Source: Nitrospina sp. (GTDB lineage Bacteria > Nitrospinota > Nitrospinia > Nitrospinales > VA-1). Taken from it: DNA of 64,000 nucleotides. Below, piece after piece: positions 1 to 64,000 of the stretch (positions within the stretch are counted from its first letter, which is position 1; the number at the start of each line of letters is the position of its first letter). Position numbers and translations under genes: made by a program. The stretch covers positions 1 through 64,000 of the forward strand of contig JABHTG010000138.1 in NCBI GenBank assembly GCA_018697205.1, given 5' to 3'. The notes beneath the pieces were generated by a model, which was given only the letters and a program-made list of their open reading frames with translations, was not told where the DNA came from and searched no databases.

Positions 1-1
1 A

Positions 2-823
2 ACTGGAAATGCAGCTCGAGATGAGTTATTAAAGATTTATCTAAGATGGGTACCCAGAGAAAAAATAATTACGACTAAGCTGTGGAGTAGTGAATTATCT
101 AAGCTTGTTGCGAATGCTTTTCTTGCTCAACGGATTTCATCAATTAATAGTATTTCCGCTTTATGTGAGGCGACAGAAGCAGATATTACTGAGGTATCAA
201 GTGCGGTTGGTAGAGACTCAAGAATAGGGCCTAAATTTCTTGAGGCGGGTGTCGGTTTCGGCGGGTCTTGTTTTCGAAAAGACCTTCTTAATCTAGTTTA
301 CCTTTGTGAATACTATAAATTTGATGATGTAGCCAAATTTTGGAATTCAGTTGTTGAAATAAATGATAACCAAATGGACCGATTTGTAAACCGTATTTTA
401 AAAACCATGTTTCGTACTTTAGTTGATAAAAAAATTACTATATTTGGATTCGCTTTCAAACCAGATACTGGCGATACAAGAGATGCTCCAGCCATTTATA
501 TTTGTAAGCGTTTGATTGAAGAAAGGGCTCGTCTTAGCATCACAGACCCGCATGCCATTTCTAATGCACAAAAAGATCTTGCAGGTATTGATGAAGGGGT
601 GGAGTTTATTGAAAACCCTTACGAGGCAGCTAAGGGTGCCCATGCGCTAGCTTTAATTACAGAATGGTCTGAGTACCGCAGTTTAGACTATCAGAAAATC
701 TTTGATAGCATGTCAAAACCTTCCTTTATTTTTGATGGTAGAAACCACCTAGATCACCAAAAACTATTTGAGATAGGGTTTAATGTATACCCTATTGGTC
801 GTCCTCCCTTAACGCACATTTAA
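2..823 (+). CDS. ugd: UDP-glucose 6-dehydrogenase, 5'-truncated by window edge
   Basis: The frame of the 374..823 ORF is open back to base 2 ([57 protein letters not shown]...). Catalytic-Cys motif [12 protein letters not shown] and C-terminal [19 protein letters not shown]. Confidence 0.93.
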   Translation, partial: [273 protein letters not shown]

Positions 824-843
824 CTTAATTTGTATTGGTCACC

Positions 844-1092
844 TTAAGATGGTTCATGGCAGAAGATGCAGTTGCTTATTGGACGATGAGGCATAATGGG
901 AGTGTTTTCTATTTCTTTAACGTGGCACTCTAAGCAAGCTTTAGTAGGTGAAGAGCCATTGTGGATTTCGTTTGGGGGTAATGAGGGGGCAGCATTTAAA
1001 AACTCCTTAACGACGACTATTATAATGATTACTCCTACCACAGCCATTACGCGAAAAAAATTTATTTGTCCTTTGTTTTTTTTTTTTGCCAT
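844..1092 (-). CDS. Small membrane-anchored diheme c-type cytochrome
   Basis: 82 aa; N-terminal TM segment (VMAVVGVIIIIVVV) and two CxxCH motifs (CLECH, CIFCH) in the C-terminal half. Confidence 0.75.
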   Translation of the reverse strand: MAKKKNKGQINFFRVMAVVGVIIIIVVVKEFLNAAPSLPPNEIHNGSSPTKACLECHVKEIENTPIMPHRPISNCIFCHEPS

Positions 1093-1097
1093 GATAA

Positions 1098-1484
1098 TTA
1101 GGAGGAACAGACTGCTATTGCGTCAATTTCAACCTTGGCTCCCTTAGGGAGAGCAGCAACTTGAACACAGGCGCGCGCAGGTTTATTTTTTGAAAAGTAT
1201 TTTTCGTATACCTTATTCATTTTTGCAAAGTTATTAAGGTCGGATAGATAAACAGTTGTTTTGATCACATTTTCAAGGTTAAGCCCATCGGCTTGAAGTA
1301 TGGAAGAAATATTTTTGAGAGTTTGGTCTGTTTCATCTTCGATTTCTCCAGGAAGAAATTTGCCAGACCGAGGATCTAGAGCTATTTGGCCTGATGTGTA
1401 GAGAAAGTCACCTATACGAATAGCTTGAGAATAAGGGCCAATAGCTGCGGGAGCATTATCTGTTTGTATAATATGTTTTTTCAT
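1098..1484 (-). CDS. ridA: RidA/YjgF family enamine/imine deaminase
   Basis: 128 aa; APAAIGPYSQAI, LYTSGQIALDP, C-terminal RACVQVAALPKGAKVEIDAIA signature. Confidence 0.93.
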   Translation of the reverse strand: MKKHIIQTDNAPAAIGPYSQAIRIGDFLYTSGQIALDPRSGKFLPGEIEDETDQTLKNISSILQADGLNLENVIKTTVYLSDLNNFAKMNKVYEKYFSKNKPARACVQVAALPKGAKVEIDAIAVCSS

Positions 1485-1487
1485 AAT

Positions 1488-2255
1488 CTAAGTGCTAGAG
1501 ATAATTTTTGCCATATTTTTAATAAACGGATAGGACTTTGGTTCCCGTCCAGTATACGAAAGAACAAATCGGTGAACTAGCTTCTCGATTTCAAGTTCTG
1601 TACCTTTAGGAAATTTTAATCGATTGGCGTGCTCGATATGCATATTGTTAATTTTTTTTAAGTATTTTAGAATTCCTGCTTGGAAACGAATTTCTGGCTG
1701 ATTTTTGAATGAGCAGAGTTCGCAAATGATACCCCTAAGTTCAAAGCTAAATCCGATTGTTTCTGTGTGGCTTGTTTTTTTGCATATTGCACAGTGGCTA
1801 AGCTGTGGGCTATATCCAGCAATACACATCAATCTCATCTCGAAGATTCTACATAGAGTGTCTAAGTTATCTATAATTTCAAGAGTCTTTAAGCCATCTT
1901 GTAATAACCTAAACACATTCGGATCTGGATGCATTTCTGGAGTTAGGATATCAATCAGTTCACTAAAATAGATTCCAGTATATATTTTTTGCAAATCGTC
2001 GCGAACTTTCTGAAACGAATGAATAATATCCGAATGATTGAGTCGGTACAAGGTCTGATTTTCTTTTCCAAAATAGATAAGTCGAATATGAGACATAGGT
2101 TCAATAGCTGCCCCAAATCGGTTTTTAATTTTACGTGCAGCTTTAGCTATGCATTTAATTTTCCCATATCGATTGGTCATGAAGGTTACTAATTTATCTG
2201 CTTCAGATAGATTAATACTCCGTAAAACGATTGCCTCACTATGAAAGATTGGCAT
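1488..2255 (-). CDS. recO: DNA repair protein RecO
   Basis: 255 aa; N-terminal EAIVLRSINLSEADKLVTFMTNRYGKIKCIAKAARK; zinc-site cysteines CAICKK...CELC. Confidence 0.9.
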   Translation of the reverse strand: MPIFHSEAIVLRSINLSEADKLVTFMTNRYGKIKCIAKAARKIKNRFGAAIEPMSHIRLIYFGKENQTLYRLNHSDIIHSFQKVRDDLQKIYTGIYFSELIDILTPEMHPDPNVFRLLQDGLKTLEIIDNLDTLCRIFEMRLMCIAGYSPQLSHCAICKKTSHTETIGFSFELRGIICELCSFKNQPEIRFQAGILKYLKKINNMHIEHANRLKFPKGTELEIEKLVHRFVLSYTGREPKSYPFIKNMAKIISST

Positions 2256-2808
2256 AGGATTTCTTTTCTAAATTAAGTAGATATTTTTTAAGATGAGTTC
2301 CTCCTGTGAATCCACCCAGTTCACCATTTTTTTGGATAACCCTATGGCAAGGGATAATTATAGGAGTTGGGTTTTTACCATTGGCATTTCCTACAGCGCG
2401 GCAGGCTTTAGGCTGAGATATTGCAAGAGCAAGCCACTGATAACTACGGGTTTTACCAAATGGTATAATTGCTAACTTATTCCAAACAAGTTGCTGAAAT
2501 CTTGTTCCTTGCCGAATATCAACTTTAAAAGAAAATTTTTTCAACTTACCGCTAAAATATAGATTGAATTCTTTTTCGATATTTAAAAGCTTTCGAGGTT
2601 GTTTTTGAGGAGAGTGATAAACTTTTCTTAGTGATTCAATGAACTCTGATTCTTTTATAATTGTCAAAGCAACTCGACAAATTCCATAAGGAGTAACGGC
2701 AACACCCATTTTACCTAAGGGGGTGTTGAATGTTGTGTATATGAGTTTATTTGACAGTTCCGATTGTTCTTTTATTATTGACATAAAAAACTTATTTTGT
2801 TGAAACAT
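2239..2808 (-). CDS. ogt: Methylated-DNA--[protein]-cysteine S-methyltransferase
   Basis: PIIIPCHRVIQKNGELGGFTGG active-site motif; overlaps the recO start by 17 bp. Confidence 0.92.
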   Translation of the reverse strand: MFQQNKFFMSIIKEQSELSNKLIYTTFNTPLGKMGVAVTPYGICRVALTIIKESEFIESLRKVYHSPQKQPRKLLNIEKEFNLYFSGKLKKFSFKVDIRQGTRFQQLVWNKLAIIPFGKTRSYQWLALAISQPKACRAVGNANGKNPTPIIIPCHRVIQKNGELGGFTGGTHLKKYLLNLEKKSYANLS

Positions 2809-3367
2809 TCTTAGCTACATTTTATACATATAATAGTATTATGCGGTGGTCTAAATTAACCAATGATTGTAGTGAGTTGTTAATCATAATTGCTGATAAT
2901 TTTCGGGCTTTTACAGCATTTCTTAAATTATTATGATAGTTTCCATCCAATCTCCCGTATTACTGAGGTAAGCATAGGGCTGTTCTTTATTGATAAACAT
3001 TAGTTTTGAATTTTGCTTCATGTGATTTATATGGAATTAAGAGAGTAGTATTTACTTTTCTTGAGTATTTAAAACCAAACTAAAATTCACAAGTTTTTGT
3101 TATTTTAGCATACGATTTTGTGAGGAATAGGGTATTTTTAAAAACCCTTAGGTTTTTCGGTTGGCTGTATAAAATTTATTATGAAAATAGTCTGAGACGT
3201 ATAAGTCATATTATCGGAAATAGGTGACCTGAAACAAACCAGATTCACAACACCTAGAAATATTTAGATAAAAGTGTGTTTTTAGTATTGGTACAATATA
3301 AAATATTTAACTTTTGTGAAAAGAAGTAACCAATAGAATTACTTTTAAAATATTTTACCCAGTTTCT

Positions 3368-4168
3368 GTGATGAAAGTTTTTAAATTCTTTATTATTCTA
3401 GTTCTTATTACTGTAATCCCCATTTTTGGAATAGTAACGTTAGCTCCTGCCAAAAGAGCTTTTATGGCAGAAATGGTTTTGATTCCTTCTGGAGAGTTTT
3501 TAATGGGAGCTTCTGAAGGAAAAGGGAGGGCCGATGAGTATCCACGGCACAAGGTGTATTTGGAAGCATTTTATTTTGATAAGTTCGAAGTTACGGGAGG
3601 AGACTTTGAGGAGTATCTTTCCAGTAACCCTAATCAACACCCTACGATAACAGGTTGGTGGGATCGACAAATAAAGCCTGATATGAAGAAAAGGCCTGTC
3701 TTTGGTTTGTCTTGGAAGCGTTGTAGTGATTACTGTGAATGGAGAGGAAAACGTTTAGCGACAGAAGCAGAATGGGAAAGAGTAGCAACTGGAGTAGAAG
3801 GGCGAAAATATCCATGGGGAAATGCCCAACCAGATAAGGTAAGAGCTAACTATAATCGCTGTTGTTTTATTATGAAAGGACTTGCTACAGATAAGGTGGG
3901 AAGTTATTTAGCAGGCGCTACTCCTGAAGGTATTTACGACCTTGCTGGGAACATTGCTGAATGGGTATATGATTGGTATGATAAAAATTATTATAATAAT
4001 AGTGAATACACTAATCCCCGAGGTCCCAAAAACGGAATTAATCATACAATAAGAGGAGGGGCCTGGAATAGTTTGTCTGGTTACTTGAGATCGTCTGCTC
4101 GATACGGGTACGATGAAGCAAAAGATTTTTATGGAATAGGATGTCGCTGCGCAAAGTCAAAAAAATAA
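3368..4168 (+). CDS. Formylglycine-generating-enzyme/SUMF1-domain protein with N-terminal signal/TM
   Basis: MVLIPSGEFLMGA, RLATEAEWERVATG, YPWGNAQPD, GIYDLAGNIAEWVYDWY, TIRGGAWN. Confidence 0.88.
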   Translation: MMKVFKFFIILVLITVIPIFGIVTLAPAKRAFMAEMVLIPSGEFLMGASEGKGRADEYPRHKVYLEAFYFDKFEVTGGDFEEYLSSNPNQHPTITGWWDRQIKPDMKKRPVFGLSWKRCSDYCEWRGKRLATEAEWERVATGVEGRKYPWGNAQPDKVRANYNRCCFIMKGLATDKVGSYLAGATPEGIYDLAGNIAEWVYDWYDKNYYNNSEYTNPRGPKNGINHTIRGGAWNSLSGYLRSSARYGYDEAKDFYGIGCRCAKSKK

Positions 4169-4204
4169 TAAACAAGCATAAGATTAAAGGAGTAAATATT
4201 TTTT

Positions 4205-5140
4205 ATGAAGAATTTGAACAGTCAGATAGATACAATGTTCAATGAAACTATATACATGATAGAAGCTGATAATGCTCGTCGTATCAAGAATCTTACAATT
4301 AGGTTTACAAAAAATAATCAAAAATATTCGTCTGATCACCTGGAGTCTTTGATAGTTTCTCATGAAAAAGCGATACGAGAAATTTCACGCAAGTTTCTCC
4401 GGACTGAAAAAGCTGCTCGAGAAAAATACTTAGTACCTTTAGATGAAGAACGTCGGCAAGCACTTCTTAAAGTTATGATAGATCACTTAGAAATGCTCGT
4501 TGAGAAAATGAATCGTTTATATCGAGATATTTTTAAAAATCAAAAACGGTTAGAAGAGTTTGATGATCGTATTAAATGTACCCTTTTAGAAGGTAAACAG
4601 AGAATTGATGAAGAAATTAAGAAAACGAGTGAGAACCTCAGTAAAAAATTAAATTCTTCTTCGATGATTAAACCAAGTGAGTTGGCAAAGGTTTACGGTC
4701 TAGATGAATCCGCACTGATAGACCTTAAAGTTATAGAGCCACTGCAAGCTATTCATGAAGTTTTTGAATCTATGGAATCTAATCAAAGAGCTAAGGCCTC
4801 ATTTGAAGGGATACGGGAGTCTATAATTATTTGTTCAAAGTTTGGAACGCAGATTCCAATCGATCCAAGCCAAGAACATACTGAAGCAGCACGGCGTTAT
4901 AGGAAAAGAAGTCTCGTTGCAGGAACTTTAGCTTTAAAAGATCTAATTGATTCTATGTATATACTAACGCAGCAATTTAAACTACCTATCCAAAATCGGA
5001 ATAATGACATAACCTCTAAGACATATATCCGTTTAAAAGAATCTCTCAAGGAAAAAGAATTGCTTAAAGAAAAAGATGGCGTAGCAAAAATAATGACTAA
5101 ATTAAGCCCTTTTTTTGAAATGTTATCTATTTCCAAATAA
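4205..5140 (+). CDS. Hypothetical charged, helical protein
   Basis: 311 aa ORF, Lys/Glu-rich with coiled-coil-like composition; no recognised family. Confidence 0.6.
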   Translation: MKNLNSQIDTMFNETIYMIEADNARRIKNLTIRFTKNNQKYSSDHLESLIVSHEKAIREISRKFLRTEKAAREKYLVPLDEERRQALLKVMIDHLEMLVEKMNRLYRDIFKNQKRLEEFDDRIKCTLLEGKQRIDEEIKKTSENLSKKLNSSSMIKPSELAKVYGLDESALIDLKVIEPLQAIHEVFESMESNQRAKASFEGIRESIIICSKFGTQIPIDPSQEHTEAARRYRKRSLVAGTLALKDLIDSMYILTQQFKLPIQNRNNDITSKTYIRLKESLKEKELLKEKDGVAKIMTKLSPFFEMLSISK

Positions 5141-5375
5141 GTAAGTATTGAAATTATAAGTGAAATGCTTATGTCTAGGAAGATTTTTAATATGTATTTT
5201 TCTTTACCTGCTTGTATATAGTTTTATTTATATTAATTTTGAGATGAATTCTGACTGTAATTAAATTGTCACCACAGCCCTTAACCACTTTTTTTATGTT
5301 GTTAATATTTTTTTATTTAATTAAGTAACCGGCTCATTTAAAGTGGGTATTCTTCTAGGTAAAATTTGAATTTGT

Positions 5376-5990
5376 ATGGAGTTGTGTAATATGAGCCCTC
5401 ATGAGAAGCCCTACCTTAATTATTCAGAAGAATTATGGTTTGAATGGTTTATGGACGGTATTTTGAATAGTGATATAGATGCTAAAGGAAAAATACCAAT
5501 ATTACATTATTTGCTCGACTTGAATATTTTCGAATCTGATGCTAACGGATTATTGAAGCTCTCAAGTTTAAATCATGGGGTGTCTAGCCAGGAAGTAAAA
5601 AAAAATTTACAAGTAATTTTAATCAATATAAGTAAAACAGAGAAAGGGTTTGCTCTTGTTTATTTTTTGTCTAACTTTTCTAATAAAGAACTGCCTCCTT
5701 TGGTAGCAGAAAAAAATGATTCAAGCAGCAATAGAAAAAATATATTTAACAAGAATTATTTTCCTGGTGAAAAGAAGTCTTCGAATCTTAGTAACTTACA
5801 AATTGCTAAAAGGTGGGGAAGTCAGTTGCGACCATTTCTTAATATTGAACAAAATACGATTGTACGTTTAAGAGGGGAGTTTACTTGCCAAGAAGATGCA
5901 CAATGGTTGTTTAGTTATATTTTGAACAAAATTAGGAAAAAATCTCCGGCTAAAGAGTGGGAGCAATTAAGCCGTAAACGCCATCGTTAA
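5376..5990 (+). CDS. Hypothetical protein
   Basis: 204 aa ORF directly upstream of lpdA. Confidence 0.5.
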   Translation: MELCNMSPHEKPYLNYSEELWFEWFMDGILNSDIDAKGKIPILHYLLDLNIFESDANGLLKLSSLNHGVSSQEVKKNLQVILINISKTEKGFALVYFLSNFSNKELPPLVAEKNDSSSNRKNIFNKNYFPGEKKSSNLSNLQIAKRWGSQLRPFLNIEQNTIVRLRGEFTCQEDAQWLFSYILNKIRKKSPAKEWEQLSRKRHR

Positions 5991-6036
5991 AAAATATCGT
6001 GGTATTTTTATTATCAATTTAGTAAGAGAGTAATAA

Positions 6037-7437
6037 ATGAGTAAATCGCATCTTGTTGTTCTTGGTGCTGGACCCGGTGGCTATTCTGCTTCATTTCACG
6101 CAGCCGACCAAGGTTTTAAAGTAACCCTCGTAGACGCAAGGGATAAGTTGGGAGGTGTTTGCCTTCATAGCGGATGTATTCCGTCAAAAGCACTTCTCCA
6201 TATTGCAGGATTATTGGCTGAAACAAGGCAAGTAAAGGACAGGGGAATTGATTTTGATGATCCAAGGATTGACTTAAAACACTTAAATAAATGGAAAGAC
6301 GAAATTATTTCTAATTTTTCAGGCGGATTGGATTTGCTATGCAAGCAACGAGGTATTAATTATGTGACTGGACGGGGATTTTTTGTTGACTCTAATACTA
6401 TCAAAACTTCTGAAGGTCATTCAATAATTTTTGACCACTGTATTATTGCCACCGGGTCACGACCTGTTGTTCCTAGCCAATTTAGTTCTAGTAAAAAAGT
6501 GATAATGGATTCAACAGAAGCGCTTAAATTGTCTTCAATTCCAAAAAAACTGCTCATTGTAGGTGGCGGCTATATAGGTTTAGAGATGGGTACAGTTTAT
6601 TCAGCATTTGGTAGTAGCGTTACCATGGTTGAAATTAAAGATGGATTATTGCCTGACGTTGACCGTGATTTGGTTCGTCCATTGCAAAATAAGTTATCTA
6701 GTGAATTTGAGTCTATATATCTTGATACAGCGGTAGTATCAATTTGCGAAGTTGGGGGATTTGGTCATGTCACAATGGCTTCCTCGAATGAATCTAGAGA
6801 GGAAAAATTTGACCGTGTACTTATGTCAGTAGGGCGTCGACCAAATATAGATAAAATAAGGCTTGAAAATACCAAAGTACAATTGGATAGTAATGGATTT
6901 GTTAAAGTCGACTTTAAAGGACAGACTTCTGATCCTGCAATTCTTGCAATAGGGGATATTTCAGGAGAACCCATGCTTGCGCATAAGGCATCCTATGAAG
7001 CCCGTATTGCCATTGATGGTCTTAAGGGAAAGAAGGTGACTTCTCGTAACACTATCATTCCAGCCGTCGTATTTACTGACCCAGAGATTGCCTGGTGTGG
7101 ATTAACAGAATCAGAAGCTAAAATGAAGAATCTTGATTTTCAAGTGGCAAAGTTTCCATGGAGAGCTTCGGGTAGGGCTCATACTTTAGGTCGAACTGAA
7201 GGTTTCACTAAGTTAATCTTACAACCTGAATCAAAGCGTGTACTTGGTGTAGGAATCATAGGTTATGGAGCAGGAGAACTTATTGGAGAGGGAGTTCTTG
7301 CTATTAATATGGGAGCCACCGCTGATGACCTGTCACATTGTATTCATCCCCACCCTACATTATCGGAAACTATCATGGAATCGGCTGATGTGTTTTTAGG
7401 AACAGCTACTCACATTTATAAAAGACCAAGAAAATAG
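6037..7437 (+). CDS. lpdA: Dihydrolipoyl dehydrogenase
   Basis: 466 aa; GAGPGGYSASFHAADQG, redox motif GGVCLHSGCIPSKALL, GGGYIGLEMGTVYSAFGS, C-terminal HPHPTLSE. Confidence 0.96.
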   Translation: MSKSHLVVLGAGPGGYSASFHAADQGFKVTLVDARDKLGGVCLHSGCIPSKALLHIAGLLAETRQVKDRGIDFDDPRIDLKHLNKWKDEIISNFSGGLDLLCKQRGINYVTGRGFFVDSNTIKTSEGHSIIFDHCIIATGSRPVVPSQFSSSKKVIMDSTEALKLSSIPKKLLIVGGGYIGLEMGTVYSAFGSSVTMVEIKDGLLPDVDRDLVRPLQNKLSSEFESIYLDTAVVSICEVGGFGHVTMASSNESREEKFDRVLMSVGRRPNIDKIRLENTKVQLDSNGFVKVDFKGQTSDPAILAIGDISGEPMLAHKASYEARIAIDGLKGKKVTSRNTIIPAVVFTDPEIAWCGLTESEAKMKNLDFQVAKFPWRASGRAHTLGRTEGFTKLILQPESKRVLGVGIIGYGAGELIGEGVLAINMGATADDLSHCIHPHPTLSETIMESADVFLGTATHIYKRPRK

Positions 7438-7596
7438 CCCCGAGTTTGAGTCCTCCTTTTATATTACCTGAGAATTTATAGAAATAAGCTGGTACTAAAT
7501 ATTTTTTTCATCTGACAGTCGCTCAAGTACTTCCTAGAGAGGAGAAATTTCCTCAGATATGGCTCATTTAATAATGTGTCGTTTTGAATGAATGGT

Positions 7597-8184
7597 TTAT
7601 CTTTGTTTTGTATATAAACTTACATTGTGAAGTGATTGTGTATCTAGTGAGTTGGGTTGGCTAGGTTCTATGTTTGTTGTGTTGGTGTATTTAGTATGAA
7701 AATAACTAAAGATTGCATCCTTTCCTTTTACTGCAATCTCTAACGGTGGCTCAACCAGAGGATTCCCATCTAAAAATAATAGTTTAAGGTGTTTTAGCTG
7801 AATTATTTCTTTGGGTAAGTGCGTTATGCGGTTTCCTCTTAGGTCAAGTCCAGTCAGATTTTTTAAGTCTCCAATTTCCGGTGGTACTTCTGTTATTTTA
7901 TTCCCTCTTAAATATAATTCGCCGAGGTTTTTTAGAGAACAGATTGCGATTGGAAATGAGTTAAGCTTTTGATAATTTAACCCTAGTCGTTTCAGTTTTT
8001 TAAGGTTATTTATTTCAGAGGGAAGCGTTTCAAGTTCATTGCGGCTCATGTCAAGGTCCATTAAGCTTGTAATGTCACCTATCTCAGGAGGTAATTCTTG
8101 AATTTTGTTATCTCCTAGAGCTAATGAGGTACGGCGGTTTATTTTCGCGGCTTGAAAGATTTTTAATAGTTTTTCCTTAGTCAC
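7597..8184 (-). CDS. Leucine-rich repeat protein
   Basis: Repeats such as ITEVPPEIGDLKNLTGLDLRGNRITHLPKEIIQLKHLKLLFLDGNPL. Confidence 0.88.
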   Translation of the reverse strand: MTKEKLLKIFQAAKINRRTSLALGDNKIQELPPEIGDITSLMDLDMSRNELETLPSEINNLKKLKRLGLNYQKLNSFPIAICSLKNLGELYLRGNKITEVPPEIGDLKNLTGLDLRGNRITHLPKEIIQLKHLKLLFLDGNPLVEPPLEIAVKGKDAIFSYFHTKYTNTTNIEPSQPNSLDTQSLHNVSLYTKQR

Positions 8185-8325
8185 AGTTTTCGTATCTTTA
8201 GAGGCTGAGAAGTTAATCAGTATATTATTGTTTTAAATATAGCATATCTGAGAGGATCCGAACCGCTGATTTTTTTTTGGGGGGAAACAAGCACTCTTTA
8301 CAGCGAAGCTGCTCTAACAACTATT

Positions 8326-8412
8326 TCAAAAAGTTATTTGATATAAATACCACATTGAGATAGCACCTAATGTAGGAATAAGAAGTGTTAAGAAAATTTG
8401 TCGCCTATTCAT
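8326..8412 (-). CDS. Putative micro-protein (MNRRQIFLTLLIPTLGAISMWYLYQITF)
   Basis: 29-codon ORF below the ORF-track cutoff; one predicted TM; no clear Shine-Dalgarno. Confidence 0.2.
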   Translation of the reverse strand: MNRRQIFLTLLIPTLGAISMWYLYQITF

Positions 8413-8649
8413 TTTTTTCGATAATATGTTTATTAGTGAGAGTTTACTATCTATTGGCACCTAGTCAATAACATAGATGCTAGTACATACTGTAGAAAAA
8501 ACTGTGGCTATCTTTTAGTTAAATATTTGATAAAAATTAATAATTTATTTCTTAGAATAGGGGAGAAATTTGTACTTAAGGACATTCTTAATATTGTCGA
8601 TAAGGGGTAAATAAATTGATTCGTAAATTATGAAAGGGCATCAAATATA

Positions 8650-8922
8650 ATGAACGCTTTTTTAATTACTCTTTTAGTTACTTTTGGCTTTGCCATGTTA
8701 TTAGCAACTACTTATAAACCAGTGTCTAGAAAAGAACTGAAAAAAAATATTTCAGTACAACCAAGACTTAAAAAAGTAGTGATGGGTCCAGAAAACCCAG
8801 CATGGATGCGAATGTATACTGAAGAGATGGCTAAAAGAAAAACAGCAATGACTGCTAAAGTACTTAAAAAGTGGATTGCTGATGATACAAGAATTGAACT
8901 CAGGCCAGACATATCGAGGTGA
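8650..8922 (+). CDS. Hypothetical small membrane-anchored protein
   Basis: 90 aa ORF with N-terminal TM and basic tail. Confidence 0.5.
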   Translation: MNAFLITLLVTFGFAMLLATTYKPVSRKELKKNISVQPRLKKVVMGPENPAWMRMYTEEMAKRKTAMTAKVLKKWIADDTRIELRPDISR

Positions 8923-9015
8923 GTAAGCGGAAAGTTAGCCCAATTCATATTATTTTTAAAGAACAACTGCTTAATCGGCATAGTTAATGCAGTAATTTTT
9001 TTAAATATTCTGAAC

Positions 9016-9354
9016 CTACATCTCTGGAGTCGTGTCCATAAGAGGGGCTCCGCCAGAGGCCAAACTCGGTTTTTTCCCTTCATCCTTTCCAAAGTTGTGA
9101 GTCATTTCTAGTCGCCACTTCCACCAGGTTGCTTCTTCTTTAATAGCATCTGAAGCATTTGGTGGTAGTTGAAGGCCAACAGTATTGTTTGAGGTTGTTC
9201 CAACCTTGCAACCTTCAGGAATATTGAGTCCGTTCTCAATCATAATGTTAGCAGGGTCTTTGACGAGCTTTATTTTAAACTCCTCATCACTAAGAGCTTT
9301 TAAAACTATTGCATGCCACTTTTTGTCAAGTGCCTCTTTTTTACTTGGCTCCAT
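9016..9354 (-). CDS. NHLP (nitrile-hydratase-like leader peptide) family protein, putative RiPP precursor
   Basis: 112 aa; KKWHAIVLKALSDEEFKIKLVKDPANIMIENGLNIPEGCKVGTTSNNTVGLQLPP matches the NHLP/nitrile hydratase alpha N-terminal pattern, but no CxxCSC metal site; ends ...LASGGAPLMDTTPEM. Confidence 0.7.
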   Translation of the reverse strand: MEPSKKEALDKKWHAIVLKALSDEEFKIKLVKDPANIMIENGLNIPEGCKVGTTSNNTVGLQLPPNASDAIKEEATWWKWRLEMTHNFGKDEGKKPSLASGGAPLMDTTPEM

Positions 9355-9482
9355 ATTTTTTCACTTTGTTTGTGATCCCCAGAAGGGATAATGTTAATCA
9401 ACCCATCGAATCAAATGGATGGTTTATTTATAAAAAAGTTCTAAGAAATCTATGAAAATATTTTGAGAAATAATTTTACTTG

Positions 9483-12119
9483 TTAACGGTTATGAATTAT
9501 ATCTTTAGCTCTTTCCATGGCATCCCCCAGCTTATCTGTATGAATACCTCCTGCTTGCGCCATGTCGGACCTTCCGCCACCGCTTCCACCAACTATACTA
9601 GAGATTTCTTTTAAAATATTACCAGCATGAAAACTTCCTTCTAGGTCCTTGGTTACACCAGCTGCAAGTAAAACTTTTCCATTTGTATTAGAACCAACTA
9701 CTATAACACCAGATTTAATTTTATTTTTTGCACTATCAATAAAGGACCTCAGTGTTTTAGCGTCCATTTCTTCAAACTGTTTAACCAGTACAGAAGTTTT
9801 GCCAATTTTTTGAATTTCATTTTCCAGATTAGACCCTTTTCCGCTAATAAGCTTTTCTTTTAGATGGCCGATTTCTTTTTCCATAGCTCTTGATTTTTCG
9901 AGTATTTTTTTTACCCTATTTATTTCTTCTTCAGGAGATACTTTTAAGAGGGAGCGTATTGAAATTAGCGTTTTATTTTCTTCCTGCATAGCCGAGTATG
10001 CAGATTTCCCAGCTACGGCTTCAATACGTCTTACTCCAGAAGAAATACCTCCCTCTGAGATTATTTTAAATAAGCCAATATTTCCAGTTGCTGATGTGTG
10101 TGTGCCTCCACAAAGTTCTTTACTAAATTCTCCCATAGACACTACTCTGACATCGTCACCATATTTTTCTCCAAATAGGGCCACAGCTCCTTCTTTAAGA
10201 GCTTTTTCGATAGATAGTTCAGAAGTTGATACATTTAAATTTTCACGTATTTTTTGATTTACACGTTCTTCAATTCTATGTTTTTGCCCTGAAATCAGAG
10301 GCGAAAAGTGAGTGTAGTCAAACCTTAGTCGTGTAGCAGTTACTAACGATCCCGCCTGTTTTACATGGTCGCCTAAAATTTCTTTAAGAGAAGCATGAAG
10401 CAAGTGAGTTGCTGAATGATGTAATGCAGTTTCCGACCTACTTTCCGGATCTACCTTTAAAGTCAAGGTATCTAATTTTTTTATTAGGCCCTGAGTGATT
10501 TTAGCATGATGAACCGTAAGACCTGAAATTGGCTTAGTTGAATTAACTATACTTAGTTGAGCGACTTCATTCCAAGCAACTCCAGAGTCCCCTATTTGCC
10601 CTCCAGATTCTCCGTAAAAAGGTGTTTGATCCATTAATAATTCAACTTCTTCACCTTCGTCAGCAGAGTCAACAGGCTTAGATTTTTTTAAAATCGTTAA
10701 AATCTTTCCTTGTGTTAAGATATTATCGTAACCTAAAAAACAGGTTGGTTTTTCAGTTTTTATAAAATTATTAAAAAATGGAGAGACTGATTTCTCTCCT
10801 GAGCCTTTCCAAGATGCCATTGCTTTTTCTTTTTGTTCCTGCATGGCTTTATTGAAACCATCCATATCAAGTGAGAGACCAATTTCCTTTCCATATTCTT
10901 CCACTAGATCTGCAGGAAAACCGTATGTATCGTAGAGCTTAAAAATTTCATCACCTGGGATATAGTCAAGTTTATGCTTGCGGACTTGGTGGAGAATTTC
11001 TTCCATGCGTTCTATCCCAAAATTTAGAGTATTTGTAAAATTTGATTCTTCGTTTTGCACTACTCGATGGATGAAATTTGCGTTTTGTTTAAAATCAGGA
11101 TAGGCGCCAGAGAAAACCTTGGCTACATAATTTGTGATTTTAAAAAAAAATGGATCATTCTGTTCTAGAAGTTTTCCGTGTCTGAGTGCGCGTCTAATAA
11201 TTCTTCTGACGACATAGCCTCTCCCTTCATTTGAGGGGAGTACTCCATCTCCAATTAGAAAAGCAACTGCTCGAGCGTGGTCTGTTATGACTCGAACCGA
11301 AATATCATGCTCTTTGTTAGAGCCATAAGATGTTCCTGTAACTCGGCAGACTTCTTTTATTATATTCATTAGAAGATCGCAATCGTAGTTTGAGTCTTTT
11401 CCTTGAACTACGGCAGCAAGTCTCTCTAAACCCATGCCCGTATCTATGCATGGATTTGGTAATGGAGTAAGGTTGCCGGACTCATCGCGGTTGTATTGCA
11501 TGAAAACTAGGTTCCATATTTCAAGGTAACGATCACAATCACATCCGACGGCGCATGGTACTTTTCCACATCCAATATTTTCTCCTTGGTCAATATGAAT
11601 TTCTGAGCAGGGTCCACATGGGCCTGTGTTCCCCATAGACCAGAAGTTATCTTTATCTCCCAATCTGATTATGTGAGTGTCAGGAACCCCAATAGCATTA
11701 CACCAAATATCAAATGACTCATCATCGTCCTTGTAAATAGAAATGTATAGCTTGCCTTTAGGTAAACCAATTTCGTTTGTTAGAAAATCCCACCCATACT
11801 TTATTGCATCTTTTTTAAAATAATCTCCGAATGAAAAATTTCCAAGCATTTCAAAAAAAGTATGATGCCTTTTGGTTCTACCAACCATTTCTAAGTCGTT
11901 ATGTTTCCCTCCAGCGCGCACACATTTTTGCACGGACACAGCTCTTTTGCTGGCGCTTACTTCTTCTCCTAGGAAAATATTTTTAAATTGGACCATTCCA
12001 GCATTAGTAAATAAGAGGCTGGGATCATTGTGGGGAACAAGGGAGTAACTTTGCACTTGAGTGTGTTCTTTGTTTATAAAATAATTTAAAAATTTTTTTC
12101 TAAGTTCATTGCCAGTCAT
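9483..12119 (-). CDS. alaS: Alanyl-tRNA synthetase
   Basis: 878 aa; LRKKFLNYFINKEHTQVQSYSLVPHNDPSLLFTNAGMVQFKNIFLG, RTKRHHTFFEMLGNFSFGDYFK, C-terminal GGSGGGRSDMAQAGG. Confidence 0.98.
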   Translation of the reverse strand: MTGNELRKKFLNYFINKEHTQVQSYSLVPHNDPSLLFTNAGMVQFKNIFLGEEVSASKRAVSVQKCVRAGGKHNDLEMVGRTKRHHTFFEMLGNFSFGDYFKKDAIKYGWDFLTNEIGLPKGKLYISIYKDDDESFDIWCNAIGVPDTHIIRLGDKDNFWSMGNTGPCGPCSEIHIDQGENIGCGKVPCAVGCDCDRYLEIWNLVFMQYNRDESGNLTPLPNPCIDTGMGLERLAAVVQGKDSNYDCDLLMNIIKEVCRVTGTSYGSNKEHDISVRVITDHARAVAFLIGDGVLPSNEGRGYVVRRIIRRALRHGKLLEQNDPFFFKITNYVAKVFSGAYPDFKQNANFIHRVVQNEESNFTNTLNFGIERMEEILHQVRKHKLDYIPGDEIFKLYDTYGFPADLVEEYGKEIGLSLDMDGFNKAMQEQKEKAMASWKGSGEKSVSPFFNNFIKTEKPTCFLGYDNILTQGKILTILKKSKPVDSADEGEEVELLMDQTPFYGESGGQIGDSGVAWNEVAQLSIVNSTKPISGLTVHHAKITQGLIKKLDTLTLKVDPESRSETALHHSATHLLHASLKEILGDHVKQAGSLVTATRLRFDYTHFSPLISGQKHRIEERVNQKIRENLNVSTSELSIEKALKEGAVALFGEKYGDDVRVVSMGEFSKELCGGTHTSATGNIGLFKIISEGGISSGVRRIEAVAGKSAYSAMQEENKTLISIRSLLKVSPEEEINRVKKILEKSRAMEKEIGHLKEKLISGKGSNLENEIQKIGKTSVLVKQFEEMDAKTLRSFIDSAKNKIKSGVIVVGSNTNGKVLLAAGVTKDLEGSFHAGNILKEISSIVGGSGGGRSDMAQAGGIHTDKLGDAMERAKDIIHNR

Positions 12120-12208
12120 AGGTTTAGCTCGGTTGTAAAAAAATAATTGCTCTGTATATAGTAATATAACCCTTAGTATATAAAGTTTTTTATTTAAATC
12201 TTTTTGTA

Positions 12209-13216
12209 TTAAATGATTCCTGCTTTGAGGAGGTCATGTAGGTGGATAATGCCATCAATTTTTTTTCCGTTTGAACTCACAACCAAAGAAGTAATTGAAT
12301 TTTTTTCCATTAGTTGTACTGCTTCTGTGGCTAAATTTGTCTGTTCTAAGTATTTTGGAAAACTATTAGTCAGGTCTCGTGCACGAACCTTTGATACGTC
12401 TTTTTTATGTTCAATCATCCTCCTAAGATCGCCATCTGTAATAATTCCTTTAAGGTGCTTTTTTTTGTCTACAATTAAAGTAACACCAAGTCGTTTTTGA
12501 GTCATTTCTGAAATGATGGTTGGTAGATCTGAATCCTCGTAAACGACGGGTATCTGCTCTCCTGTGTGCATTAAATCTTCAATAATAGTAAGCATTTTTC
12601 GCCCAATACTCCCACCGGGATGGTTCTGAGCAAAAACCTCATCTTTGAATCCATTTAACTCAAGGTATGATACTACGATGGCATCTCCCATCGCTAACAT
12701 TGCTGTAGTACTTGAGGTGGGAAGAAGTCCATTTCCCCCAGCTTCCTTTTTAACACCAACATCAAGAATGAAATCACTACGTAAGGCTAATGTAGATTTA
12801 ATATTTCCGGTGATTGCTATAAGTTTACAGTTAAGTCGTTTTAAGGCCGGTAGGAGTCTTATGATTTCTTCGGTTTCTCCACTATTTGATAAGGCAATAA
12901 TAATATCATTTTTAGAAATTAGACCTAGGTCCCCATGAATTGCTTCTGCCGCGTGCATATAAATAGCAGTCAAACCAACGCTTGACATTGATGCGGCAAT
13001 TTTTTGGCCAATTAATCCTGATTTTCCCATTCCCGTTACGATCAAACGCTCCTTTCCATCGCGTAATGCGTGGACGATTTTGGGGAAATCTGCTCCAAGC
13101 CGTTTAGATAAGGCCGCCACGGCATCGCTTTCAATTTTTAAGACATGTTTTGCTGTTTTTAAAATTGCGCGATCTTGAATTTTTCTCCTTTTCAATATAC
13201 TCTTATCATTACTCAT
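12209..13216 (-). CDS. kdsD: KpsF/GutQ family arabinose-5-phosphate isomerase (SIS + CBS domains)
   Basis: VTGMGKSGLIGQKIAASMSSVG, HAAEAIHGDLGLI, ALSNSGETEEI, GGSIGRKMLT and two CBS repeats. Confidence 0.93.
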   Translation of the reverse strand: MSNDKSILKRRKIQDRAILKTAKHVLKIESDAVAALSKRLGADFPKIVHALRDGKERLIVTGMGKSGLIGQKIAASMSSVGLTAIYMHAAEAIHGDLGLISKNDIIIALSNSGETEEIIRLLPALKRLNCKLIAITGNIKSTLALRSDFILDVGVKKEAGGNGLLPTSSTTAMLAMGDAIVVSYLELNGFKDEVFAQNHPGGSIGRKMLTIIEDLMHTGEQIPVVYEDSDLPTIISEMTQKRLGVTLIVDKKKHLKGIITDGDLRRMIEHKKDVSKVRARDLTNSFPKYLEQTNLATEAVQLMEKNSITSLVVSSNGKKIDGIIHLHDLLKAGII

Positions 13217-13383
13217 AATGTTCTTTAACTATTTATATTTAAAAGCTCTCGGGGGTTTAACCAAACGATTTTAATACTAGCATAACTCCATTCGCTCAGC
13301 AATCCAAGTTGCTGAATTTATGTGGTTAATTTTATTTTTTGTTAAGTATTTATTGGTTAAAACTTTTGATAAAACTTTACCCT

Positions 13384-16068
13384 ATGTCTAAGCCCAAAAC
13401 ATTTTACTTGATAGATGGTACTTCATATATTTTTCGTGCATTTTTTGGTGTACGACAACAGCTCTCAACATCTAAAGGATTTCCAACAAATGCTTTGTAC
13501 GGATTCATAAATATGTTGCAAAAGGTAATTCGTGACGAAAAACCGGATTACCTTGTCGTTGCGTTTGATAGTCCCGAAAAAACATTTCGTCACAAAATAT
13601 ATTCAGATTACAAGGCTAATCGGGATGCGCCACCAGAAGAACTTTCTAAACAATTCCCTTACTTTGAGCCTCTCGTCGAAGCATATGGCCTATCAAGTAT
13701 ACGCCGCCCTGGGTTTGAAGCTGATGATATTATTGGAACATTAGCTAAAAAGGGAACACAAGAAGGTTTAGATGTAGTTATAGTTAGTGGAGATAAAGAT
13801 ATGATGCAACTTATATCATCTAATGTTCATATGTTTGATACTATGAAAAATAAAAAATTCATGAATAAAGAAGTTTTAGAGAAATTTGGTGTACCTCCAG
13901 AAAAAGTTATAGAAGTAATGGGATTAATGGGGGATTCTAGTGATCATATCCCCGGAGTTACAGGAGTTGGCCCAAAAACAGCAGCTGAATTGATTCAAAA
14001 ATTTGGATCTATAGAATCTCTCTACAACCGGATTGATGAGGTTGAAAAGAATAAAGTTAAGGAGAAGTTAGAGCGTGATAAGAAGAATGCTTTTATGAGT
14101 CGCCAACTTGTTTCTATTGAAACTGAAATGGACTTGGAATTCAATTCGGCTTTAATGAAGCCAGGTAAAATTGATAACGATAAGCTCAAAAAAATGTTTC
14201 AAGAATTTGAGTTTGTGTCTTTCCTTAAAGGGGTGCAGGGTGGAGCGGTTAAATCAATTAAGGTTGATCACTCAGACTATAAAACCATCCTGACCGAAAA
14301 ATCGTTCAACGATCTTTTGAAATTCTTGGCAAAGGAAAAATACTTTGCATTTGATGTTGAAACCACAAGTAAGCGGCCAGTCTGGGCGAGAATGGTTGGT
14401 ATCTCATTTTCTTTTAAGGATGGTAGTGCCTATTATATCCCCTTGGCTCACAGGTATCTTGGGGTCCCCGATCAATTAGAATTTAAAAAGGTGTGTGGAA
14501 AGTTAAAACCGATTTTTGAAGATAAAAGCATTAAAAAATGTGGCCACAATATAAAATATGATCTTATCGTTATGGCTAACGAAGGTATTGCTTTAGCAGG
14601 TGTCGATTTTGATTCGATGATTGCTTCTTATCTTCTTAATCCATCCAGTAGAGGACATGGGTTAGATGCCCTTACCATGGAGTACTTTGGACACCAAAAT
14701 TTAACATATAAAGAGATGGTAGGCATTGGGAATAAGGAAATTGGTTTTGATGAAGTTGAAATTGATCGTGCTACGAAATATGCCGCCGAAGATTCTGATA
14801 TGACTTGGAGGCTTAAGGGTAAACTACAACCCCAGCTTAAGGATAGCACTCTTAAGTTGTATAAGGAGATTGAGCTGCCTTTATTAGAAGTTCTTGCTGA
14901 AATCGAATTAAATGGTATTTACGTTGACCGAAAACATTTGACAGAACTTTCAAGTAAAATAGATAAGGAATTGCTTTGCTTGGAAAAGGATATATATTTA
15001 CTTGCCTCAGAGGATTTTAATATAAATTCTCCAAAGCAACTTGCTGTAATTTTATTTGAAAAACTAAAGCTACCAGTAGTTAAAAAAACGAAGACAGGGT
15101 ACTCCACTGATGTGTCAGTACTTGAATTATTGGCGGTAGAGCACAAACTCCCTAAACAGGTTCTTTCCTTTCGCCAGTTAACTAAATTAAAGACTACGTA
15201 TGTAGATGCTCTTCCTAGAGAGATTTTTATTAATACAGGACGAGTTCATACTTCGTTCAATCAGACCGTTACTGCAACGGGACGTTTGAGTAGCAGTAAT
15301 CCTAACCTTCAAAATATACCCATACGGTCAGATATGGGGAGAGAAATCCGTAAAGCGTTTACAGCGGAGGGCGGTAATATCTTGTTATCCGCTGATTATT
15401 CTCAGATTGAATTACGAATTCTCGCCCATTTGTCACAAGATAAGGCCTTGAAAAATGCTTTCGATAAGGGTGAGGATGTTCATGCACGAACTGCAGCAGA
15501 TATTTTTGGTAGTTCACTGGACCAAGTTGATGAAAACTCACGACGTATAGCTAAAGCAGTGAACTTTGGGATTATTTATGGTCTCAGTGCTTTTGGCCTT
15601 TCACGCCAGCTTAATATTAGCCGAAATGATGCTAAGAATTTTATTGGTCAGTATTTTTCTTTATACAGTAATGTTAAAGAATTTATGAACAATACGGTCG
15701 CTGAGGCTCGTGAGTGCGGGTATACATTAACTATGTTCAACCGTCGTAGATATTTGCCCGATCTTAAAAGTGATAACAGGCAGGTCAGAGAAAGTGCTGA
15801 AAGAATGGCTATTAATTCTCCAATTCAAGGTAGTGCTGCAGACCTTATTAAGGTTGCAATGATTAGACTTTCCAGAAAATTAAAAAAATTAAAATTAAAT
15901 TCAAAAATGATTTTACAAGTACATGATGAGTTAGTTTTTGAATGTCCAGTCTCAGAGAAAAAAGAAATAGAATCTTTGGTACGCAAAGAAATGGAGGGAG
16001 CCTCCACACTTTCTGTTCCTCTTGTTGTTGATATAGGTTGGGGGAAAAACTGGCATGAAGCACATTAG
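13384..16068 (+). CDS. polA: DNA polymerase I
   Basis: ORF starts at 13339 but MSKPKTFYLIDGTSYIFRAFFG (ATG 13384) fits the family start; 5'-3' exo, FDVETTS 3'-5' exo and SADYSQIELRILAHLS polymerase motifs. Confidence 0.97.
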   Translation: MSKPKTFYLIDGTSYIFRAFFGVRQQLSTSKGFPTNALYGFINMLQKVIRDEKPDYLVVAFDSPEKTFRHKIYSDYKANRDAPPEELSKQFPYFEPLVEAYGLSSIRRPGFEADDIIGTLAKKGTQEGLDVVIVSGDKDMMQLISSNVHMFDTMKNKKFMNKEVLEKFGVPPEKVIEVMGLMGDSSDHIPGVTGVGPKTAAELIQKFGSIESLYNRIDEVEKNKVKEKLERDKKNAFMSRQLVSIETEMDLEFNSALMKPGKIDNDKLKKMFQEFEFVSFLKGVQGGAVKSIKVDHSDYKTILTEKSFNDLLKFLAKEKYFAFDVETTSKRPVWARMVGISFSFKDGSAYYIPLAHRYLGVPDQLEFKKVCGKLKPIFEDKSIKKCGHNIKYDLIVMANEGIALAGVDFDSMIASYLLNPSSRGHGLDALTMEYFGHQNLTYKEMVGIGNKEIGFDEVEIDRATKYAAEDSDMTWRLKGKLQPQLKDSTLKLYKEIELPLLEVLAEIELNGIYVDRKHLTELSSKIDKELLCLEKDIYLLASEDFNINSPKQLAVILFEKLKLPVVKKTKTGYSTDVSVLELLAVEHKLPKQVLSFRQLTKLKTTYVDALPREIFINTGRVHTSFNQTVTATGRLSSSNPNLQNIPIRSDMGREIRKAFTAEGGNILLSADYSQIELRILAHLSQDKALKNAFDKGEDVHARTAADIFGSSLDQVDENSRRIAKAVNFGIIYGLSAFGLSRQLNISRNDAKNFIGQYFSLYSNVKEFMNNTVAEARECGYTLTMFNRRRYLPDLKSDNRQVRESAERMAINSPIQGSAADLIKVAMIRLSRKLKKLKLNSKMILQVHDELVFECPVSEKKEIESLVRKEMEGASTLSVPLVVDIGWGKNWHEAH

Positions 16069-16201
16069 ATAAGTAAATGGGTTGCTAGATCTTTAGGTAA
16101 ACGCAGAGATTTATATAATAAATCTAATTCTAAAAATACAAAGGTAAGATATTGCTTTTAAGTGATAGTATCTGGCGATTTATGATTCTAATTATTTAAA
16201 T

Positions 16202-16351
16202 TTATATAACTAGATAAAAAATTATCGCGGGGATTGATGCTCCACAAATTGATGCTAAGATTGACTCTAATAGATGCTTTTGAGGATGGTTTAAATATTT
16301 TTTTTTGTTTTCGTGGCTAGAGATCGGTGTTGCAAGCTTAAAAATGTCCAT
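16202..16351 (-). CDS. Putative 49-aa single-TM protein
   Basis: Manual read: MDIFKLATPISSHENKKKYLNHPQKHLLESILASICGASIPAIIFYLVI; below the ORF-track cutoff. Confidence 0.3.
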   Translation of the reverse strand: MDIFKLATPISSHENKKKYLNHPQKHLLESILASICGASIPAIIFYLVI

Positions 16352-16548
16352 AACTGTCCCTTTATTCTTTAGTTAATCAATAGCATAAAAATCATAAGCT
16401 CTTCTTAATCTCTTATCGTAATTTATTTCCTTATACTTTAGCTCGATTATGAACTCGTAGCCCATATGGCAAGCAACTTAAGCAGTTAATCGTTTTATTG
16501 TTTTTTTTTTGGAATTAATTGAATATTGCTGCGCTTTAGAAATATTAT

Positions 16549-16944
16549 CTATTTCTTTTTTAACTCAAGCGATGCTGAGTTAATACAGAACCGTAACCCG
16601 GTAGGTTGAGGACCATCAGGAAAGACATGTCCGAGGTGTGAGTTACACTTATTGCAGATTACTTCTGTCCTTTTCATGAATAGAGAACTATCCTCTTTGG
16701 TTGCTACATGCTCGGGATTTATGGGTTTAAAAAAGCTGGGCCATCCTGTTCCAGAGTCAAACTTTGAGCTTGAATCAAACAGATCGTTACTGCAGCATAC
16801 ACAACTATAGATACCGTTTTCTTTAGAATTCCAATAAGTTCCACTAAATGCAGGCTCTGTCCCTTTTTGTCGGCAGATTCTAAACTGATCTGGTGATAGT
16901 TGAAGTTGCCACTCTTCATCATTTTTTAAAATTTTCTCAGACAT
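16549..16944 (-). CDS. msrB: Peptide-methionine (R)-S-oxide reductase
   Basis: GTEPAFSGTYWNSKENGIYSCVCC, FDSGTGWPSFFKP, GHVFPDGPQPTGLRFCINSASL; CxxC zinc pairs. Confidence 0.96.
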   Translation of the reverse strand: MSEKILKNDEEWQLQLSPDQFRICRQKGTEPAFSGTYWNSKENGIYSCVCCSNDLFDSSSKFDSGTGWPSFFKPINPEHVATKEDSSLFMKRTEVICNKCNSHLGHVFPDGPQPTGLRFCINSASLELKKK

Positions 16945-16996
16945 TTTGTATTTTTGGAAGGCGCACCCTTACTTGATTTATATTATTTTTCTGAAG

Positions 16997-17389
16997 CTAT
17001 TTTTCATTGTATATAGCATTTGTTGGTTCATCTTGTAAGTCAAGCCGAAACAAATTCTCCTGTTCTTTTAAATCGTGATACTCGATACTATTTTTTGCGT
17101 TATTCTCTAGCTCTTCGTTAATTAGTGGGTTTTGTTTTTCTGTTTTGACCTTTGCGTTGCCTCCCCAAATCCATTTCAGAAGCCTTACAAAAAATACAGA
17201 ACCCAGGTACAGAAGCGACCAAATAGCGAGAAAAGATACAAGTATTATGGTTATAGTCTTTTTGAATCCCATTCCTTCAATGGAATTAACTATATTATTC
17301 AACTGATGTGCATATTGAAATGTTGCTGCTAGTAGTACAGTGGGCAAAAAAACGGTCCAAAGACGGCTAATTTTACAAATAATGTTCAT
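16997..17389 (-). CDS. Hypothetical membrane protein
   Basis: 130 aa with two hydrophobic segments. Confidence 0.5.
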   Translation of the reverse strand: MNIICKISRLWTVFLPTVLLAATFQYAHQLNNIVNSIEGMGFKKTITIILVSFLAIWSLLYLGSVFFVRLLKWIWGGNAKVKTEKQNPLINEELENNAKNSIEYHDLKEQENLFRLDLQDEPTNAIYNEK

Positions 17390-17659
17390 AACTTTTTCCT
17401 GATAATTGCCGATTTTAAAATTAACAAGCTAAGTCGAAATCGTTATTACTTTTTTATTTTGGTTACTTTTGTTTAGCATTAAATTATACACAAAAACTGG
17501 AGTAAAAATCATTAATATTTCAATAAAACAGTGATTTGTCAGTTCTTTTGGGTTAAATGCTTACACGGTCAAAGAACTCGTAAATAGTTTTTGTTTAAGT
17601 AATGTGAGTTAATTATCGATAAATCTTGTATGGATAAAATAATGTAAAGAGGTGTTGCC

Positions 17660-17827
17660 ATGAGAATTTCAGAGAATCATAATGATAAGTACACTTTGAA
17701 TATCTGGAAGAAAAGAAGTAAAAAAAATCAAAAATCTTTTGAAGAAGAGTTGAAAGAGAGTATAAACAAGGAAAAATCTAAGTTTGTAAAGCAACTTCAA
17801 AAGAATATTTTGGATACTATAATTTAA
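17660..17827 (+). CDS. Putative 55-aa charged protein
   Basis: Manual read below the cutoff: MRISENHNDKYTLNIWKKRSKKNQKSFEEELKESINKEKSKFVKQLQKNILDTII; purine-rich AAAGAGG upstream of ATG. Confidence 0.45.
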   Translation: MRISENHNDKYTLNIWKKRSKKNQKSFEEELKESINKEKSKFVKQLQKNILDTII

Positions 17828-17914
17828 CGAAAAGAAAATATCAAAAAAACATCAAGTGCATAATATCTGTGTATCATTTTAGCCCAAGGGTTGCATGCTA
17901 TACGTTTGTTTAAA

Positions 17915-18373
17915 CTATCGAAAAAATTTATTTATTAAGCCATCTAAAGAATATTTTCCTCCACCATTAATTAAAAGTGGGATGCTAATTCCGATTACCA
18001 ATAGGTGATACTCAAAACCCTCTCCTGCTTGTTTGCCAAACCAGTTCATAAAAAAACCGTTGGGAATGTGAACCGTTATAATAGCGCCCAGCATTATACA
18101 AATTAATCCCAATGCGGATAATCTAGTAAAAAAACCTAAGATCAATCCTAGTGACCCGAATGATTCTCCCATGATAATCAAAAATGCGATTATCCAAGGT
18201 AAACCAGCTGTTTGAGTGAAGTAACTCATCGTATTAGAAAACCCAAACCCACCAAACCATCCAAGAAGTTTTTGTGCACCATGAGGAATCATTACGCAAC
18301 CTAAAATCACTCGAGGTACCCAATATGAAAAATTTTCATTCGTTTGAAATAAGTATTTTATAAGAATTCCCAT
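17915..18373 (-). CDS. DoxX family membrane protein
   Basis: WVPRVILGCVMIPHGAQKLLGWFGGFGF and four hydrophobic segments. Confidence 0.9.
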   Translation of the reverse strand: MGILIKYLFQTNENFSYWVPRVILGCVMIPHGAQKLLGWFGGFGFSNTMSYFTQTAGLPWIIAFLIIMGESFGSLGLILGFFTRLSALGLICIMLGAIITVHIPNGFFMNWFGKQAGEGFEYHLLVIGISIPLLINGGGKYSLDGLINKFFR

Positions 18374-18423
18374 TACTATTTCCTTTCTCTCATCATTCCT
18401 AGGGTTTTCTACTAGTCCCTGCT

Positions 18424-18693
18424 CTATTTATCGTTTGCTTGTATGTTTTTGAGATTTGTTGCTGCAGGACTCTCTTTTGTGTTTTCAGAGAGAGAGTCAC
18501 TCGTAATTGTTGGCCTTGGTTTTAGCGCATCGGGTAGAGAAAGGTCATTTCGGTCTTTTTGCATTTCAGTCGTTTTAGTCCTTTCCGTCACTTTTGGCGT
18601 GTTACTTGATTTGTAAATAAGATCAGAGTAACTCCATATCGCTCCTGACCAACCAAGTAAAAATACCAACAAATATCGTGCTAGCGCATTCAT
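18424..18693 (-). CDS. Hypothetical secreted/membrane-anchored protein
   Basis: 89 aa with N-terminal hydrophobic segment. Confidence 0.45.
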   Translation of the reverse strand: MNALARYLLVFLLGWSGAIWSYSDLIYKSSNTPKVTERTKTTEMQKDRNDLSLPDALKPRPTITSDSLSENTKESPAATNLKNIQANDK

Positions 18694-18950
18694 TTATTTT
18701 CTCCTTACTTACGGTTTATTTTAAGTTGGTAACTTCTTACCCAATCTAAAGTAATGGTTTACGGTAAGGAATAAAATAAAAAAATATAAATTTTCTTAAT
18801 TATTATGATTTAAAGTAAATCAGTTTGAATTTTTTTTCTATAAATAAAAACTATTAATTTATAAGTTATTGAAAATATTGACTATAAATAATAATATGTG
18901 TAAAATGAACTCAATGTTGGCGTAGATAAAATTTAAAAAGTTGTAGCTAT

Positions 18951-19160
18951 ATGGGGCTAATATTTACAAAAAAATTGCGTTATGAAGGGTTTCAATACGG
19001 ACCGGGTGATATCGCGGCTATAACCGATAGCGACTTACTAAACCTATACGATCTAATTGACTCTAAACAGGATAATAAAAATATTGTGCCTAAAGCGAAT
19101 AGTTTCCAAAAAGAAAGTATCTTTACAAGTGTTCAAGAAATAAAATTAAAGAGGACTTGA
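18951..19160 (+). CDS. Hypothetical small protein
   Basis: 69 aa ORF immediately upstream of a second 69 aa ORF on the same strand. Confidence 0.4.
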   Translation: MGLIFTKKLRYEGFQYGPGDIAAITDSDLLNLYDLIDSKQDNKNIVPKANSFQKESIFTSVQEIKLKRT

Positions 19161-19161
19161 T

Positions 19162-19371
19162 ATGCTTTTAAATCTTATTTCAACAAAACCTTTTGAGGAA
19201 GAGCCTGACAAGTCCAATATTTGTCCCGAATGCAGAGAGGCACAAGTCTTCAAATGGGCTAATGCCGGTGACGGGAAAAATATTATCTTAACCTCTGCAA
19301 ATCATGAGGAATGTTATAAAAAATATTGGAAAAATATTAAGGAATTTGATTATGAAGTTACAGTAAAATGA
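19162..19371 (+). CDS. Hypothetical small protein with CPEC motif
   Basis: 69 aa; NICPECREAQVFKW, later EECYKKY. Confidence 0.45.
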   Translation: MLLNLISTKPFEEEPDKSNICPECREAQVFKWANAGDGKNIILTSANHEECYKKYWKNIKEFDYEVTVK

Positions 19372-19456
19372 AGTCCAGCAATGAATTGGGTAAACCTTCT
19401 ACTTTATGCGGAAGGAGCTAAGATTGATTGTGCCTTTAACCCAATTTGATGAAAAA

Positions 19457-19609
19457 TTAACTTGTCTTGACGGATGAAGAAGGTTTTTTGTTTGTCTTTC
19501 TATACTGCATTGGACTTGTAATTAGCAAATCAGCCCTTTTTTTCAACTCATTAGATGAAACTACTTTTTTAAGACTGCCAAATTTATCATAAATTTTTAC
19601 TTCGTTCAT
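19457..19609 (-). CDS. Putative 50-aa protein of the VxIxDxxGxLKKVV type
   Basis: Manual read below the cutoff: MNEVKIYDKFGSLKKVVSSNELKKRADLLITSPMQYRKTNKKPSSSVKTS; resembles the 61936..62157 product. Confidence 0.5.
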   Translation of the reverse strand: MNEVKIYDKFGSLKKVVSSNELKKRADLLITSPMQYRKTNKKPSSSVKTS

Positions 19610-19641
19610 TATTTATCTACCTGACTTTATTAGGGAAAATG

Positions 19642-19665
19642 CCGGTAGGGTTTCCTCCCTACCGG
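19642..19665 (-). terminator. Hairpin downstream of csp
   Basis: Perfect inverted repeat ccggtaggg-tttcct-ccctaccgg, just 3' of the minus-strand csp gene. Confidence 0.6.
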
Positions 19666-19689
19666 TAATATCTACTTAACTTGAGGCTT

Positions 19690-19890
19690 TTATTTTGGCC
19701 TTACATTAGATGCTTGTGGACCCTTCTGACCCATTGATTTTTCAAATTCTACGGCCTGGCCTTCATTTAAAGTTTTGAATCCTTCTCCTTGGATTTCAGA
19801 AAAATGAACAAAGCAATCCTCTCCATCTTCTGACTCAATAAAACCATAACCTTTACTTTCGTTAAACCACTTTACTGTACCTGCTGTCAT
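19690..19890 (-). CDS. csp: Cold shock protein (CspA family)
   Basis: [37 protein letters not shown]. Confidence 0.97.
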
Positions 19891-20005
19891 TCTAGTATTC
19901 TCCTGCTAGCATCCGAGATAGTCTTCAAGTTATTTTGATGTAACATCACGGTTTTTAATTTAAGGCAATAATTATCTTACTATGATATGTGTGGGCTTTT
20001 AAGGC

Positions 20006-20033
20006 AAAAAAAAACCAACCGGTATTGGTTGGT
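20006..20033 (-). terminator. Intrinsic-terminator-like hairpin upstream of csp
   Basis: Minus-strand ACCAACC-AATACC-GGTTGGT followed by a run of T's. Confidence 0.6.
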
Positions 20034-20360
20034 ATATATAACGCTGTATTTTAACCAAAATTACCCTTCTGAAACCTAATAATTTATCTGGAAGCAAAAT
20101 ACCCAATTGAATTTATCTTACCATATGGTGAGTCAGGTTTCTACATTTTTTTAAACTTATTGGCCGAATAATAGTCCTAAGCTTTAACTCTTTTGGTGTT
20201 TTATTTAATATACTTGGCTTTTACTTTATTTTGGTAAATTACAAAAAGGAAATCATTGAAAATTATAAATATAGCTATTATTTTTTATTGCACATCTGAT
20301 TTTGATTTAAGTTTTATTGATGCTATCACCAGTTTCTGTAAATGAAATAAGTATGCATTC

Positions 20361-20555
20361 TTAATAAACAGAAACTCTTATATGTAATTTTTCGTCTTCA
20401 TTTTTCTGTGTTAACCGGATCTCATCTCTCCGGTTATAAGTTCTGTCGCAGTTGTTACAATAGCGGCTTTTTTTATAGAGAGAAACAAAAGTTTTGGTCG
20501 ACATACAATGAGGGCAATTACTACTTTTTAGTTTAGGTTCTAATTTATAAACCAT
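20361..20555 (-). CDS. Small zinc-ribbon protein
   Basis: CPHC...CNNC pattern in 64 aa. Confidence 0.6.
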   Translation of the reverse strand: MVYKLEPKLKSSNCPHCMSTKTFVSLYKKSRYCNNCDRTYNRRDEIRLTQKNEDEKLHIRVSVY

Positions 20556-20782
20556 GATATTTCTCCAATTGAAAGTTACCTAACTTTCTTATCGATGAAT
20601 TTAATGCTTGTCTTGAGATTTGAATTGATATGTGTTGTAAATAAAGGGTTTAAAGTATTATTGATTAATAATGTTCTAAGGCGAGGGGAGGTGTTAGTTT
20701 TGATTTACCTGTATTTTAAACTTTGTTCTTAATAGATGTATTTTGTTTTTATTTAGATTTGCCTTTTTAGTTAAAAATATGG

Positions 20783-21151
20783 CTAAATAGATGTGATACA
20801 CTCTACCAACTCTATTAGGTAATCAGTATTTGGTGGTACGAACTTCAAACCAATATCATATATACACGTGCCATCCTGAAATTCTGAGCGTTTAACCTCG
20901 CACTTTACTATTGCCCTATCAAGTTTTTTAATCTTCGGTATTGTTAGTTCAAAGTTTGTTCCTTTTATCACTTCATAGTCTGATTCTATGCGTAAACCGC
21001 CAGTGGAAATATCTTTAACGTTAAGTAAGGTATGATTTTTTTTTAGAGCTTCTTCTAACAACATATACGTTCCGCTCTTTTTTACGATACTAGTTAACCG
21101 CCTTACCTGTAACCGAATAAATTTTCTTTTTTCCCTTTTTTGGTTAGCCAT
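20783..21151 (-). CDS. PilZ-domain protein
   Basis: N-terminal KREKRKFIRLQVRR, VKDISTGGLRIESD, DIGLKFV (RxxxR and (D/N)xSxxG motifs). Confidence 0.85.
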   Translation of the reverse strand: MANQKREKRKFIRLQVRRLTSIVKKSGTYMLLEEALKKNHTLLNVKDISTGGLRIESDYEVIKGTNFELTIPKIKKLDRAIVKCEVKRSEFQDGTCIYDIGLKFVPPNTDYLIELVECITSI

Positions 21152-21280
21152 TATTCCGTAGTCCTAAGAGAAAAGTAAATTCTGCATAAAAGAAGAATCG
21201 CTTAGATTAATTAAACTCTTTAATGAAAGGGATCATAACTAATAGCTTAAATACTTAGCTTTTCAAGGGGCCATAAAGAT

Positions 21281-21832
21281 TTAATAAGGTGCTGTCTTTT
21301 CAGCAACGGGTAAAATAAAAGATGATGGTTCTAATGCTTTAATATTAGAAAAACCTAATAGATAGAACGAGAAAAATTTTTTTGACAAAATATTTAGATT
21401 TGATTTTGCGTGAGCTACACCTTCGGCGTTATTTTGATTCTCGAATAATTTTTTAGATATAACGGTATGTCTGATTGCACCTAAGCCATCGTTAATCATT
21501 TTATTACCAAGAATTCCCCCAAGAGCAAGGTTTGCCTCGGCCGATTCAGGGTTAATAAGTATTGCTTCTTCTAGATAAGAAACTGATTTCAGTAACAAAA
21601 TTTTTTTCCATCCAGAGGATGGAACGGATAGTGACTCTACTCTAGTTGCGTAGGCAACTCCAAGTTTATAGTGTGCTGCATAATTTTTTGGATTGTCAAG
21701 AATTTGTTTTTCAAGCGATTCTTTGGTGATTGGCCATTGATGTTTACCTTTTGATAAATAACAACTAGAGCAAAAGACTGCAATAAGGGTAATCCATAGA
21801 AAAAAGAATTTAAGCTTTATGTTGATAATCAT
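21281..21832 (-). CDS. TPR-containing lipoprotein
   Basis: FLWITLIAVFCSSCYL lipobox-like start; ILDNPKNYAAHYKLGVAYA and EEAILINPESAEANLALGGIL. Confidence 0.65.
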   Translation of the reverse strand: MIINIKLKFFFLWITLIAVFCSSCYLSKGKHQWPITKESLEKQILDNPKNYAAHYKLGVAYATRVESLSVPSSGWKKILLLKSVSYLEEAILINPESAEANLALGGILGNKMINDGLGAIRHTVISKKLFENQNNAEGVAHAKSNLNILSKKFFSFYLLGFSNIKALEPSSFILPVAEKTAPY

Positions 21833-21981
21833 AAGTTACTCTTTAAATTAAATAATGGTGCTATTTTATGTTGATTCTTCAAAATTGACAAGGCTGAGGA
21901 GAGTTAAATAGAGTAGATTTGTAAAAATATATTTTTTGCAACTGATTTTAGTTGGCCTAGTATCAGAGATTGTCAGAATAT

Positions 21982-22656
21982 TTAACCCATAAATATTCCA
22001 CAGTTCCATTTCCCTTGGCATATTTTTTCAGGAGTTGCCAATAGGCCCTCTCCATGATATTGGTTATTGGCAAAATAGCCTATGTAGTGTCCTCCTGTTG
22101 CAAACGTCATTTTACCTTTTCCGTGCATTGTGTTCTCAGAAACGGATCCGACATACTTATTCCCATTTGTAAAAGTAAACTGCCCTTCACCTTGTATTTT
22201 TCCGAACCGAAATTCGCCAGCGTATATATCGCCATTTGGATATGTATAGATGCCGCGCCCATGAAACTTACCGCCGAGAGTCATTCCTTCATACTTGGTT
22301 CCATCGGGCCATTTCTGATTGGCCATTTCAATAGTTTGAGTGGGAGGCACTTCATTGTTTTCCCAGTTTGATGACTCTCGTTGATATTCATAGGGTGACG
22401 ACTTTTTATATGTTCTTGAATGATTATTATGTGACCTCTCTTCATGATATTGAACTAACCGGCTATAGGATTCACTAATAAACCGAAACATCATATTAGC
22501 TTTTTCTTGAGCTTTTGGTTGGTTGGATGGAAAAAGATCAGGGTGCCATATTTTAACAAGTGTCTTATAAGACTTTTTGATGCTGTCGATTGATGCTCCG
22601 GGCTCTAGCTGAAGAGCTTTATAGTCGTCTAGAATAGTATTATTTTTAGAAGACAT
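21982..22656 (-). CDS. J-domain protein with C-terminal MORN repeats
   Basis: DDYKALQLEPGASIDSIKKSYKTLVKIWHPDLFP (HPD), then GTKYEGMTLGGKFHGRGIYTYPNGDIYAGEFRFGKIQGEGQFTFTNGNKYVGSVSENTMHGKGKMTF. Confidence 0.88.
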   Translation of the reverse strand: MSSKNNTILDDYKALQLEPGASIDSIKKSYKTLVKIWHPDLFPSNQPKAQEKANMMFRFISESYSRLVQYHEERSHNNHSRTYKKSSPYEYQRESSNWENNEVPPTQTIEMANQKWPDGTKYEGMTLGGKFHGRGIYTYPNGDIYAGEFRFGKIQGEGQFTFTNGNKYVGSVSENTMHGKGKMTFATGGHYIGYFANNQYHGEGLLATPEKICQGKWNCGIFMG

Positions 22657-22745
22657 TTTTATTAAAAATGGTAAAAATTTGAAAGGTTATGTGGATTACC
22701 TAAAAAAAATTTATTTTTGTCCCTTTGTTTTCCTTACGTGAACTA

Positions 22746-22937
22746 TTAGTTCTTTTTTTGGATACCCTTGATTATAGATTTACCCTTGGGGGCATGATTC
22801 TTTAAATGTTCTCGCACGAGCATGACAGCATGGTTGTCATCCATTGCGGTTATGAATATGCTGAAATCATCTTCGGAATGATTACTCTCATTTACCAGTA
22901 CACCATTGACTTTAAAACTATGCTGTTTTGGAGGCAT
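22746..22937 (-). CDS. Hypothetical small protein
   Basis: 63 aa ORF on the same strand as, and upstream of, the J-domain/MORN gene. Confidence 0.4.
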   Translation of the reverse strand: MPPKQHSFKVNGVLVNESNHSEDDFSIFITAMDDNHAVMLVREHLKNHAPKGKSIIKGIQKKN

Positions 22938-23191
22938 ATTTAATTGTATTTATATAAAATTATTAAATTGCAGCAAGTCTTTAACTTGGTTTTATATATT
23001 ATATATATACGTAAAAGCTAAACACGTTATTTAGAACTAATTATTTCTAACATTTTATGAATGTACACTATCACTAAAATGTCATCAAATCTGAATTGAA
23101 ACTAATAATTGATGTAATTGCTTTAATCTAGATGATTCTTTTTGGTAATATTTTATTAAAAATATTTAATTACTTATAGATTAGATTAATT

Positions 23192-23513
23192 ATGAATGTA
23201 TTTTTTTATTATACAGCTGCTGCAATTGTAGAAATTGCAGGTTATTTTTCATTGGGCCTTGTTAAGGTTGGGGAAGAGTATTTATTGGGTTTTCCCAGGA
23301 ACTATTTGTCTTTTGATGTTTCCTGAATTACTTACTCGTGTCGAAGTTGCATTTGCTAGTAGAATTTTTGCCGCCTATGGCAGTATTTATATAGTTGCTT
23401 CTTTGGATTGGCTTTGGTTGATTGAGAACCAACGTCCGGATAAATGGGGTGTTTTAGGTTCAATTATTTGTTTAACAGGAGCTGTTATTATTTTATATGG
23501 GCATAGAGTATAG
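23192..23513 (+). pseudogene. ynfA: YnfA/UPF0060 family membrane protein disrupted by a +1 frameshift
   Basis: Frame 2 from ATG 23192 gives MNVFFYYTAAAIVEIAGYF; homologous continuation FHWALLRLGKSIYWVFPG...ASRIFAAYGSIYIVASLDWLW...LTGAVIILYG lies in frame 3. Switch occurs at the T5 run 23245-23249. Confidence 0.75.
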
Positions 23514-23618
23514 ATATATTAATTACTATTAAATTAAGGTTATTATTAAAGAGTATTTTTATTTTAGTGGAGATTTCACGCTAAGAATATTAAACAATTT
23601 AATAAAGAGAAGAGAATT

Positions 23619-24569
23619 ATGAAAATAGGAACTTTACTACCTTCGGCAACAGAAATAGTTTACGTTTTGGGATTAGAAGAAAGCTTAGTTGGTGTTTCAC
23701 ATGAATGTGACTTCCCTAGTTCAGTTAAAGTTCTCCCTATATTGACTTCTTCAACTATTGGCAAGAATAAAACTAGCGAAGATATTCACGAGTCAGTAGA
23801 AAGCCTAATTAGAAAATCAATATCTATATATGATTTAAATTTAGAGTTACTTAAAACTTTAAAACCTGACTACCTTATCACGCAAGATTTGTGTGATGTT
23901 TGTGCAGTATCGTTTAATCAGGTCATAGATGCTTGTAAAAAAGTATTAAATTCAGAGACAAAAATAATTTCATTACGTCCGCAAAGCTTAAATGACATCT
24001 GGGAAGATGTGCGAAGGGTAGCTCATGAGTTAGATGTGATTTCAGCATATGAAACTTTTAAAGAGAATGTAGATCAGCGGATTAAATATATTTCAAATAA
24101 AATACTAAAAAACACATCAAATAAAAAGTCTGTTTTAACAATCGAATGGTTTGGGCCAGTTATGATTGGGGGTCTTTGGGTTCCCGAGATGATAGAAATT
24201 GCTGGAGGAAGTTATTTAATGGCAACACCAGGTGAGAAAGCCCGCACAGTAACTCTAGAAAACTTAAAAACAATTAATCCTGATGTAGTTATTGTAAAAC
24301 CCTGTGGGTACAAATTAGAGCAAACATTACAGGATTTAGAGTTGATTGATAAGAATGTTCCACTTGAAAATTGGAAGGCCTATAAGAATAATAATATTTT
24401 TATAGTAGACGGTAATGCTTATTTTAATCGCCCAGGTCCACGTATTTTAGATTCTATTGAAATACTTTCTGGTTGTATGTATCCCGAGCTTTTTCCAGAA
24501 TTGCTAGAGACATACCGTCATGCTTTAGTTAGATTAAGCCAAGGACTCGTCGTATCTTCTATTAAGTAA
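23619..24569 (+). CDS. Cobalamin-type (BtuF-like) ABC transporter substrate-binding protein
   Basis: GTLLPSATEIVYVLGLEESLVGVSHECDFP, LKPDYLITQDLCDVCAVS, EWFGPVMIGGLWVPEMIEIAGG. Confidence 0.88.
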   Translation: MKIGTLLPSATEIVYVLGLEESLVGVSHECDFPSSVKVLPILTSSTIGKNKTSEDIHESVESLIRKSISIYDLNLELLKTLKPDYLITQDLCDVCAVSFNQVIDACKKVLNSETKIISLRPQSLNDIWEDVRRVAHELDVISAYETFKENVDQRIKYISNKILKNTSNKKSVLTIEWFGPVMIGGLWVPEMIEIAGGSYLMATPGEKARTVTLENLKTINPDVVIVKPCGYKLEQTLQDLELIDKNVPLENWKAYKNNNIFIVDGNAYFNRPGPRILDSIEILSGCMYPELFPELLETYRHALVRLSQGLVVSSIK

Positions 24570-24626
24570 GAAGATTTACTTTTGATTCAGTTGGTTACAT
24601 AAAGTCATAGTGTTTTAATTAATGTC

Positions 24627-25340
24627 ATGAACGATTTAGATCCGTTTCCTTTAGAAAATTCGCTTAAAGTATCAAGTGAAAACTTTGATATTTCTAGTCA
24701 GTTTAAAAAAATATATGATTTGGGGAGTTTTTTTCAATCCAAGCGGCACTGCTCAAAAGCTTTAATTTATGCTAAGCAGGCATTAGATCTCTCAAATAAA
24801 AAATCTAATTTTACGGACCATTTTATAGCTTTGGTTAATATGGGCTGTGTATATTGGGAAATGTCGAAGTTAAAAAAATCTTTAATGTTTTATGGGGACG
24901 CCTTATCAATTAGTGAACAACTAAATGATAAAGAGGCGCTAGGTAAGTTGTGCGCTATTATGGGAATTGCATATTGGAGAATGGGGGATTGGCCCGTAGC
25001 AATGAACTGGTTTGAAAAGGCTTTAGAAAAATTTCCAGAAAATGAAATGAGAACTATTATGAATCAAACTTCTAGCGCTTTCCAGTATGAAGGATTAACA
25101 GTTATAATGGAACGATGAATTGAAATATTAAAAAATAGAATTTCAATAGCAAAAAGCCAAAATAATCTAGAACGAATTTTATTGCCTATTTTTTCGATGT
25201 TACCGTTAGTATTTTTTTCGGGAAGAAAACAATTAATTCCTCAATTGCTTGAAACAATTATTCCATTAGCCCGAAAACTAAAAAATGAAAATGTTCTTGA
25301 TTTGATTCCAAGATTGAAAAAAATAATGAGTATGGAATAG
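24627..25340 (+). pseudogene. TPR-repeat protein interrupted by an in-frame TGA
   Basis: TPR ORF 24627..25118 ends at TGA 25116-25118; the same frame then stays open for 73 sense codons (IEILKNRISIAKSQNNLERILLPIFSMLPLVFFSGRKQLIPQLLETIIPLARKLKNENVLDLIPRLKKIMSME) to TAG 25338-25340. Confidence 0.55.
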
Positions 25341-25346
25341 GTATTC

Positions 25347-26195
25347 TTATGGACGAGCTTTGCATTCATGCGCGTCGTCTGAAATCCATATTATTTCAAG
25401 ATATTCAGGGACTTTGGTCTTTTCGTCAATGATCGCCATAGTGACTTCTTCAGGTGAAAGGTTGGTCACATTCCTAAGGTCTACGCCCGTCAACTTAGTT
25501 TCCGATAGAATTGCATCTTTAAAGTTAGCGCCCTCTAAAATAGATTTTCGAAGGTTAGCTTCGCTTAAATTAGCGCCTGTTAAATTAGAACCACTCAGAT
25601 TAGCTCTTCTTAAATCAGTTTCAATTAAATTAGCATTAGATAGATTGGCTTCTCGAAAGTTTGTATCAGCTAGATCCGCACCATGACAATCAGCCGAGGT
25701 CAAGTCAGCACTCTTTAGAATACATCGGGTCAAATTAGCACCTCGGCTAAAATAGCCTTCACGAGTGTAACGGCCTACTAGCTTTGCTTCTTTAAGATTA
25801 GCTTTTGTGAGATCAGAATCAATTAAATTTGCTTCAACTAATGAGCACCGGCTTAGATTAGCACTGGTTAAATTAGCATTCGATAGGTTGGCACCCATCA
25901 AGTCGGATTCCGTAAAATTGGCATCTGTAAGCTTAGCTTTAAAAAATATTGTTTTGAAAAGTTTTGCCGAACTAAAATTAGCACAACTTAGGTCTGATTT
26001 CGTGAAATCAGCGGAATCAAGTTTGGCTGAGGTAAAGTTAGCTCTTTTTAAGCTGGCCTCTCTAAAATTTGTTGATATAAGGTTTCCAAAACTAAAATCT
26101 ATTTCATCAAGATTTGCACAATTTAGATCTATAGAGCTTAATTTTTTTTTAGATTTTTGCAGCATAAGCAAATCGTTCTTATCAATATTTTCCAT
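25347..26195 (-). CDS. Pentapeptide-repeat protein
   Basis: A(D/N)LxxAxLxxANL repeats over about 200 aa; C-terminal NLSPEEVTMAIIDEKTKVPEYLEIIWISDDAHEC. Confidence 0.95.
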   Translation of the reverse strand: MENIDKNDLLMLQKSKKKLSSIDLNCANLDEIDFSFGNLISTNFREASLKRANFTSAKLDSADFTKSDLSCANFSSAKLFKTIFFKAKLTDANFTESDLMGANLSNANLTSANLSRCSLVEANLIDSDLTKANLKEAKLVGRYTREGYFSRGANLTRCILKSADLTSADCHGADLADTNFREANLSNANLIETDLRRANLSGSNLTGANLSEANLRKSILEGANFKDAILSETKLTGVDLRNVTNLSPEEVTMAIIDEKTKVPEYLEIIWISDDAHECKARP

Positions 26196-26314
26196 GAATA
26201 GACTTTCCTTATTCTATAAATCGGTAGTTATTTTAATATAAGTTTATTAATTAAGTGCTAATTTTAATGCTAAATATGCTTAGTTTTTGTATTAACCTTT
26301 TTATATGGTGGATG

Positions 26315-26773
26315 CTACATATTATTTTGGGAGGCTTGAATGAAAAGGCGTCCTATCTCTTCCATTCGACTTTTATTAACTCCCATGTCAGAATAGCCAA
26401 CACGAGAAGCAGAACGAAAATGTATAACCCCAAGTTCGTCAAAATAGAACTCGACATCATCAACGAATCGAAATACTTTTGAAGTAAATTCGACATGAAG
26501 AAATTTATCTGTATTTGTTAATAACTGAGTTCTTGGCATTTTCTCTAAAATTGTTAGTATCCTTTTTTTTGCATCTAACTGAGTTCCTTGATATTTAAGT
26601 GGTGGGATTCTACTTTGACTATGGGAACTCTTTGAAGATATGCAGTTGGGTTTGTCCGGGCACTTTGAAAATTGCCCAATTGTTAGTGGTTTAGTACCAG
26701 AACAGCCACTTACAAAAATAAATATAAGTAAAATTAAAATATTATGTGGTATTAATTTTTTTATTAGTTGCAT
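26315..26773 (-). CDS. DUF1499-family lipoprotein
   Basis: SGCSG lipobox; CPDKPNCISSKSS, VDDVEFYFDELGVIHFRSASRVGYSDMGVNKSRMEEI. Confidence 0.88.
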   Translation of the reverse strand: MQLIKKLIPHNILILLIFIFVSGCSGTKPLTIGQFSKCPDKPNCISSKSSHSQSRIPPLKYQGTQLDAKKRILTILEKMPRTQLLTNTDKFLHVEFTSKVFRFVDDVEFYFDELGVIHFRSASRVGYSDMGVNKSRMEEIGRLFIQASQNNM

Positions 26774-27027
26774 TTTTAAACGGTCAGTTACTTTCTTGCC
26801 TAAATTATAGAACTTTCAAGATAAAATGGACTTTTATTAGTGCTTGTTCACTTTAGATAAATTTTTATGCTAGGTATTTCATTTCTTAATTGGTCATGAA
26901 AAGTAATAGTATTTTATGCTAGTTTAGCTTGATAAACAATGCAAGTGGCTAGTGAATTCTAATTATCTTACGAAAATTAAATTAGTTACATTATCGTATT
27001 TTATTAATTTATAGGGTCTTGAAATAA

Positions 27028-27225
27028 ATGGCTATTACACGTGTATGGATTGAGGAAGGCTGCATTTCATGCGGGATGTCCGAGAGGAATTGCCCAGAAG
27101 TTTTTAAAGTTAAGAATGAAGGTGCCACAGTTCTAGAAGGGATAAATTATTTAGGATTAGAGGAAAAAATAAAGGACGCTGCTAACGCATGTCCTGTTCA
27201 AGTTATCCTGTATGATGAGACTTGA
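27028..27225 (+). CDS. Ferredoxin, single [4Fe-4S]-type
   Basis: CISCGMSERNCPEVF...CPVQVI cysteine pattern in 65 aa. Confidence 0.88.
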   Translation: MAITRVWIEEGCISCGMSERNCPEVFKVKNEGATVLEGINYLGLEEKIKDAANACPVQVILYDET

Positions 27226-27375
27226 AAGTTCCTACAGTCCGATGTGTATTTTTAAAATTCTGTAACATGCTTTGTCGAGATTTATAGTGATAAGTTACTT
27301 CTGTAAATTCCCGGCTAGGCTATGTATAAGATCGTGAATTGTTTTAGTTCTTTAATATAAAGAGGAGGTGTAGCA

Positions 27376-27567
27376 ATGGCTAAAGAAATATTAAAAGAAG
27401 AACTTTCACCCGATGCAAAAGATTCAATGGGTAACCCAGTGGGGTATAGCCATAAAAGGTCCCATGTCCCAGATGGTAGAGATAAACCATTCCCAGCCTT
27501 TAATGAGGGTGAAAATAGATTGAAAGATAATATTTCAGAAAGAAGAAAAAAAGAAAACAAAAACTAA
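27376..27567 (+). CDS. Hypothetical small hydrophilic protein
   Basis: 63 aa; AGAGGAGG Shine-Dalgarno about 9 nt upstream of the ATG. Confidence 0.6.
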   Translation: MAKEILKEELSPDAKDSMGNPVGYSHKRSHVPDGRDKPFPAFNEGENRLKDNISERRKKENKN

Positions 27568-27703
27568 TATTTTTTTTCTCTATATCCAAATATTTAAATG
27601 TCTATTGAAATAGTCTTCAAATTAGTAATATTTTTTTGCAGATAAGTTAGTTTATAGTAATCAAACAACTATCTTTAGATAGTTTGAAACATTCACTTTT
27701 GGG

Positions 27704-27985
27704 CTACTTTTTAGGCTTTTGATCTGATTTTTGAGTAAATTTAAATTTCATCAGCAAGATAGATCCCGCCAAAAGTAGTGTCCCGAAATTCCAAAAAATA
27801 ACTGGTTTAGCGCTAATTAGAAATCCATAAATCGTCCAACATGCTATTCCAGCACACCAAATTAAAAGCATGGCTAGAGAAAAGTCATCCGCCGATTTTC
27901 TTCTCCACATTTTTATTACTTGAGGTACAAGCGAGACCGTCGTTAAAAAACCAGCTAAATAACCGAAAAACAAAACCAAACTCAT
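27704..27985 (-). CDS. SemiSWEET/PQ-loop family transporter
   Basis: GYLAGFLTTVSLVPQVIKMWRRKSADDFSLAMLLIWCAGIACWTIYG. Confidence 0.92.
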   Translation of the reverse strand: MSLVLFFGYLAGFLTTVSLVPQVIKMWRRKSADDFSLAMLLIWCAGIACWTIYGFLISAKPVIFWNFGTLLLAGSILLMKFKFTQKSDQKPKK

Positions 27986-28026
27986 AAAGCGCTCCTATTT
28001 TTTAGATATTTATAGTTTGAATTTCA

Positions 28027-28944
28027 TTACAGGTTCTCATTAATTTTTATTTTTAATTCACACATGAAGTCAACTTCAGAAATCCAGTGAACCTTTAAGT
28101 AGTTAGGTACTCTTGTTTCCCTATTAATTCTTGCTGATTGTATTTGATTGGAGGTTAGGTTTGTTGAGTAGCGTAATATAGCATTCTCGAGGTTGGCCCA
28201 TTGTAAATCTGCATTCTTCATTATTGCAGATGAGAGATAAGCAAATGAAAGGTTGGCTTCTGAAAGAATGGCATTGCTAAGGTCAGCCATAAAAAGCCTT
28301 GATTCACGTAAGTCGGATTTACGTAAATCTGTTTTTCGGAGGTCAGCTTCGCTAAAGTCAACTCTACGGAGATCATGGTTGCTTAAGTCGACTTTTTTTA
28401 GATTAGCATTTTTGAAAGTACATCCGAGCAAAATTGCATTATTAAACTTTGTGCCCTGGCAATTGGTTTTGTTAAGATTAGCGTTAGTTAAGTTTGATCC
28501 TGCAAAAAAAGCCTTAGAAAGGTCTGCGCCTTCCAGGTCTGCCCCATCTAAAATGGTATCTCTAAAGCAAGCGGTTCCCAGAATTGCTTCCTTTAGGTTG
28601 GTATTTTTAAGGTTAGCGCCAGTAAGGTCTGCATGTCTAAGATTTGCTCGACTTAAGTTGGCTCCTTGTAGATCGGCTTTTATCATGCTAACGCTAGATA
28701 TATTGTTATTGTGGTCCTTAATCCCATTCATTTTTGCGCCACTTAGATTAGCGTCTCGTAAAATAGCTCTGTTAAAATTTGATTCTATAAGATAAGCCTC
28801 CCTTAAATTAGAACCTGTCAAATCTTTAGAGGTGAAATCAAAACCCTTAAGGTTAGTTTTCTTGAGATCAGCATTTCTCAGATTAGCGCTACTGATGTCA
28901 TTTTTAAGAAGAAGAGAACGGCGCAGGTTAAGTTCACTTGTCAT
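28027..28944 (-). CDS. Pentapeptide-repeat protein
   Basis: Long A(D/N)LxxA repeat array; C-terminal NLTSNQIQSARINRETRVPNYLKVHWISEVDFMCEL. Confidence 0.95.
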   Translation of the reverse strand: MTSELNLRRSLLLKNDISSANLRNADLKKTNLKGFDFTSKDLTGSNLREAYLIESNFNRAILRDANLSGAKMNGIKDHNNNISSVSMIKADLQGANLSRANLRHADLTGANLKNTNLKEAILGTACFRDTILDGADLEGADLSKAFFAGSNLTNANLNKTNCQGTKFNNAILLGCTFKNANLKKVDLSNHDLRRVDFSEADLRKTDLRKSDLRESRLFMADLSNAILSEANLSFAYLSSAIMKNADLQWANLENAILRYSTNLTSNQIQSARINRETRVPNYLKVHWISEVDFMCELKIKINENL

Positions 28945-28983
28945 AGTAAGTTTTTTTAAAGATTGCTTCGTACTAACATTCTT

Positions 28984-29289
28984 TTATGTTAAGGGGCCTT
29001 CTTCATCTAGTAGGTCGGGTACAGAACGAGGTATTTCAACATCAAAAGAAACATTAGACCACTCTGAACAGTCTACTTGTTCTAAAAGTCTTTTATATAA
29101 CTCTGAAGTACTCATTCCATCAGATGCGTGTTCTAATAATTTGTTTTTTGAAATTTTAAGAAAACCGTGTTCAGTTCGCTCAACAGGAAAAAATATATTT
29201 TCATCCTCATCTATTCCGCCAGCTGTATCAATCATATTAATTAACATTTTTATGTTAGGTGCGCTTTCAATACTCCATTTTGACGGCAT
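28984..29289 (-). CDS. Hypothetical protein
   Basis: 101 aa acidic ORF with good start context. Confidence 0.5.
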   Translation of the reverse strand: MPSKWSIESAPNIKMLINMIDTAGGIDEDENIFFPVERTEHGFLKISKNKLLEHASDGMSTSELYKRLLEQVDCSEWSNVSFDVEIPRSVPDLLDEEGPLT

Positions 29290-29316
29290 TTTTTTCTCCT
29301 AGAAAATAGTACTTAA

Positions 29317-30654
29317 TTACATTTTATGTTTGTAAGTTTCATTATTGTTTAGTGATCGGTGATCAATAAAAAGAAATAGGATCAGTGATATCGTTCCGAT
29401 TATGGAAATATTTAGCATAATATAAAGAAATTGTTGCCATCCATCAGTTTTATCTAAGATAGTACCGCCTAAAAACTCAAACACCATAGAAGCCAAGTAT
29501 CCTGTAGCGTCAATAATTCCAACTAGAACACCACAGTATTTACCTCCGAAATCTATTGAAAATACACTCATCGGGATTAAATAACATGGCGCAACTAATA
29601 AAGCATATATTGTTATTACTGATAGAGCTACCCAAAGCGTAGAATTTTCTTGTGCATTTGATTTTGGTAAAAATATTAGAATAACAATGCATCCGGTTGC
29701 CAAAATCATCATTCCGCCGAGTGTAAATACGCGTTTTTTCTTGGTAAGTTTATCAAAGATAAAGCCGCCTATGACTACAGAAAACATTGAACCCAATGCA
29801 AAAGTTGAAGATGCAATACCCGCTTTTCCCGGAGAAAGGTGAAAAATTTCTTTAAGGTATATGGGTAAAAAGTTTTGAAAAGTCATAAGAATTGTTAAAC
29901 ACATAATACTAAGACAAATTAACCAAAACCTAGAATTTTTAATAAAGTTGGTTAGAGCCTCACCTAGAGTTGCGTCATCAAGGTGGTGAGATTTTTTAGG
30001 ATTGTCGCCGCCGTCATCTCCGTCGATAGATGGCAATTCTCGTAATCCAACATCAGTGGGGGATTGTTTTAAATAGAAGAATAATATAATAAAAAGTATT
30101 CCTGTTATAGGCAATGATGAGGCTACTACCCAACGCCAAGAAACTACTAATAGTAAACTTCCCATGAGAAGAGATGTGAAAAGTGAACTTGACATTGAGC
30201 TTGAAGCAAGAATACCCCAGATTCTTCCGCGCCAATTTTTTGAGAACCAGTTTCTGATGAGATTTGCCATGCAAGGCCAACCTGCAGACTTTGCAAGCAT
30301 GGCAATAAAAAAGGCTATGGAGAAGAAAAAAACCTTAGAAATCACTCCAAATATTCCAGTCGCTAACATGCAAAGGCCAATAGAACCGAGAAATACTCGC
30401 CTCCCTCCAAATCTATCTGCTAATATTCCTGTTGTAAGCTTTCCGATAACTGTACCGGCCGTTCCCCACCCAAGAATAGCTCCCCACATGGTCTTATTAA
30501 GACCCAATTCTGGGTCATCAAGCATAGCAGGGCTCGATATAACCACTGTTGTTCTGCATATATTTAATGCTGCATATGCACCGTAAATACATATAAGAAG
30601 CACCATTTCCCATGTAAAGTTTGGGTTACTTTTTAGCTTGGTAGTCCATTTCAT
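29317..30654 (-). CDS. Major facilitator superfamily transporter (OPA/sugar-phosphate-like)
   Basis: 12-TM-like profile; GWGTAGTVIGKLTTGILADRFGGRRVFLGS. Confidence 0.9.
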   Translation of the reverse strand: MKWTTKLKSNPNFTWEMVLLICIYGAYAALNICRTTVVISSPAMLDDPELGLNKTMWGAILGWGTAGTVIGKLTTGILADRFGGRRVFLGSIGLCMLATGIFGVISKVFFFSIAFFIAMLAKSAGWPCMANLIRNWFSKNWRGRIWGILASSSMSSSLFTSLLMGSLLLVVSWRWVVASSLPITGILFIILFFYLKQSPTDVGLRELPSIDGDDGGDNPKKSHHLDDATLGEALTNFIKNSRFWLICLSIMCLTILMTFQNFLPIYLKEIFHLSPGKAGIASSTFALGSMFSVVIGGFIFDKLTKKKRVFTLGGMMILATGCIVILIFLPKSNAQENSTLWVALSVITIYALLVAPCYLIPMSVFSIDFGGKYCGVLVGIIDATGYLASMVFEFLGGTILDKTDGWQQFLYIMLNISIIGTISLILFLFIDHRSLNNNETYKHKM

Positions 30655-30759
30655 TGATTACTTTTAAGCTTATTTAATATTTTAGTTATATCTTATAGTA
30701 TTAGGTTTTCTCATCTTAAGATGTTTCTCATTATTTGAAATTAATGTTCACTAATAGTT

Positions 30760-31737
30760 TTATACCTTCCAAATTGAATCCACAAAATATTTTCGAGAGT
30801 CAAATAAATTAGTCACGACTTTGAATCCATTTTTAATGGCTAAAACTTCTATTTCTTCAAGTGTATATTTAAAAGATTGTTCGGTCTGTATAGTTTCCCA
30901 GGCTTTGAAGTGAAAGTCCTTTTTTAGAGATTTGATGTGAACGGTCTGGTTATGAATGCTATAAAGATAACTTTCGACAGAGTTAGTTAAAGGGTTGAAA
31001 TGTCCTTGTTGTGTAAAGTAGTTCTTGTTGAAATTGGCGCCCAATTCTTGATTGATTCGATCGAGTAAATGAAGGTTGAATTTTTCAAAAAGTGGATTGT
31101 TGTAAGCAGAGTAAAGAAGTTTAGGATCTTTCATAAGGTCAAACCCTATAAGCAATGAATCTCCTGATTTAAGAGTTTGGCTTAGGCGTTTAAGAAAGGA
31201 GTTGGCCATATCTAGGTCCATATTATTTAGGCTAACTCCTAGAAAGAGGATGAGGTTTTGTCCCTTTTGCGTGATAGCATCCAGACCGTCAAAATAATCT
31301 CCAGTTAATCCAGTGACTTTTAGAGAAGTATTCGAGTGCCTATCTTCCAATAGCTTTACTAGATTAACAATAGCTCCACCCGATATATCGATGGGGAAGT
31401 AGTGAAAATCAATTTTCTTGTTGAGGAAATGTTCAATAAGAATCTGAGTTTTACGTCCATCGCCTGATCCTAGTTCTATTAGATTGAATTTGTCGCTACT
31501 GATAAGTTGTGAAATATATTCTTTATGGTTCTGTATAATTTCAAACTCACTTGCTGCTGGAAGATAGCTTGATAGTGCTGTTATTTTTTTAAAAATCTCA
31601 CTACCTTTGTTGTCAAAAATCAACCATGAGGGTAAAGTTTTTTTATTTAGAGAAAGTCCGTTATCTATAGCTTTAGAAAATTGTTCCTCTTGGGATGCTA
31701 AATATTTTTTAGATTTCAATTTTTTAGTGTTAAACAA
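30760..31737 (-). CDS. EgtD-like L-histidine N-alpha-methyltransferase family protein
   Basis: LPSWLIFDNKGSEIFKKITALSSYLPAASEFEIIQNH, NLIELGSGDGRKTQILIEHF, YFPIDISGGAI, LFLGVSLNNMD. Confidence 0.85.
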   Translation of the reverse strand: MFNTKKLKSKKYLASQEEQFSKAIDNGLSLNKKTLPSWLIFDNKGSEIFKKITALSSYLPAASEFEIIQNHKEYISQLISSDKFNLIELGSGDGRKTQILIEHFLNKKIDFHYFPIDISGGAIVNLVKLLEDRHSNTSLKVTGLTGDYFDGLDAITQKGQNLILFLGVSLNNMDLDMANSFLKRLSQTLKSGDSLLIGFDLMKDPKLLYSAYNNPLFEKFNLHLLDRINQELGANFNKNYFTQQGHFNPLTNSVESYLYSIHNQTVHIKSLKKDFHFKAWETIQTEQSFKYTLEEIEVLAIKNGFKVVTNLFDSRKYFVDSIWKV

Positions 31738-31928
31738 GTCAATACTCCTTTTTTTCTAGCTAATTTGACGTTTATACATATATTTTGTTATGGTAATAAA
31801 TATATATAGTATTAATTTTTTTAGCCTATCTTTAAAGTTTGCGTTTGTTTTTCTGTTTTGCAGATTAATGATGGATGGTATTCAGGATATATTCGCCGTA
31901 GTTCTTCTAATACTCCTCTCAAAAAAAT

Positions 31929-33023
31929 ATGAATTTTTGTTCACAAAAAAACTCAATAATACTTGATTTTCCATATTATGACTTAGAGAAAGAGTTTTTA
32001 GATTTGCTGAACTCTGATTGCTTAGATCTGTTTATTGCTCAGAATCCAAAAAAAGTAGATAAATTTAACTCGGCATTGGAACTGTGTTTTTATAATGCTT
32101 TTGAAAATGACGATGGCTGCCCTCATGCGCATCTATTTTTACAGAGACTTCTTTATCGAATCAACCGTTTAAAACTTTTTTGGTATGACGGGTTAAAAAA
32201 TTACTCTAATGAAGATTCTTCTTTTCTTTTTTCACTTAGGTTAAAAGTTGAAAATGCCTGGCAAAGCTGGGAAAAAAATAATTTTACCTATAAAAACTCA
32301 GGTGATCTTTTCAAAACTCTCCATGGACGAGTTAAAGAAGATTTGCAACCGGATCCTTCGTCAGATGGTTTGATCATTCGTAATAAAATTTCAAAAACGG
32401 AGTATCTTTATTTGCTTGCGGTTACTTCGATAGATGGTTTGGTCGAAGCAAGTCAACTTTCACGTATGCTAGGTGGTGTCGGGAACGAGGTGCAAACTAT
32501 GCTCACTCGAATCTTATGGGAAGAGTATGGTAGTGGCAAGTTATCTAGGAAGCATTCGACTCATTTTGCAATTATGTTAGAAGAATGTGGTCTGGATCCT
32601 ACTCCGGAAGCTTATTTTGAGATTGTTCCATGGGAAGTGTTGGCTAACTTTAACCATAGTTTTTTTCTTTCTGAGCGTAAGAAAAATTTTTTACGTTATA
32701 TTGGTGGATTATTGTATACCGAAGTTTCAGTTCCTGCCGCTTTTCAGAATTTTAAATTGGCTGGTGAGCGCTTGGAATTGGGGATAAAAGGTATCAGTTA
32801 TTGGAATGTTCACATCGCAGAGGATGTTCGCCATGGTCAATGGATGCTGAACGATGTAGCTCTTCTTCTTGCTGAAAAGTACTCTGATGAAGGTTGGGAC
32901 ATTGTTCAAGGATATGACCAACAAAAGTTTATTAGTACCCGGTCTACCTCCGCTATAGTTGGATCTATTTTATCTGATGATTTTGATGAGCAAAAATTTA
33001 GTTCCGGTCTCCATTTATCCTAG
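31929..33023 (+). CDS. Haem-oxygenase-like, iron-containing redox enzyme family protein (putative HDO diiron oxidase)
   Basis: EEYGSGKLSRKHSTHFAIML and C-terminal YWNVHIAEDVRHGQWM fit the E/H ligand pattern of the Haem_oxygenas_2-type family. Confidence 0.7.
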   Translation: MNFCSQKNSIILDFPYYDLEKEFLDLLNSDCLDLFIAQNPKKVDKFNSALELCFYNAFENDDGCPHAHLFLQRLLYRINRLKLFWYDGLKNYSNEDSSFLFSLRLKVENAWQSWEKNNFTYKNSGDLFKTLHGRVKEDLQPDPSSDGLIIRNKISKTEYLYLLAVTSIDGLVEASQLSRMLGGVGNEVQTMLTRILWEEYGSGKLSRKHSTHFAIMLEECGLDPTPEAYFEIVPWEVLANFNHSFFLSERKKNFLRYIGGLLYTEVSVPAAFQNFKLAGERLELGIKGISYWNVHIAEDVRHGQWMLNDVALLLAEKYSDEGWDIVQGYDQQKFISTRSTSAIVGSILSDDFDEQKFSSGLHLS

Positions 33024-33126
33024 TTTTGTAAATTTTTTCTATGTTGTTACTTTCTGCTAAAACTGGGAGGAGGATGCCACAGTACTTCCTAATGGGTATA
33101 GTTTTTAAAGGTGTTATAATGTTTTA

Positions 33127-33387
33127 ATGTTCTCCATTGATGCTTTTAATACTTTTAGTACTGCCATTTTTGTATTTATTGTTATTTGTTTTGTTTGGGC
33201 TTTGATTTATAGCACGCACAAAATTGGATCATTGTATGTTGGCTCTTTGCTCAAAGGAATTATCCTAGTATTTATTGCTATTTGTCTCTACAAAATAATT
33301 ATGGACGGTGCCGACCCAATGCTATTAGTTATTTCGGGAATAGCGGTAATTGGTTTTTCTATTATTCCTAAACCACCTGCAGAATGA
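33127..33387 (+). CDS. Hypothetical small membrane protein
   Basis: 86 aa with three hydrophobic segments. Confidence 0.55.
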   Translation: MFSIDAFNTFSTAIFVFIVICFVWALIYSTHKIGSLYVGSLLKGIILVFIAICLYKIIMDGADPMLLVISGIAVIGFSIIPKPPAE

Positions 33388-33485
33388 ACTAACTCTTGCG
33401 TCGTAAGTTTAGCTTTTTTTGGTCTCCCATCTACCTGCAACGGAACAGCGTAAGAAGTGCTTTTTTATTTTAATATTCATTCCTC

Positions 33486-33623
33486 TCATTTTTTTACCAA
33501 TAGAAATAATAAAGATAGAACCATAACTGTTAGAACAATGGATAACGATTGAAGAACAAACCCCAAGATAAAGAAAAATACTGCAATTGTATAAAACCAC
33601 GCTTCAATCCTGTCCCAGTCCAT
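33486..33623 (-). CDS. Putative 45-aa membrane protein
   Basis: Manual read below the cutoff: MDWDRIEAWFYTIAVFFFILGFVLQSLSIVLTVMVLSLLFLLVKK; two TM-like stretches. Confidence 0.4.
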   Translation of the reverse strand: MDWDRIEAWFYTIAVFFFILGFVLQSLSIVLTVMVLSLLFLLVKK

Positions 33624-34125
33624 TAGCCTATCTCTCTTTATTTAAGCAAACGGCCTTTAACATAACTAATCATTTTAAATGAGACTATTTTATTACAAGT
33701 ATGGAGAGATTTAATACGGTTTAGCCATCATTTGCCATCCCAAACAAAAATAAAGGCCGACTCATCCTTAATTTTTTGAGGAAACGAGGGATTCTAACTT
33801 AGAAAGCTATTTTAAATTTGCTACGACGTTATACGCTTTGGCATCCTTTGGGGCATTTTCCCCAGTAGCTGACCATATAACGTTACGCTTTAATTCGTTC
33901 TTGTAAATTCTTCAACTGTGGTAATTATTTAATTTAAAAATGTTTAAATTGTCTTCATACCTCAAACGAAGTATATGAGAAGTTTATCTTCGTGCTATTA
34001 TTCTAATATTATATGTTTAGACTAATTTATTAATTAGTGCTCTATAAATAATAATATCTAAATCATTATTCAGATAAAGGTTAATTTTTAACTGGGATCT
34101 TTTTTTTCTAATAAGGAGAACTTAA

Positions 34126-34185
34126 ATGAGAGATGTGAAAGCTGCGGTAGATGGTAAACGCCCTCGCTTTTTCATCGCTACATAA
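34126..34185 (+). CDS. Putative 19-aa micro-ORF/leader peptide
   Basis: AAGGAG Shine-Dalgarno, ATG, MRDVKAAVDGKRPRFFIAT; 14 nt before the GTG-start ORF at 34200. Confidence 0.35.
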   Translation: MRDVKAAVDGKRPRFFIAT

Positions 34186-34199
34186 CAAGGTGACATAAA

Positions 34200-34496
34200 G
34201 TGCAAAGAATTTCTCTCATATACGCAACAAGTTGTCAAAAATACAAGCTTCTTAAGCAGCTTCTATTAGATATTGGATTACCATTCGAAGATATTAAGCA
34301 TGGACGATTGCATAAAGGATGCGTATGTAGAACTTTTATATCACCAACAATTTTGGTTGATAATGATGTTATTATTTTTTGTGGACCATTACAGTCAAAG
34401 CCTAAAAAAAAATCCTCGGAGCTGGCTTATCTTGAAAAAATCCCCAATAAAAAAGAATTGAGAGCTCTTCTCGAATGGGTTGAGGTAAAAATTTAA
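34200..34496 (+). CDS. Hypothetical protein
   Basis: 98 aa, GTG start; YATSCQKYKLLKQLLLDIGLPFEDI loosely glutaredoxin-like but without a CxxC. Confidence 0.5.
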   Translation: MQRISLIYATSCQKYKLLKQLLLDIGLPFEDIKHGRLHKGCVCRTFISPTILVDNDVIIFCGPLQSKPKKKSSELAYLEKIPNKKELRALLEWVEVKI

Positions 34497-34639
34497 ATTT
34501 GTCAGACTATATTTACAGATAGGTGAAGATTCAATGATGTATGTTTTTAAAGCTATTGGTGGGGTTGGGTAGTAGGGTTTATCCTACACTTTTGGGTCAA
34601 AAAAGAGGATCGGGGATTCTTGTAGGTCATTGAATTTAA

Positions 34640-34716
34640 TGGTCGGGATGAGAGGATTTGAACCTCCGACCCCCTGACCCCGAGACAGGTACGCTACCAG
34701 GCTGCGCTACATCCCG
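34640..34716 (-). tRNA. tRNA-Pro(CGG)
   Basis: Minus strand CGGGATGTAGCGCAGCCTGGTAGCGTACCTGTCTCGGGGTCAGGGGGTCGGAGGTTCAAATCCTCTCATCCCGACCA: 7-bp acceptor, GGTTCAAATCC T-arm, anticodon loop CTCGGGG, encoded CCA. Confidence 0.95.
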
Positions 34717-34788
34717 ACTATCCACTTAAATAATTTACGGAGCAAAAAAATAATACTATTTAAATGAAACAATTAATTGATCAAAAAT

Positions 34789-35922
34789 TTAAGACGTTTT
34801 GTAAAAAAAACCTTTTAAATATTTCCAAATAACTATTGAGCCCACTCTATTTACAAAAGACTTAAATCTAGTGCTGCCACCTAGACATTTTTGACAATAA
34901 GGATGAACAACTTTTAATTTATTAAAACCTTCAACGGCATCAATTACTGGCTTAAAATTCATTATTTCAGTTATAGAATTTTCGAAAACATTTCCAGCTT
35001 TGGTGCTTCCATTATAATCAACACAGCAGTAAGTTAAATCTCCACTACAAAGAATTGCGAAATGATCATTCAGGGCGCTACAATAGCCTGTTTTAGAGGG
35101 GACTACTTTATCATTTTCTGTAAAAGCATTGCCCCATGTATTTAGAATATACGTTTCAAAAGAAATATTTGGTGCGATCTTTACAACATTCCACTTAAAT
35201 GTGGAGAGTTTGTCGATTTTTTTTTCAACGGCAGCTTTATCTTCAAGGCTTAGGGGAGGGCATACCTTGTGGACTTCATTGGCCCAGTAGCGAAAAGTTT
35301 TTCTAAGCTCTTTAGTGTTATTTATTACACTCATCGTTCCGACAGACCAATCTTCACCAGGAACTTCCGCCTTAATTGATGTGTTAAGAAAGTGCACTTT
35401 TATTTTAGGTGGTTTTGTTTGTTTAAGACATGCCCCAATAAACTCTAGAATCCGATTGTGGTATTCCTCAAACTTCATGCGTCTTGCTTTACGAGTTTTG
35501 TAGGATTCTGCGTCAGGAGTTTGTAGGGAAATGTTAATTTGAGAGGCGGTAACTTTTTCTAATTTTATGGCCTGTTCTTCATCTAGATATGTTCCATTTG
35601 TTGTGATACCAGTCTTTACTCCAAGTTGAGCAGCGTAATCGAGAATTTCAAAAAAACGTGGGTGCATGAAAGGCTCACCCATGACATGAAAGGTAATTTT
35701 TTCTGCCATATTGTATTCTGCTATTTCATCAATTATTCCACACACTTTATCAAAATCCATATATTCATAATGCCTTGTCATTTCTTGTTTTGGGCAAAAG
35801 GTACAGTCAAAATTACAAACATTAGTTAGTTCTATGTGAATACGCTGAAGAGGAAAGTTAACTAGTTCTCCAAAGCGTCCAGGGAAAGGTTTTGATCTTG
35901 GAGGATGGACTGTTGTTAGCAT
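34789..35922 (-). CDS. Radical SAM/SPASM domain protein
   Basis: ELTNVCNFDCTFCPKQEM (CxxxCxxC), GEPFMHPRFFEIL, C-terminal Cys cluster CSALNDHF...CSGDLTYCCVDYNG...YCQKCLGG. Confidence 0.92.
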   Translation of the reverse strand: MLTTVHPPRSKPFPGRFGELVNFPLQRIHIELTNVCNFDCTFCPKQEMTRHYEYMDFDKVCGIIDEIAEYNMAEKITFHVMGEPFMHPRFFEILDYAAQLGVKTGITTNGTYLDEEQAIKLEKVTASQINISLQTPDAESYKTRKARRMKFEEYHNRILEFIGACLKQTKPPKIKVHFLNTSIKAEVPGEDWSVGTMSVINNTKELRKTFRYWANEVHKVCPPLSLEDKAAVEKKIDKLSTFKWNVVKIAPNISFETYILNTWGNAFTENDKVVPSKTGYCSALNDHFAILCSGDLTYCCVDYNGSTKAGNVFENSITEIMNFKPVIDAVEGFNKLKVVHPYCQKCLGGSTRFKSFVNRVGSIVIWKYLKGFFYKTS

Positions 35923-35941
35923 ATTTATTTTGTGGCCTTTT

Positions 35942-36124
35942 TTATTTATCCCAAACGTAACGATTTACACTTTCACTCGTAAATGAATTATTAGTGACTT
36001 GCCTTGTAATATCTTTTGATTTGCAATTTGGACAAGAAACTTTTTTTTTGTCAACTTCTGAGATTTTCATTTCAATTATAAACGGCTTTTTACATTTGTT
36101 GCAAAGATGGTCATAGTGAGGCAT
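35942..36124 (-). CDS. FmdB-type zinc-ribbon protein
   Basis: MPHYDHLCNKCKKPFIIEM...VSCPNCKSKDITRQ. Confidence 0.85.
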   Translation of the reverse strand: MPHYDHLCNKCKKPFIIEMKISEVDKKKVSCPNCKSKDITRQVTNNSFTSESVNRYVWDK

Positions 36125-36160
36125 TTTGATATCTCCAAAAGGAAAATATTACAGCAGTTT

Positions 36161-36958
36161 TTATTTCAATGCAATGAGCCCCGCAAAATTATTCCATTTA
36201 AAAAATATATCTACAGTGGTAAATCCTGCTTCTCGGACAAGTGTTATAGTTTTACTTAGTTTTATTGGGATAAGAATATTTTCTAGAGCATCTCTTTTTT
36301 TTGAGATTTCCATTTTTGAATATCCTTGGTCTTCTTTGAAACCATGATGCATTTCAATAAAGGTTTTGCTTAGAAGTTCATTTTCGCTTATGACTTTTTC
36401 GTTGAGAATAAATCCACCACCTGGAATTAAAGATTGGTATATTTTTTTAAGTAAAGGCGCTCTGTTTTCTAGAGGAATAAATTGAAGCGTATAATTCATT
36501 ACTATAGCGCACGAATCGTAGAACGGAAAAGAGTCGTCAAGATTGGCTTTTAGAAATTCAACAGAATTTTTGGGATCACTTAATTTATTTCGAGCTTTCT
36601 TTATCATTGCCTCAGAACTGTCTACCCCGACTAAATTAACCCTCGAAATAACTGGTATTGATTGAGAGAGAAGCAGCAATAGGGATCCTGTGGAACAACC
36701 TAAATCGTAGATATATTTATCAGATATGGCTAAGCGCTTGCACCAGTTTACTGTTAAATTTTGGCACTCACGATAAAGAGGAATGCTACGTTCTAGCATA
36801 TCCTCAAACACGTGAGCCACATCACTATTAAACTTAAACTTTGAAGGACTGTTTTTGTCTAAAAAAATGTCGTCTTTATGTTTTATAGCTTCATTCCTTT
36901 TGATTCGCTCTCTACGTGTTGTGGGACGAGTTGACGGAAGTCTGGGTAATATAGGCAT
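36161..36958 (-). CDS. cmoA: Carboxy-S-adenosyl-L-methionine synthase-like protein
   Basis: FNSDVAHVFEDMLERSIPLY, IYDLGCSTGSLLLLLS, MNYTLQFIPLENRAPLLKKIYQSLIPGGGFILNEK, MHHGFKEDQGYSKMEISKKRDALENILIP. Confidence 0.92.
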   Translation of the reverse strand: MPILPRLPSTRPTTRRERIKRNEAIKHKDDIFLDKNSPSKFKFNSDVAHVFEDMLERSIPLYRECQNLTVNWCKRLAISDKYIYDLGCSTGSLLLLLSQSIPVISRVNLVGVDSSEAMIKKARNKLSDPKNSVEFLKANLDDSFPFYDSCAIVMNYTLQFIPLENRAPLLKKIYQSLIPGGGFILNEKVISENELLSKTFIEMHHGFKEDQGYSKMEISKKRDALENILIPIKLSKTITLVREAGFTTVDIFFKWNNFAGLIALK

Positions 36959-37011
36959 ATAGATTGATGGCTGGTAGCAAGAATTAAATCTTTTAATTTT
37001 TTAAATTTACT

Positions 37012-38571
37012 TTATGGCCCAATAACATCATCACACTGAAGGGACCCTGACTTTACTTTGAATAATAATTTATTAATCGCATTAATATAAGCTAATCCAC
37101 TTGCTTCCATAGTATTTACTCCAATACCTTTGCCCAAAACTTCACGGTTGTTGCTCACAACTCTTACAATAACTTCACCTTGTGCGTCTCGACCCTTAGT
37201 TTTCGACATGACTTGGTAGTCAATTAGTTTGCATGTGAGCCCTGTAATAATATCAATCGCATTGCAGATTGCATCGATAGGTCCATCTCCTTTTGCTGTC
37301 GCTTCGTTACTTCCGCCATCTTTATTTTTAAGAATTACTGATGCTTTAGGAACCTTTCCACTTTCAAATGAACACTTTATGCTTTCTAGTTTATAAGTTG
37401 TTAAATCATCCTCTAAAGTCTTTTGTTTTTGAATGAGTGAAAGAATGTCTTCATCAAAAAGATCTTTTTTTTCGTCTGCGAGAATTTTAAAATCTTTAAA
37501 AACTTCATTTAGCTCAATGTCTGTCAGTTTGTATCCTAAATCACCAATTCTTTTAGATAATGCATTTCGGCCTGAATGTTTACCAAGAATTAGTTCTGAC
37601 TCCTCTATGCCAATATCCTTTGGGTTCATTATTTCATAAGTATCTTTTTTCTTAAGAAAACCATCCTGATGAACTCCAGACTCATGGGCAAAAGCATTTT
37701 TGCCAACGATCGCCTTGTTACGTTGTACAAAAAAACCAGTTAGGCTGCTCACTAATTTACTGCTGGGCATTATATGTTTGGTATCAATCCTTGTGTCCGC
37801 ACCAAAAAAATCTTTACGTGTTTTAAGGGCCATGACAATTTCTTCCATGGCAGCGTTACCAGCGCGTTCGCCTATCCCATTAATTGTACACTCTATCTGG
37901 CGTGCTCCAGCTTTGACAGCTGCAAGAGAATTGGCTACGGCCATACCAAGGTCATTGTGGCAATGCACACTGATCGTTGCTTTATTTATATTTTTTACGT
38001 TCGACTTAATACTAGATATGAGTTCACCAAATTCTTCAGGTACTGCATAACCTACTGTATCGGGAATATTTACAGTTTTTGCCCCGGCATCTATTACCGC
38101 TTCAATAACCTCAAATAAAAAATCTTGTTCTGTTCTTGATGCATCTTCAGGAGAGAACTCTATATCACCAAAGAATTTTTTTCCAAACTTAACTGCATCT
38201 ATTGCCATTTTTATAATCTCAGATTTGCTTTTTTGTAGTTTGTGTTCGCGGTGTGTTTTTGATGTTGAAAGAAATATATGGATACGGGGTGATTCTGCTT
38301 TTTCTAGAGCGCGAGCTGCAGACTCTATGTCTCTTTCCAAGGCTCGTGCTAAGCCTGCAATTGATGACCCTCTAATTTCTCGTGCAATTTCCTGTACGGA
38401 GTCAAAATCTCCAGGTGATGCTACAGGAAAGCCAGCTTCAATAACGTCAACTTTTAGGATGGATAATTTTCGAGCGATTTCCAACTTTTCTTTTCGGTTA
38501 AGACTTGCACCAGGGCACTGCTCGCCATCACGAAGGGTTGTATCAAATATAATGAGTCTTTCTAATGACAT
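37012..38571 (-). CDS. leuA: 2-isopropylmalate synthase
   Basis: IFDTTLRDGEQCPGASLNRKEKLEIARKL, HCHNDLGMAVANSLAAVKAGARQIECTINGIGERAGNAAMEE, C-terminal LeuA regulatory domain. Confidence 0.97.
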   Translation of the reverse strand: MSLERLIIFDTTLRDGEQCPGASLNRKEKLEIARKLSILKVDVIEAGFPVASPGDFDSVQEIAREIRGSSIAGLARALERDIESAARALEKAESPRIHIFLSTSKTHREHKLQKSKSEIIKMAIDAVKFGKKFFGDIEFSPEDASRTEQDFLFEVIEAVIDAGAKTVNIPDTVGYAVPEEFGELISSIKSNVKNINKATISVHCHNDLGMAVANSLAAVKAGARQIECTINGIGERAGNAAMEEIVMALKTRKDFFGADTRIDTKHIMPSSKLVSSLTGFFVQRNKAIVGKNAFAHESGVHQDGFLKKKDTYEIMNPKDIGIEESELILGKHSGRNALSKRIGDLGYKLTDIELNEVFKDFKILADEKKDLFDEDILSLIQKQKTLEDDLTTYKLESIKCSFESGKVPKASVILKNKDGGSNEATAKGDGPIDAICNAIDIITGLTCKLIDYQVMSKTKGRDAQGEVIVRVVSNNREVLGKGIGVNTMEASGLAYINAINKLLFKVKSGSLQCDDVIGP

Positions 38572-39119
38572 TTCTTAAAGGTTCCTCTAATAACTTGTTG
38601 AATAAACTAATGGTCTAAATAGTTTTGGCTGGCGAGTGTAAAAGGTTTTCTATTAGCTGCTGTCTTACTTATCAGGCACTTTAGTCAAATTATCCTACTA
38701 AATTTATTTCATTATACCCCCAATATTACATATGTTTAAGGTGTTTTCTGTATTTATCTTTAAGTTTTAAGCCGATTATTTATCACGTGAGCACGGCTAT
38801 TTATATTAATTTAAAATTAGGGGGAATTTTCGTTTTTTGCTATTTTTGTTAGTTGTTAAGTGATTTTAGCAGTATTTTTTGGTAGATAATTATTTTTTTG
38901 TAACTAAGTGATTCAATTGTGTACTTTAATTAATGCTATTAGTGTTATAAAATAACACTAATTAGTTGCAGTTATTTGTATGCATAGAGTAGCTAGCTTT
39001 AAGTCAATGTTTTTAATATAGGGCATGTTAATTGCTCCTATACACTTAATTCTAGTTTAATATTTAGACAGCGCTTATTTATTGAGTCATTTAAGTTTAA
39101 TCAATTAAAAATTTTCCAG

Positions 39120-42100
39120 ATGTCATATCCTGAAAAACAGGGTCTTTACGATCCAGGTAACGAAAAAGAGAATTGCGGGATCGGTTTTGTGACTAATATG
39201 AAGGGTAGAGGCTCTCACGAAATTGTCCGTAGCGGAATTGAAATTCTTAACAAATTAGAGCATCGAGGTGCTTGTGGTTCTGATCCTCTTACTGGTGATG
39301 GTGCTGGTTTAACGATCCAGATTCCTCATAAATTTTTTAAAAAAGAGTGCTCTAAGATCGATATCGAGTTACCTGAGCAAGGTAAATATGGGACAGGTCT
39401 TGTTTTTTTTCCAAAGGATGTACGAATTCATTCATTTCTTGATGTATTTAATAAGGTAATTAAGCAAGAGGGTCTATCTTTATTAGGGTGGCGCAAACTA
39501 CCTGTTGATAATACGACTATTGGGAAAGCGGCTAGAAAAGCGGAACCGGAAATATGGCAGCCATTTATCGGTCAAGGTGATCAACCGATTGAACAGAATG
39601 AATTTGAGCGAAGGCTCTATAAAGTTCGTAAGCTGGTTGGAAGAGAGATTCATTTTGCTGGGGAGGCAGAATACTTTGTCTCATTTTATATTTGCAGCTT
39701 ATCAACCAGAACTTTTTGTTACAAAGGTCAACTGATGTCGAACCAGTTAGAATCATATTTTCTCGACCTGAATGATCCTGATCTTGAGTCTGCCTTGGCT
39801 TTAGTTCATTCGAGGTATAGTACTAACACGTTCCCTTCTTGGGGAAGAGCTCAACCAATGAGACTGATTGCCCATAATGGGGAGATTAATACAGTCAGGG
39901 GAAATCAAAACTGGATACGTGCACGAGAGGCAATGTTTGACAGTACACTTTTTCCTGAAATAGACAAAATTCTTCCTGTTATTGCTCCTGGGGGAAGTGA
40001 TTCTGCAGACTTTGATCAAACTTTGGAAATGCTTGCGATGACTGGGCGCTCCCTTCCTCATGCAATTATGATGATGATACCGGAGCCCTGGAGTGAGCAC
40101 GATTTAATTGACGAAGAAAAAAAGGGATTTTATGAGTTTCATGCTTCCATGATGGAGCCGTGGGATGGTCCTGCATCTATTGCTTTTACAGATGGTGAGG
40201 TTATAGGGGCAATTTTAGACCGTAATGGGCTTCGTCCATCACGCTATATAGTTACGAAAGATGATCTTGTTGTAATGGCTTCGGAAGTAGGAGTATTGCC
40301 AATAAGTGAATCTAATATTTGTTTTAAGGGGCGATTGGAACCTGGAAAAATGTTTCTTGTCGATCTTAAAGAAGGGCGAATTATCTCAGATGACGAAATT
40401 AAAAAAAAGGTATTCACAAGAAACCCATATTCTCAATGGGTCAGAGAAAATCAAATAAATTTAGAGGATCTCTCTTCTAGTAAAAAAATACTCGCCGCAG
40501 ATAAAAGCAGTTTGCGTATGCGGCAGATTTTCTTTGGTTATACTACCGAGGATATCAAGTTTATTATTTCATCGATGGTTGCTCAGGGTGAGGAACCAAC
40601 GGGTTCCATGGGTAACGATACACCACTTGCAGTGCTTTCTCATCGGCCTCAATTATTATTTCATTATTTTAAACAATTATTTGCTCAAGTAACGAACCCG
40701 GCAATCGATTCCATTCGGGAAGAGCTAGTAATGAGTATGAGTATTAATCTTGGGAAAGAACAAAATCTGCTTGCAGAGTCTCCTATGCATTGTCAAAAAC
40801 TTAAGCTTACACATCCCATTCTGACAATAGAAGAAATCGATAAAATTAAATCTCTGGATCAGCAGAACCTAAAGTCAGTCGTACACTCTACAATCTTTCC
40901 TGTATCTGAGAAAAGCGGCGCTTTGAAAAAAGCAATGGAAGGTTTATGTTCTGAGGTGTCCAAGTCTATTGAAAATGGTGCGACTATTATAGTGCTATCT
41001 GATCGAGGAGTAGATAATGCAAATGCTGCTATTCCAAGTTTATTAGCTGTTTCAGGTGTCCATCATCATTTATTGAGAAACAAAACTAGAACTAAGGTAG
41101 GTATTGTTATCGAGTCTGGTGAACCTAGGGAGATGATGCATTTTGCATTGCTGATAGGTTATGGCGCTGGTGGGATATGTCCATACCTAGCTTATGAAAC
41201 AGCCGTGAAGACAGCAGAAGAAGGTATTTTTATTAAGGATACAAAGTCAGAAGATGTGATCCCTAATTATATTAAATCAACTCGTAAAGGTTTATTCAAG
41301 ATTATTGCTAAAATGGGAATATCAACTATTCAAAGCTATCGAGGTGCACAAGTTTTTGAAGCTGTTGGTTTGAGCGATGACTTTATTAACCAATTTTTTA
41401 ATGGTACGCCTTCTAGAGTAGCTGGTGCAGGAATTGATGTAATCGAAAGAGAAACTTTGGCGCGACATCAATTGGCTTATAAAAATATTGAATCTCTTCC
41501 TATTCCTCTTGATCCTGGGGGTAATTATCACTGGCGACGAGGTGGGGAAGAACACATGATCAATCCAAATTCAATAGCTCTTTTGCAGCATTCAACAAGA
41601 TCAAATGACTATAAACTATTTAAAAAATTTTCCCATAATGCTGATGAGGAAAATACAAGAAGATGTACATTGCGCGGGTTAATGAAGTTTAAAAAAAGAA
41701 ACCCTATTCCTATAGACGAGGTAGAACCAGTTTCTGAAATCACTAACAGGTTTTGTACAGGTGCGATGTCTATAGGATCTATTTCTAGAGAGGCCCATGA
41801 GACCTTAGCGATAGCTATGAATAGGTTAGGTGGCAAAAGTAATACGGGAGAAGGGGGAGAAGATTCAGCTCGTAATATTCTTGATTCCAACGGTGATTCG
41901 CGCCGTAGTAAAATTAAACAAGTTGCATCAGGTAGATTTGGTGTGAGTAGCTATTATTTGGCAAATGCAGATGAAATTCAGATTAAGGTAGCACAAGGAG
42001 CAAAGCCTGGTGAGGGGGGCCAACTGCCAGGACATAAAGTTTCTGAATATATTGCAAAAATTAGGAACGCAACTCCTGGAGTAACTTTAATTTCCCCCCC

Positions 42101-43643
42101 ACCACATCACGATATTTATTCAATAGAGGATTTACAGCAATTAATTTTTGATTTACATAATGCAAATCCTACTGCGGATGTAAGCGTTAAATTAGTTGCG
42201 GAAGTTGGGGTTGGGACAATAGCAGCTGGTGTATCTAAAGCTAGGGCAGAGGCTGTCCTTATAAGTGGGCATGATGGTGGCACAGGTGCTTCGCCCCAGA
42301 CATCTATCAAGCATGCTGGTTTGCCATGGGAGTTGGGTTTGTCAGAAACTCAACAAGTGTTGGTTTTAAATGATCTAAGAGGAAGAATTCGCTTGCAGGT
42401 GGATGGCCAGTTTAAAACAGGACGCGATGTGATTATCGGCGGGATGCTAGGAGCTGATGAAATAGGATTTTCAACAATAGCACTCATAACTATGGGATGT
42501 ATTATGATGCGAAAATGTCACTTAAATACATGTTCAGTTGGAGTTGCAACCCAAGACCCAGAACTCCGTAAAAAGTTCTCAGGTCTGCCAGACCATGTAG
42601 TTAATCTATTTACTTTTATAGCAATGGAGGTACGCGAAATTATGGCAGAATTGGGGTTCCGCAAATTTCAAGATCTCATTGGGCGAGTTGATCTTTTAGA
42701 TGTAGGGAAGGGTGCTGAACATTGGAAGTCGGCGGGTATAGATATTAGCAATATACTTTATAAGCCGGAAATGCCTGATACAGTCGCTATTTATAATAAT
42801 TGCAAACAAGATTTGAGCGCTGATCTTGATGATGCACTTGATCATCAATTAATAAATAAGGTCAAAGATACTTTAGAAAATAAAAAGTCCATTCATCTTG
42901 AGCATAGAATCACAAATACCCAAAGAGCAGTGGGCGCGATGCTTAGTTTTGAAATTTCCAAGAAATTTGGTGAAGAAGGGTTGCCTGAAGATACTATTGT
43001 CGTTGACTTCAAAGGGTCTGCGGGTCAGAGCTTTGGAGCGTTTCTTGCGAAAGGGATTACTTTTAACTTATTGGGTGACGCGAATGATTACGTGGGCAAA
43101 TGCCTTTCAGGGGGAAAAATCATTGTTAGTCCATCTCCTGATTCTACAATTGTTCCAGAAAAAAATATTATTGCAGGAAATGTAATTCTTTATGGTGCTA
43201 CAGGTGGAAAAATATTTTTACGTGGTTTAGTTGGAGAACGTTTTTGTGTTCGTAATAGTGGATGCCAAGCCGTTGTTGAAGGTGTTGGTGACCATGGATG
43301 TGAGTATATGACCGGTGGTATAGTCGTTGTCCTTGGAGAAACGGGAAAAAATTTTGCTGCCGGGATGAGTGGAGGAATTGCTTTTGTTTTAGACCGTAAT
43401 AAAAAGTTTGATCTGTTTTGTAACAAGGGTTTGGTTGATCTAGTCCCTGTAAAAGAAGATGAGGATGTCGTACAACTAAAGACTTTGATTAACCAACATT
43501 ATCAATATACCAAGAGTACGGTCGCAAAAAAAATTCTTGATGAATGGGAGATATCTTTAAGTCAGTTTGTAAAAGTTTTTCCTAGAGACTATAAACGAGT
43601 TTTACAAGAACGAAATCAAAAAATATTAAAAGAGGTTTCTTGA
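39120..43643 (+). CDS. gltB: Glutamate synthase large subunit
   Basis: 1507 aa; CGIGFVTNMKG amidotransferase start, GEINTVRGN, LISGHDGGTGASPQTSIKHAGLPWELGL, C-terminal GXGXG-type beta-helix. Confidence 0.98.
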   Translation: MSYPEKQGLYDPGNEKENCGIGFVTNMKGRGSHEIVRSGIEILNKLEHRGACGSDPLTGDGAGLTIQIPHKFFKKECSKIDIELPEQGKYGTGLVFFPKDVRIHSFLDVFNKVIKQEGLSLLGWRKLPVDNTTIGKAARKAEPEIWQPFIGQGDQPIEQNEFERRLYKVRKLVGREIHFAGEAEYFVSFYICSLSTRTFCYKGQLMSNQLESYFLDLNDPDLESALALVHSRYSTNTFPSWGRAQPMRLIAHNGEINTVRGNQNWIRAREAMFDSTLFPEIDKILPVIAPGGSDSADFDQTLEMLAMTGRSLPHAIMMMIPEPWSEHDLIDEEKKGFYEFHASMMEPWDGPASIAFTDGEVIGAILDRNGLRPSRYIVTKDDLVVMASEVGVLPISESNICFKGRLEPGKMFLVDLKEGRIISDDEIKKKVFTRNPYSQWVRENQINLEDLSSSKKILAADKSSLRMRQIFFGYTTEDIKFIISSMVAQGEEPTGSMGNDTPLAVLSHRPQLLFHYFKQLFAQVTNPAIDSIREELVMSMSINLGKEQNLLAESPMHCQKLKLTHPILTIEEIDKIKSLDQQNLKSVVHSTIFPVSEKSGALKKAMEGLCSEVSKSIENGATIIVLSDRGVDNANAAIPSLLAVSGVHHHLLRNKTRTKVGIVIESGEPREMMHFALLIGYGAGGICPYLAYETAVKTAEEGIFIKDTKSEDVIPNYIKSTRKGLFKIIAKMGISTIQSYRGAQVFEAVGLSDDFINQFFNGTPSRVAGAGIDVIERETLARHQLAYKNIESLPIPLDPGGNYHWRRGGEEHMINPNSIALLQHSTRSNDYKLFKKFSHNADEENTRRCTLRGLMKFKKRNPIPIDEVEPVSEITNRFCTGAMSIGSISREAHETLAIAMNRLGGKSNTGEGGEDSARNILDSNGDSRRSKIKQVASGRFGVSSYYLANADEIQIKVAQGAKPGEGGQLPGHKVSEYIAKIRNATPGVTLISPPPHHDIYSIEDLQQLIFDLHNANPTADVSVKLVAEVGVGTIAAGVSKARAEAVLISGHDGGTGASPQTSIKHAGLPWELGLSETQQVLVLNDLRGRIRLQVDGQFKTGRDVIIGGMLGADEIGFSTIALITMGCIMMRKCHLNTCSVGVATQDPELRKKFSGLPDHVVNLFTFIAMEVREIMAELGFRKFQDLIGRVDLLDVGKGAEHWKSAGIDISNILYKPEMPDTVAIYNNCKQDLSADLDDALDHQLINKVKDTLENKKSIHLEHRITNTQRAVGAMLSFEISKKFGEEGLPEDTIVVDFKGSAGQSFGAFLAKGITFNLLGDANDYVGKCLSGGKIIVSPSPDSTIVPEKNIIAGNVILYGATGGKIFLRGLVGERFCVRNSGCQAVVEGVGDHGCEYMTGGIVVVLGETGKNFAAGMSGGIAFVLDRNKKFDLFCNKGLVDLVPVKEDEDVVQLKTLINQHYQYTKSTVAKKILDEWEISLSQFVKVFPRDYKRVLQERNQKILKEVS

Positions 43644-45115
43644 TGGGTTCCATAAAAGGATTTATGCAGCATGAAAGAGAGACCCCAATTTCGCGTCCAA
43701 TAGATAAGCGATTGCAAGATCATCTAGAAGTATATGACCCTCTTAGTGAAGAAAAATATATGGAACAGGGGGCTCGTTGCATGGACTGCGGAGTTCCATT
43801 TTGTCAAAGCGATAAAGGATGTCCTCTTGGGAATATGATTCCTGACTGGAACGACATGGTGTATCAAGGTAAATGGGAAGAAGCTCTTACTCTTTTACTG
43901 AAGACCAATAATTTTCCAGAGTTTACTGGACGTATTTGTCCAGCACCCTGTGAAGGTTCATGCGTCCTTGGTATCAATGAATTGCCGGTCTCTATATGTA
44001 AAATTGAAGAAGCTATTGCAGAAAAGGGATTTGATAAAGGATTTATAAAGGCTAATCAACCTAAACATAGGACCGGGAAAAAAATTGCGATTGTGGGATC
44101 GGGCCCTGCTGGATTAGCTTGTGCTGATCAACTAAATCAGGCAGGACATTCGGTAACCGTCTATGAAAAATCTGACCGAGTAGGAGGCCTTTTAATGTAT
44201 GGGATTCCAGGCTTTAAACTCGATAAGAAAGTGGTCAAGAGAAGAGTAAAGTTGATGGAGGATGAGGGAGTGACTTTCATTACAAGTGTCAATATAGGAG
44301 TAGACATACTTCTTAAAAAATTAGTTGATGACTTTGATGCTGTAGTGTTGTGTGGAGGATCAGAGAAACCTCGTGACCTCCCCATAGAAGGTAGGGACCT
44401 TGATGGTGTTCATTATGCGATGGAGTTTTTGCCACAGCAGAATAAACGTAATGAAGGTGATGTTGTTTCTAGGGAAGTTGCCATTGTTGCAAAAGATAAA
44501 AATGTTTTAATCATTGGTGGTGGGGACACTGGATCCGATTGTCTTGGTACCTCACTTCGACAAGGCGCTGAAAACGTTTATCAATTTGAGTTATTACCGA
44601 AGCCTCCTGGTGAAAGAAAACCAACAAACCCTTGGCCTCAATGGCCCATGATTATGCGGGTGAGTTCATCACATCAAGAGGCAAAATCTGAAATTAGACA
44701 ATTTAGTGTTTCTACAAAAAAGTTTTCTGGAGTTGAGGGAAAGCTTAATAAAGTTCATGCTTCTCAGGTAAAGTTTGGTGACCCAGATCCTGAGACCGGT
44801 CGGGCTCCATTAATTGAGGTACCTGGTTCCGAGTTTGAATTGGATGTCGATCTAGTATTGCTTGCTATGGGTTTTGTTCATCCAGTACATGAAGGAATGA
44901 TTTCTGAGATTGGTGTTAAACTTGATGATCGTGGTAATGTTTGGTGTGATGAAGATAAAATGACAAGTATTGATGGCGTTTTTGTTGCAGGTGATATGGC
45001 GCGTGGCCAATCCTTAGTTGTTTGGGCCATTGCCGAAGGGCGCGAAGCAGCAAGAGGTGTAGATAAATATCTTATGAATACAACTGTTCTTCCTCATAGT
45101 CAGTTTTTAAAATAG
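43640..45115 (+). CDS. gltD: Glutamate synthase small subunit
   Basis: [49 protein letters not shown], overlaps the gltB stop. Confidence 0.97.
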
Positions 45116-45237
45116 CTATTTAACCACCTACCTATTAAATGTGTGTGGGTGGAAAGGATAGATGATTGAATCATTTTTTTAATTTCTTAATGAAAGGAGG
45201 TATTTTGTTATAGATAGAACCTCTTTCTTCGATTTAA

Positions 45238-46329
45238 TTAAAGTTTTAGTTTTTGAAAAAATCCCTTGAGTGTTTCCTTAATTGGATTGCCTTCGATTTC
45301 AGCAAGTTCTTGGAAAATTTCTTTTTGTTTCTTATTTAGTTTCTTAGGTGTTTCAACCATCATTTGAATGATTTGATCACCTCTACCATTCCCACGAACA
45401 TGGGGAATACCAGCGCCAGTGATACGCATCATCTCTCCAGATTGAGTTCCTGGCTTAACTTTAATAATCTTGCTTTCATCATTTAGTAGAGGAACCTCAA
45501 TTTCAGCTCCAAGTGCAGCTTGGGAAAACGAAAGATTTAAACGACAATATACATCGTACTCTTGGCGTTGAAATATTTCATCGGGAGCAACACGGATAAA
45601 TATATATAAATCGCCCGGTTGTAAGCCAGGCGGCCCCGCTTCTCCTTCGCCACGTAAACGTAATCTTGATCCATCGTTTACGCCGGCTGGTATAGTAGCG
45701 TTAATTGTTTTTTTTTCAGGAACCCTTCCTTCTCCATAGCATGTGTTACAGGGGTGTTCAATTAATTGTCCTTGGCCTCGGCATGCAGGGCAGGGGGATG
45801 CCATATTAAAAAAACCTTGCGTACGAACCACTTGTCCTGTCCCTCTGCATGTTGAGCAGGTCTTAGGAGATGTTCCAGCTTTTGCCCCGGACCCCTGACA
45901 AGAATTGCAATTCCCCTGTTTAGTGATATCCACTTTTTTTTCTGTACCAAAAGCTGCTTCAGTAAAAGAAATTGTCACATCTAGTCTCAGGTCAGCGCCG
46001 GTTTGTTCTCGGCGCCCACCACCACCTCCAAAAAAATCTTGGAAAATGTCACCGAAAGATGAAGCAATATCGTCAAAACCATGAAACCCGTTGAACCCTC
46101 TTCCTTTCAGTCCTTCATGGCCAAACTGATTGTATATTTGCCTTTTTTCAGGATCTTTAAGAACTTCATAGGCTTCTGCAGCTTCTTTAAATTTTTCTTC
46201 TGCCGTATGGTCACCTGGGTTTTTATCGGGGTGATATTTCATTGCCAATAGGCGGTATGCTTTTTTAAGCTCCGATTCTGAGGCCTGATTCGATACGTTT
46301 AAGACTTGGTAGTAGTCACGTTGACTCAT
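45238..46329 (-). CDS. dnaJ: Chaperone protein DnaJ
   Basis: J domain with YHPDKNPGD; CNSCQGSGAKAG/CSTCRGTGQV/CPACRGQGQ/CNTCYGEGRV zinc repeats. Confidence 0.98.
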   Translation of the reverse strand: MSQRDYYQVLNVSNQASESELKKAYRLLAMKYHPDKNPGDHTAEEKFKEAAEAYEVLKDPEKRQIYNQFGHEGLKGRGFNGFHGFDDIASSFGDIFQDFFGGGGGRREQTGADLRLDVTISFTEAAFGTEKKVDITKQGNCNSCQGSGAKAGTSPKTCSTCRGTGQVVRTQGFFNMASPCPACRGQGQLIEHPCNTCYGEGRVPEKKTINATIPAGVNDGSRLRLRGEGEAGPPGLQPGDLYIFIRVAPDEIFQRQEYDVYCRLNLSFSQAALGAEIEVPLLNDESKIIKVKPGTQSGEMMRITGAGIPHVRGNGRGDQIIQMMVETPKKLNKKQKEIFQELAEIEGNPIKETLKGFFQKLKL

Positions 46330-46337
46330 AAAACTCC

Positions 46338-46952
46338 TTACTTTTTCAACTTTGCAATTTTAACTTTAGCCGCCTTGATCAGCTTTTCCTTGAATCGGTA
46401 ACCTGTTTCAAGTTCTTCGACGATGAGCTCATCTTGAGATTTATCTTCTGTCTCGACTGTCAGAAAAACTTCATGAGATTTTGGGTCAAATTTTTCGCCA
46501 ACAGAAGAGACAGTTTCCACACCATTTTCTTTAAGCTCATTCGAGAATTGATTGATGACAAGATTGATGCCTTGTTGGAGAGAATCTAGATCTTTTGACT
46601 GCGAGGAAGATAGAGCAGCTCGTTTAAGATTATCGAGTATTGGGACTAATCTCGCAAAGAGGATAGCTTTGAATTGATCAAGCCGTGTCTCGTTTTCTTT
46701 TTGCAATCGAATTCTAAACGCATCATTTTCTGCATTTTTATCCTTGTATGCAGCGATATATTCTCGAAGTTTTTTGTCTTTTTCTTCTGCTTCATTTTTT
46801 AAATTTTCTACAAAATTAGGTAGTCTTTCCTCTATAGGTTTATTGGCGGTATCTTTATCGTTTGATTCCTCACTTTCATCAACCCAATGCCTGCGATCCA
46901 ATACTTTCATCTTGGGAGTTTCTCGTTTTTTATTTTTTTTAATTTCTGCCAT
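46338..46952 (-). CDS. grpE: Co-chaperone GrpE
   Basis: C-terminal VETVSSVGEKFDPKSHEVFLTVETEDKSQDELIVEELETGYRFKEKLIKAAKVKIAK; next to dnaJ. Confidence 0.95.
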   Translation of the reverse strand: MAEIKKNKKRETPKMKVLDRRHWVDESEESNDKDTANKPIEERLPNFVENLKNEAEEKDKKLREYIAAYKDKNAENDAFRIRLQKENETRLDQFKAILFARLVPILDNLKRAALSSSQSKDLDSLQQGINLVINQFSNELKENGVETVSSVGEKFDPKSHEVFLTVETEDKSQDELIVEELETGYRFKEKLIKAAKVKIAKLKK

Positions 46953-46987
46953 AGAGCTTATAATGATTTGAGTTTAAGAGGTATAGA

Positions 46988-47033
46988 ACTAAATTGTCCC
47001 TTGTCAGGTATTGCTGACTAGGGACAATTTAGT
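46988..47033. other. Long hairpin between dnaK and grpE
   Basis: actaaattgtccct-t-gtcag-gtattg-ctgac-t-agggacaatttagt: 14+5 bp arms with one T.T mismatch; no clear U-tract on the minus strand. Confidence 0.7.
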
Positions 47034-47051
47034 TATTGTATTTTGTGGGTA

Positions 47052-48965
47052 TTATTTTTTGCTGATATCTTCGAACTCAGCATCGACAACATCATCATCT
47101 GCAGGGGCACTTCCATCAGTAGGTTGGTCGCCATCGTTAGGCGCTTCACCATCTGCTCCACCTTCTGCTTGTGTTTTTGCATACATTGCCGAAGCAAGTT
47201 TATGAGCAATTTCATTAACTTTTTCGATCTGGCTTTTCATCTCCTCAGCAGTACCCTCGAGATGTTTCTTTGCTTCTTCAATTGCTTCTTCAGCTGCCTT
47301 GATGTCCTCTTCAGGGAGCTTATCTTTATTTTCTCGAATAGTTTTTTCAGTTCCATAAATTACTGAATCGAGCTGATTCTTCACATCTATAGACTCACGA
47401 CGTTCCTTATCAGCATCAGCATTTGCCTCAGCATCCTTGACCATATTTTCGATATCACTATCGGATAGACCAGTAGAATCGGTAATGGTAATTTTTTGCT
47501 CTTTGTTGGTGCCTTTATCTTTAGCAGAAACGTTAATTATGCCATTTGCATCTATGTCGAAGGTGACTTCAACTTGTGGGACACCTCTAGGTGCAGGTGG
47601 AATTCCATCTAAATTAAACTGTCCAAGAGAACGATTATCTTTTGACATTTCTCTTTCACCCTGAACCACATTAATTTCCACACTTGGCTGATTATCTGAT
47701 GCGGTTGAAAATACCTCACTTTTTCTTGTGGGTATTGTTGTGTTACGTTCGATTAGCTTTGTTGTTACACCTCCTAGTGTTTCGATTCCAAGGGACAGCG
47801 GTGTGACATCGAGTAATAAAATATCTTTTACATCGCCAGAAAGAACACCTGCCTGAACAGCTGCACCAAGAGCAACAACTTCATCGGGGTTTACTCCACG
47901 ATGGGGTTCTTTACCGAACATTTCCTTTACCACATCACCAACCTTTGGAACACGAGTAGATCCACCAACCAGAACGGCTTCGTCAATTTTGCCAGCCTCT
48001 AAGCCTGCGTCCTTAAGGGCATTGAGACATGGTTTTTTTGATCTTTCTATCAAATCATCTACCATGGATTCAAATTTGGCACGAGAAAGCTTCATGTTTA
48101 AATGTTTTGGACCGCTGGCATCTGCAGTAACGAAAGGTAAATTAATATCAGTTTCGTTAGTCGTAGAAAGCTCAATCTTAGCTTTTTCAGCAGCTTCTTT
48201 AAGCCTTTGTAGTGCCATGTTATCTTTGGATAGATCAACTCCTTGATCTTTTTTAAACTCTGTCACCAGCCAGTCAATTACTCGTTGATCCAAATTGTCA
48301 CCACCTAAATGAGTGTCACCATTTGTTGCTTTTACTTCTACAACATTGTCACCTACTTCCAGAATGGAAACATCAAAAGTACCACCACCAAAATCATAAA
48401 CACTAATCATGTGGTCTTTTTTCTTGTCAAGGCCATATGCTAGGGCCGAGGCAGTTGGTTCATTGATTATTCGTTTAACATCAAGACCAGCAATCTTACC
48501 AGCATCTTTAGTTGCTTGTCGTTGTGCATCATTAAAGTATGCTGGTACGGTAATTACTGCTTCTGAAACTGTTTCACCTAGATAAGACTCAGCTGATTTT
48601 TTTAGTTTCTGTAAAATCATTGCTGAAATTTCAGGGGGGCTATATTTTTTATCTCCAATCTTGATTTTTAATTCTTTTTTAGTTCCTTTTTCCACTTTGT
48701 AAGGAACCATCTTCATTTCTTCAGAAACCTCATCAATAGAACGACCCATAAAACGCTTAACTGAAAATATTGTATTTTCTGGATTAGCAATTGCTTGACG
48801 TTTTGCAACTTGCCCAACAAGAATTTCGCCTTCTTTAGTGAATGCGACAACAGAAGGAGTGGTACGACTCCCTTCTTCGTTAAGTATTACCTTGGGTTCG
48901 CTTCCCTCCATAACTGCAACCACAGAGTTTGTGGTTCCAAGGTCGATTCCGATAATTTTTCCCAT
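47052..48965 (-). CDS. dnaK: Chaperone protein DnaK
   Basis: [55 protein letters not shown]. Confidence 0.99.
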
Positions 48966-49069
48966 AATGCTTATTCCTTTCTAAAATTGACTCTCAACAT
49001 TCAAAAATTTTTAGAGTTTATAGTAAAAGGCCCTATAAAGGGCACTAAATCTCTCATTATTGTGTAAAT

Positions 49070-49098
49070 GGTATAAGATTCGACCTTACCAATGTCAA
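49070..49098 (-). promoter_or_regulatory. Candidate sigma-70-type promoter of dnaK
   Basis: Minus strand TTGACA-N17-TATACC, about 105 nt upstream of the dnaK ATG. Confidence 0.45.
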
Positions 49099-49315
49099 GG
49101 TAACCTTATAGATATTTTCTACCAGTTGTAATTTTTAGTGAATGATTATGAAAACATTAGAAATAGTTGTTTTTTTCAAGTTAGATGCGATTTTTAGTTT
49201 GTTTGGCTAAAATCATGAAAATATTTTTAATAAAATAGAATGTTTAATTCTGTAAGTTTTATTTTTTAATTTATAATTATAAAAACGAAACTGATGAAAT
49301 GTATTAGGAGATAAG

Positions 49316-49567
49316 TTGGAAAAGTATATTAATAAAAATGGTTTGCCTGTTGGAACTACGCCGAAGGAATTGTTCGAAGAGGTAATGAGAGGAACGGGTT
49401 TTGTTATGGGCCCTACTGTTTCAATTTTCAAGGAAAATGCAGGCCTTCATGATAAAAAAATTGTAGTTTCAAGGATGCTGAGTTCAAAACGTTCTGCAGA
49501 GACCCAAACATTTTTGGTAAGCCAGTTCCAAGAAGCAGTTGATCTTTTTAATAGTTGGAGAAACTAG
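49316..49567 (+). CDS. Hypothetical protein
   Basis: 83 aa ORF, TTG start at 49316 preceded by AGGAG. Confidence 0.5.
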   Translation: MEKYINKNGLPVGTTPKELFEEVMRGTGFVMGPTVSIFKENAGLHDKKIVVSRMLSSKRSAETQTFLVSQFQEAVDLFNSWRN

Positions 49568-49680
49568 CATTAAAATAAATTTTGGAGATCAGTTTCTTTG
49601 ATTTTATATTTAACTGACTTAAAGAAGTTATGTTAAGAGCTAAAGACCTAGTTTAATTTATTTAAGTTTGAGGATACTCA

Positions 49681-50091
49681 ATGTTACCTGAATGGAAATT
49701 ATTTATAAAAGAAATAGAAGATAAAAAAGAAAATCTGCAAGGAGCTGATTTAGGAAATAAAAAACTTATGGGTGCTAATTTAACTGGAGCAGATTTGACG
49801 GATGCAGACTTAAGTATTTCTTACCTAATAAAAGCAGACTTAAGCAATGCAAATCTAACCAATGCTGATTTGACAGGAGCAGTAATGAGTGAGGCTAAAT
49901 TTAACGGCGCTAATTTAGATGGAGCGGAACTAGAGGATGCTTTCCTGCATGGAGCAGATCTTACTAGGGTTATCAACCTTACTTGCGAGCAACTTGATCT
50001 TGCTAACTTTGACAAAGAAACTCTGTTCCCAGAATATATTCAAATTAACTGGAATTCTGATAATACTTTTACATGTTGCGATAGAGATTAA
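49681..50091 (+). CDS. Pentapeptide-repeat protein (short)
   Basis: ANLTGADLTDADLSISYLIKADLSNANLTNADLTGA; C-terminal NLTCEQLDLANFDKETLFPEYIQINWNSDNTFTC. Confidence 0.93.
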   Translation: MLPEWKLFIKEIEDKKENLQGADLGNKKLMGANLTGADLTDADLSISYLIKADLSNANLTNADLTGAVMSEAKFNGANLDGAELEDAFLHGADLTRVINLTCEQLDLANFDKETLFPEYIQINWNSDNTFTCCDRD

Positions 50092-50099
50092 GAGGGGGT

Positions 50100-50378
50100 T
50101 TAAAAAACTTCGTTAACTAAACCGCCTTTTCCAACTTCTGGTCCGGGTAGTATTTTTGTGGATTCAGCGGTGTTGACTTTATTCATCCCTATCTTTGAAC
50201 CCATGTCAAACTTAGCCCCCATATCCCGAACAGCTTCGGCTTCTGGAGCCAAAGATTTCAAACTAGATTTTTGGGCAGATGCCATCTGCTGTATTACTTT
50301 AAATTTGCTATTGATGCCTTCCGAGTTTTGTGAAGCACCTAAGCCTGACGAAAATCCAGAATTTTCCATGACCACCAC
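50100..50378 (-). CDS. Hypothetical protein
   Basis: 92 aa ORF. Confidence 0.4.
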   Translation of the reverse strand: MVVMENSGFSSGLGASQNSEGINSKFKVIQQMASAQKSSLKSLAPEAEAVRDMGAKFDMGSKIGMNKVNTAESTKILPGPEVGKGGLVNEVF

Positions 50379-50615
50379 TCCCCAGTAAATAGTCTGTTTA
50401 TTTAGGCGCCGATTCCATGGCTTTTTATGTAATAATGCAATCCTTCGCTAATTTTTTAATAGATTATGTTCTACTGCCTTGAATTACAAGGTTTTTTTAT
50501 TTTAAATAGTTGGGAAATTGATATTATTTTTTTAAAACAAAAAAACCTACAATATATCAATAACTTGTAATTTGATGCTAATAGTTACTTTTTTGGGGTA
50601 TAACATCAAAACCGA

Positions 50616-50897
50616 TCAAATATCAATAATGTCATCACTTTCAGATGGCTTTGAGTGATAGCTTTGGTTTGTGAAAGTATTACTTTTGCTATATTGGTTA
50701 TTGTTTGATTTTAGTTGATTTTTCCGGAAGAATCTTAGGATTAAAATCACTACCCCAATCACGAGGGCTATCACGAAAAGTGTGAATGTGAAAAATGACA
50801 GCAACGCAACGATCGCTCCAATCCAAAGAATTAGAGAAACTTTGTTCCAGAAGGTCATCCTTCTTACTGTTTGGCCTCCAAATTGATGAAGTGTCAC
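50616..50897 (-). CDS. Hypothetical small membrane protein
   Basis: 93 aa with two TM-like segments. Confidence 0.45.
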   Translation of the reverse strand: MTLHQFGGQTVRRMTFWNKVSLILWIGAIVALLSFFTFTLFVIALVIGVVILILRFFRKNQLKSNNNQYSKSNTFTNQSYHSKPSESDDIIDI

Positions 50898-50952
50898 TTT
50901 TTATGATATATAGATTAATAAAATTTTATTAAATTGTAAGAATAATAAAACT

Positions 50953-51162
50953 ATGAGTCAGATACCATCTAGCATTATACCTTGTCCGACCTGCAAAGTA
51001 AAAAACCGGATCAAACAATTTCACTTTGATAAAATTCCTTTATGCGCTAAATGTGGAACAAGACTAGTCAGTGAAAGCGAAAATAAAACTCAAGTTTGGT
51101 TTAGTGAGTCACTTAAAGATATCTCCGGTATCCCTGATCCCGATTTTTTGGGTGAATCGTGA
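50953..51162 (+). CDS. Small zinc-ribbon protein (thioredoxin-2 N-terminus-like)
   Basis: IPCPTCKVKNRIKQFHFDKIPLCAKCGTRLV: two CxxC motifs, no thioredoxin domain follows. Confidence 0.6.
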   Translation: MSQIPSSIIPCPTCKVKNRIKQFHFDKIPLCAKCGTRLVSESENKTQVWFSESLKDISGIPDPDFLGES

Positions 51163-51247
51163 AATAATATTAAATTTAAATTATTGTTTGATTTTTTTAA
51201 TCTTATTTATTAAAAACTAATTAACTCTTTTACATTTAAGGAAAGCT

Positions 51248-51532
51248 ATGGATACGGTTGATACAATTGATAAAGTTTTAAAAGAAAAAATATCTGCTGA
51301 CTATGTAGAGATTGTGGATGAGAGTCATTTACATCGAGGTCATAAGGCTGCAGGTGGAGGCGGACACTATTCAATTAAAGTTGTTTCAAAGCAATTTGAA
51401 AATATTGACTTAATAAACTGTATGCGGATGGTATACACTGCCTTGGACGACCAAATTAATGGTCAACCTAAGCTAATTCATGCCCTACAGATAAAAGCTT
51501 ATACACCGTCTCAGTGGGATAAGGTGTCATAA
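51248..51532 (+). CDS. bolA: BolA family protein
   Basis: VEIVDESHLHRGHKAAGGGGHYSIKVVSKQFENIDLINCMRMVYTAL...IHALQIKAYTPSQW. Confidence 0.9.
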   Translation: MDTVDTIDKVLKEKISADYVEIVDESHLHRGHKAAGGGGHYSIKVVSKQFENIDLINCMRMVYTALDDQINGQPKLIHALQIKAYTPSQWDKVS

Positions 51533-51582
51533 AGTATCTATTTTTATTGTACCTTTAGATGATCTGTTATGATTCGGTAGGG

Positions 51583-52065
51583 TTAAACTTCTAACTCTTC
51601 GCAGTTTTTTAACATTTCTGACTCGGTGAGGTACTTGTTCCCATCAGTTGTTACCTGATTTTTGTACAGGTCTAGCTTAAGATACTTTTTACTTTGTGGG
51701 GATTCCGCGAATGCTTTTGCACCTTCATCACCTATAACATTTCCAAACATAGATAATGATTTTAACTTCGGGAATTTTTGGCTGTTGGCAATAGCGACGG
51801 CACCTTCATCTCCTATATCATTATGGTTGAGATTGAGCATTTCTAGGTTACCTAAGTGAGGAGAGTTAGCCAATGCTTCAGCGCCCTCATCTGCACATTG
51901 ATTTCCTGGAAGGACAAGTTCCTTAACATGTGCTAATTCTGGATTTTTTGCTAATTCCATTACACCTCTAAGTCCTAAAAACTTGTCTCTAAGATTTACT
52001 ACTGTCCCATCGTCAGACATGTTTTCTTTTAAAAGTTTTTCAACTTTATTCATTAAACTCTCCAA
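51583..52065 (-). CDS. Leucine-rich repeat protein (ribonuclease-inhibitor-like repeats)
   Basis: LEMLNLNHNDIGDEGAVAIANSQKFPKLKSLSMFGNVIGDEGAKAFAESP. Confidence 0.85.
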   Translation of the reverse strand: MESLMNKVEKLLKENMSDDGTVVNLRDKFLGLRGVMELAKNPELAHVKELVLPGNQCADEGAEALANSPHLGNLEMLNLNHNDIGDEGAVAIANSQKFPKLKSLSMFGNVIGDEGAKAFAESPQSKKYLKLDLYKNQVTTDGNKYLTESEMLKNCEELEV

Positions 52066-52130
52066 CTTTAAAGTGGAACTTTTGACTTGTTTGTATTTTA
52101 TCAGGTTTGAAAATAAATAGCTGTCGAAAT

Positions 52131-52165
52131 AAAAAACCGGTCACTAAACGTGACCGGTTTTTTTT
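52131..52165. terminator. Bidirectional intrinsic terminator
   Basis: aaaaaaccggtcac-taaac-gtgaccggtttttttt: perfect GC stem with A/T tracts, between two minus-strand genes. Confidence 0.85.
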
Positions 52166-52182
52166 GAATTATATAAAGAAAA

Positions 52183-53469
52183 TCACAAAAGCGGATCCAG
52201 GAAAAGCCCGTCAGTTTGCCACTTTTCTATTTCTTCTTTCGTGGGGATAGGGGGCACAGGTCTTTTCTCTGTCCGTGCATCCAATGGGTCATGGAACGTC
52301 CTAGCGTAAGCTTCTGCTTTCCATAGATAAAGGTGCTGAAACATTAGACCCCAAGGTGCCATAGCTGTACCATCTACACCCCTAGTAACTCGCTTGTACC
52401 ATAATGAATCTGGCCAGTCCTCCATTTTGACACCAACAAGTTGATCTGGCATTTTATCAGTATCCATATTCTCTGCATTACGAAAATCCAGAGCTCCAGT
52501 CATCATGGGGATTCCATCTTTACCATGACAAACTGCACAGTTCAATCCATCAGTATTAGGCTCCAACCCTTCGAATACCACTTTACCTTCTTCAATTATT
52601 TTAGGGTCATCCCACCAAGTCCATTGATTTGGGAATTTCCCTTCAACGGGCATAACTGTAGGGTTACGTAAAGTTTTTAAATATGCAACTAGCGCATTTA
52701 ATTCATCTTCACTTAAATCTTCATCATAGTAGGTAGGCATGGCCTTTTTAGATTTTTTATCTTCATAGCCTGGGGATTGTATTTTTCGTGGCTCAAGAAT
52801 TTGTTCTTTGATGTAATCCTCAGAATATAATCCAATTTGCTTGGTTCCGAGGTTAGGCCCACGGTCTGAGTTCCCCTCCCAAAAAACTTTATGACAATTG
52901 AAGCATTTGTTACTGGAAAAAACTTCACGGCCAGCTGCAATAACCTCAGGGCCGGCAAGACCACTCAGCTTTATAGGGGGCCTATCTAGTTTTTCAATTT
53001 CATGCTGAGGATCAAACTGAGGGAGCTGAGCTGTTATAGTGATAAATAATCCAGAGGCCAATGCATAAGTTGTTAGAAGACGGAAGGTAGAGGTCAACTT
53101 AGACTTTTCAGGTTTAAGTGCCTTGGAGTCGAGAATTAGAAAATATACAAGTCCTACAAATGAAAATGCAACAAATTCTATTTGCCACCAGATGGGAAAC
53201 CCAAGTTTCTCAGCTACAACCCATATAATTCCAGCAAGAATAAGTACTATTGGCAGCTTAAACCCTAAATTTTTTCCAAAAGATATTTCTGTTTTTTTTC
53301 TTTGTGGGAGAGATAAAAGAAAAGCATACATCATCACGACACCAGCAAAGCCCCAACTAGCACTCCGGGGTAGCTCAAACCAGGCAACAATAACCCATAT
53401 AACAGCTGCTAATGGCAGAAATTTTAAAGTCATGCCAGTTAAGTTTTGAAAAAAAGACGGTTGTTGCAT
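52183..53469 (-). CDS. Membrane-anchored diheme cytochrome c
   Basis: N-terminal TM segments; CFNCHKVFWEG and CAVCHGKDG haem motifs with downstream Met-containing segments. Confidence 0.9.
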   Translation of the reverse strand: MQQPSFFQNLTGMTLKFLPLAAVIWVIVAWFELPRSASWGFAGVVMMYAFLLSLPQRKKTEISFGKNLGFKLPIVLILAGIIWVVAEKLGFPIWWQIEFVAFSFVGLVYFLILDSKALKPEKSKLTSTFRLLTTYALASGLFITITAQLPQFDPQHEIEKLDRPPIKLSGLAGPEVIAAGREVFSSNKCFNCHKVFWEGNSDRGPNLGTKQIGLYSEDYIKEQILEPRKIQSPGYEDKKSKKAMPTYYDEDLSEDELNALVAYLKTLRNPTVMPVEGKFPNQWTWWDDPKIIEEGKVVFEGLEPNTDGLNCAVCHGKDGIPMMTGALDFRNAENMDTDKMPDQLVGVKMEDWPDSLWYKRVTRGVDGTAMAPWGLMFQHLYLWKAEAYARTFHDPLDARTEKRPVPPIPTKEEIEKWQTDGLFLDPLL

Positions 53470-53487
53470 TGTAACGCTCCTAAAATA

Positions 53488-55614
53488 TTATTCTGCCATC
53501 TGTGGAGTAGCTTGGGGAGCAACTTTATCAGTTTTTTTCTTTGACTTTGGATACTTTATGCCCAACCAGATGATGCAAGTCATTATGATAAAGAAAGTCC
53601 AAACGATAGTAGTTACATGGAAACCAGATTCTGCTAATGTTGGTGCAAATTTCTCCGGAGTGACGTCTTTGTAAACTTTGTAGACGTGCCAATTCATTCT
53701 AGAAAGTGAGCGTATAGTTCCCATCCAGCTCATTAACCATATATCAGCAAATCCTAGAAAGATGAGACAATAGATACCAAGTGGATTGATCTTACCGTAA
53801 TGAACTTTTCCTGTTTTAGTTGCTATTGTATAAAATATATAGTTTACAAAAGTCACTGTAACTAGTGCAAAGGCAGCCGTATTTTTAGAAATCATCAAGG
53901 CAAGAAATGCTAGATTGTCAGGTAATACCATTGATGAATCCATTCCAGGCTCAGGCATCATGGTTGCAAAGAAACGCCTTGGTGTGAACCAGATTGTAGC
54001 GGCAATTACAATCAGCACAAAACCAAATTTCATAGCAGGGAAAAAGCGTTCAGCCTTTTCTATCCGCTGCATACTTACCCACATATATATATTACTCATA
54101 CTAAACATTGTCCCAACAAGCAGGCCTTGAACTAACATGAACATTGACTCACGATCAGACATGATATACATGCCGATGGTGGCATCGTACTGATAAATTT
54201 CACGGACAAAAATGTAGCCCATCGCTGGTAGTGGAATCATTATTGCGACACCTATAATGTTCCCTATATAACCGACCCAGTCGTAATATTCTTTTTCTTC
54301 TTTTTTTTCAGACCAAAGGTACATGTAAGCACCAATAACGCAAACCATATATCCGCCAAATGTTCCATTGCCGACGAGCCGATGGTAGTTAAGTGGCATC
54401 CAACCAGCATTTGTTACCTTGCTCCATTCGCTTATATTGGTTATTTGGTCTAGAGGTACAGGTGGTGTTTGCATGAATGTAGTTGGGCCATCCAATGCCA
54501 CAAGCAACGATAACCCTAAAACGTTAAGAATCACTCCTAAAACAATGTGTCTACCCTTCTTGTTGCTTTTATTCAATGGATCCCATGAGTACACGTATAT
54601 GTACATGATGACCGTTTCTAATATGAAAAGGGTGGGATAAATTACCATGAAAAGAACAGGAAAAGACGATACAAGATAAGAGATGAAATCACTATAAATC
54701 ACTAACATCACGAATAGGAACAAACCGCCTGATAGGGCTGTAAAGCTATAGGCAAAACCTATAACTTTTGTGACCTCGTGCGCTAGACGTTCAAATTTAA
54801 AATCGGATTCGGCAAACATGATACCGTTGGCAAGAAGACCTCCAACTAAACCATTCACTGCGGCAAGAATTATTCCATCGGCATGTAATGTATCGACAGG
54901 TGTTAGGGCGCAGGCAATAACTGTTCCAACGATAGTTCCAATTACGCCTGAAACTTTTAAATTCATGCATCTGTGAAAATAATTCAGAAAACTAACAGCG
55001 AGAGCTCCAAAGGCGCAAGCCCACATACCAAATAGCACACCATGATGGATTCCAACAATTACCTCAAATGTTATTCCTATAACTACCCCTATAAGTACTC
55101 CAAGGAAAACATTGGACAAGATGATAGCTTTTCTAACACCTTGAGTACGGCGCGCTCCCATCACTTCCATGATTACAACGAACATTGGGCAACCAAGTAT
55201 AAAGGAAGCAAATAGGATATGCATTTGGGCCGCAAACCAGGTAAATTTGCGATTGCTTAGCCCAAGGAAAGATACTTCTTCAAATTCATGATCTTTTGCC
55301 GGGCCAATATCTGTTAAATATGAAAGGTCTTCGCTTTCTTCCTCGCCATCGGCAGATTCTTCTCCATCACCTTCTTCTTCTTCATCTTCTTCATCTTCTT
55401 CATCTTCTTCATCTTCTTCATCTTCTTCATCTTCTTCATCTTCTTCTTCTTCATCTGCATAAGCAGTTGATGGTCCATTTAAACTAAATAAGTATGATGC
55501 AGAAGCAGGTATGAAAGCAGGAGCCAAATGTCCCATTCCATAGAAAAATATCAGAGCAATGAGGATGGTGAATACAGAATTTTTGGTTTTTGGTTTTTCA
55601 GGCGAATGATACAT
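53488..55614 (-). CDS. Cytochrome bd ubiquinol oxidase subunit I-like protein with acidic N-terminal tract
   Basis: AAQMHILFASFILGCPMFVVIMEVMGAR resembles the CydA haem b595 His helix; many TM segments; signal-like start then DEEEEDEEDEEDEE tract. Confidence 0.75.
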   Translation of the reverse strand: MYHSPEKPKTKNSVFTILIALIFFYGMGHLAPAFIPASASYLFSLNGPSTAYADEEEEDEEDEEDEEDEEDEEDEEDEEEEGDGEESADGEEESEDLSYLTDIGPAKDHEFEEVSFLGLSNRKFTWFAAQMHILFASFILGCPMFVVIMEVMGARRTQGVRKAIILSNVFLGVLIGVVIGITFEVIVGIHHGVLFGMWACAFGALAVSFLNYFHRCMNLKVSGVIGTIVGTVIACALTPVDTLHADGIILAAVNGLVGGLLANGIMFAESDFKFERLAHEVTKVIGFAYSFTALSGGLFLFVMLVIYSDFISYLVSSFPVLFMVIYPTLFILETVIMYIYVYSWDPLNKSNKKGRHIVLGVILNVLGLSLLVALDGPTTFMQTPPVPLDQITNISEWSKVTNAGWMPLNYHRLVGNGTFGGYMVCVIGAYMYLWSEKKEEKEYYDWVGYIGNIIGVAIMIPLPAMGYIFVREIYQYDATIGMYIMSDRESMFMLVQGLLVGTMFSMSNIYMWVSMQRIEKAERFFPAMKFGFVLIVIAATIWFTPRRFFATMMPEPGMDSSMVLPDNLAFLALMISKNTAAFALVTVTFVNYIFYTIATKTGKVHYGKINPLGIYCLIFLGFADIWLMSWMGTIRSLSRMNWHVYKVYKDVTPEKFAPTLAESGFHVTTIVWTFFIIMTCIIWLGIKYPKSKKKTDKVAPQATPQMAE
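55371..55454. repeat. 9-bp tandem repeat encoding the acidic DEE tract
   Basis: Six perfect cttcttcat units (55386-55439) flanked by cttcttcttcttcat variants. Confidence 0.95.
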
Positions 55615-55852
55615 CGAGGCCTCTATTTATATATAAATGGAGTCTTTAAAAAAGTAGAATTTGTAAAGTAAAAATTGCGCTAATGAAAAGTAAAGTTGAA
55701 AGAAATATCACACGATTTTTCTAATGTCAAGGAGCTTTAAAGAGCATTTTTTTTTAACGGTTTGGGAGCCTTTGTACGCTTGGAGAAAGCCTTGAAGTCT
55801 TCTTAATCAGTGCAAGGGTTGTCATTAATACTTTTTGTTTTAAGATTAATTT

Positions 55853-56086
55853 TTATTCACTTTCGGCAATATCGTCCAGAGGCATAATAAGGAGGCCAAA
55901 TCCCATTGCTGTGCTAAAAACAGAAAGAAGTCCGACGAAGACCTGAGGCCATTCGGCCGTTATATCTCGTACGGACCAAACAAATAAAAATCCTCCTATC
56001 ACCATGAGTATTATTCCTAAAAACCTAATTTTCGTGCTATTCATTGTATTAATTACCCTCTGCTGTGGATTTTCTTTTACGGTCAA
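55853..56086 (-). CDS. Hypothetical small membrane protein
   Basis: 77 aa, two TM-like segments; overlaps the LABN-like ORF in an apparent operon. Confidence 0.5.
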   Translation of the reverse strand: MTVKENPQQRVINTMNSTKIRFLGIILMVIGGFLFVWSVRDITAEWPQVFVGLLSVFSTAMGFGLLIMPLDDIAESE

Positions 56087-56327
56087 TAAGGATTAAATTG
56101 CGGATATAAATAACTGAACCAAGACTTTGTCCGAGAATAAAAACTGGATCTTCCCTGTGAATTGCATACGTCAATAAAATAACACTTCCTATTATGCTGC
56201 AGTACCAGAAAGTAATGGGGATAGTGCTTTCTCCCTTTTTTTCGGAAACCAACCATTGAATTACAAACCTTGCTCCGAAGGCGATCTGACCTACAAATCC
56301 TATAACAAGCCAGTATGTTGCAGTCAT
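56049..56327 (-). CDS. Lipid-A-disaccharide synthase N-terminal-like (LABN) domain membrane protein
   Basis: GFVGQIAFGARFVIQWLVSEKKGESTIPITFWYCSIIGSVILLTYAIHREDPVFILGQ. Confidence 0.88.
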   Translation of the reverse strand: MTATYWLVIGFVGQIAFGARFVIQWLVSEKKGESTIPITFWYCSIIGSVILLTYAIHREDPVFILGQSLGSVIYIRNLILIDRKRKSTAEGN

Positions 56328-56330
56328 TTT

Positions 56331-57071
56331 TTACCTTTCCTCAATAATATCATAATTAATTTGTCTTTTTTTCATCCAGCGTATCGCTAAGAGATCTTTA
56401 AATGAAGTAAATAGGCGATTACGGATGTTATATTTAGAGTAACCATGCATGCGGGGATAATGCCTCACTTTTACTTGAGTGACGCTAAATCCTTCCATTT
56501 TCATTAGTGTTGGGAAAAAGCGGTGCATTCCATTATACAATTTAATATTTTTGAAACATGCTCGCCGAAATGCTTTGAGTGAGCAACCTGTGTCGGCTAT
56601 GGATTCCTCGCTAAGGGTATTCCTCACAGAATTAGCTATTTTTGAAGATAGTTTTTTAATCCAAGGGTCGTTACGCTTATGTCGCCATCCACAGACAACG
56701 TCAAATTCACTTATTTTCTCGAGTAGTATGGGGATATCAGCGGGGTCATTCTGTAAGTCTGCATCCATTGTAACAATAGTATCACCACGGGCTTTGCTAA
56801 AACCTGCTGCGAAAGCTGCTGTTTGTCCATGATTACTTCCAAACCGAATAAGGCGCAGATGAGGGTTTTTATCTTGTAATTTTCGTATTAGCTGAGCACT
56901 ACCATCCACACTTCCGTCATCTACTAGGATGACTTCGTAGCTTTTATGAAGTGGTCCTATATTTTTTGTGATTTTTTCGTCAAGCAGGGTCAGGTTTTCT
57001 CTCTCGTTATAAACAGGGATAACGATTGAAATTTCAAGTCCTTGTGAATTAGTTAAGTCGGATATTTTCAT
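56331..57071 (-). CDS. Family 2 glycosyltransferase (dolichyl-phosphate-mannose-synthase-like)
   Basis: SIVIPVYNERENLTLLDEKI, ILVDDGSVDGS, TIVTMDADLQNDPADIP; start set at MKISDL (57071), downstream of the rlmN overlap. Confidence 0.9.
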   Translation of the reverse strand: MKISDLTNSQGLEISIVIPVYNERENLTLLDEKITKNIGPLHKSYEVILVDDGSVDGSAQLIRKLQDKNPHLRLIRFGSNHGQTAAFAAGFSKARGDTIVTMDADLQNDPADIPILLEKISEFDVVCGWRHKRNDPWIKKLSSKIANSVRNTLSEESIADTGCSLKAFRRACFKNIKLYNGMHRFFPTLMKMEGFSVTQVKVRHYPRMHGYSKYNIRNRLFTSFKDLLAIRWMKKRQINYDIIEER

Positions 57072-57073
57072 CG

Positions 57074-58126
57074 TTATACTAATACAGGTGATGGCTGTTG
57101 TGACGCTAGTTGTCCACATGCCCCAAGGATATCTGTTGCTCGATTTTGCCTTATAAAGACAGTATGGTTTTTTGACATGAGATATTGCTGAAATGTGTGA
57201 GCTCGCTCTTTGCTAGGAGGTCGAAACTTAGATTCGGAGAATTTATTGAATAAAATTAAATTTACTTTGCAGGGAATGCCGTGCAGTAACCTAGATAAAC
57301 GTTTAGCATCTTCATCACTATCATTTATTCCTTTCAGTAGAACGTATTCGAATGTAAATCGTCGAGATGGCTTAAGCGGATATTCTCGCAAACAGTTTAT
57401 CAATTCTTCGATTGGGTATTTTTTATTTATAGGCATAATTTCCTCGCGCGTTTCATTATCTGTAGCATTCAGAGATATTGCAAGGTTCACATGTAGGTCT
57501 TCGTTTTTAAATTTTTGAATAAGTTCAACTTGTCCGGCTGTAGATAAAGTGATTTTACGAGAGGATAACCTTAAGGCCTCTGGCATAATCATAATCCTTA
57601 TAGAATCAATGGTAGCGTCATAATTATCTAGAGGCTCGCCCATCCCCATGAATACGATATTAGTTATCTGGTTTTGCTCTGATAGAGAGTTATTTACAGC
57701 TATGCATTGTCCGATAATTTCATCGCTTGAAAGATTTCGCTTCAGACCCATTGTTCCTGTCATACAAAAAGCGCATGCAAGGCGGCATCCAACCTGACTT
57801 GATATACATAAGGTTTTTCGCTTTTCTGCAGGCATCCAAACACTTTCAATTGTTAATCCATCTTTTAGCTCGAATAGATATTTAATTGAACCATCTTGCG
57901 ATCTAGTTTTACTTAGTATTTGAGGTACAGAAATATAAAAATGTGCTTTTAATAGTATCCGTAACGATTTAGATAAATTAGACATATGGTCAAAATCATA
58001 AAGCTTATAGTGGTATATCCATATAAATACTTGGTGCGCGCGATATGGTTTAATTCCGTGTTTGATTAAAAAATCTTGGAGATATGAATAGGGAAAGCCA
58101 ATCAAATTATTTTGTTTCATTAACAT
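57074..58126 (-). CDS. rlmN: Dual-specificity RNA (adenine-C2)-methyltransferase RlmN
   Basis: CISSQVGCRLACAFCMTGTMGLKRNLSSDEIIGQ, NIVFMGMGEPLDNYD, C-terminal RATDILGACGQL. Confidence 0.96.
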   Translation of the reverse strand: MLMKQNNLIGFPYSYLQDFLIKHGIKPYRAHQVFIWIYHYKLYDFDHMSNLSKSLRILLKAHFYISVPQILSKTRSQDGSIKYLFELKDGLTIESVWMPAEKRKTLCISSQVGCRLACAFCMTGTMGLKRNLSSDEIIGQCIAVNNSLSEQNQITNIVFMGMGEPLDNYDATIDSIRIMIMPEALRLSSRKITLSTAGQVELIQKFKNEDLHVNLAISLNATDNETREEIMPINKKYPIEELINCLREYPLKPSRRFTFEYVLLKGINDSDEDAKRLSRLLHGIPCKVNLILFNKFSESKFRPPSKERAHTFQQYLMSKNHTVFIRQNRATDILGACGQLASQQPSPVLV

Positions 58127-58313
58127 AACTTAGAAGATTTTAAACATATTCAAAAAAGGGTGCGTTTTCGCTGTTTAAGTATTTCGGTGAGATCAATACT
58201 GAAAGGGTCACCGACAGAAAAGAATTGAGTTTAATATAATTTATGTTTGATAAATAAGCTATATGTTTGCTTTGTTTATTTCTAAATTTTTAATTTCCAT
58301 TTCTGAGGTAGGC

Positions 58314-59102
58314 CTATATGGGGTAAAACTTTGCTAGGATGTAGGTTACAATCGTCAAGCTGATGAAAGAAATGAAAAGGGAACACCCAGCAAGTCCTAG
58401 GACTGGAGATGGGGTTTTTTGAAGGTTTCTATTTCTTAGCCACAGTAGTGTAATAATAATACAGACTAGAGATGCTGTGATCGCAGTCCAAGAAAGTGTA
58501 AGAACCTTTGGACTGAAAACTATATTATCATTTACATGATTTAGGATTGCGATAGCCCACCCTAATGCAGGTAAACTGATAAAATAGGAAGTTAGACAAT
58601 GATTATTTTCTTTTCCTTTATATTTAGAAACAAAACGAAGACCTAGAATAATAAGGGAGAACAAAAGAAAGGAAATTAGTAGAGTATTTGTTTTTTGTTT
58701 TGCTTTTTCGCTACGGATGAAGTTAAGCGCTCCAAGGACGTACTTAGAAGCTTCTACCTCATCTGCTTCGTAATATCCCCCCTGACTAGTATCGGAAATA
58801 AAAACTCTTGCAGTGGATGATTCCGCAGGGAGAGATATCGCTCTATATTCGTTTTTACTAGCGGAGCGAATTTCAAGATAAACGATACCAGTGTGATATT
58901 TTAGATTATAGTTTGCGAGCTGGGCCAATTTATTTGCATACTTACCGTGCTTGTCGTGATAGGTTTCCTGAGCTTTAATTAGATCGTAAAGTGCTTTGCG
59001 TGCCATCACATCGTAATTATTTTCAAAAATTGTAGTGCATGATGTAAGGCTAACCAAAAATATGAATAAAATTAGGTGCTTTTTTATTACGGGTAAACGC
59101 AT
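58314..59102 (-). CDS. Lipoprotein with pilin-like region and C-terminal TM helices
   Basis: LVSLTSCTT lipobox; ARKALYDLIKAQETYHDKHGKYANKLAQL; four hydrophobic segments afterwards. Confidence 0.55.
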   Translation of the reverse strand: MRLPVIKKHLILFIFLVSLTSCTTIFENNYDVMARKALYDLIKAQETYHDKHGKYANKLAQLANYNLKYHTGIVYLEIRSASKNEYRAISLPAESSTARVFISDTSQGGYYEADEVEASKYVLGALNFIRSEKAKQKTNTLLISFLLFSLIILGLRFVSKYKGKENNHCLTSYFISLPALGWAIAILNHVNDNIVFSPKVLTLSWTAITASLVCIIITLLWLRNRNLQKTPSPVLGLAGCSLFISFISLTIVTYILAKFYPI

Positions 59103-59207
59103 AACAGAATTTATTAGGTTCAGGTTGCAGCTTTATGTTTTTAGGTAATAGAATCCCGAATTTATATCATGCGTTTGCCATTCAGGCAAGCTTAGGGGGG
59201 ACATAGA

Positions 59208-59756
59208 ATGTTGAAGAAATTAAAATTTGTTACCAGTAATGAAGATAAGGTTAGAGAAGCTTCAGATATTTTGGAGTGTTCTCTCGATCAGGTTTCTGGA
59301 TTAAATATACATGAAATACAGGATAGCGATATAAAAAAAATAGTCGCTCACAAAGCTCAGCAAGCCTTTGATGAGCTTAGGTGTCCCATTTTGGTAGAAG
59401 ATTCAGGACTGATTTTTACCGCATGGAATGGACTTCCCGGAGCGCTGGTAAAGTGGTTTGAAATTAGTGTTGGTTGTCAGGGTTTATTGAAAATGCTAGA
59501 AGGGTTTGAAAATCGAGAGGCCTTTGCAGTCTGCGTGGTAGCTATTTTTGATGGGCAGAAAATGCTTATAGCTGAGGGTGAAAAAAAAGGAACAATTTCG
59601 CATAGTACTCGTGGTAAAAATGGTTTTGGATGGGATGTTATATTTATCCCGGAACATCACAAAAAAACTTACGCTGAAATGAACTTCAAAGAAAAAAATG
59701 CCATTTCGCACCGACGGATGGCATTTGAAAAGTTGAATACAAAAATTAATATATAG
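59208..59756 (+). CDS. rdgB: RdgB/HAM1-family non-canonical purine NTP pyrophosphatase
   Basis: LKFVTSNEDKVREASDIL, VEDSGLIFTAWNGLPGALVKWF, GFGWDVIFIPE, KNAISHRRMAFEKL. Confidence 0.92.
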   Translation: MLKKLKFVTSNEDKVREASDILECSLDQVSGLNIHEIQDSDIKKIVAHKAQQAFDELRCPILVEDSGLIFTAWNGLPGALVKWFEISVGCQGLLKMLEGFENREAFAVCVVAIFDGQKMLIAEGEKKGTISHSTRGKNGFGWDVIFIPEHHKKTYAEMNFKEKNAISHRRMAFEKLNTKINI

Positions 59757-59900
59757 GATTTTATCTAAGCGAGATTTAAGTATTTAGGTGTTGTTACTCT
59801 TTGCCTAACTTTATCTTTCTGGAACTATTGGTTTAATTGTCGTATAGTTGGTTTTTTATAGAACTCTCATGTTTGATTATTCTTAAAGAGGCTAAAATTA

Positions 59901-60260
59901 ATGAAAGAAAAGGCTTATGTAGTTAAGATTGCTTCATTAACGTTTGCTATTGCTATTATCTTTGCAGGAACTATTGGTTGTGGTAAACCAGGAAGTGTTC
60001 TTAATTGGTATCCGAAGGCTGAAAAAATGGACGGTAAAATGACCTCTGCGTTAGAGCATGAAATTGTTGTCGATAAATTTGATCTTAATGATACAGTCGT
60101 TATAAAGGGTGATGACAAAAATTTGAGCCGTCGCTGGTGGGTTGAGGTTGATTGTGATTATTGGGCTGGTTGTTTTATGCGATGCGAAGGCTCGAAACAA
60201 CAATGCCTCAAGATAGCTGAGGATTCTGACTTTACTGTGAATTCTATTGCTCCCTTTTAA
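59901..60260 (+). CDS. Hypothetical lipoprotein
   Basis: 119 aa; IFAGTIGCGKPG lipobox-like. Confidence 0.55.
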   Translation: MKEKAYVVKIASLTFAIAIIFAGTIGCGKPGSVLNWYPKAEKMDGKMTSALEHEIVVDKFDLNDTVVIKGDDKNLSRRWWVEVDCDYWAGCFMRCEGSKQQCLKIAEDSDFTVNSIAPF

Positions 60261-60283
60261 TGGAATAAGTGTTTACTTGATTC

Positions 60284-61672
60284 ATGGCACTAATTTTTAC
60301 TGTTGATGATGATGCTAATATTAGAGGCTTGATTAAGGCTTTGTTAGAAGACCGTGGCCATGAAGTTGTGGCTTTGGAGAATGGAAAACAGTGCCTTGAT
60401 CGACTCGATGAGAATCCTTCCGTAGTTTTTCTTGATGTTGCCATGCCTATGATGGATGGCATGGAAATATTAAAATCTATAAAGAATTTAAAAAATGACT
60501 TGCCAGTTATAATGGTAACGGCTTTTGATGTTACAGACTCTGCCGTTAAGGCCATGAAGCTTGGGGCATTCGATTATATTGTTAAGCCTTTTGATGAACT
60601 TCGTCTTTTTTCTGTTTTGGATAAGGCTATAGAACAAACTACTTTGGTCGGGCAGGTACGCTATCTTCAAGGTGAGTTAAGTAAAGTGCAGGGTGTTAGG
60701 AATATTGTAGGCAAAAGTTTGGCTTTGACAGATACCTTAAGCAAAATTAAAAAGGTTGGTAGTAGTAATGCGGGAGTTCTACTTCTTGGTGAGAGTGGTA
60801 CCGGAAAAGAATTAATGGCACGAGCCATTCATGAGAATAGTCGTTTTTCTAAGGGGCTATTTGTTGATATCAATTGTGGAGCGATTCCTGAGAACTTACA
60901 GGAAAGTGAGCTCTTCGGACATAACAAAGGTTCTTTTACGGGAGCAACTGAGTCTCGTAAGGGAAGGTTGGAACTAGCGGATGAAGGGACTCTTTTTCTT
61001 GATGAAGTTGCAGAGATGTCTTTGAATACTCAAGTCAAATTCCTGCGTTATCTCCAAGAAAAAAGCTTTGAGCGAGTAGGAGCTGTGAAAAAAATATTCA
61101 CTAACACACGAGTAATAGCTGCTACTAATAAAGACCTTCTAGAAAAAGTTAATGACGGATCTTTTCGTGAAGATTTATATTATCGACTGGCGGTTTTCCC
61201 AATTAAAGTTCCACCTTTGAGGGAACGCAAGGAGGATATACCAAGTCTTGCGGCTCATTTTGTAGATAATTTTAAAAAAGAATTTGGAAAAAAGACTTTT
61301 TCGATTACCCCTGAGGCAATGAATATACTTATGAATTATTTTTGGCCTGGAAATGTACGCGAGTTACAAAATGTTATTTATCAAGTAATGATAATGGCAG
61401 AGTCGGGTAGTATTGATATCGATACCTTGCCGGAAAACCTGAGAAGCGTAAATTCTAAAAAAAACCATATTGCTACTACGCCTCAATATGGCTCCAGTCT
61501 AGCAGGTTCTATCGACCCTTTTGAGGATTCAATAAGGCAAGTTCTACAAAGAGCTTTAGAACTTACTAATGGAGATATCCCAGAGACTGCAAAACAATTA
61601 AAATTAAGTCGGTCTAGTTTTTATAGAATGGTACAAAAATATGACCTTACAAAACCTGCCCCTAAGAATTAA
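60284..61672 (+). CDS. Sigma-54-dependent response regulator (NtrC family)
   Basis: Receiver (VFLDVAMPMMDGMEIL), AAA+ GESGTGKELMARAIH and ESELFGHNKGSFTGA motifs, C-terminal Fis-type HTH. Confidence 0.96.
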   Translation: MALIFTVDDDANIRGLIKALLEDRGHEVVALENGKQCLDRLDENPSVVFLDVAMPMMDGMEILKSIKNLKNDLPVIMVTAFDVTDSAVKAMKLGAFDYIVKPFDELRLFSVLDKAIEQTTLVGQVRYLQGELSKVQGVRNIVGKSLALTDTLSKIKKVGSSNAGVLLLGESGTGKELMARAIHENSRFSKGLFVDINCGAIPENLQESELFGHNKGSFTGATESRKGRLELADEGTLFLDEVAEMSLNTQVKFLRYLQEKSFERVGAVKKIFTNTRVIAATNKDLLEKVNDGSFREDLYYRLAVFPIKVPPLRERKEDIPSLAAHFVDNFKKEFGKKTFSITPEAMNILMNYFWPGNVRELQNVIYQVMIMAESGSIDIDTLPENLRSVNSKKNHIATTPQYGSSLAGSIDPFEDSIRQVLQRALELTNGDIPETAKQLKLSRSSFYRMVQKYDLTKPAPKN

Positions 61673-61935
61673 TTCATAGAAATTTACTTAATCCTAAATT
61701 ATTTTAAATAAAATTTGTACTTAATTTGTTCTTAGAATCCCTAAAATGGAATTCCATTTATGGGATACTTTACTTTCCTTATACACAATAACTAGAAATT
61801 TATTTAATAATTAGGCTCTTAGTGAATACTGAGTTGAGGGGCTCTTTTCGGCACAGGTATTGCTTAGTTATTGTAGAAACATGATCATCTATAACATCTA
61901 AAGATGCTGGCTGACTATAAGATTGGAGTGAGTAA

Positions 61936-62157
61936 ATGGATTATGTTGTTCGAACATTAGATACCGACGGAAAACTAAAAAAGGAGCGCCTCATGTTTTA
62001 TTCAGTTCGTATTTTAGACAAGGATGGAATTCTTAAAAAGGTGGTAAAAGAAAAATTACTTAGTGAAAAGTATTGGGAGTCGTTTTTAAGTAAACCGGGT
62101 AGCATAAAGGCTAAAAAAAGTAATATTAATTTTAGGTCAAACGCGACAAAGGGATAA
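61936..62157 (+). CDS. Small protein with duplicated V-R-x-L-D-x-D-G-x-LKK motif
   Basis: MDYVVRTLDTDGKLKKERLMFYSVRILDKDGILKKVVKEKLL; the second ATG (61993) has its own AAGGAG. Confidence 0.6.
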   Translation: MDYVVRTLDTDGKLKKERLMFYSVRILDKDGILKKVVKEKLLSEKYWESFLSKPGSIKAKKSNINFRSNATKG

Positions 62158-62220
62158 TGTAAGGTTCATATTTTTGAAATCACATCGTCTTTAAGTTTTT
62201 TTTCTTAAATTATCTATCCC

Positions 62221-62278
62221 TCCTGCACCAAATGTCTGAGTTGAAAGATTTACTTTCTTTCGGCTCGGACCCGGTGCA
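62221..62278. terminator. Branched/long hairpin between convergent genes
   Basis: TGCACC...GGTGCA outer stem, GTCTGAG/CTCGGAC and GAAAG/CTTTC inner stems. Confidence 0.45.
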
Positions 62279-62294
62279 AAAAATTTTATTATTA

Positions 62295-63998
62295 TTATGA
62301 TTGAAGAGTTAGCGGCGTTACCGGTAGTTCAAAACAAAAACTTGCTCCTTGACTTTTAGATGGCCTGAAAGTCAGTGTTCCGTTGTGAAGTTCGATCATT
62401 TTTTTTGCAATTGCTAATCCTAGGCCAGTTCCTTTTTTGTTTTCAGTTGACCCAGAGTCTAACTTTTTAAACGGTTTAAATAAATCATCTAGATCTTCAC
62501 TCCTTATACTGGAACCTTGGTCTGTTATGGTAACCCGCAAATGTTCTGAGACTGATTCCACAATTATTTGAATTGTTCCGCCTATGGGAGAGAACTTTAT
62601 TGCGTTAGTCAATAAATTATCTATGACTTGTCCTATTCTAGGGGTGTCAAATAAAATTAATTTCAGATTTTGGTATTTTATATCAAAGTTTATATTTTTT
62701 TCCATTGCTAGGTGGGTGTAAATTTTAATTCGTTCTTCCATTAGTATATGAAGGTTGCCTGGTTTTAAATTTAATACAAGCTGCCCACTTTCTATAGCAG
62801 AAAAACTTAGCAAGTCATTCAGTAGTTCTAATATGCTACCGCTAGTTGAATTGATTATTTTAAGAAAATCAGTGCGCGTATCTTCGTTTAATAGGCTACC
62901 TTTTTTTAAAAGAAACCCAGAGTACCCTTGAATTGAGGTTAGGGGATTGCGTAAATCATGAGAAGCAATACCCAATAGTTCATTTTTTAATTTTATTAAA
63001 TCGTGTAATGATAGATTTTTTTCTTCTAGTTCATTTTTTAATTTTTTGAGTTCATTAGTTCTTAAATAGACTTCATTTTCAATGCGTCTAGCCCGTGAAG
63101 AAAGTATTTGAAAAATTATTGCTATAAATATAATAAGAATTAAGACGGCTGCTGAAAGCCAGTTATGGAGACTATTAGGACCCTGTTGAAACTTTAAATC
63201 CCCTTGCCAAACTAAAGTCCACCTAATCTGTGAGAACTGTAATGCCATTTCTTTTTTTATTTGTGTGTTTTCCTTGAGATGCCCATACAGTTCTTTTTTG
63301 TGATCTTCATCAAATATGGTTAAGAACATTCCTGATGCTATATAGGGACTAAAGACCTTATTGATCAGATCATTTAAATTATATATTCCTAGAGCAACGC
63401 CTGAAAATAATATTTTTTTTTCTTCAATCGTTTTAGGGATGTTTTCGCCTTTATAAAAAGGAGAAAAAAATAACATATCCATTGTTTTTGAATCTCTGCC
63501 AAGGAAGTCTATAGTGATTGCAGCGACGGTTTTTCCTGAATCTCTAGCCTGATTCATAAGGTTTAATAGAGTTGGTTGAGTACTAATATCAAATCCTATG
63601 AACGACTTATTGTCAGAATATGGTTGTGAATAGTAAATTGGGAAGTATTCATTTTTTGGTGGAGCCGAGATTATTTTTGAGCTTTTATTTAATGTTGTAA
63701 ACTCAAAATCAACGAAGCCATCTTGTTGAGCTATTATCTCTAGTGCAGATCTTTGGTTGTGGGGTACACGCGGAATCCATTGGAGTGATTTTATAAAATC
63801 GTTTTTTTCTAAAAGCGAAGAGGTGTAAGCTTTGAATCCAGACCGAGTAACACTTTTTGAAGCTTTAAATAGAGAGGCAATCCCCGTTAATTCTCTTCCT
63901 ATAGCCTCAAGTTGTTCTTCAAGAATTCGAGTATTTTTGTTTCCTTCTTGTTCAAATTGTTGGGTCCAATCATATTCATTTTTTTTTTTAACATTGTT
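62295..63998 (-). CDS. CHASE-domain sensor histidine kinase, 5'-truncated by window edge
   Basis: Reading frame stays open above 63557 to the window end (...FKAYTSSLLEKNDFIKSLQWIPRVPHNQR...); HisKA ASHDLRNPLTSIQGYSG, HATPase NAIKFSPIGG and GTGLGLAIAKKMIELHNG. Confidence 0.93.
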   Translation of the reverse strand, partial: NNVKKKNEYDWTQQFEQEGNKNTRILEEQLEAIGRELTGIASLFKASKSVTRSGFKAYTSSLLEKNDFIKSLQWIPRVPHNQRSALEIIAQQDGFVDFEFTTLNKSSKIISAPPKNEYFPIYYSQPYSDNKSFIGFDISTQPTLLNLMNQARDSGKTVAAITIDFLGRDSKTMDMLFFSPFYKGENIPKTIEEKKILFSGVALGIYNLNDLINKVFSPYIASGMFLTIFDEDHKKELYGHLKENTQIKKEMALQFSQIRWTLVWQGDLKFQQGPNSLHNWLSAAVLILIIFIAIIFQILSSRARRIENEVYLRTNELKKLKNELEEKNLSLHDLIKLKNELLGIASHDLRNPLTSIQGYSGFLLKKGSLLNEDTRTDFLKIINSTSGSILELLNDLLSFSAIESGQLVLNLKPGNLHILMEERIKIYTHLAMEKNINFDIKYQNLKLILFDTPRIGQVIDNLLTNAIKFSPIGGTIQIIVESVSEHLRVTITDQGSSIRSEDLDDLFKPFKKLDSGSTENKKGTGLGLAIAKKMIELHNGTLTFRPSKSQGASFCFELPVTPLTLQS

Positions 63999-64000
63999 GA

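Follow-up and report, generated by a model that had tools for sequence, protein, structure and literature searches.

The window, a stretch of 64,000 nucleotides of contig JABHTG010000138.1 from Nitrospina sp., belongs to a genome assembly that is 85% complete with 5.8% contamination. It contains an open reading frame (ORF) that had been described, from its letters alone, as an orphan NHLP-type RiPP-precursor-like protein. The ORF itself was confirmed on the minus strand, and its parts and conserved neighbours are listed in Table 1. Two smaller ORFs lie close by: one encodes a 195-aa leucine-rich-repeat protein (LRR_8, LRR_4; window 7597-8184, minus strand), and the other, of 90 aa (8650-8922, plus strand), is convergent with the NHLP-like gene and has no Pfam or NCBIfam match. 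Homologues of the former occupy the corresponding position in G004 and G007, the two closest relatives, and both of these genomes also contain ORFs related to the latter.

Table 1. Features of the NHLP-like gene and its surroundings, in window coordinates
Feature	Position	Strand	Evidence and remarks
NHLP-like protein CDS	9016..9354	minus	112 aa, ATG start; 52 orthologues in the order; median dN/dS 0.12
NHLP leader-like domain, residues 15-73	9136..9312	minus	TIGR03793, 34.9 bits; AlphaFold2 helices and beta hairpin; PDB fold matches 8tb1, 9cjx
Family-specific C-terminal helix, residues 69-90, WWxxRLxxIxEFG	9085..9150	minus	Alignment; AlphaFold2 helix 69-90; dN/dS 0.10
Tail, residues 91-112, low confidence, presumably disordered	9019..9084	minus	pLDDT 43-49 from residue 91; dN/dS 0.18
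Flagged Gly-Gly, residues 101-102, no conserved cleavage site	9049..9054	minus	Steady only in the window's genus
alaS/NHLP-like gene intergenic region, 128 bp, probable own promoter region	9355..9482	minus	Gap median 118.5 bp (50 genomes)
alaS, alanyl-tRNA synthetase, conserved upstream neighbour	9483..12119	minus	TIGR00344, 966 bits; 50/50 testable genomes
KpsF/KdsD-type sugar-phosphate isomerase, next conserved neighbour	12209..13216	minus	TIGR00393, over cutoff
polA-like ORF, divergent, often outer neighbour	13339..16068	plus	Cluster c3 of the context table; named from translation alone

The leader-like domain matches the TIGR03793 (leader_NHLP) profile with an E-value of 1e-8, which bears out the earlier description of the N-terminal 75 or so residues as NHLP-like, although the score of 34.9 bits lies below the curated cutoff of 50.9 bits. 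No member of the order reaches that cutoff (best score, 41.9 bits), and all 38 aligned orthologues match the profile below it. The match to the nitrile hydratase (NHase) alpha profile PF02979 is weak (12.6 bits; cutoff, 27.2). A profile of the orthologues retrieved NHase alpha chains from the PDB at E-values of 1e-8 to 1e-9, the top ones split into two pieces, and the nearest solved chain by sequence was 8tb1, an NHLP precursor chimera. Since 38 of 38 orthologues match TIGR03793 and the best PDB matches are NHase alpha, 8tb1, and 9cjx, the similarity to NHLPs exceeds chance.

The TIGR03793 match forms a single contiguous stretch, whereas the alignment with NHase alpha falls into two pieces flanking the deleted metal site; the relation between NHLPs and NHase has been described in the same terms (Haft et al. 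2010, PMC2887384). The metal motif C-x2-C-x-C, corresponding to the CxxCSC site of NHase, occurs in none of the 52 orthologues, and the catalytic site is thus absent, as had been claimed. The contiguous TIGR03793 match suggests that the family descends from the NHLP branch. An AlphaFold2 model (built from two sequences; pLDDT 74) predicts three helices and a beta hairpin; a long final helix (residues 69-90) leads into a low-confidence tail. Two NHLP precursors, 8tb1 (E = 0.11) and 9cjx (E = 0.26), headed a fold search of 350,542 PDB chains; because these are the best E-values, the model is consistent with the NHLP fold and falls short of proof.

With the NHLP/proteusin precursors (TIGR03793; Haft et al. 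2010; 8tb1, 9cjx), the window family shares the predicted leader fold of three helices and a beta hairpin, the missing metal site, and the contiguous profile match. It differs from them in scoring below cutoff, in having no L(x)4L motif, no Gly-Gly at the leader end, and no hypervariable core, in the absence of maturation and export genes, and in being a single copy fixed beside alaS. Homologous segments on each side of the metal site are shared with NHase alpha (TIGR01323/PF02979) and thiocyanate hydrolase gamma; unlike NHase alpha, the window protein has the CxxCSC region deleted, is half as long, carries a WW helix of its own, and is not expected to be catalytic. Its first helices also give weak matches to Os1348-family NHLP clan proteins (NF038399) and to Frankia_peptide (PF14407), but it scores far under both cutoffs and its C-terminal half differs.

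NHLPs from outside the order, used as controls, behave as expected. A genuine one in G068, a genome of the same class (L169:5130-5432, plus strand), shares the leader domain and scores 61.3 bits, above cutoff; unlike the window protein, it has a Cys-rich core ending in GCGPTNNCC and is not located beside alaS. The start of a second NHLP copy is visible in G068 at the end of the contig (L169, 5687 onward). Another control NHLP, in G315, is situated between radical-SAM-like and protease-like ORFs, both named from their translations alone. NHLP precursors of other phyla (L173:3226-3474, L172:3017-3361, and L174:329-577) have nearly identical leaders, and their core is conserved, since all three end in AGLCCCW.

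Gly-Gly marks the leader end in true NHLPs; conservation goes no further, and the core beyond it is hypervariable (Haft et al. 2010, PMC2887384). At the corresponding position the window family has, in place of Gly-Gly, the conserved helix WWxxRLxxIxEFG; residues W13, L30, W77, and R81 are invariant in the 38 aligned members. The tail SLASGG/APLMDTTPEM is present, and its Gly-Gly, which had been put forward as a possible leader-cleavage site, is separated from the end of the leader match by about 28 residues. Gly-Gly at this position is consistent solely in the window's genus (5/5); anywhere in the protein, it occurs in 16 of the 52 members, at scattered positions. A division into leader and core at a Gly-Gly that is misplaced and genus-specific, in a protein conserved over its full length across the order, is not supported.

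The L(x)4L motif, required by NHLP-modifying enzymes in MprE7 and SrpE (PMC12455567), was found in none of the 52 orthologues. Median dN/dS values of 0.12 for the whole protein, 0.10 for helix 69-90, and 0.18 for the tail show that the entire protein is under purifying selection. The helix is its most conserved region and the tail the part with the lowest identity conservation, yet the tail too is constrained, as its dN/dS indicates. It is mostly acidic and low in Cys, Ser, and Thr, and no hypervariable core rich in these residues was found. Comparison across orthologues, which the sequence-only reading had proposed, therefore reveals constraint along the whole length rather than a conserved leader with a variable core, and the principal claim of that reading, an orphan RiPP precursor, is not supported, given the missing L(x)4L motif, the misplaced Gly-Gly, and the lack of such a core.

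Nor is the gene an orphan: orthologues are present in 52 of the 64 genomes of the window's order. (A contig search with the single sequence yielded one near relative, 79% identical and labelled Nitrospina sp.) The gene is single-copy in its carriers save for G041 and G027, where one of the second copies is a fragment at a contig end and the other adjoins a run of N, so that both are probably assembly artefacts. The 12 genomes of the order without the gene are those in which alaS ends at the contig end (7) or is absent from the assembly (5); because they lack the 3' end of alaS or all of it, no true absence was found within the order. In same-class genomes outside the order, alaS is intact and the NHLP-like gene is not there. 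The survey beyond the phylum took in about 310 genomes, and many of the surveyed genomes are incomplete. A search of the available literature found no link between Nitrospina and nitrile hydratase or its leader.

Directly upstream and on the same strand, alaS is found in all 50 genomes in which that side is assembled, at a median distance of 118.5 bp (2.9 kb in G063). The sugar isomerase comes second upstream in 28 of the 36 genomes that have any gene there, often with the polA-like gene beyond it, and the downstream neighbour varies between most genera. A promoter-like site whose -10 element ends 51-56 bp before the start codon occurs in genera g6 and g8 (19 of 20 genomes); such sites are singly not significant, and none is clearly visible in the window itself. 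The gap of about 120 bp, together with the promoter-like site in several genera, suggests that the gene is transcribed separately from alaS.

The earlier observation that no cyclodehydratase, LanM, or C39 peptidase is encoded nearby extends genome-wide, the window's own genome (85% complete) having no YcaO, LanC-like, or C39 match. Among 77 genomes of the phylum, a C39 peptidase is found in 12 and YcaO in 13, and the single-contig carriers G008 and G009 have neither. Conservation of the full length and an absence of maturation or export enzymes, which the sequence-only reading had named as findings that would speak against it, are thus largely what the order displays, most carriers being without C39 and YcaO.

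The gene, then, encodes a real, order-wide NHLP-type protein that does not qualify as a RiPP precursor. We consider it probable that the protein is a domesticated, uncleaved, non-RiPP member of the NHLP type, specific to the order. The fold similarity, the single copy throughout the order, the adjacency to alaS, the purifying selection on the full length, the loss of RiPP motifs, and the absence of consistent machinery lead to this reading, and the evidence likewise favours the second option that had been offered, an NHLP-fold protein with another role. On the domestication reading, an NHLP fold, derived from NHase alpha by deletion of the metal site, would have become fixed behind alaS in the ancestor of the order and would now be inherited vertically as an uncleaved, probably cytoplasmic, single-copy protein. 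From conservation and fold we infer that it may act by protein-protein contact, with a docking surface made up of the helical core and the WWxxRLxxIxEFG helix, and with the acidic tail serving as a short linear motif in contact with the partner; this partner-binding step is put forward tentatively, with somewhat under an even chance of being correct.

Gene position alone makes alanyl-tRNA synthetase (AlaRS) the obvious first candidate partner. As a special case of domestication, the protein could be a dedicated partner or regulator of AlaRS, acting on stability, aggregation, or regulation, and its same-strand position behind alaS in 50 of 50 genomes, despite a downstream side that is reshuffled in most genera, is in keeping with such a role. 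We nonetheless think this unlikely: the gap and the promoter-like site suggest separate transcription, and the adjacency may be regional, given that the sugar isomerase and the polA-like gene also show partial conservation as neighbours.

Somewhat less likely again is trans modification of a RiPP precursor, in which an unlinked enzyme would act on the acidic tail, which would then be cut off and exported. The NHLP fold and the predicted flexible tail would suit such a precursor, a trans-acting enzyme might belong to a family outside those searched, and SPASM matches are numerous, with 17 in the window's own genome and between 1 and 11 in each of nine other carriers. The radical SAM/SPASM ORF at 34789-35922 (minus strand), which had been noted as lying 25 kb away, is real and turns out to be one of those 17. 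The one SPASM protein that could be traced across the order, a radical SAM/SPASM protein of about 446 aa with a C-terminal PCP_red domain (contig C34 of the window's genome, L179:1732-3069, minus strand), shares 82-95% identity among six carriers. Its closest models are NirJ2 and AhbD, with scores below their cutoffs, and it has homologues of 48-52% identity in several gene-less outgroups; it looks like a heme-pathway enzyme and was rejected as the trans-acting maturase. Modification in trans is further opposed by the lack of C39 and YcaO in most carriers, single-contig ones included, by the loss from all 52 orthologues of the L(x)4L motif needed in MprE7 and SrpE, and by a tail that is under purifying selection and poor in Cys, Ser, and Thr.

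A connection with nitrite oxidation, such as a chaperone function in the maturation of nitrite oxidoreductase (NXR), is more doubtful still. The gene is confined to the order that contains nitrite oxidizers, many of its carriers have a roughly 430-aa beta subunit resembling NxrB, as detected with a model of DMSO reductase type II beta subunits that is not NXR-specific, and this subunit does not occur in that form in the outgroups. However, several near-complete or single-contig carriers (G047, G019, and G008) have no strong match of that type, the genes are unlinked, and shared ancestry by itself accounts for the overlap; without a tight correlation with gene presence, the link was discarded. 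That the gene is the functionless remnant of what was once an NHLP precursor, as the loss of RiPP-specific motifs might imply, is scarcely credible in view of dN/dS values well under 1 and retention across the order.

The probable domestication of an NHLP-type protein bears on how the NHLP models are used. They serve to call RiPP precursors, and a match below their threshold can come from a protein that is inherited vertically throughout an order and is apparently not a RiPP. If confirmed, the domestication reading would mean that a leader fold was recruited into cell physiology, the opposite direction to the accepted account, in which NHase was recruited as a peptide leader, and that marine nitrite oxidizers have an unstudied protein of their own. 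Were the AlaRS reading true, a RiPP leader fold would have become part of the core equipment that serves translation in this order.

A 5' UTR hairpin before the ribosome-binding site was also considered; it is frequent but, judged by energy, does not fold consistently better than mononucleotide shuffles. In two genomes, G050 and G052 (L096 and L077), the gap between alaS and the NHLP-like gene contains, just 5' of the start codon, a GC hairpin with a T run after it (GGAGC..GCTCCTTTTT), which resembles a terminator or attenuator and has a minimum free energy of about -11, compared with a mean near -4 for shuffles.
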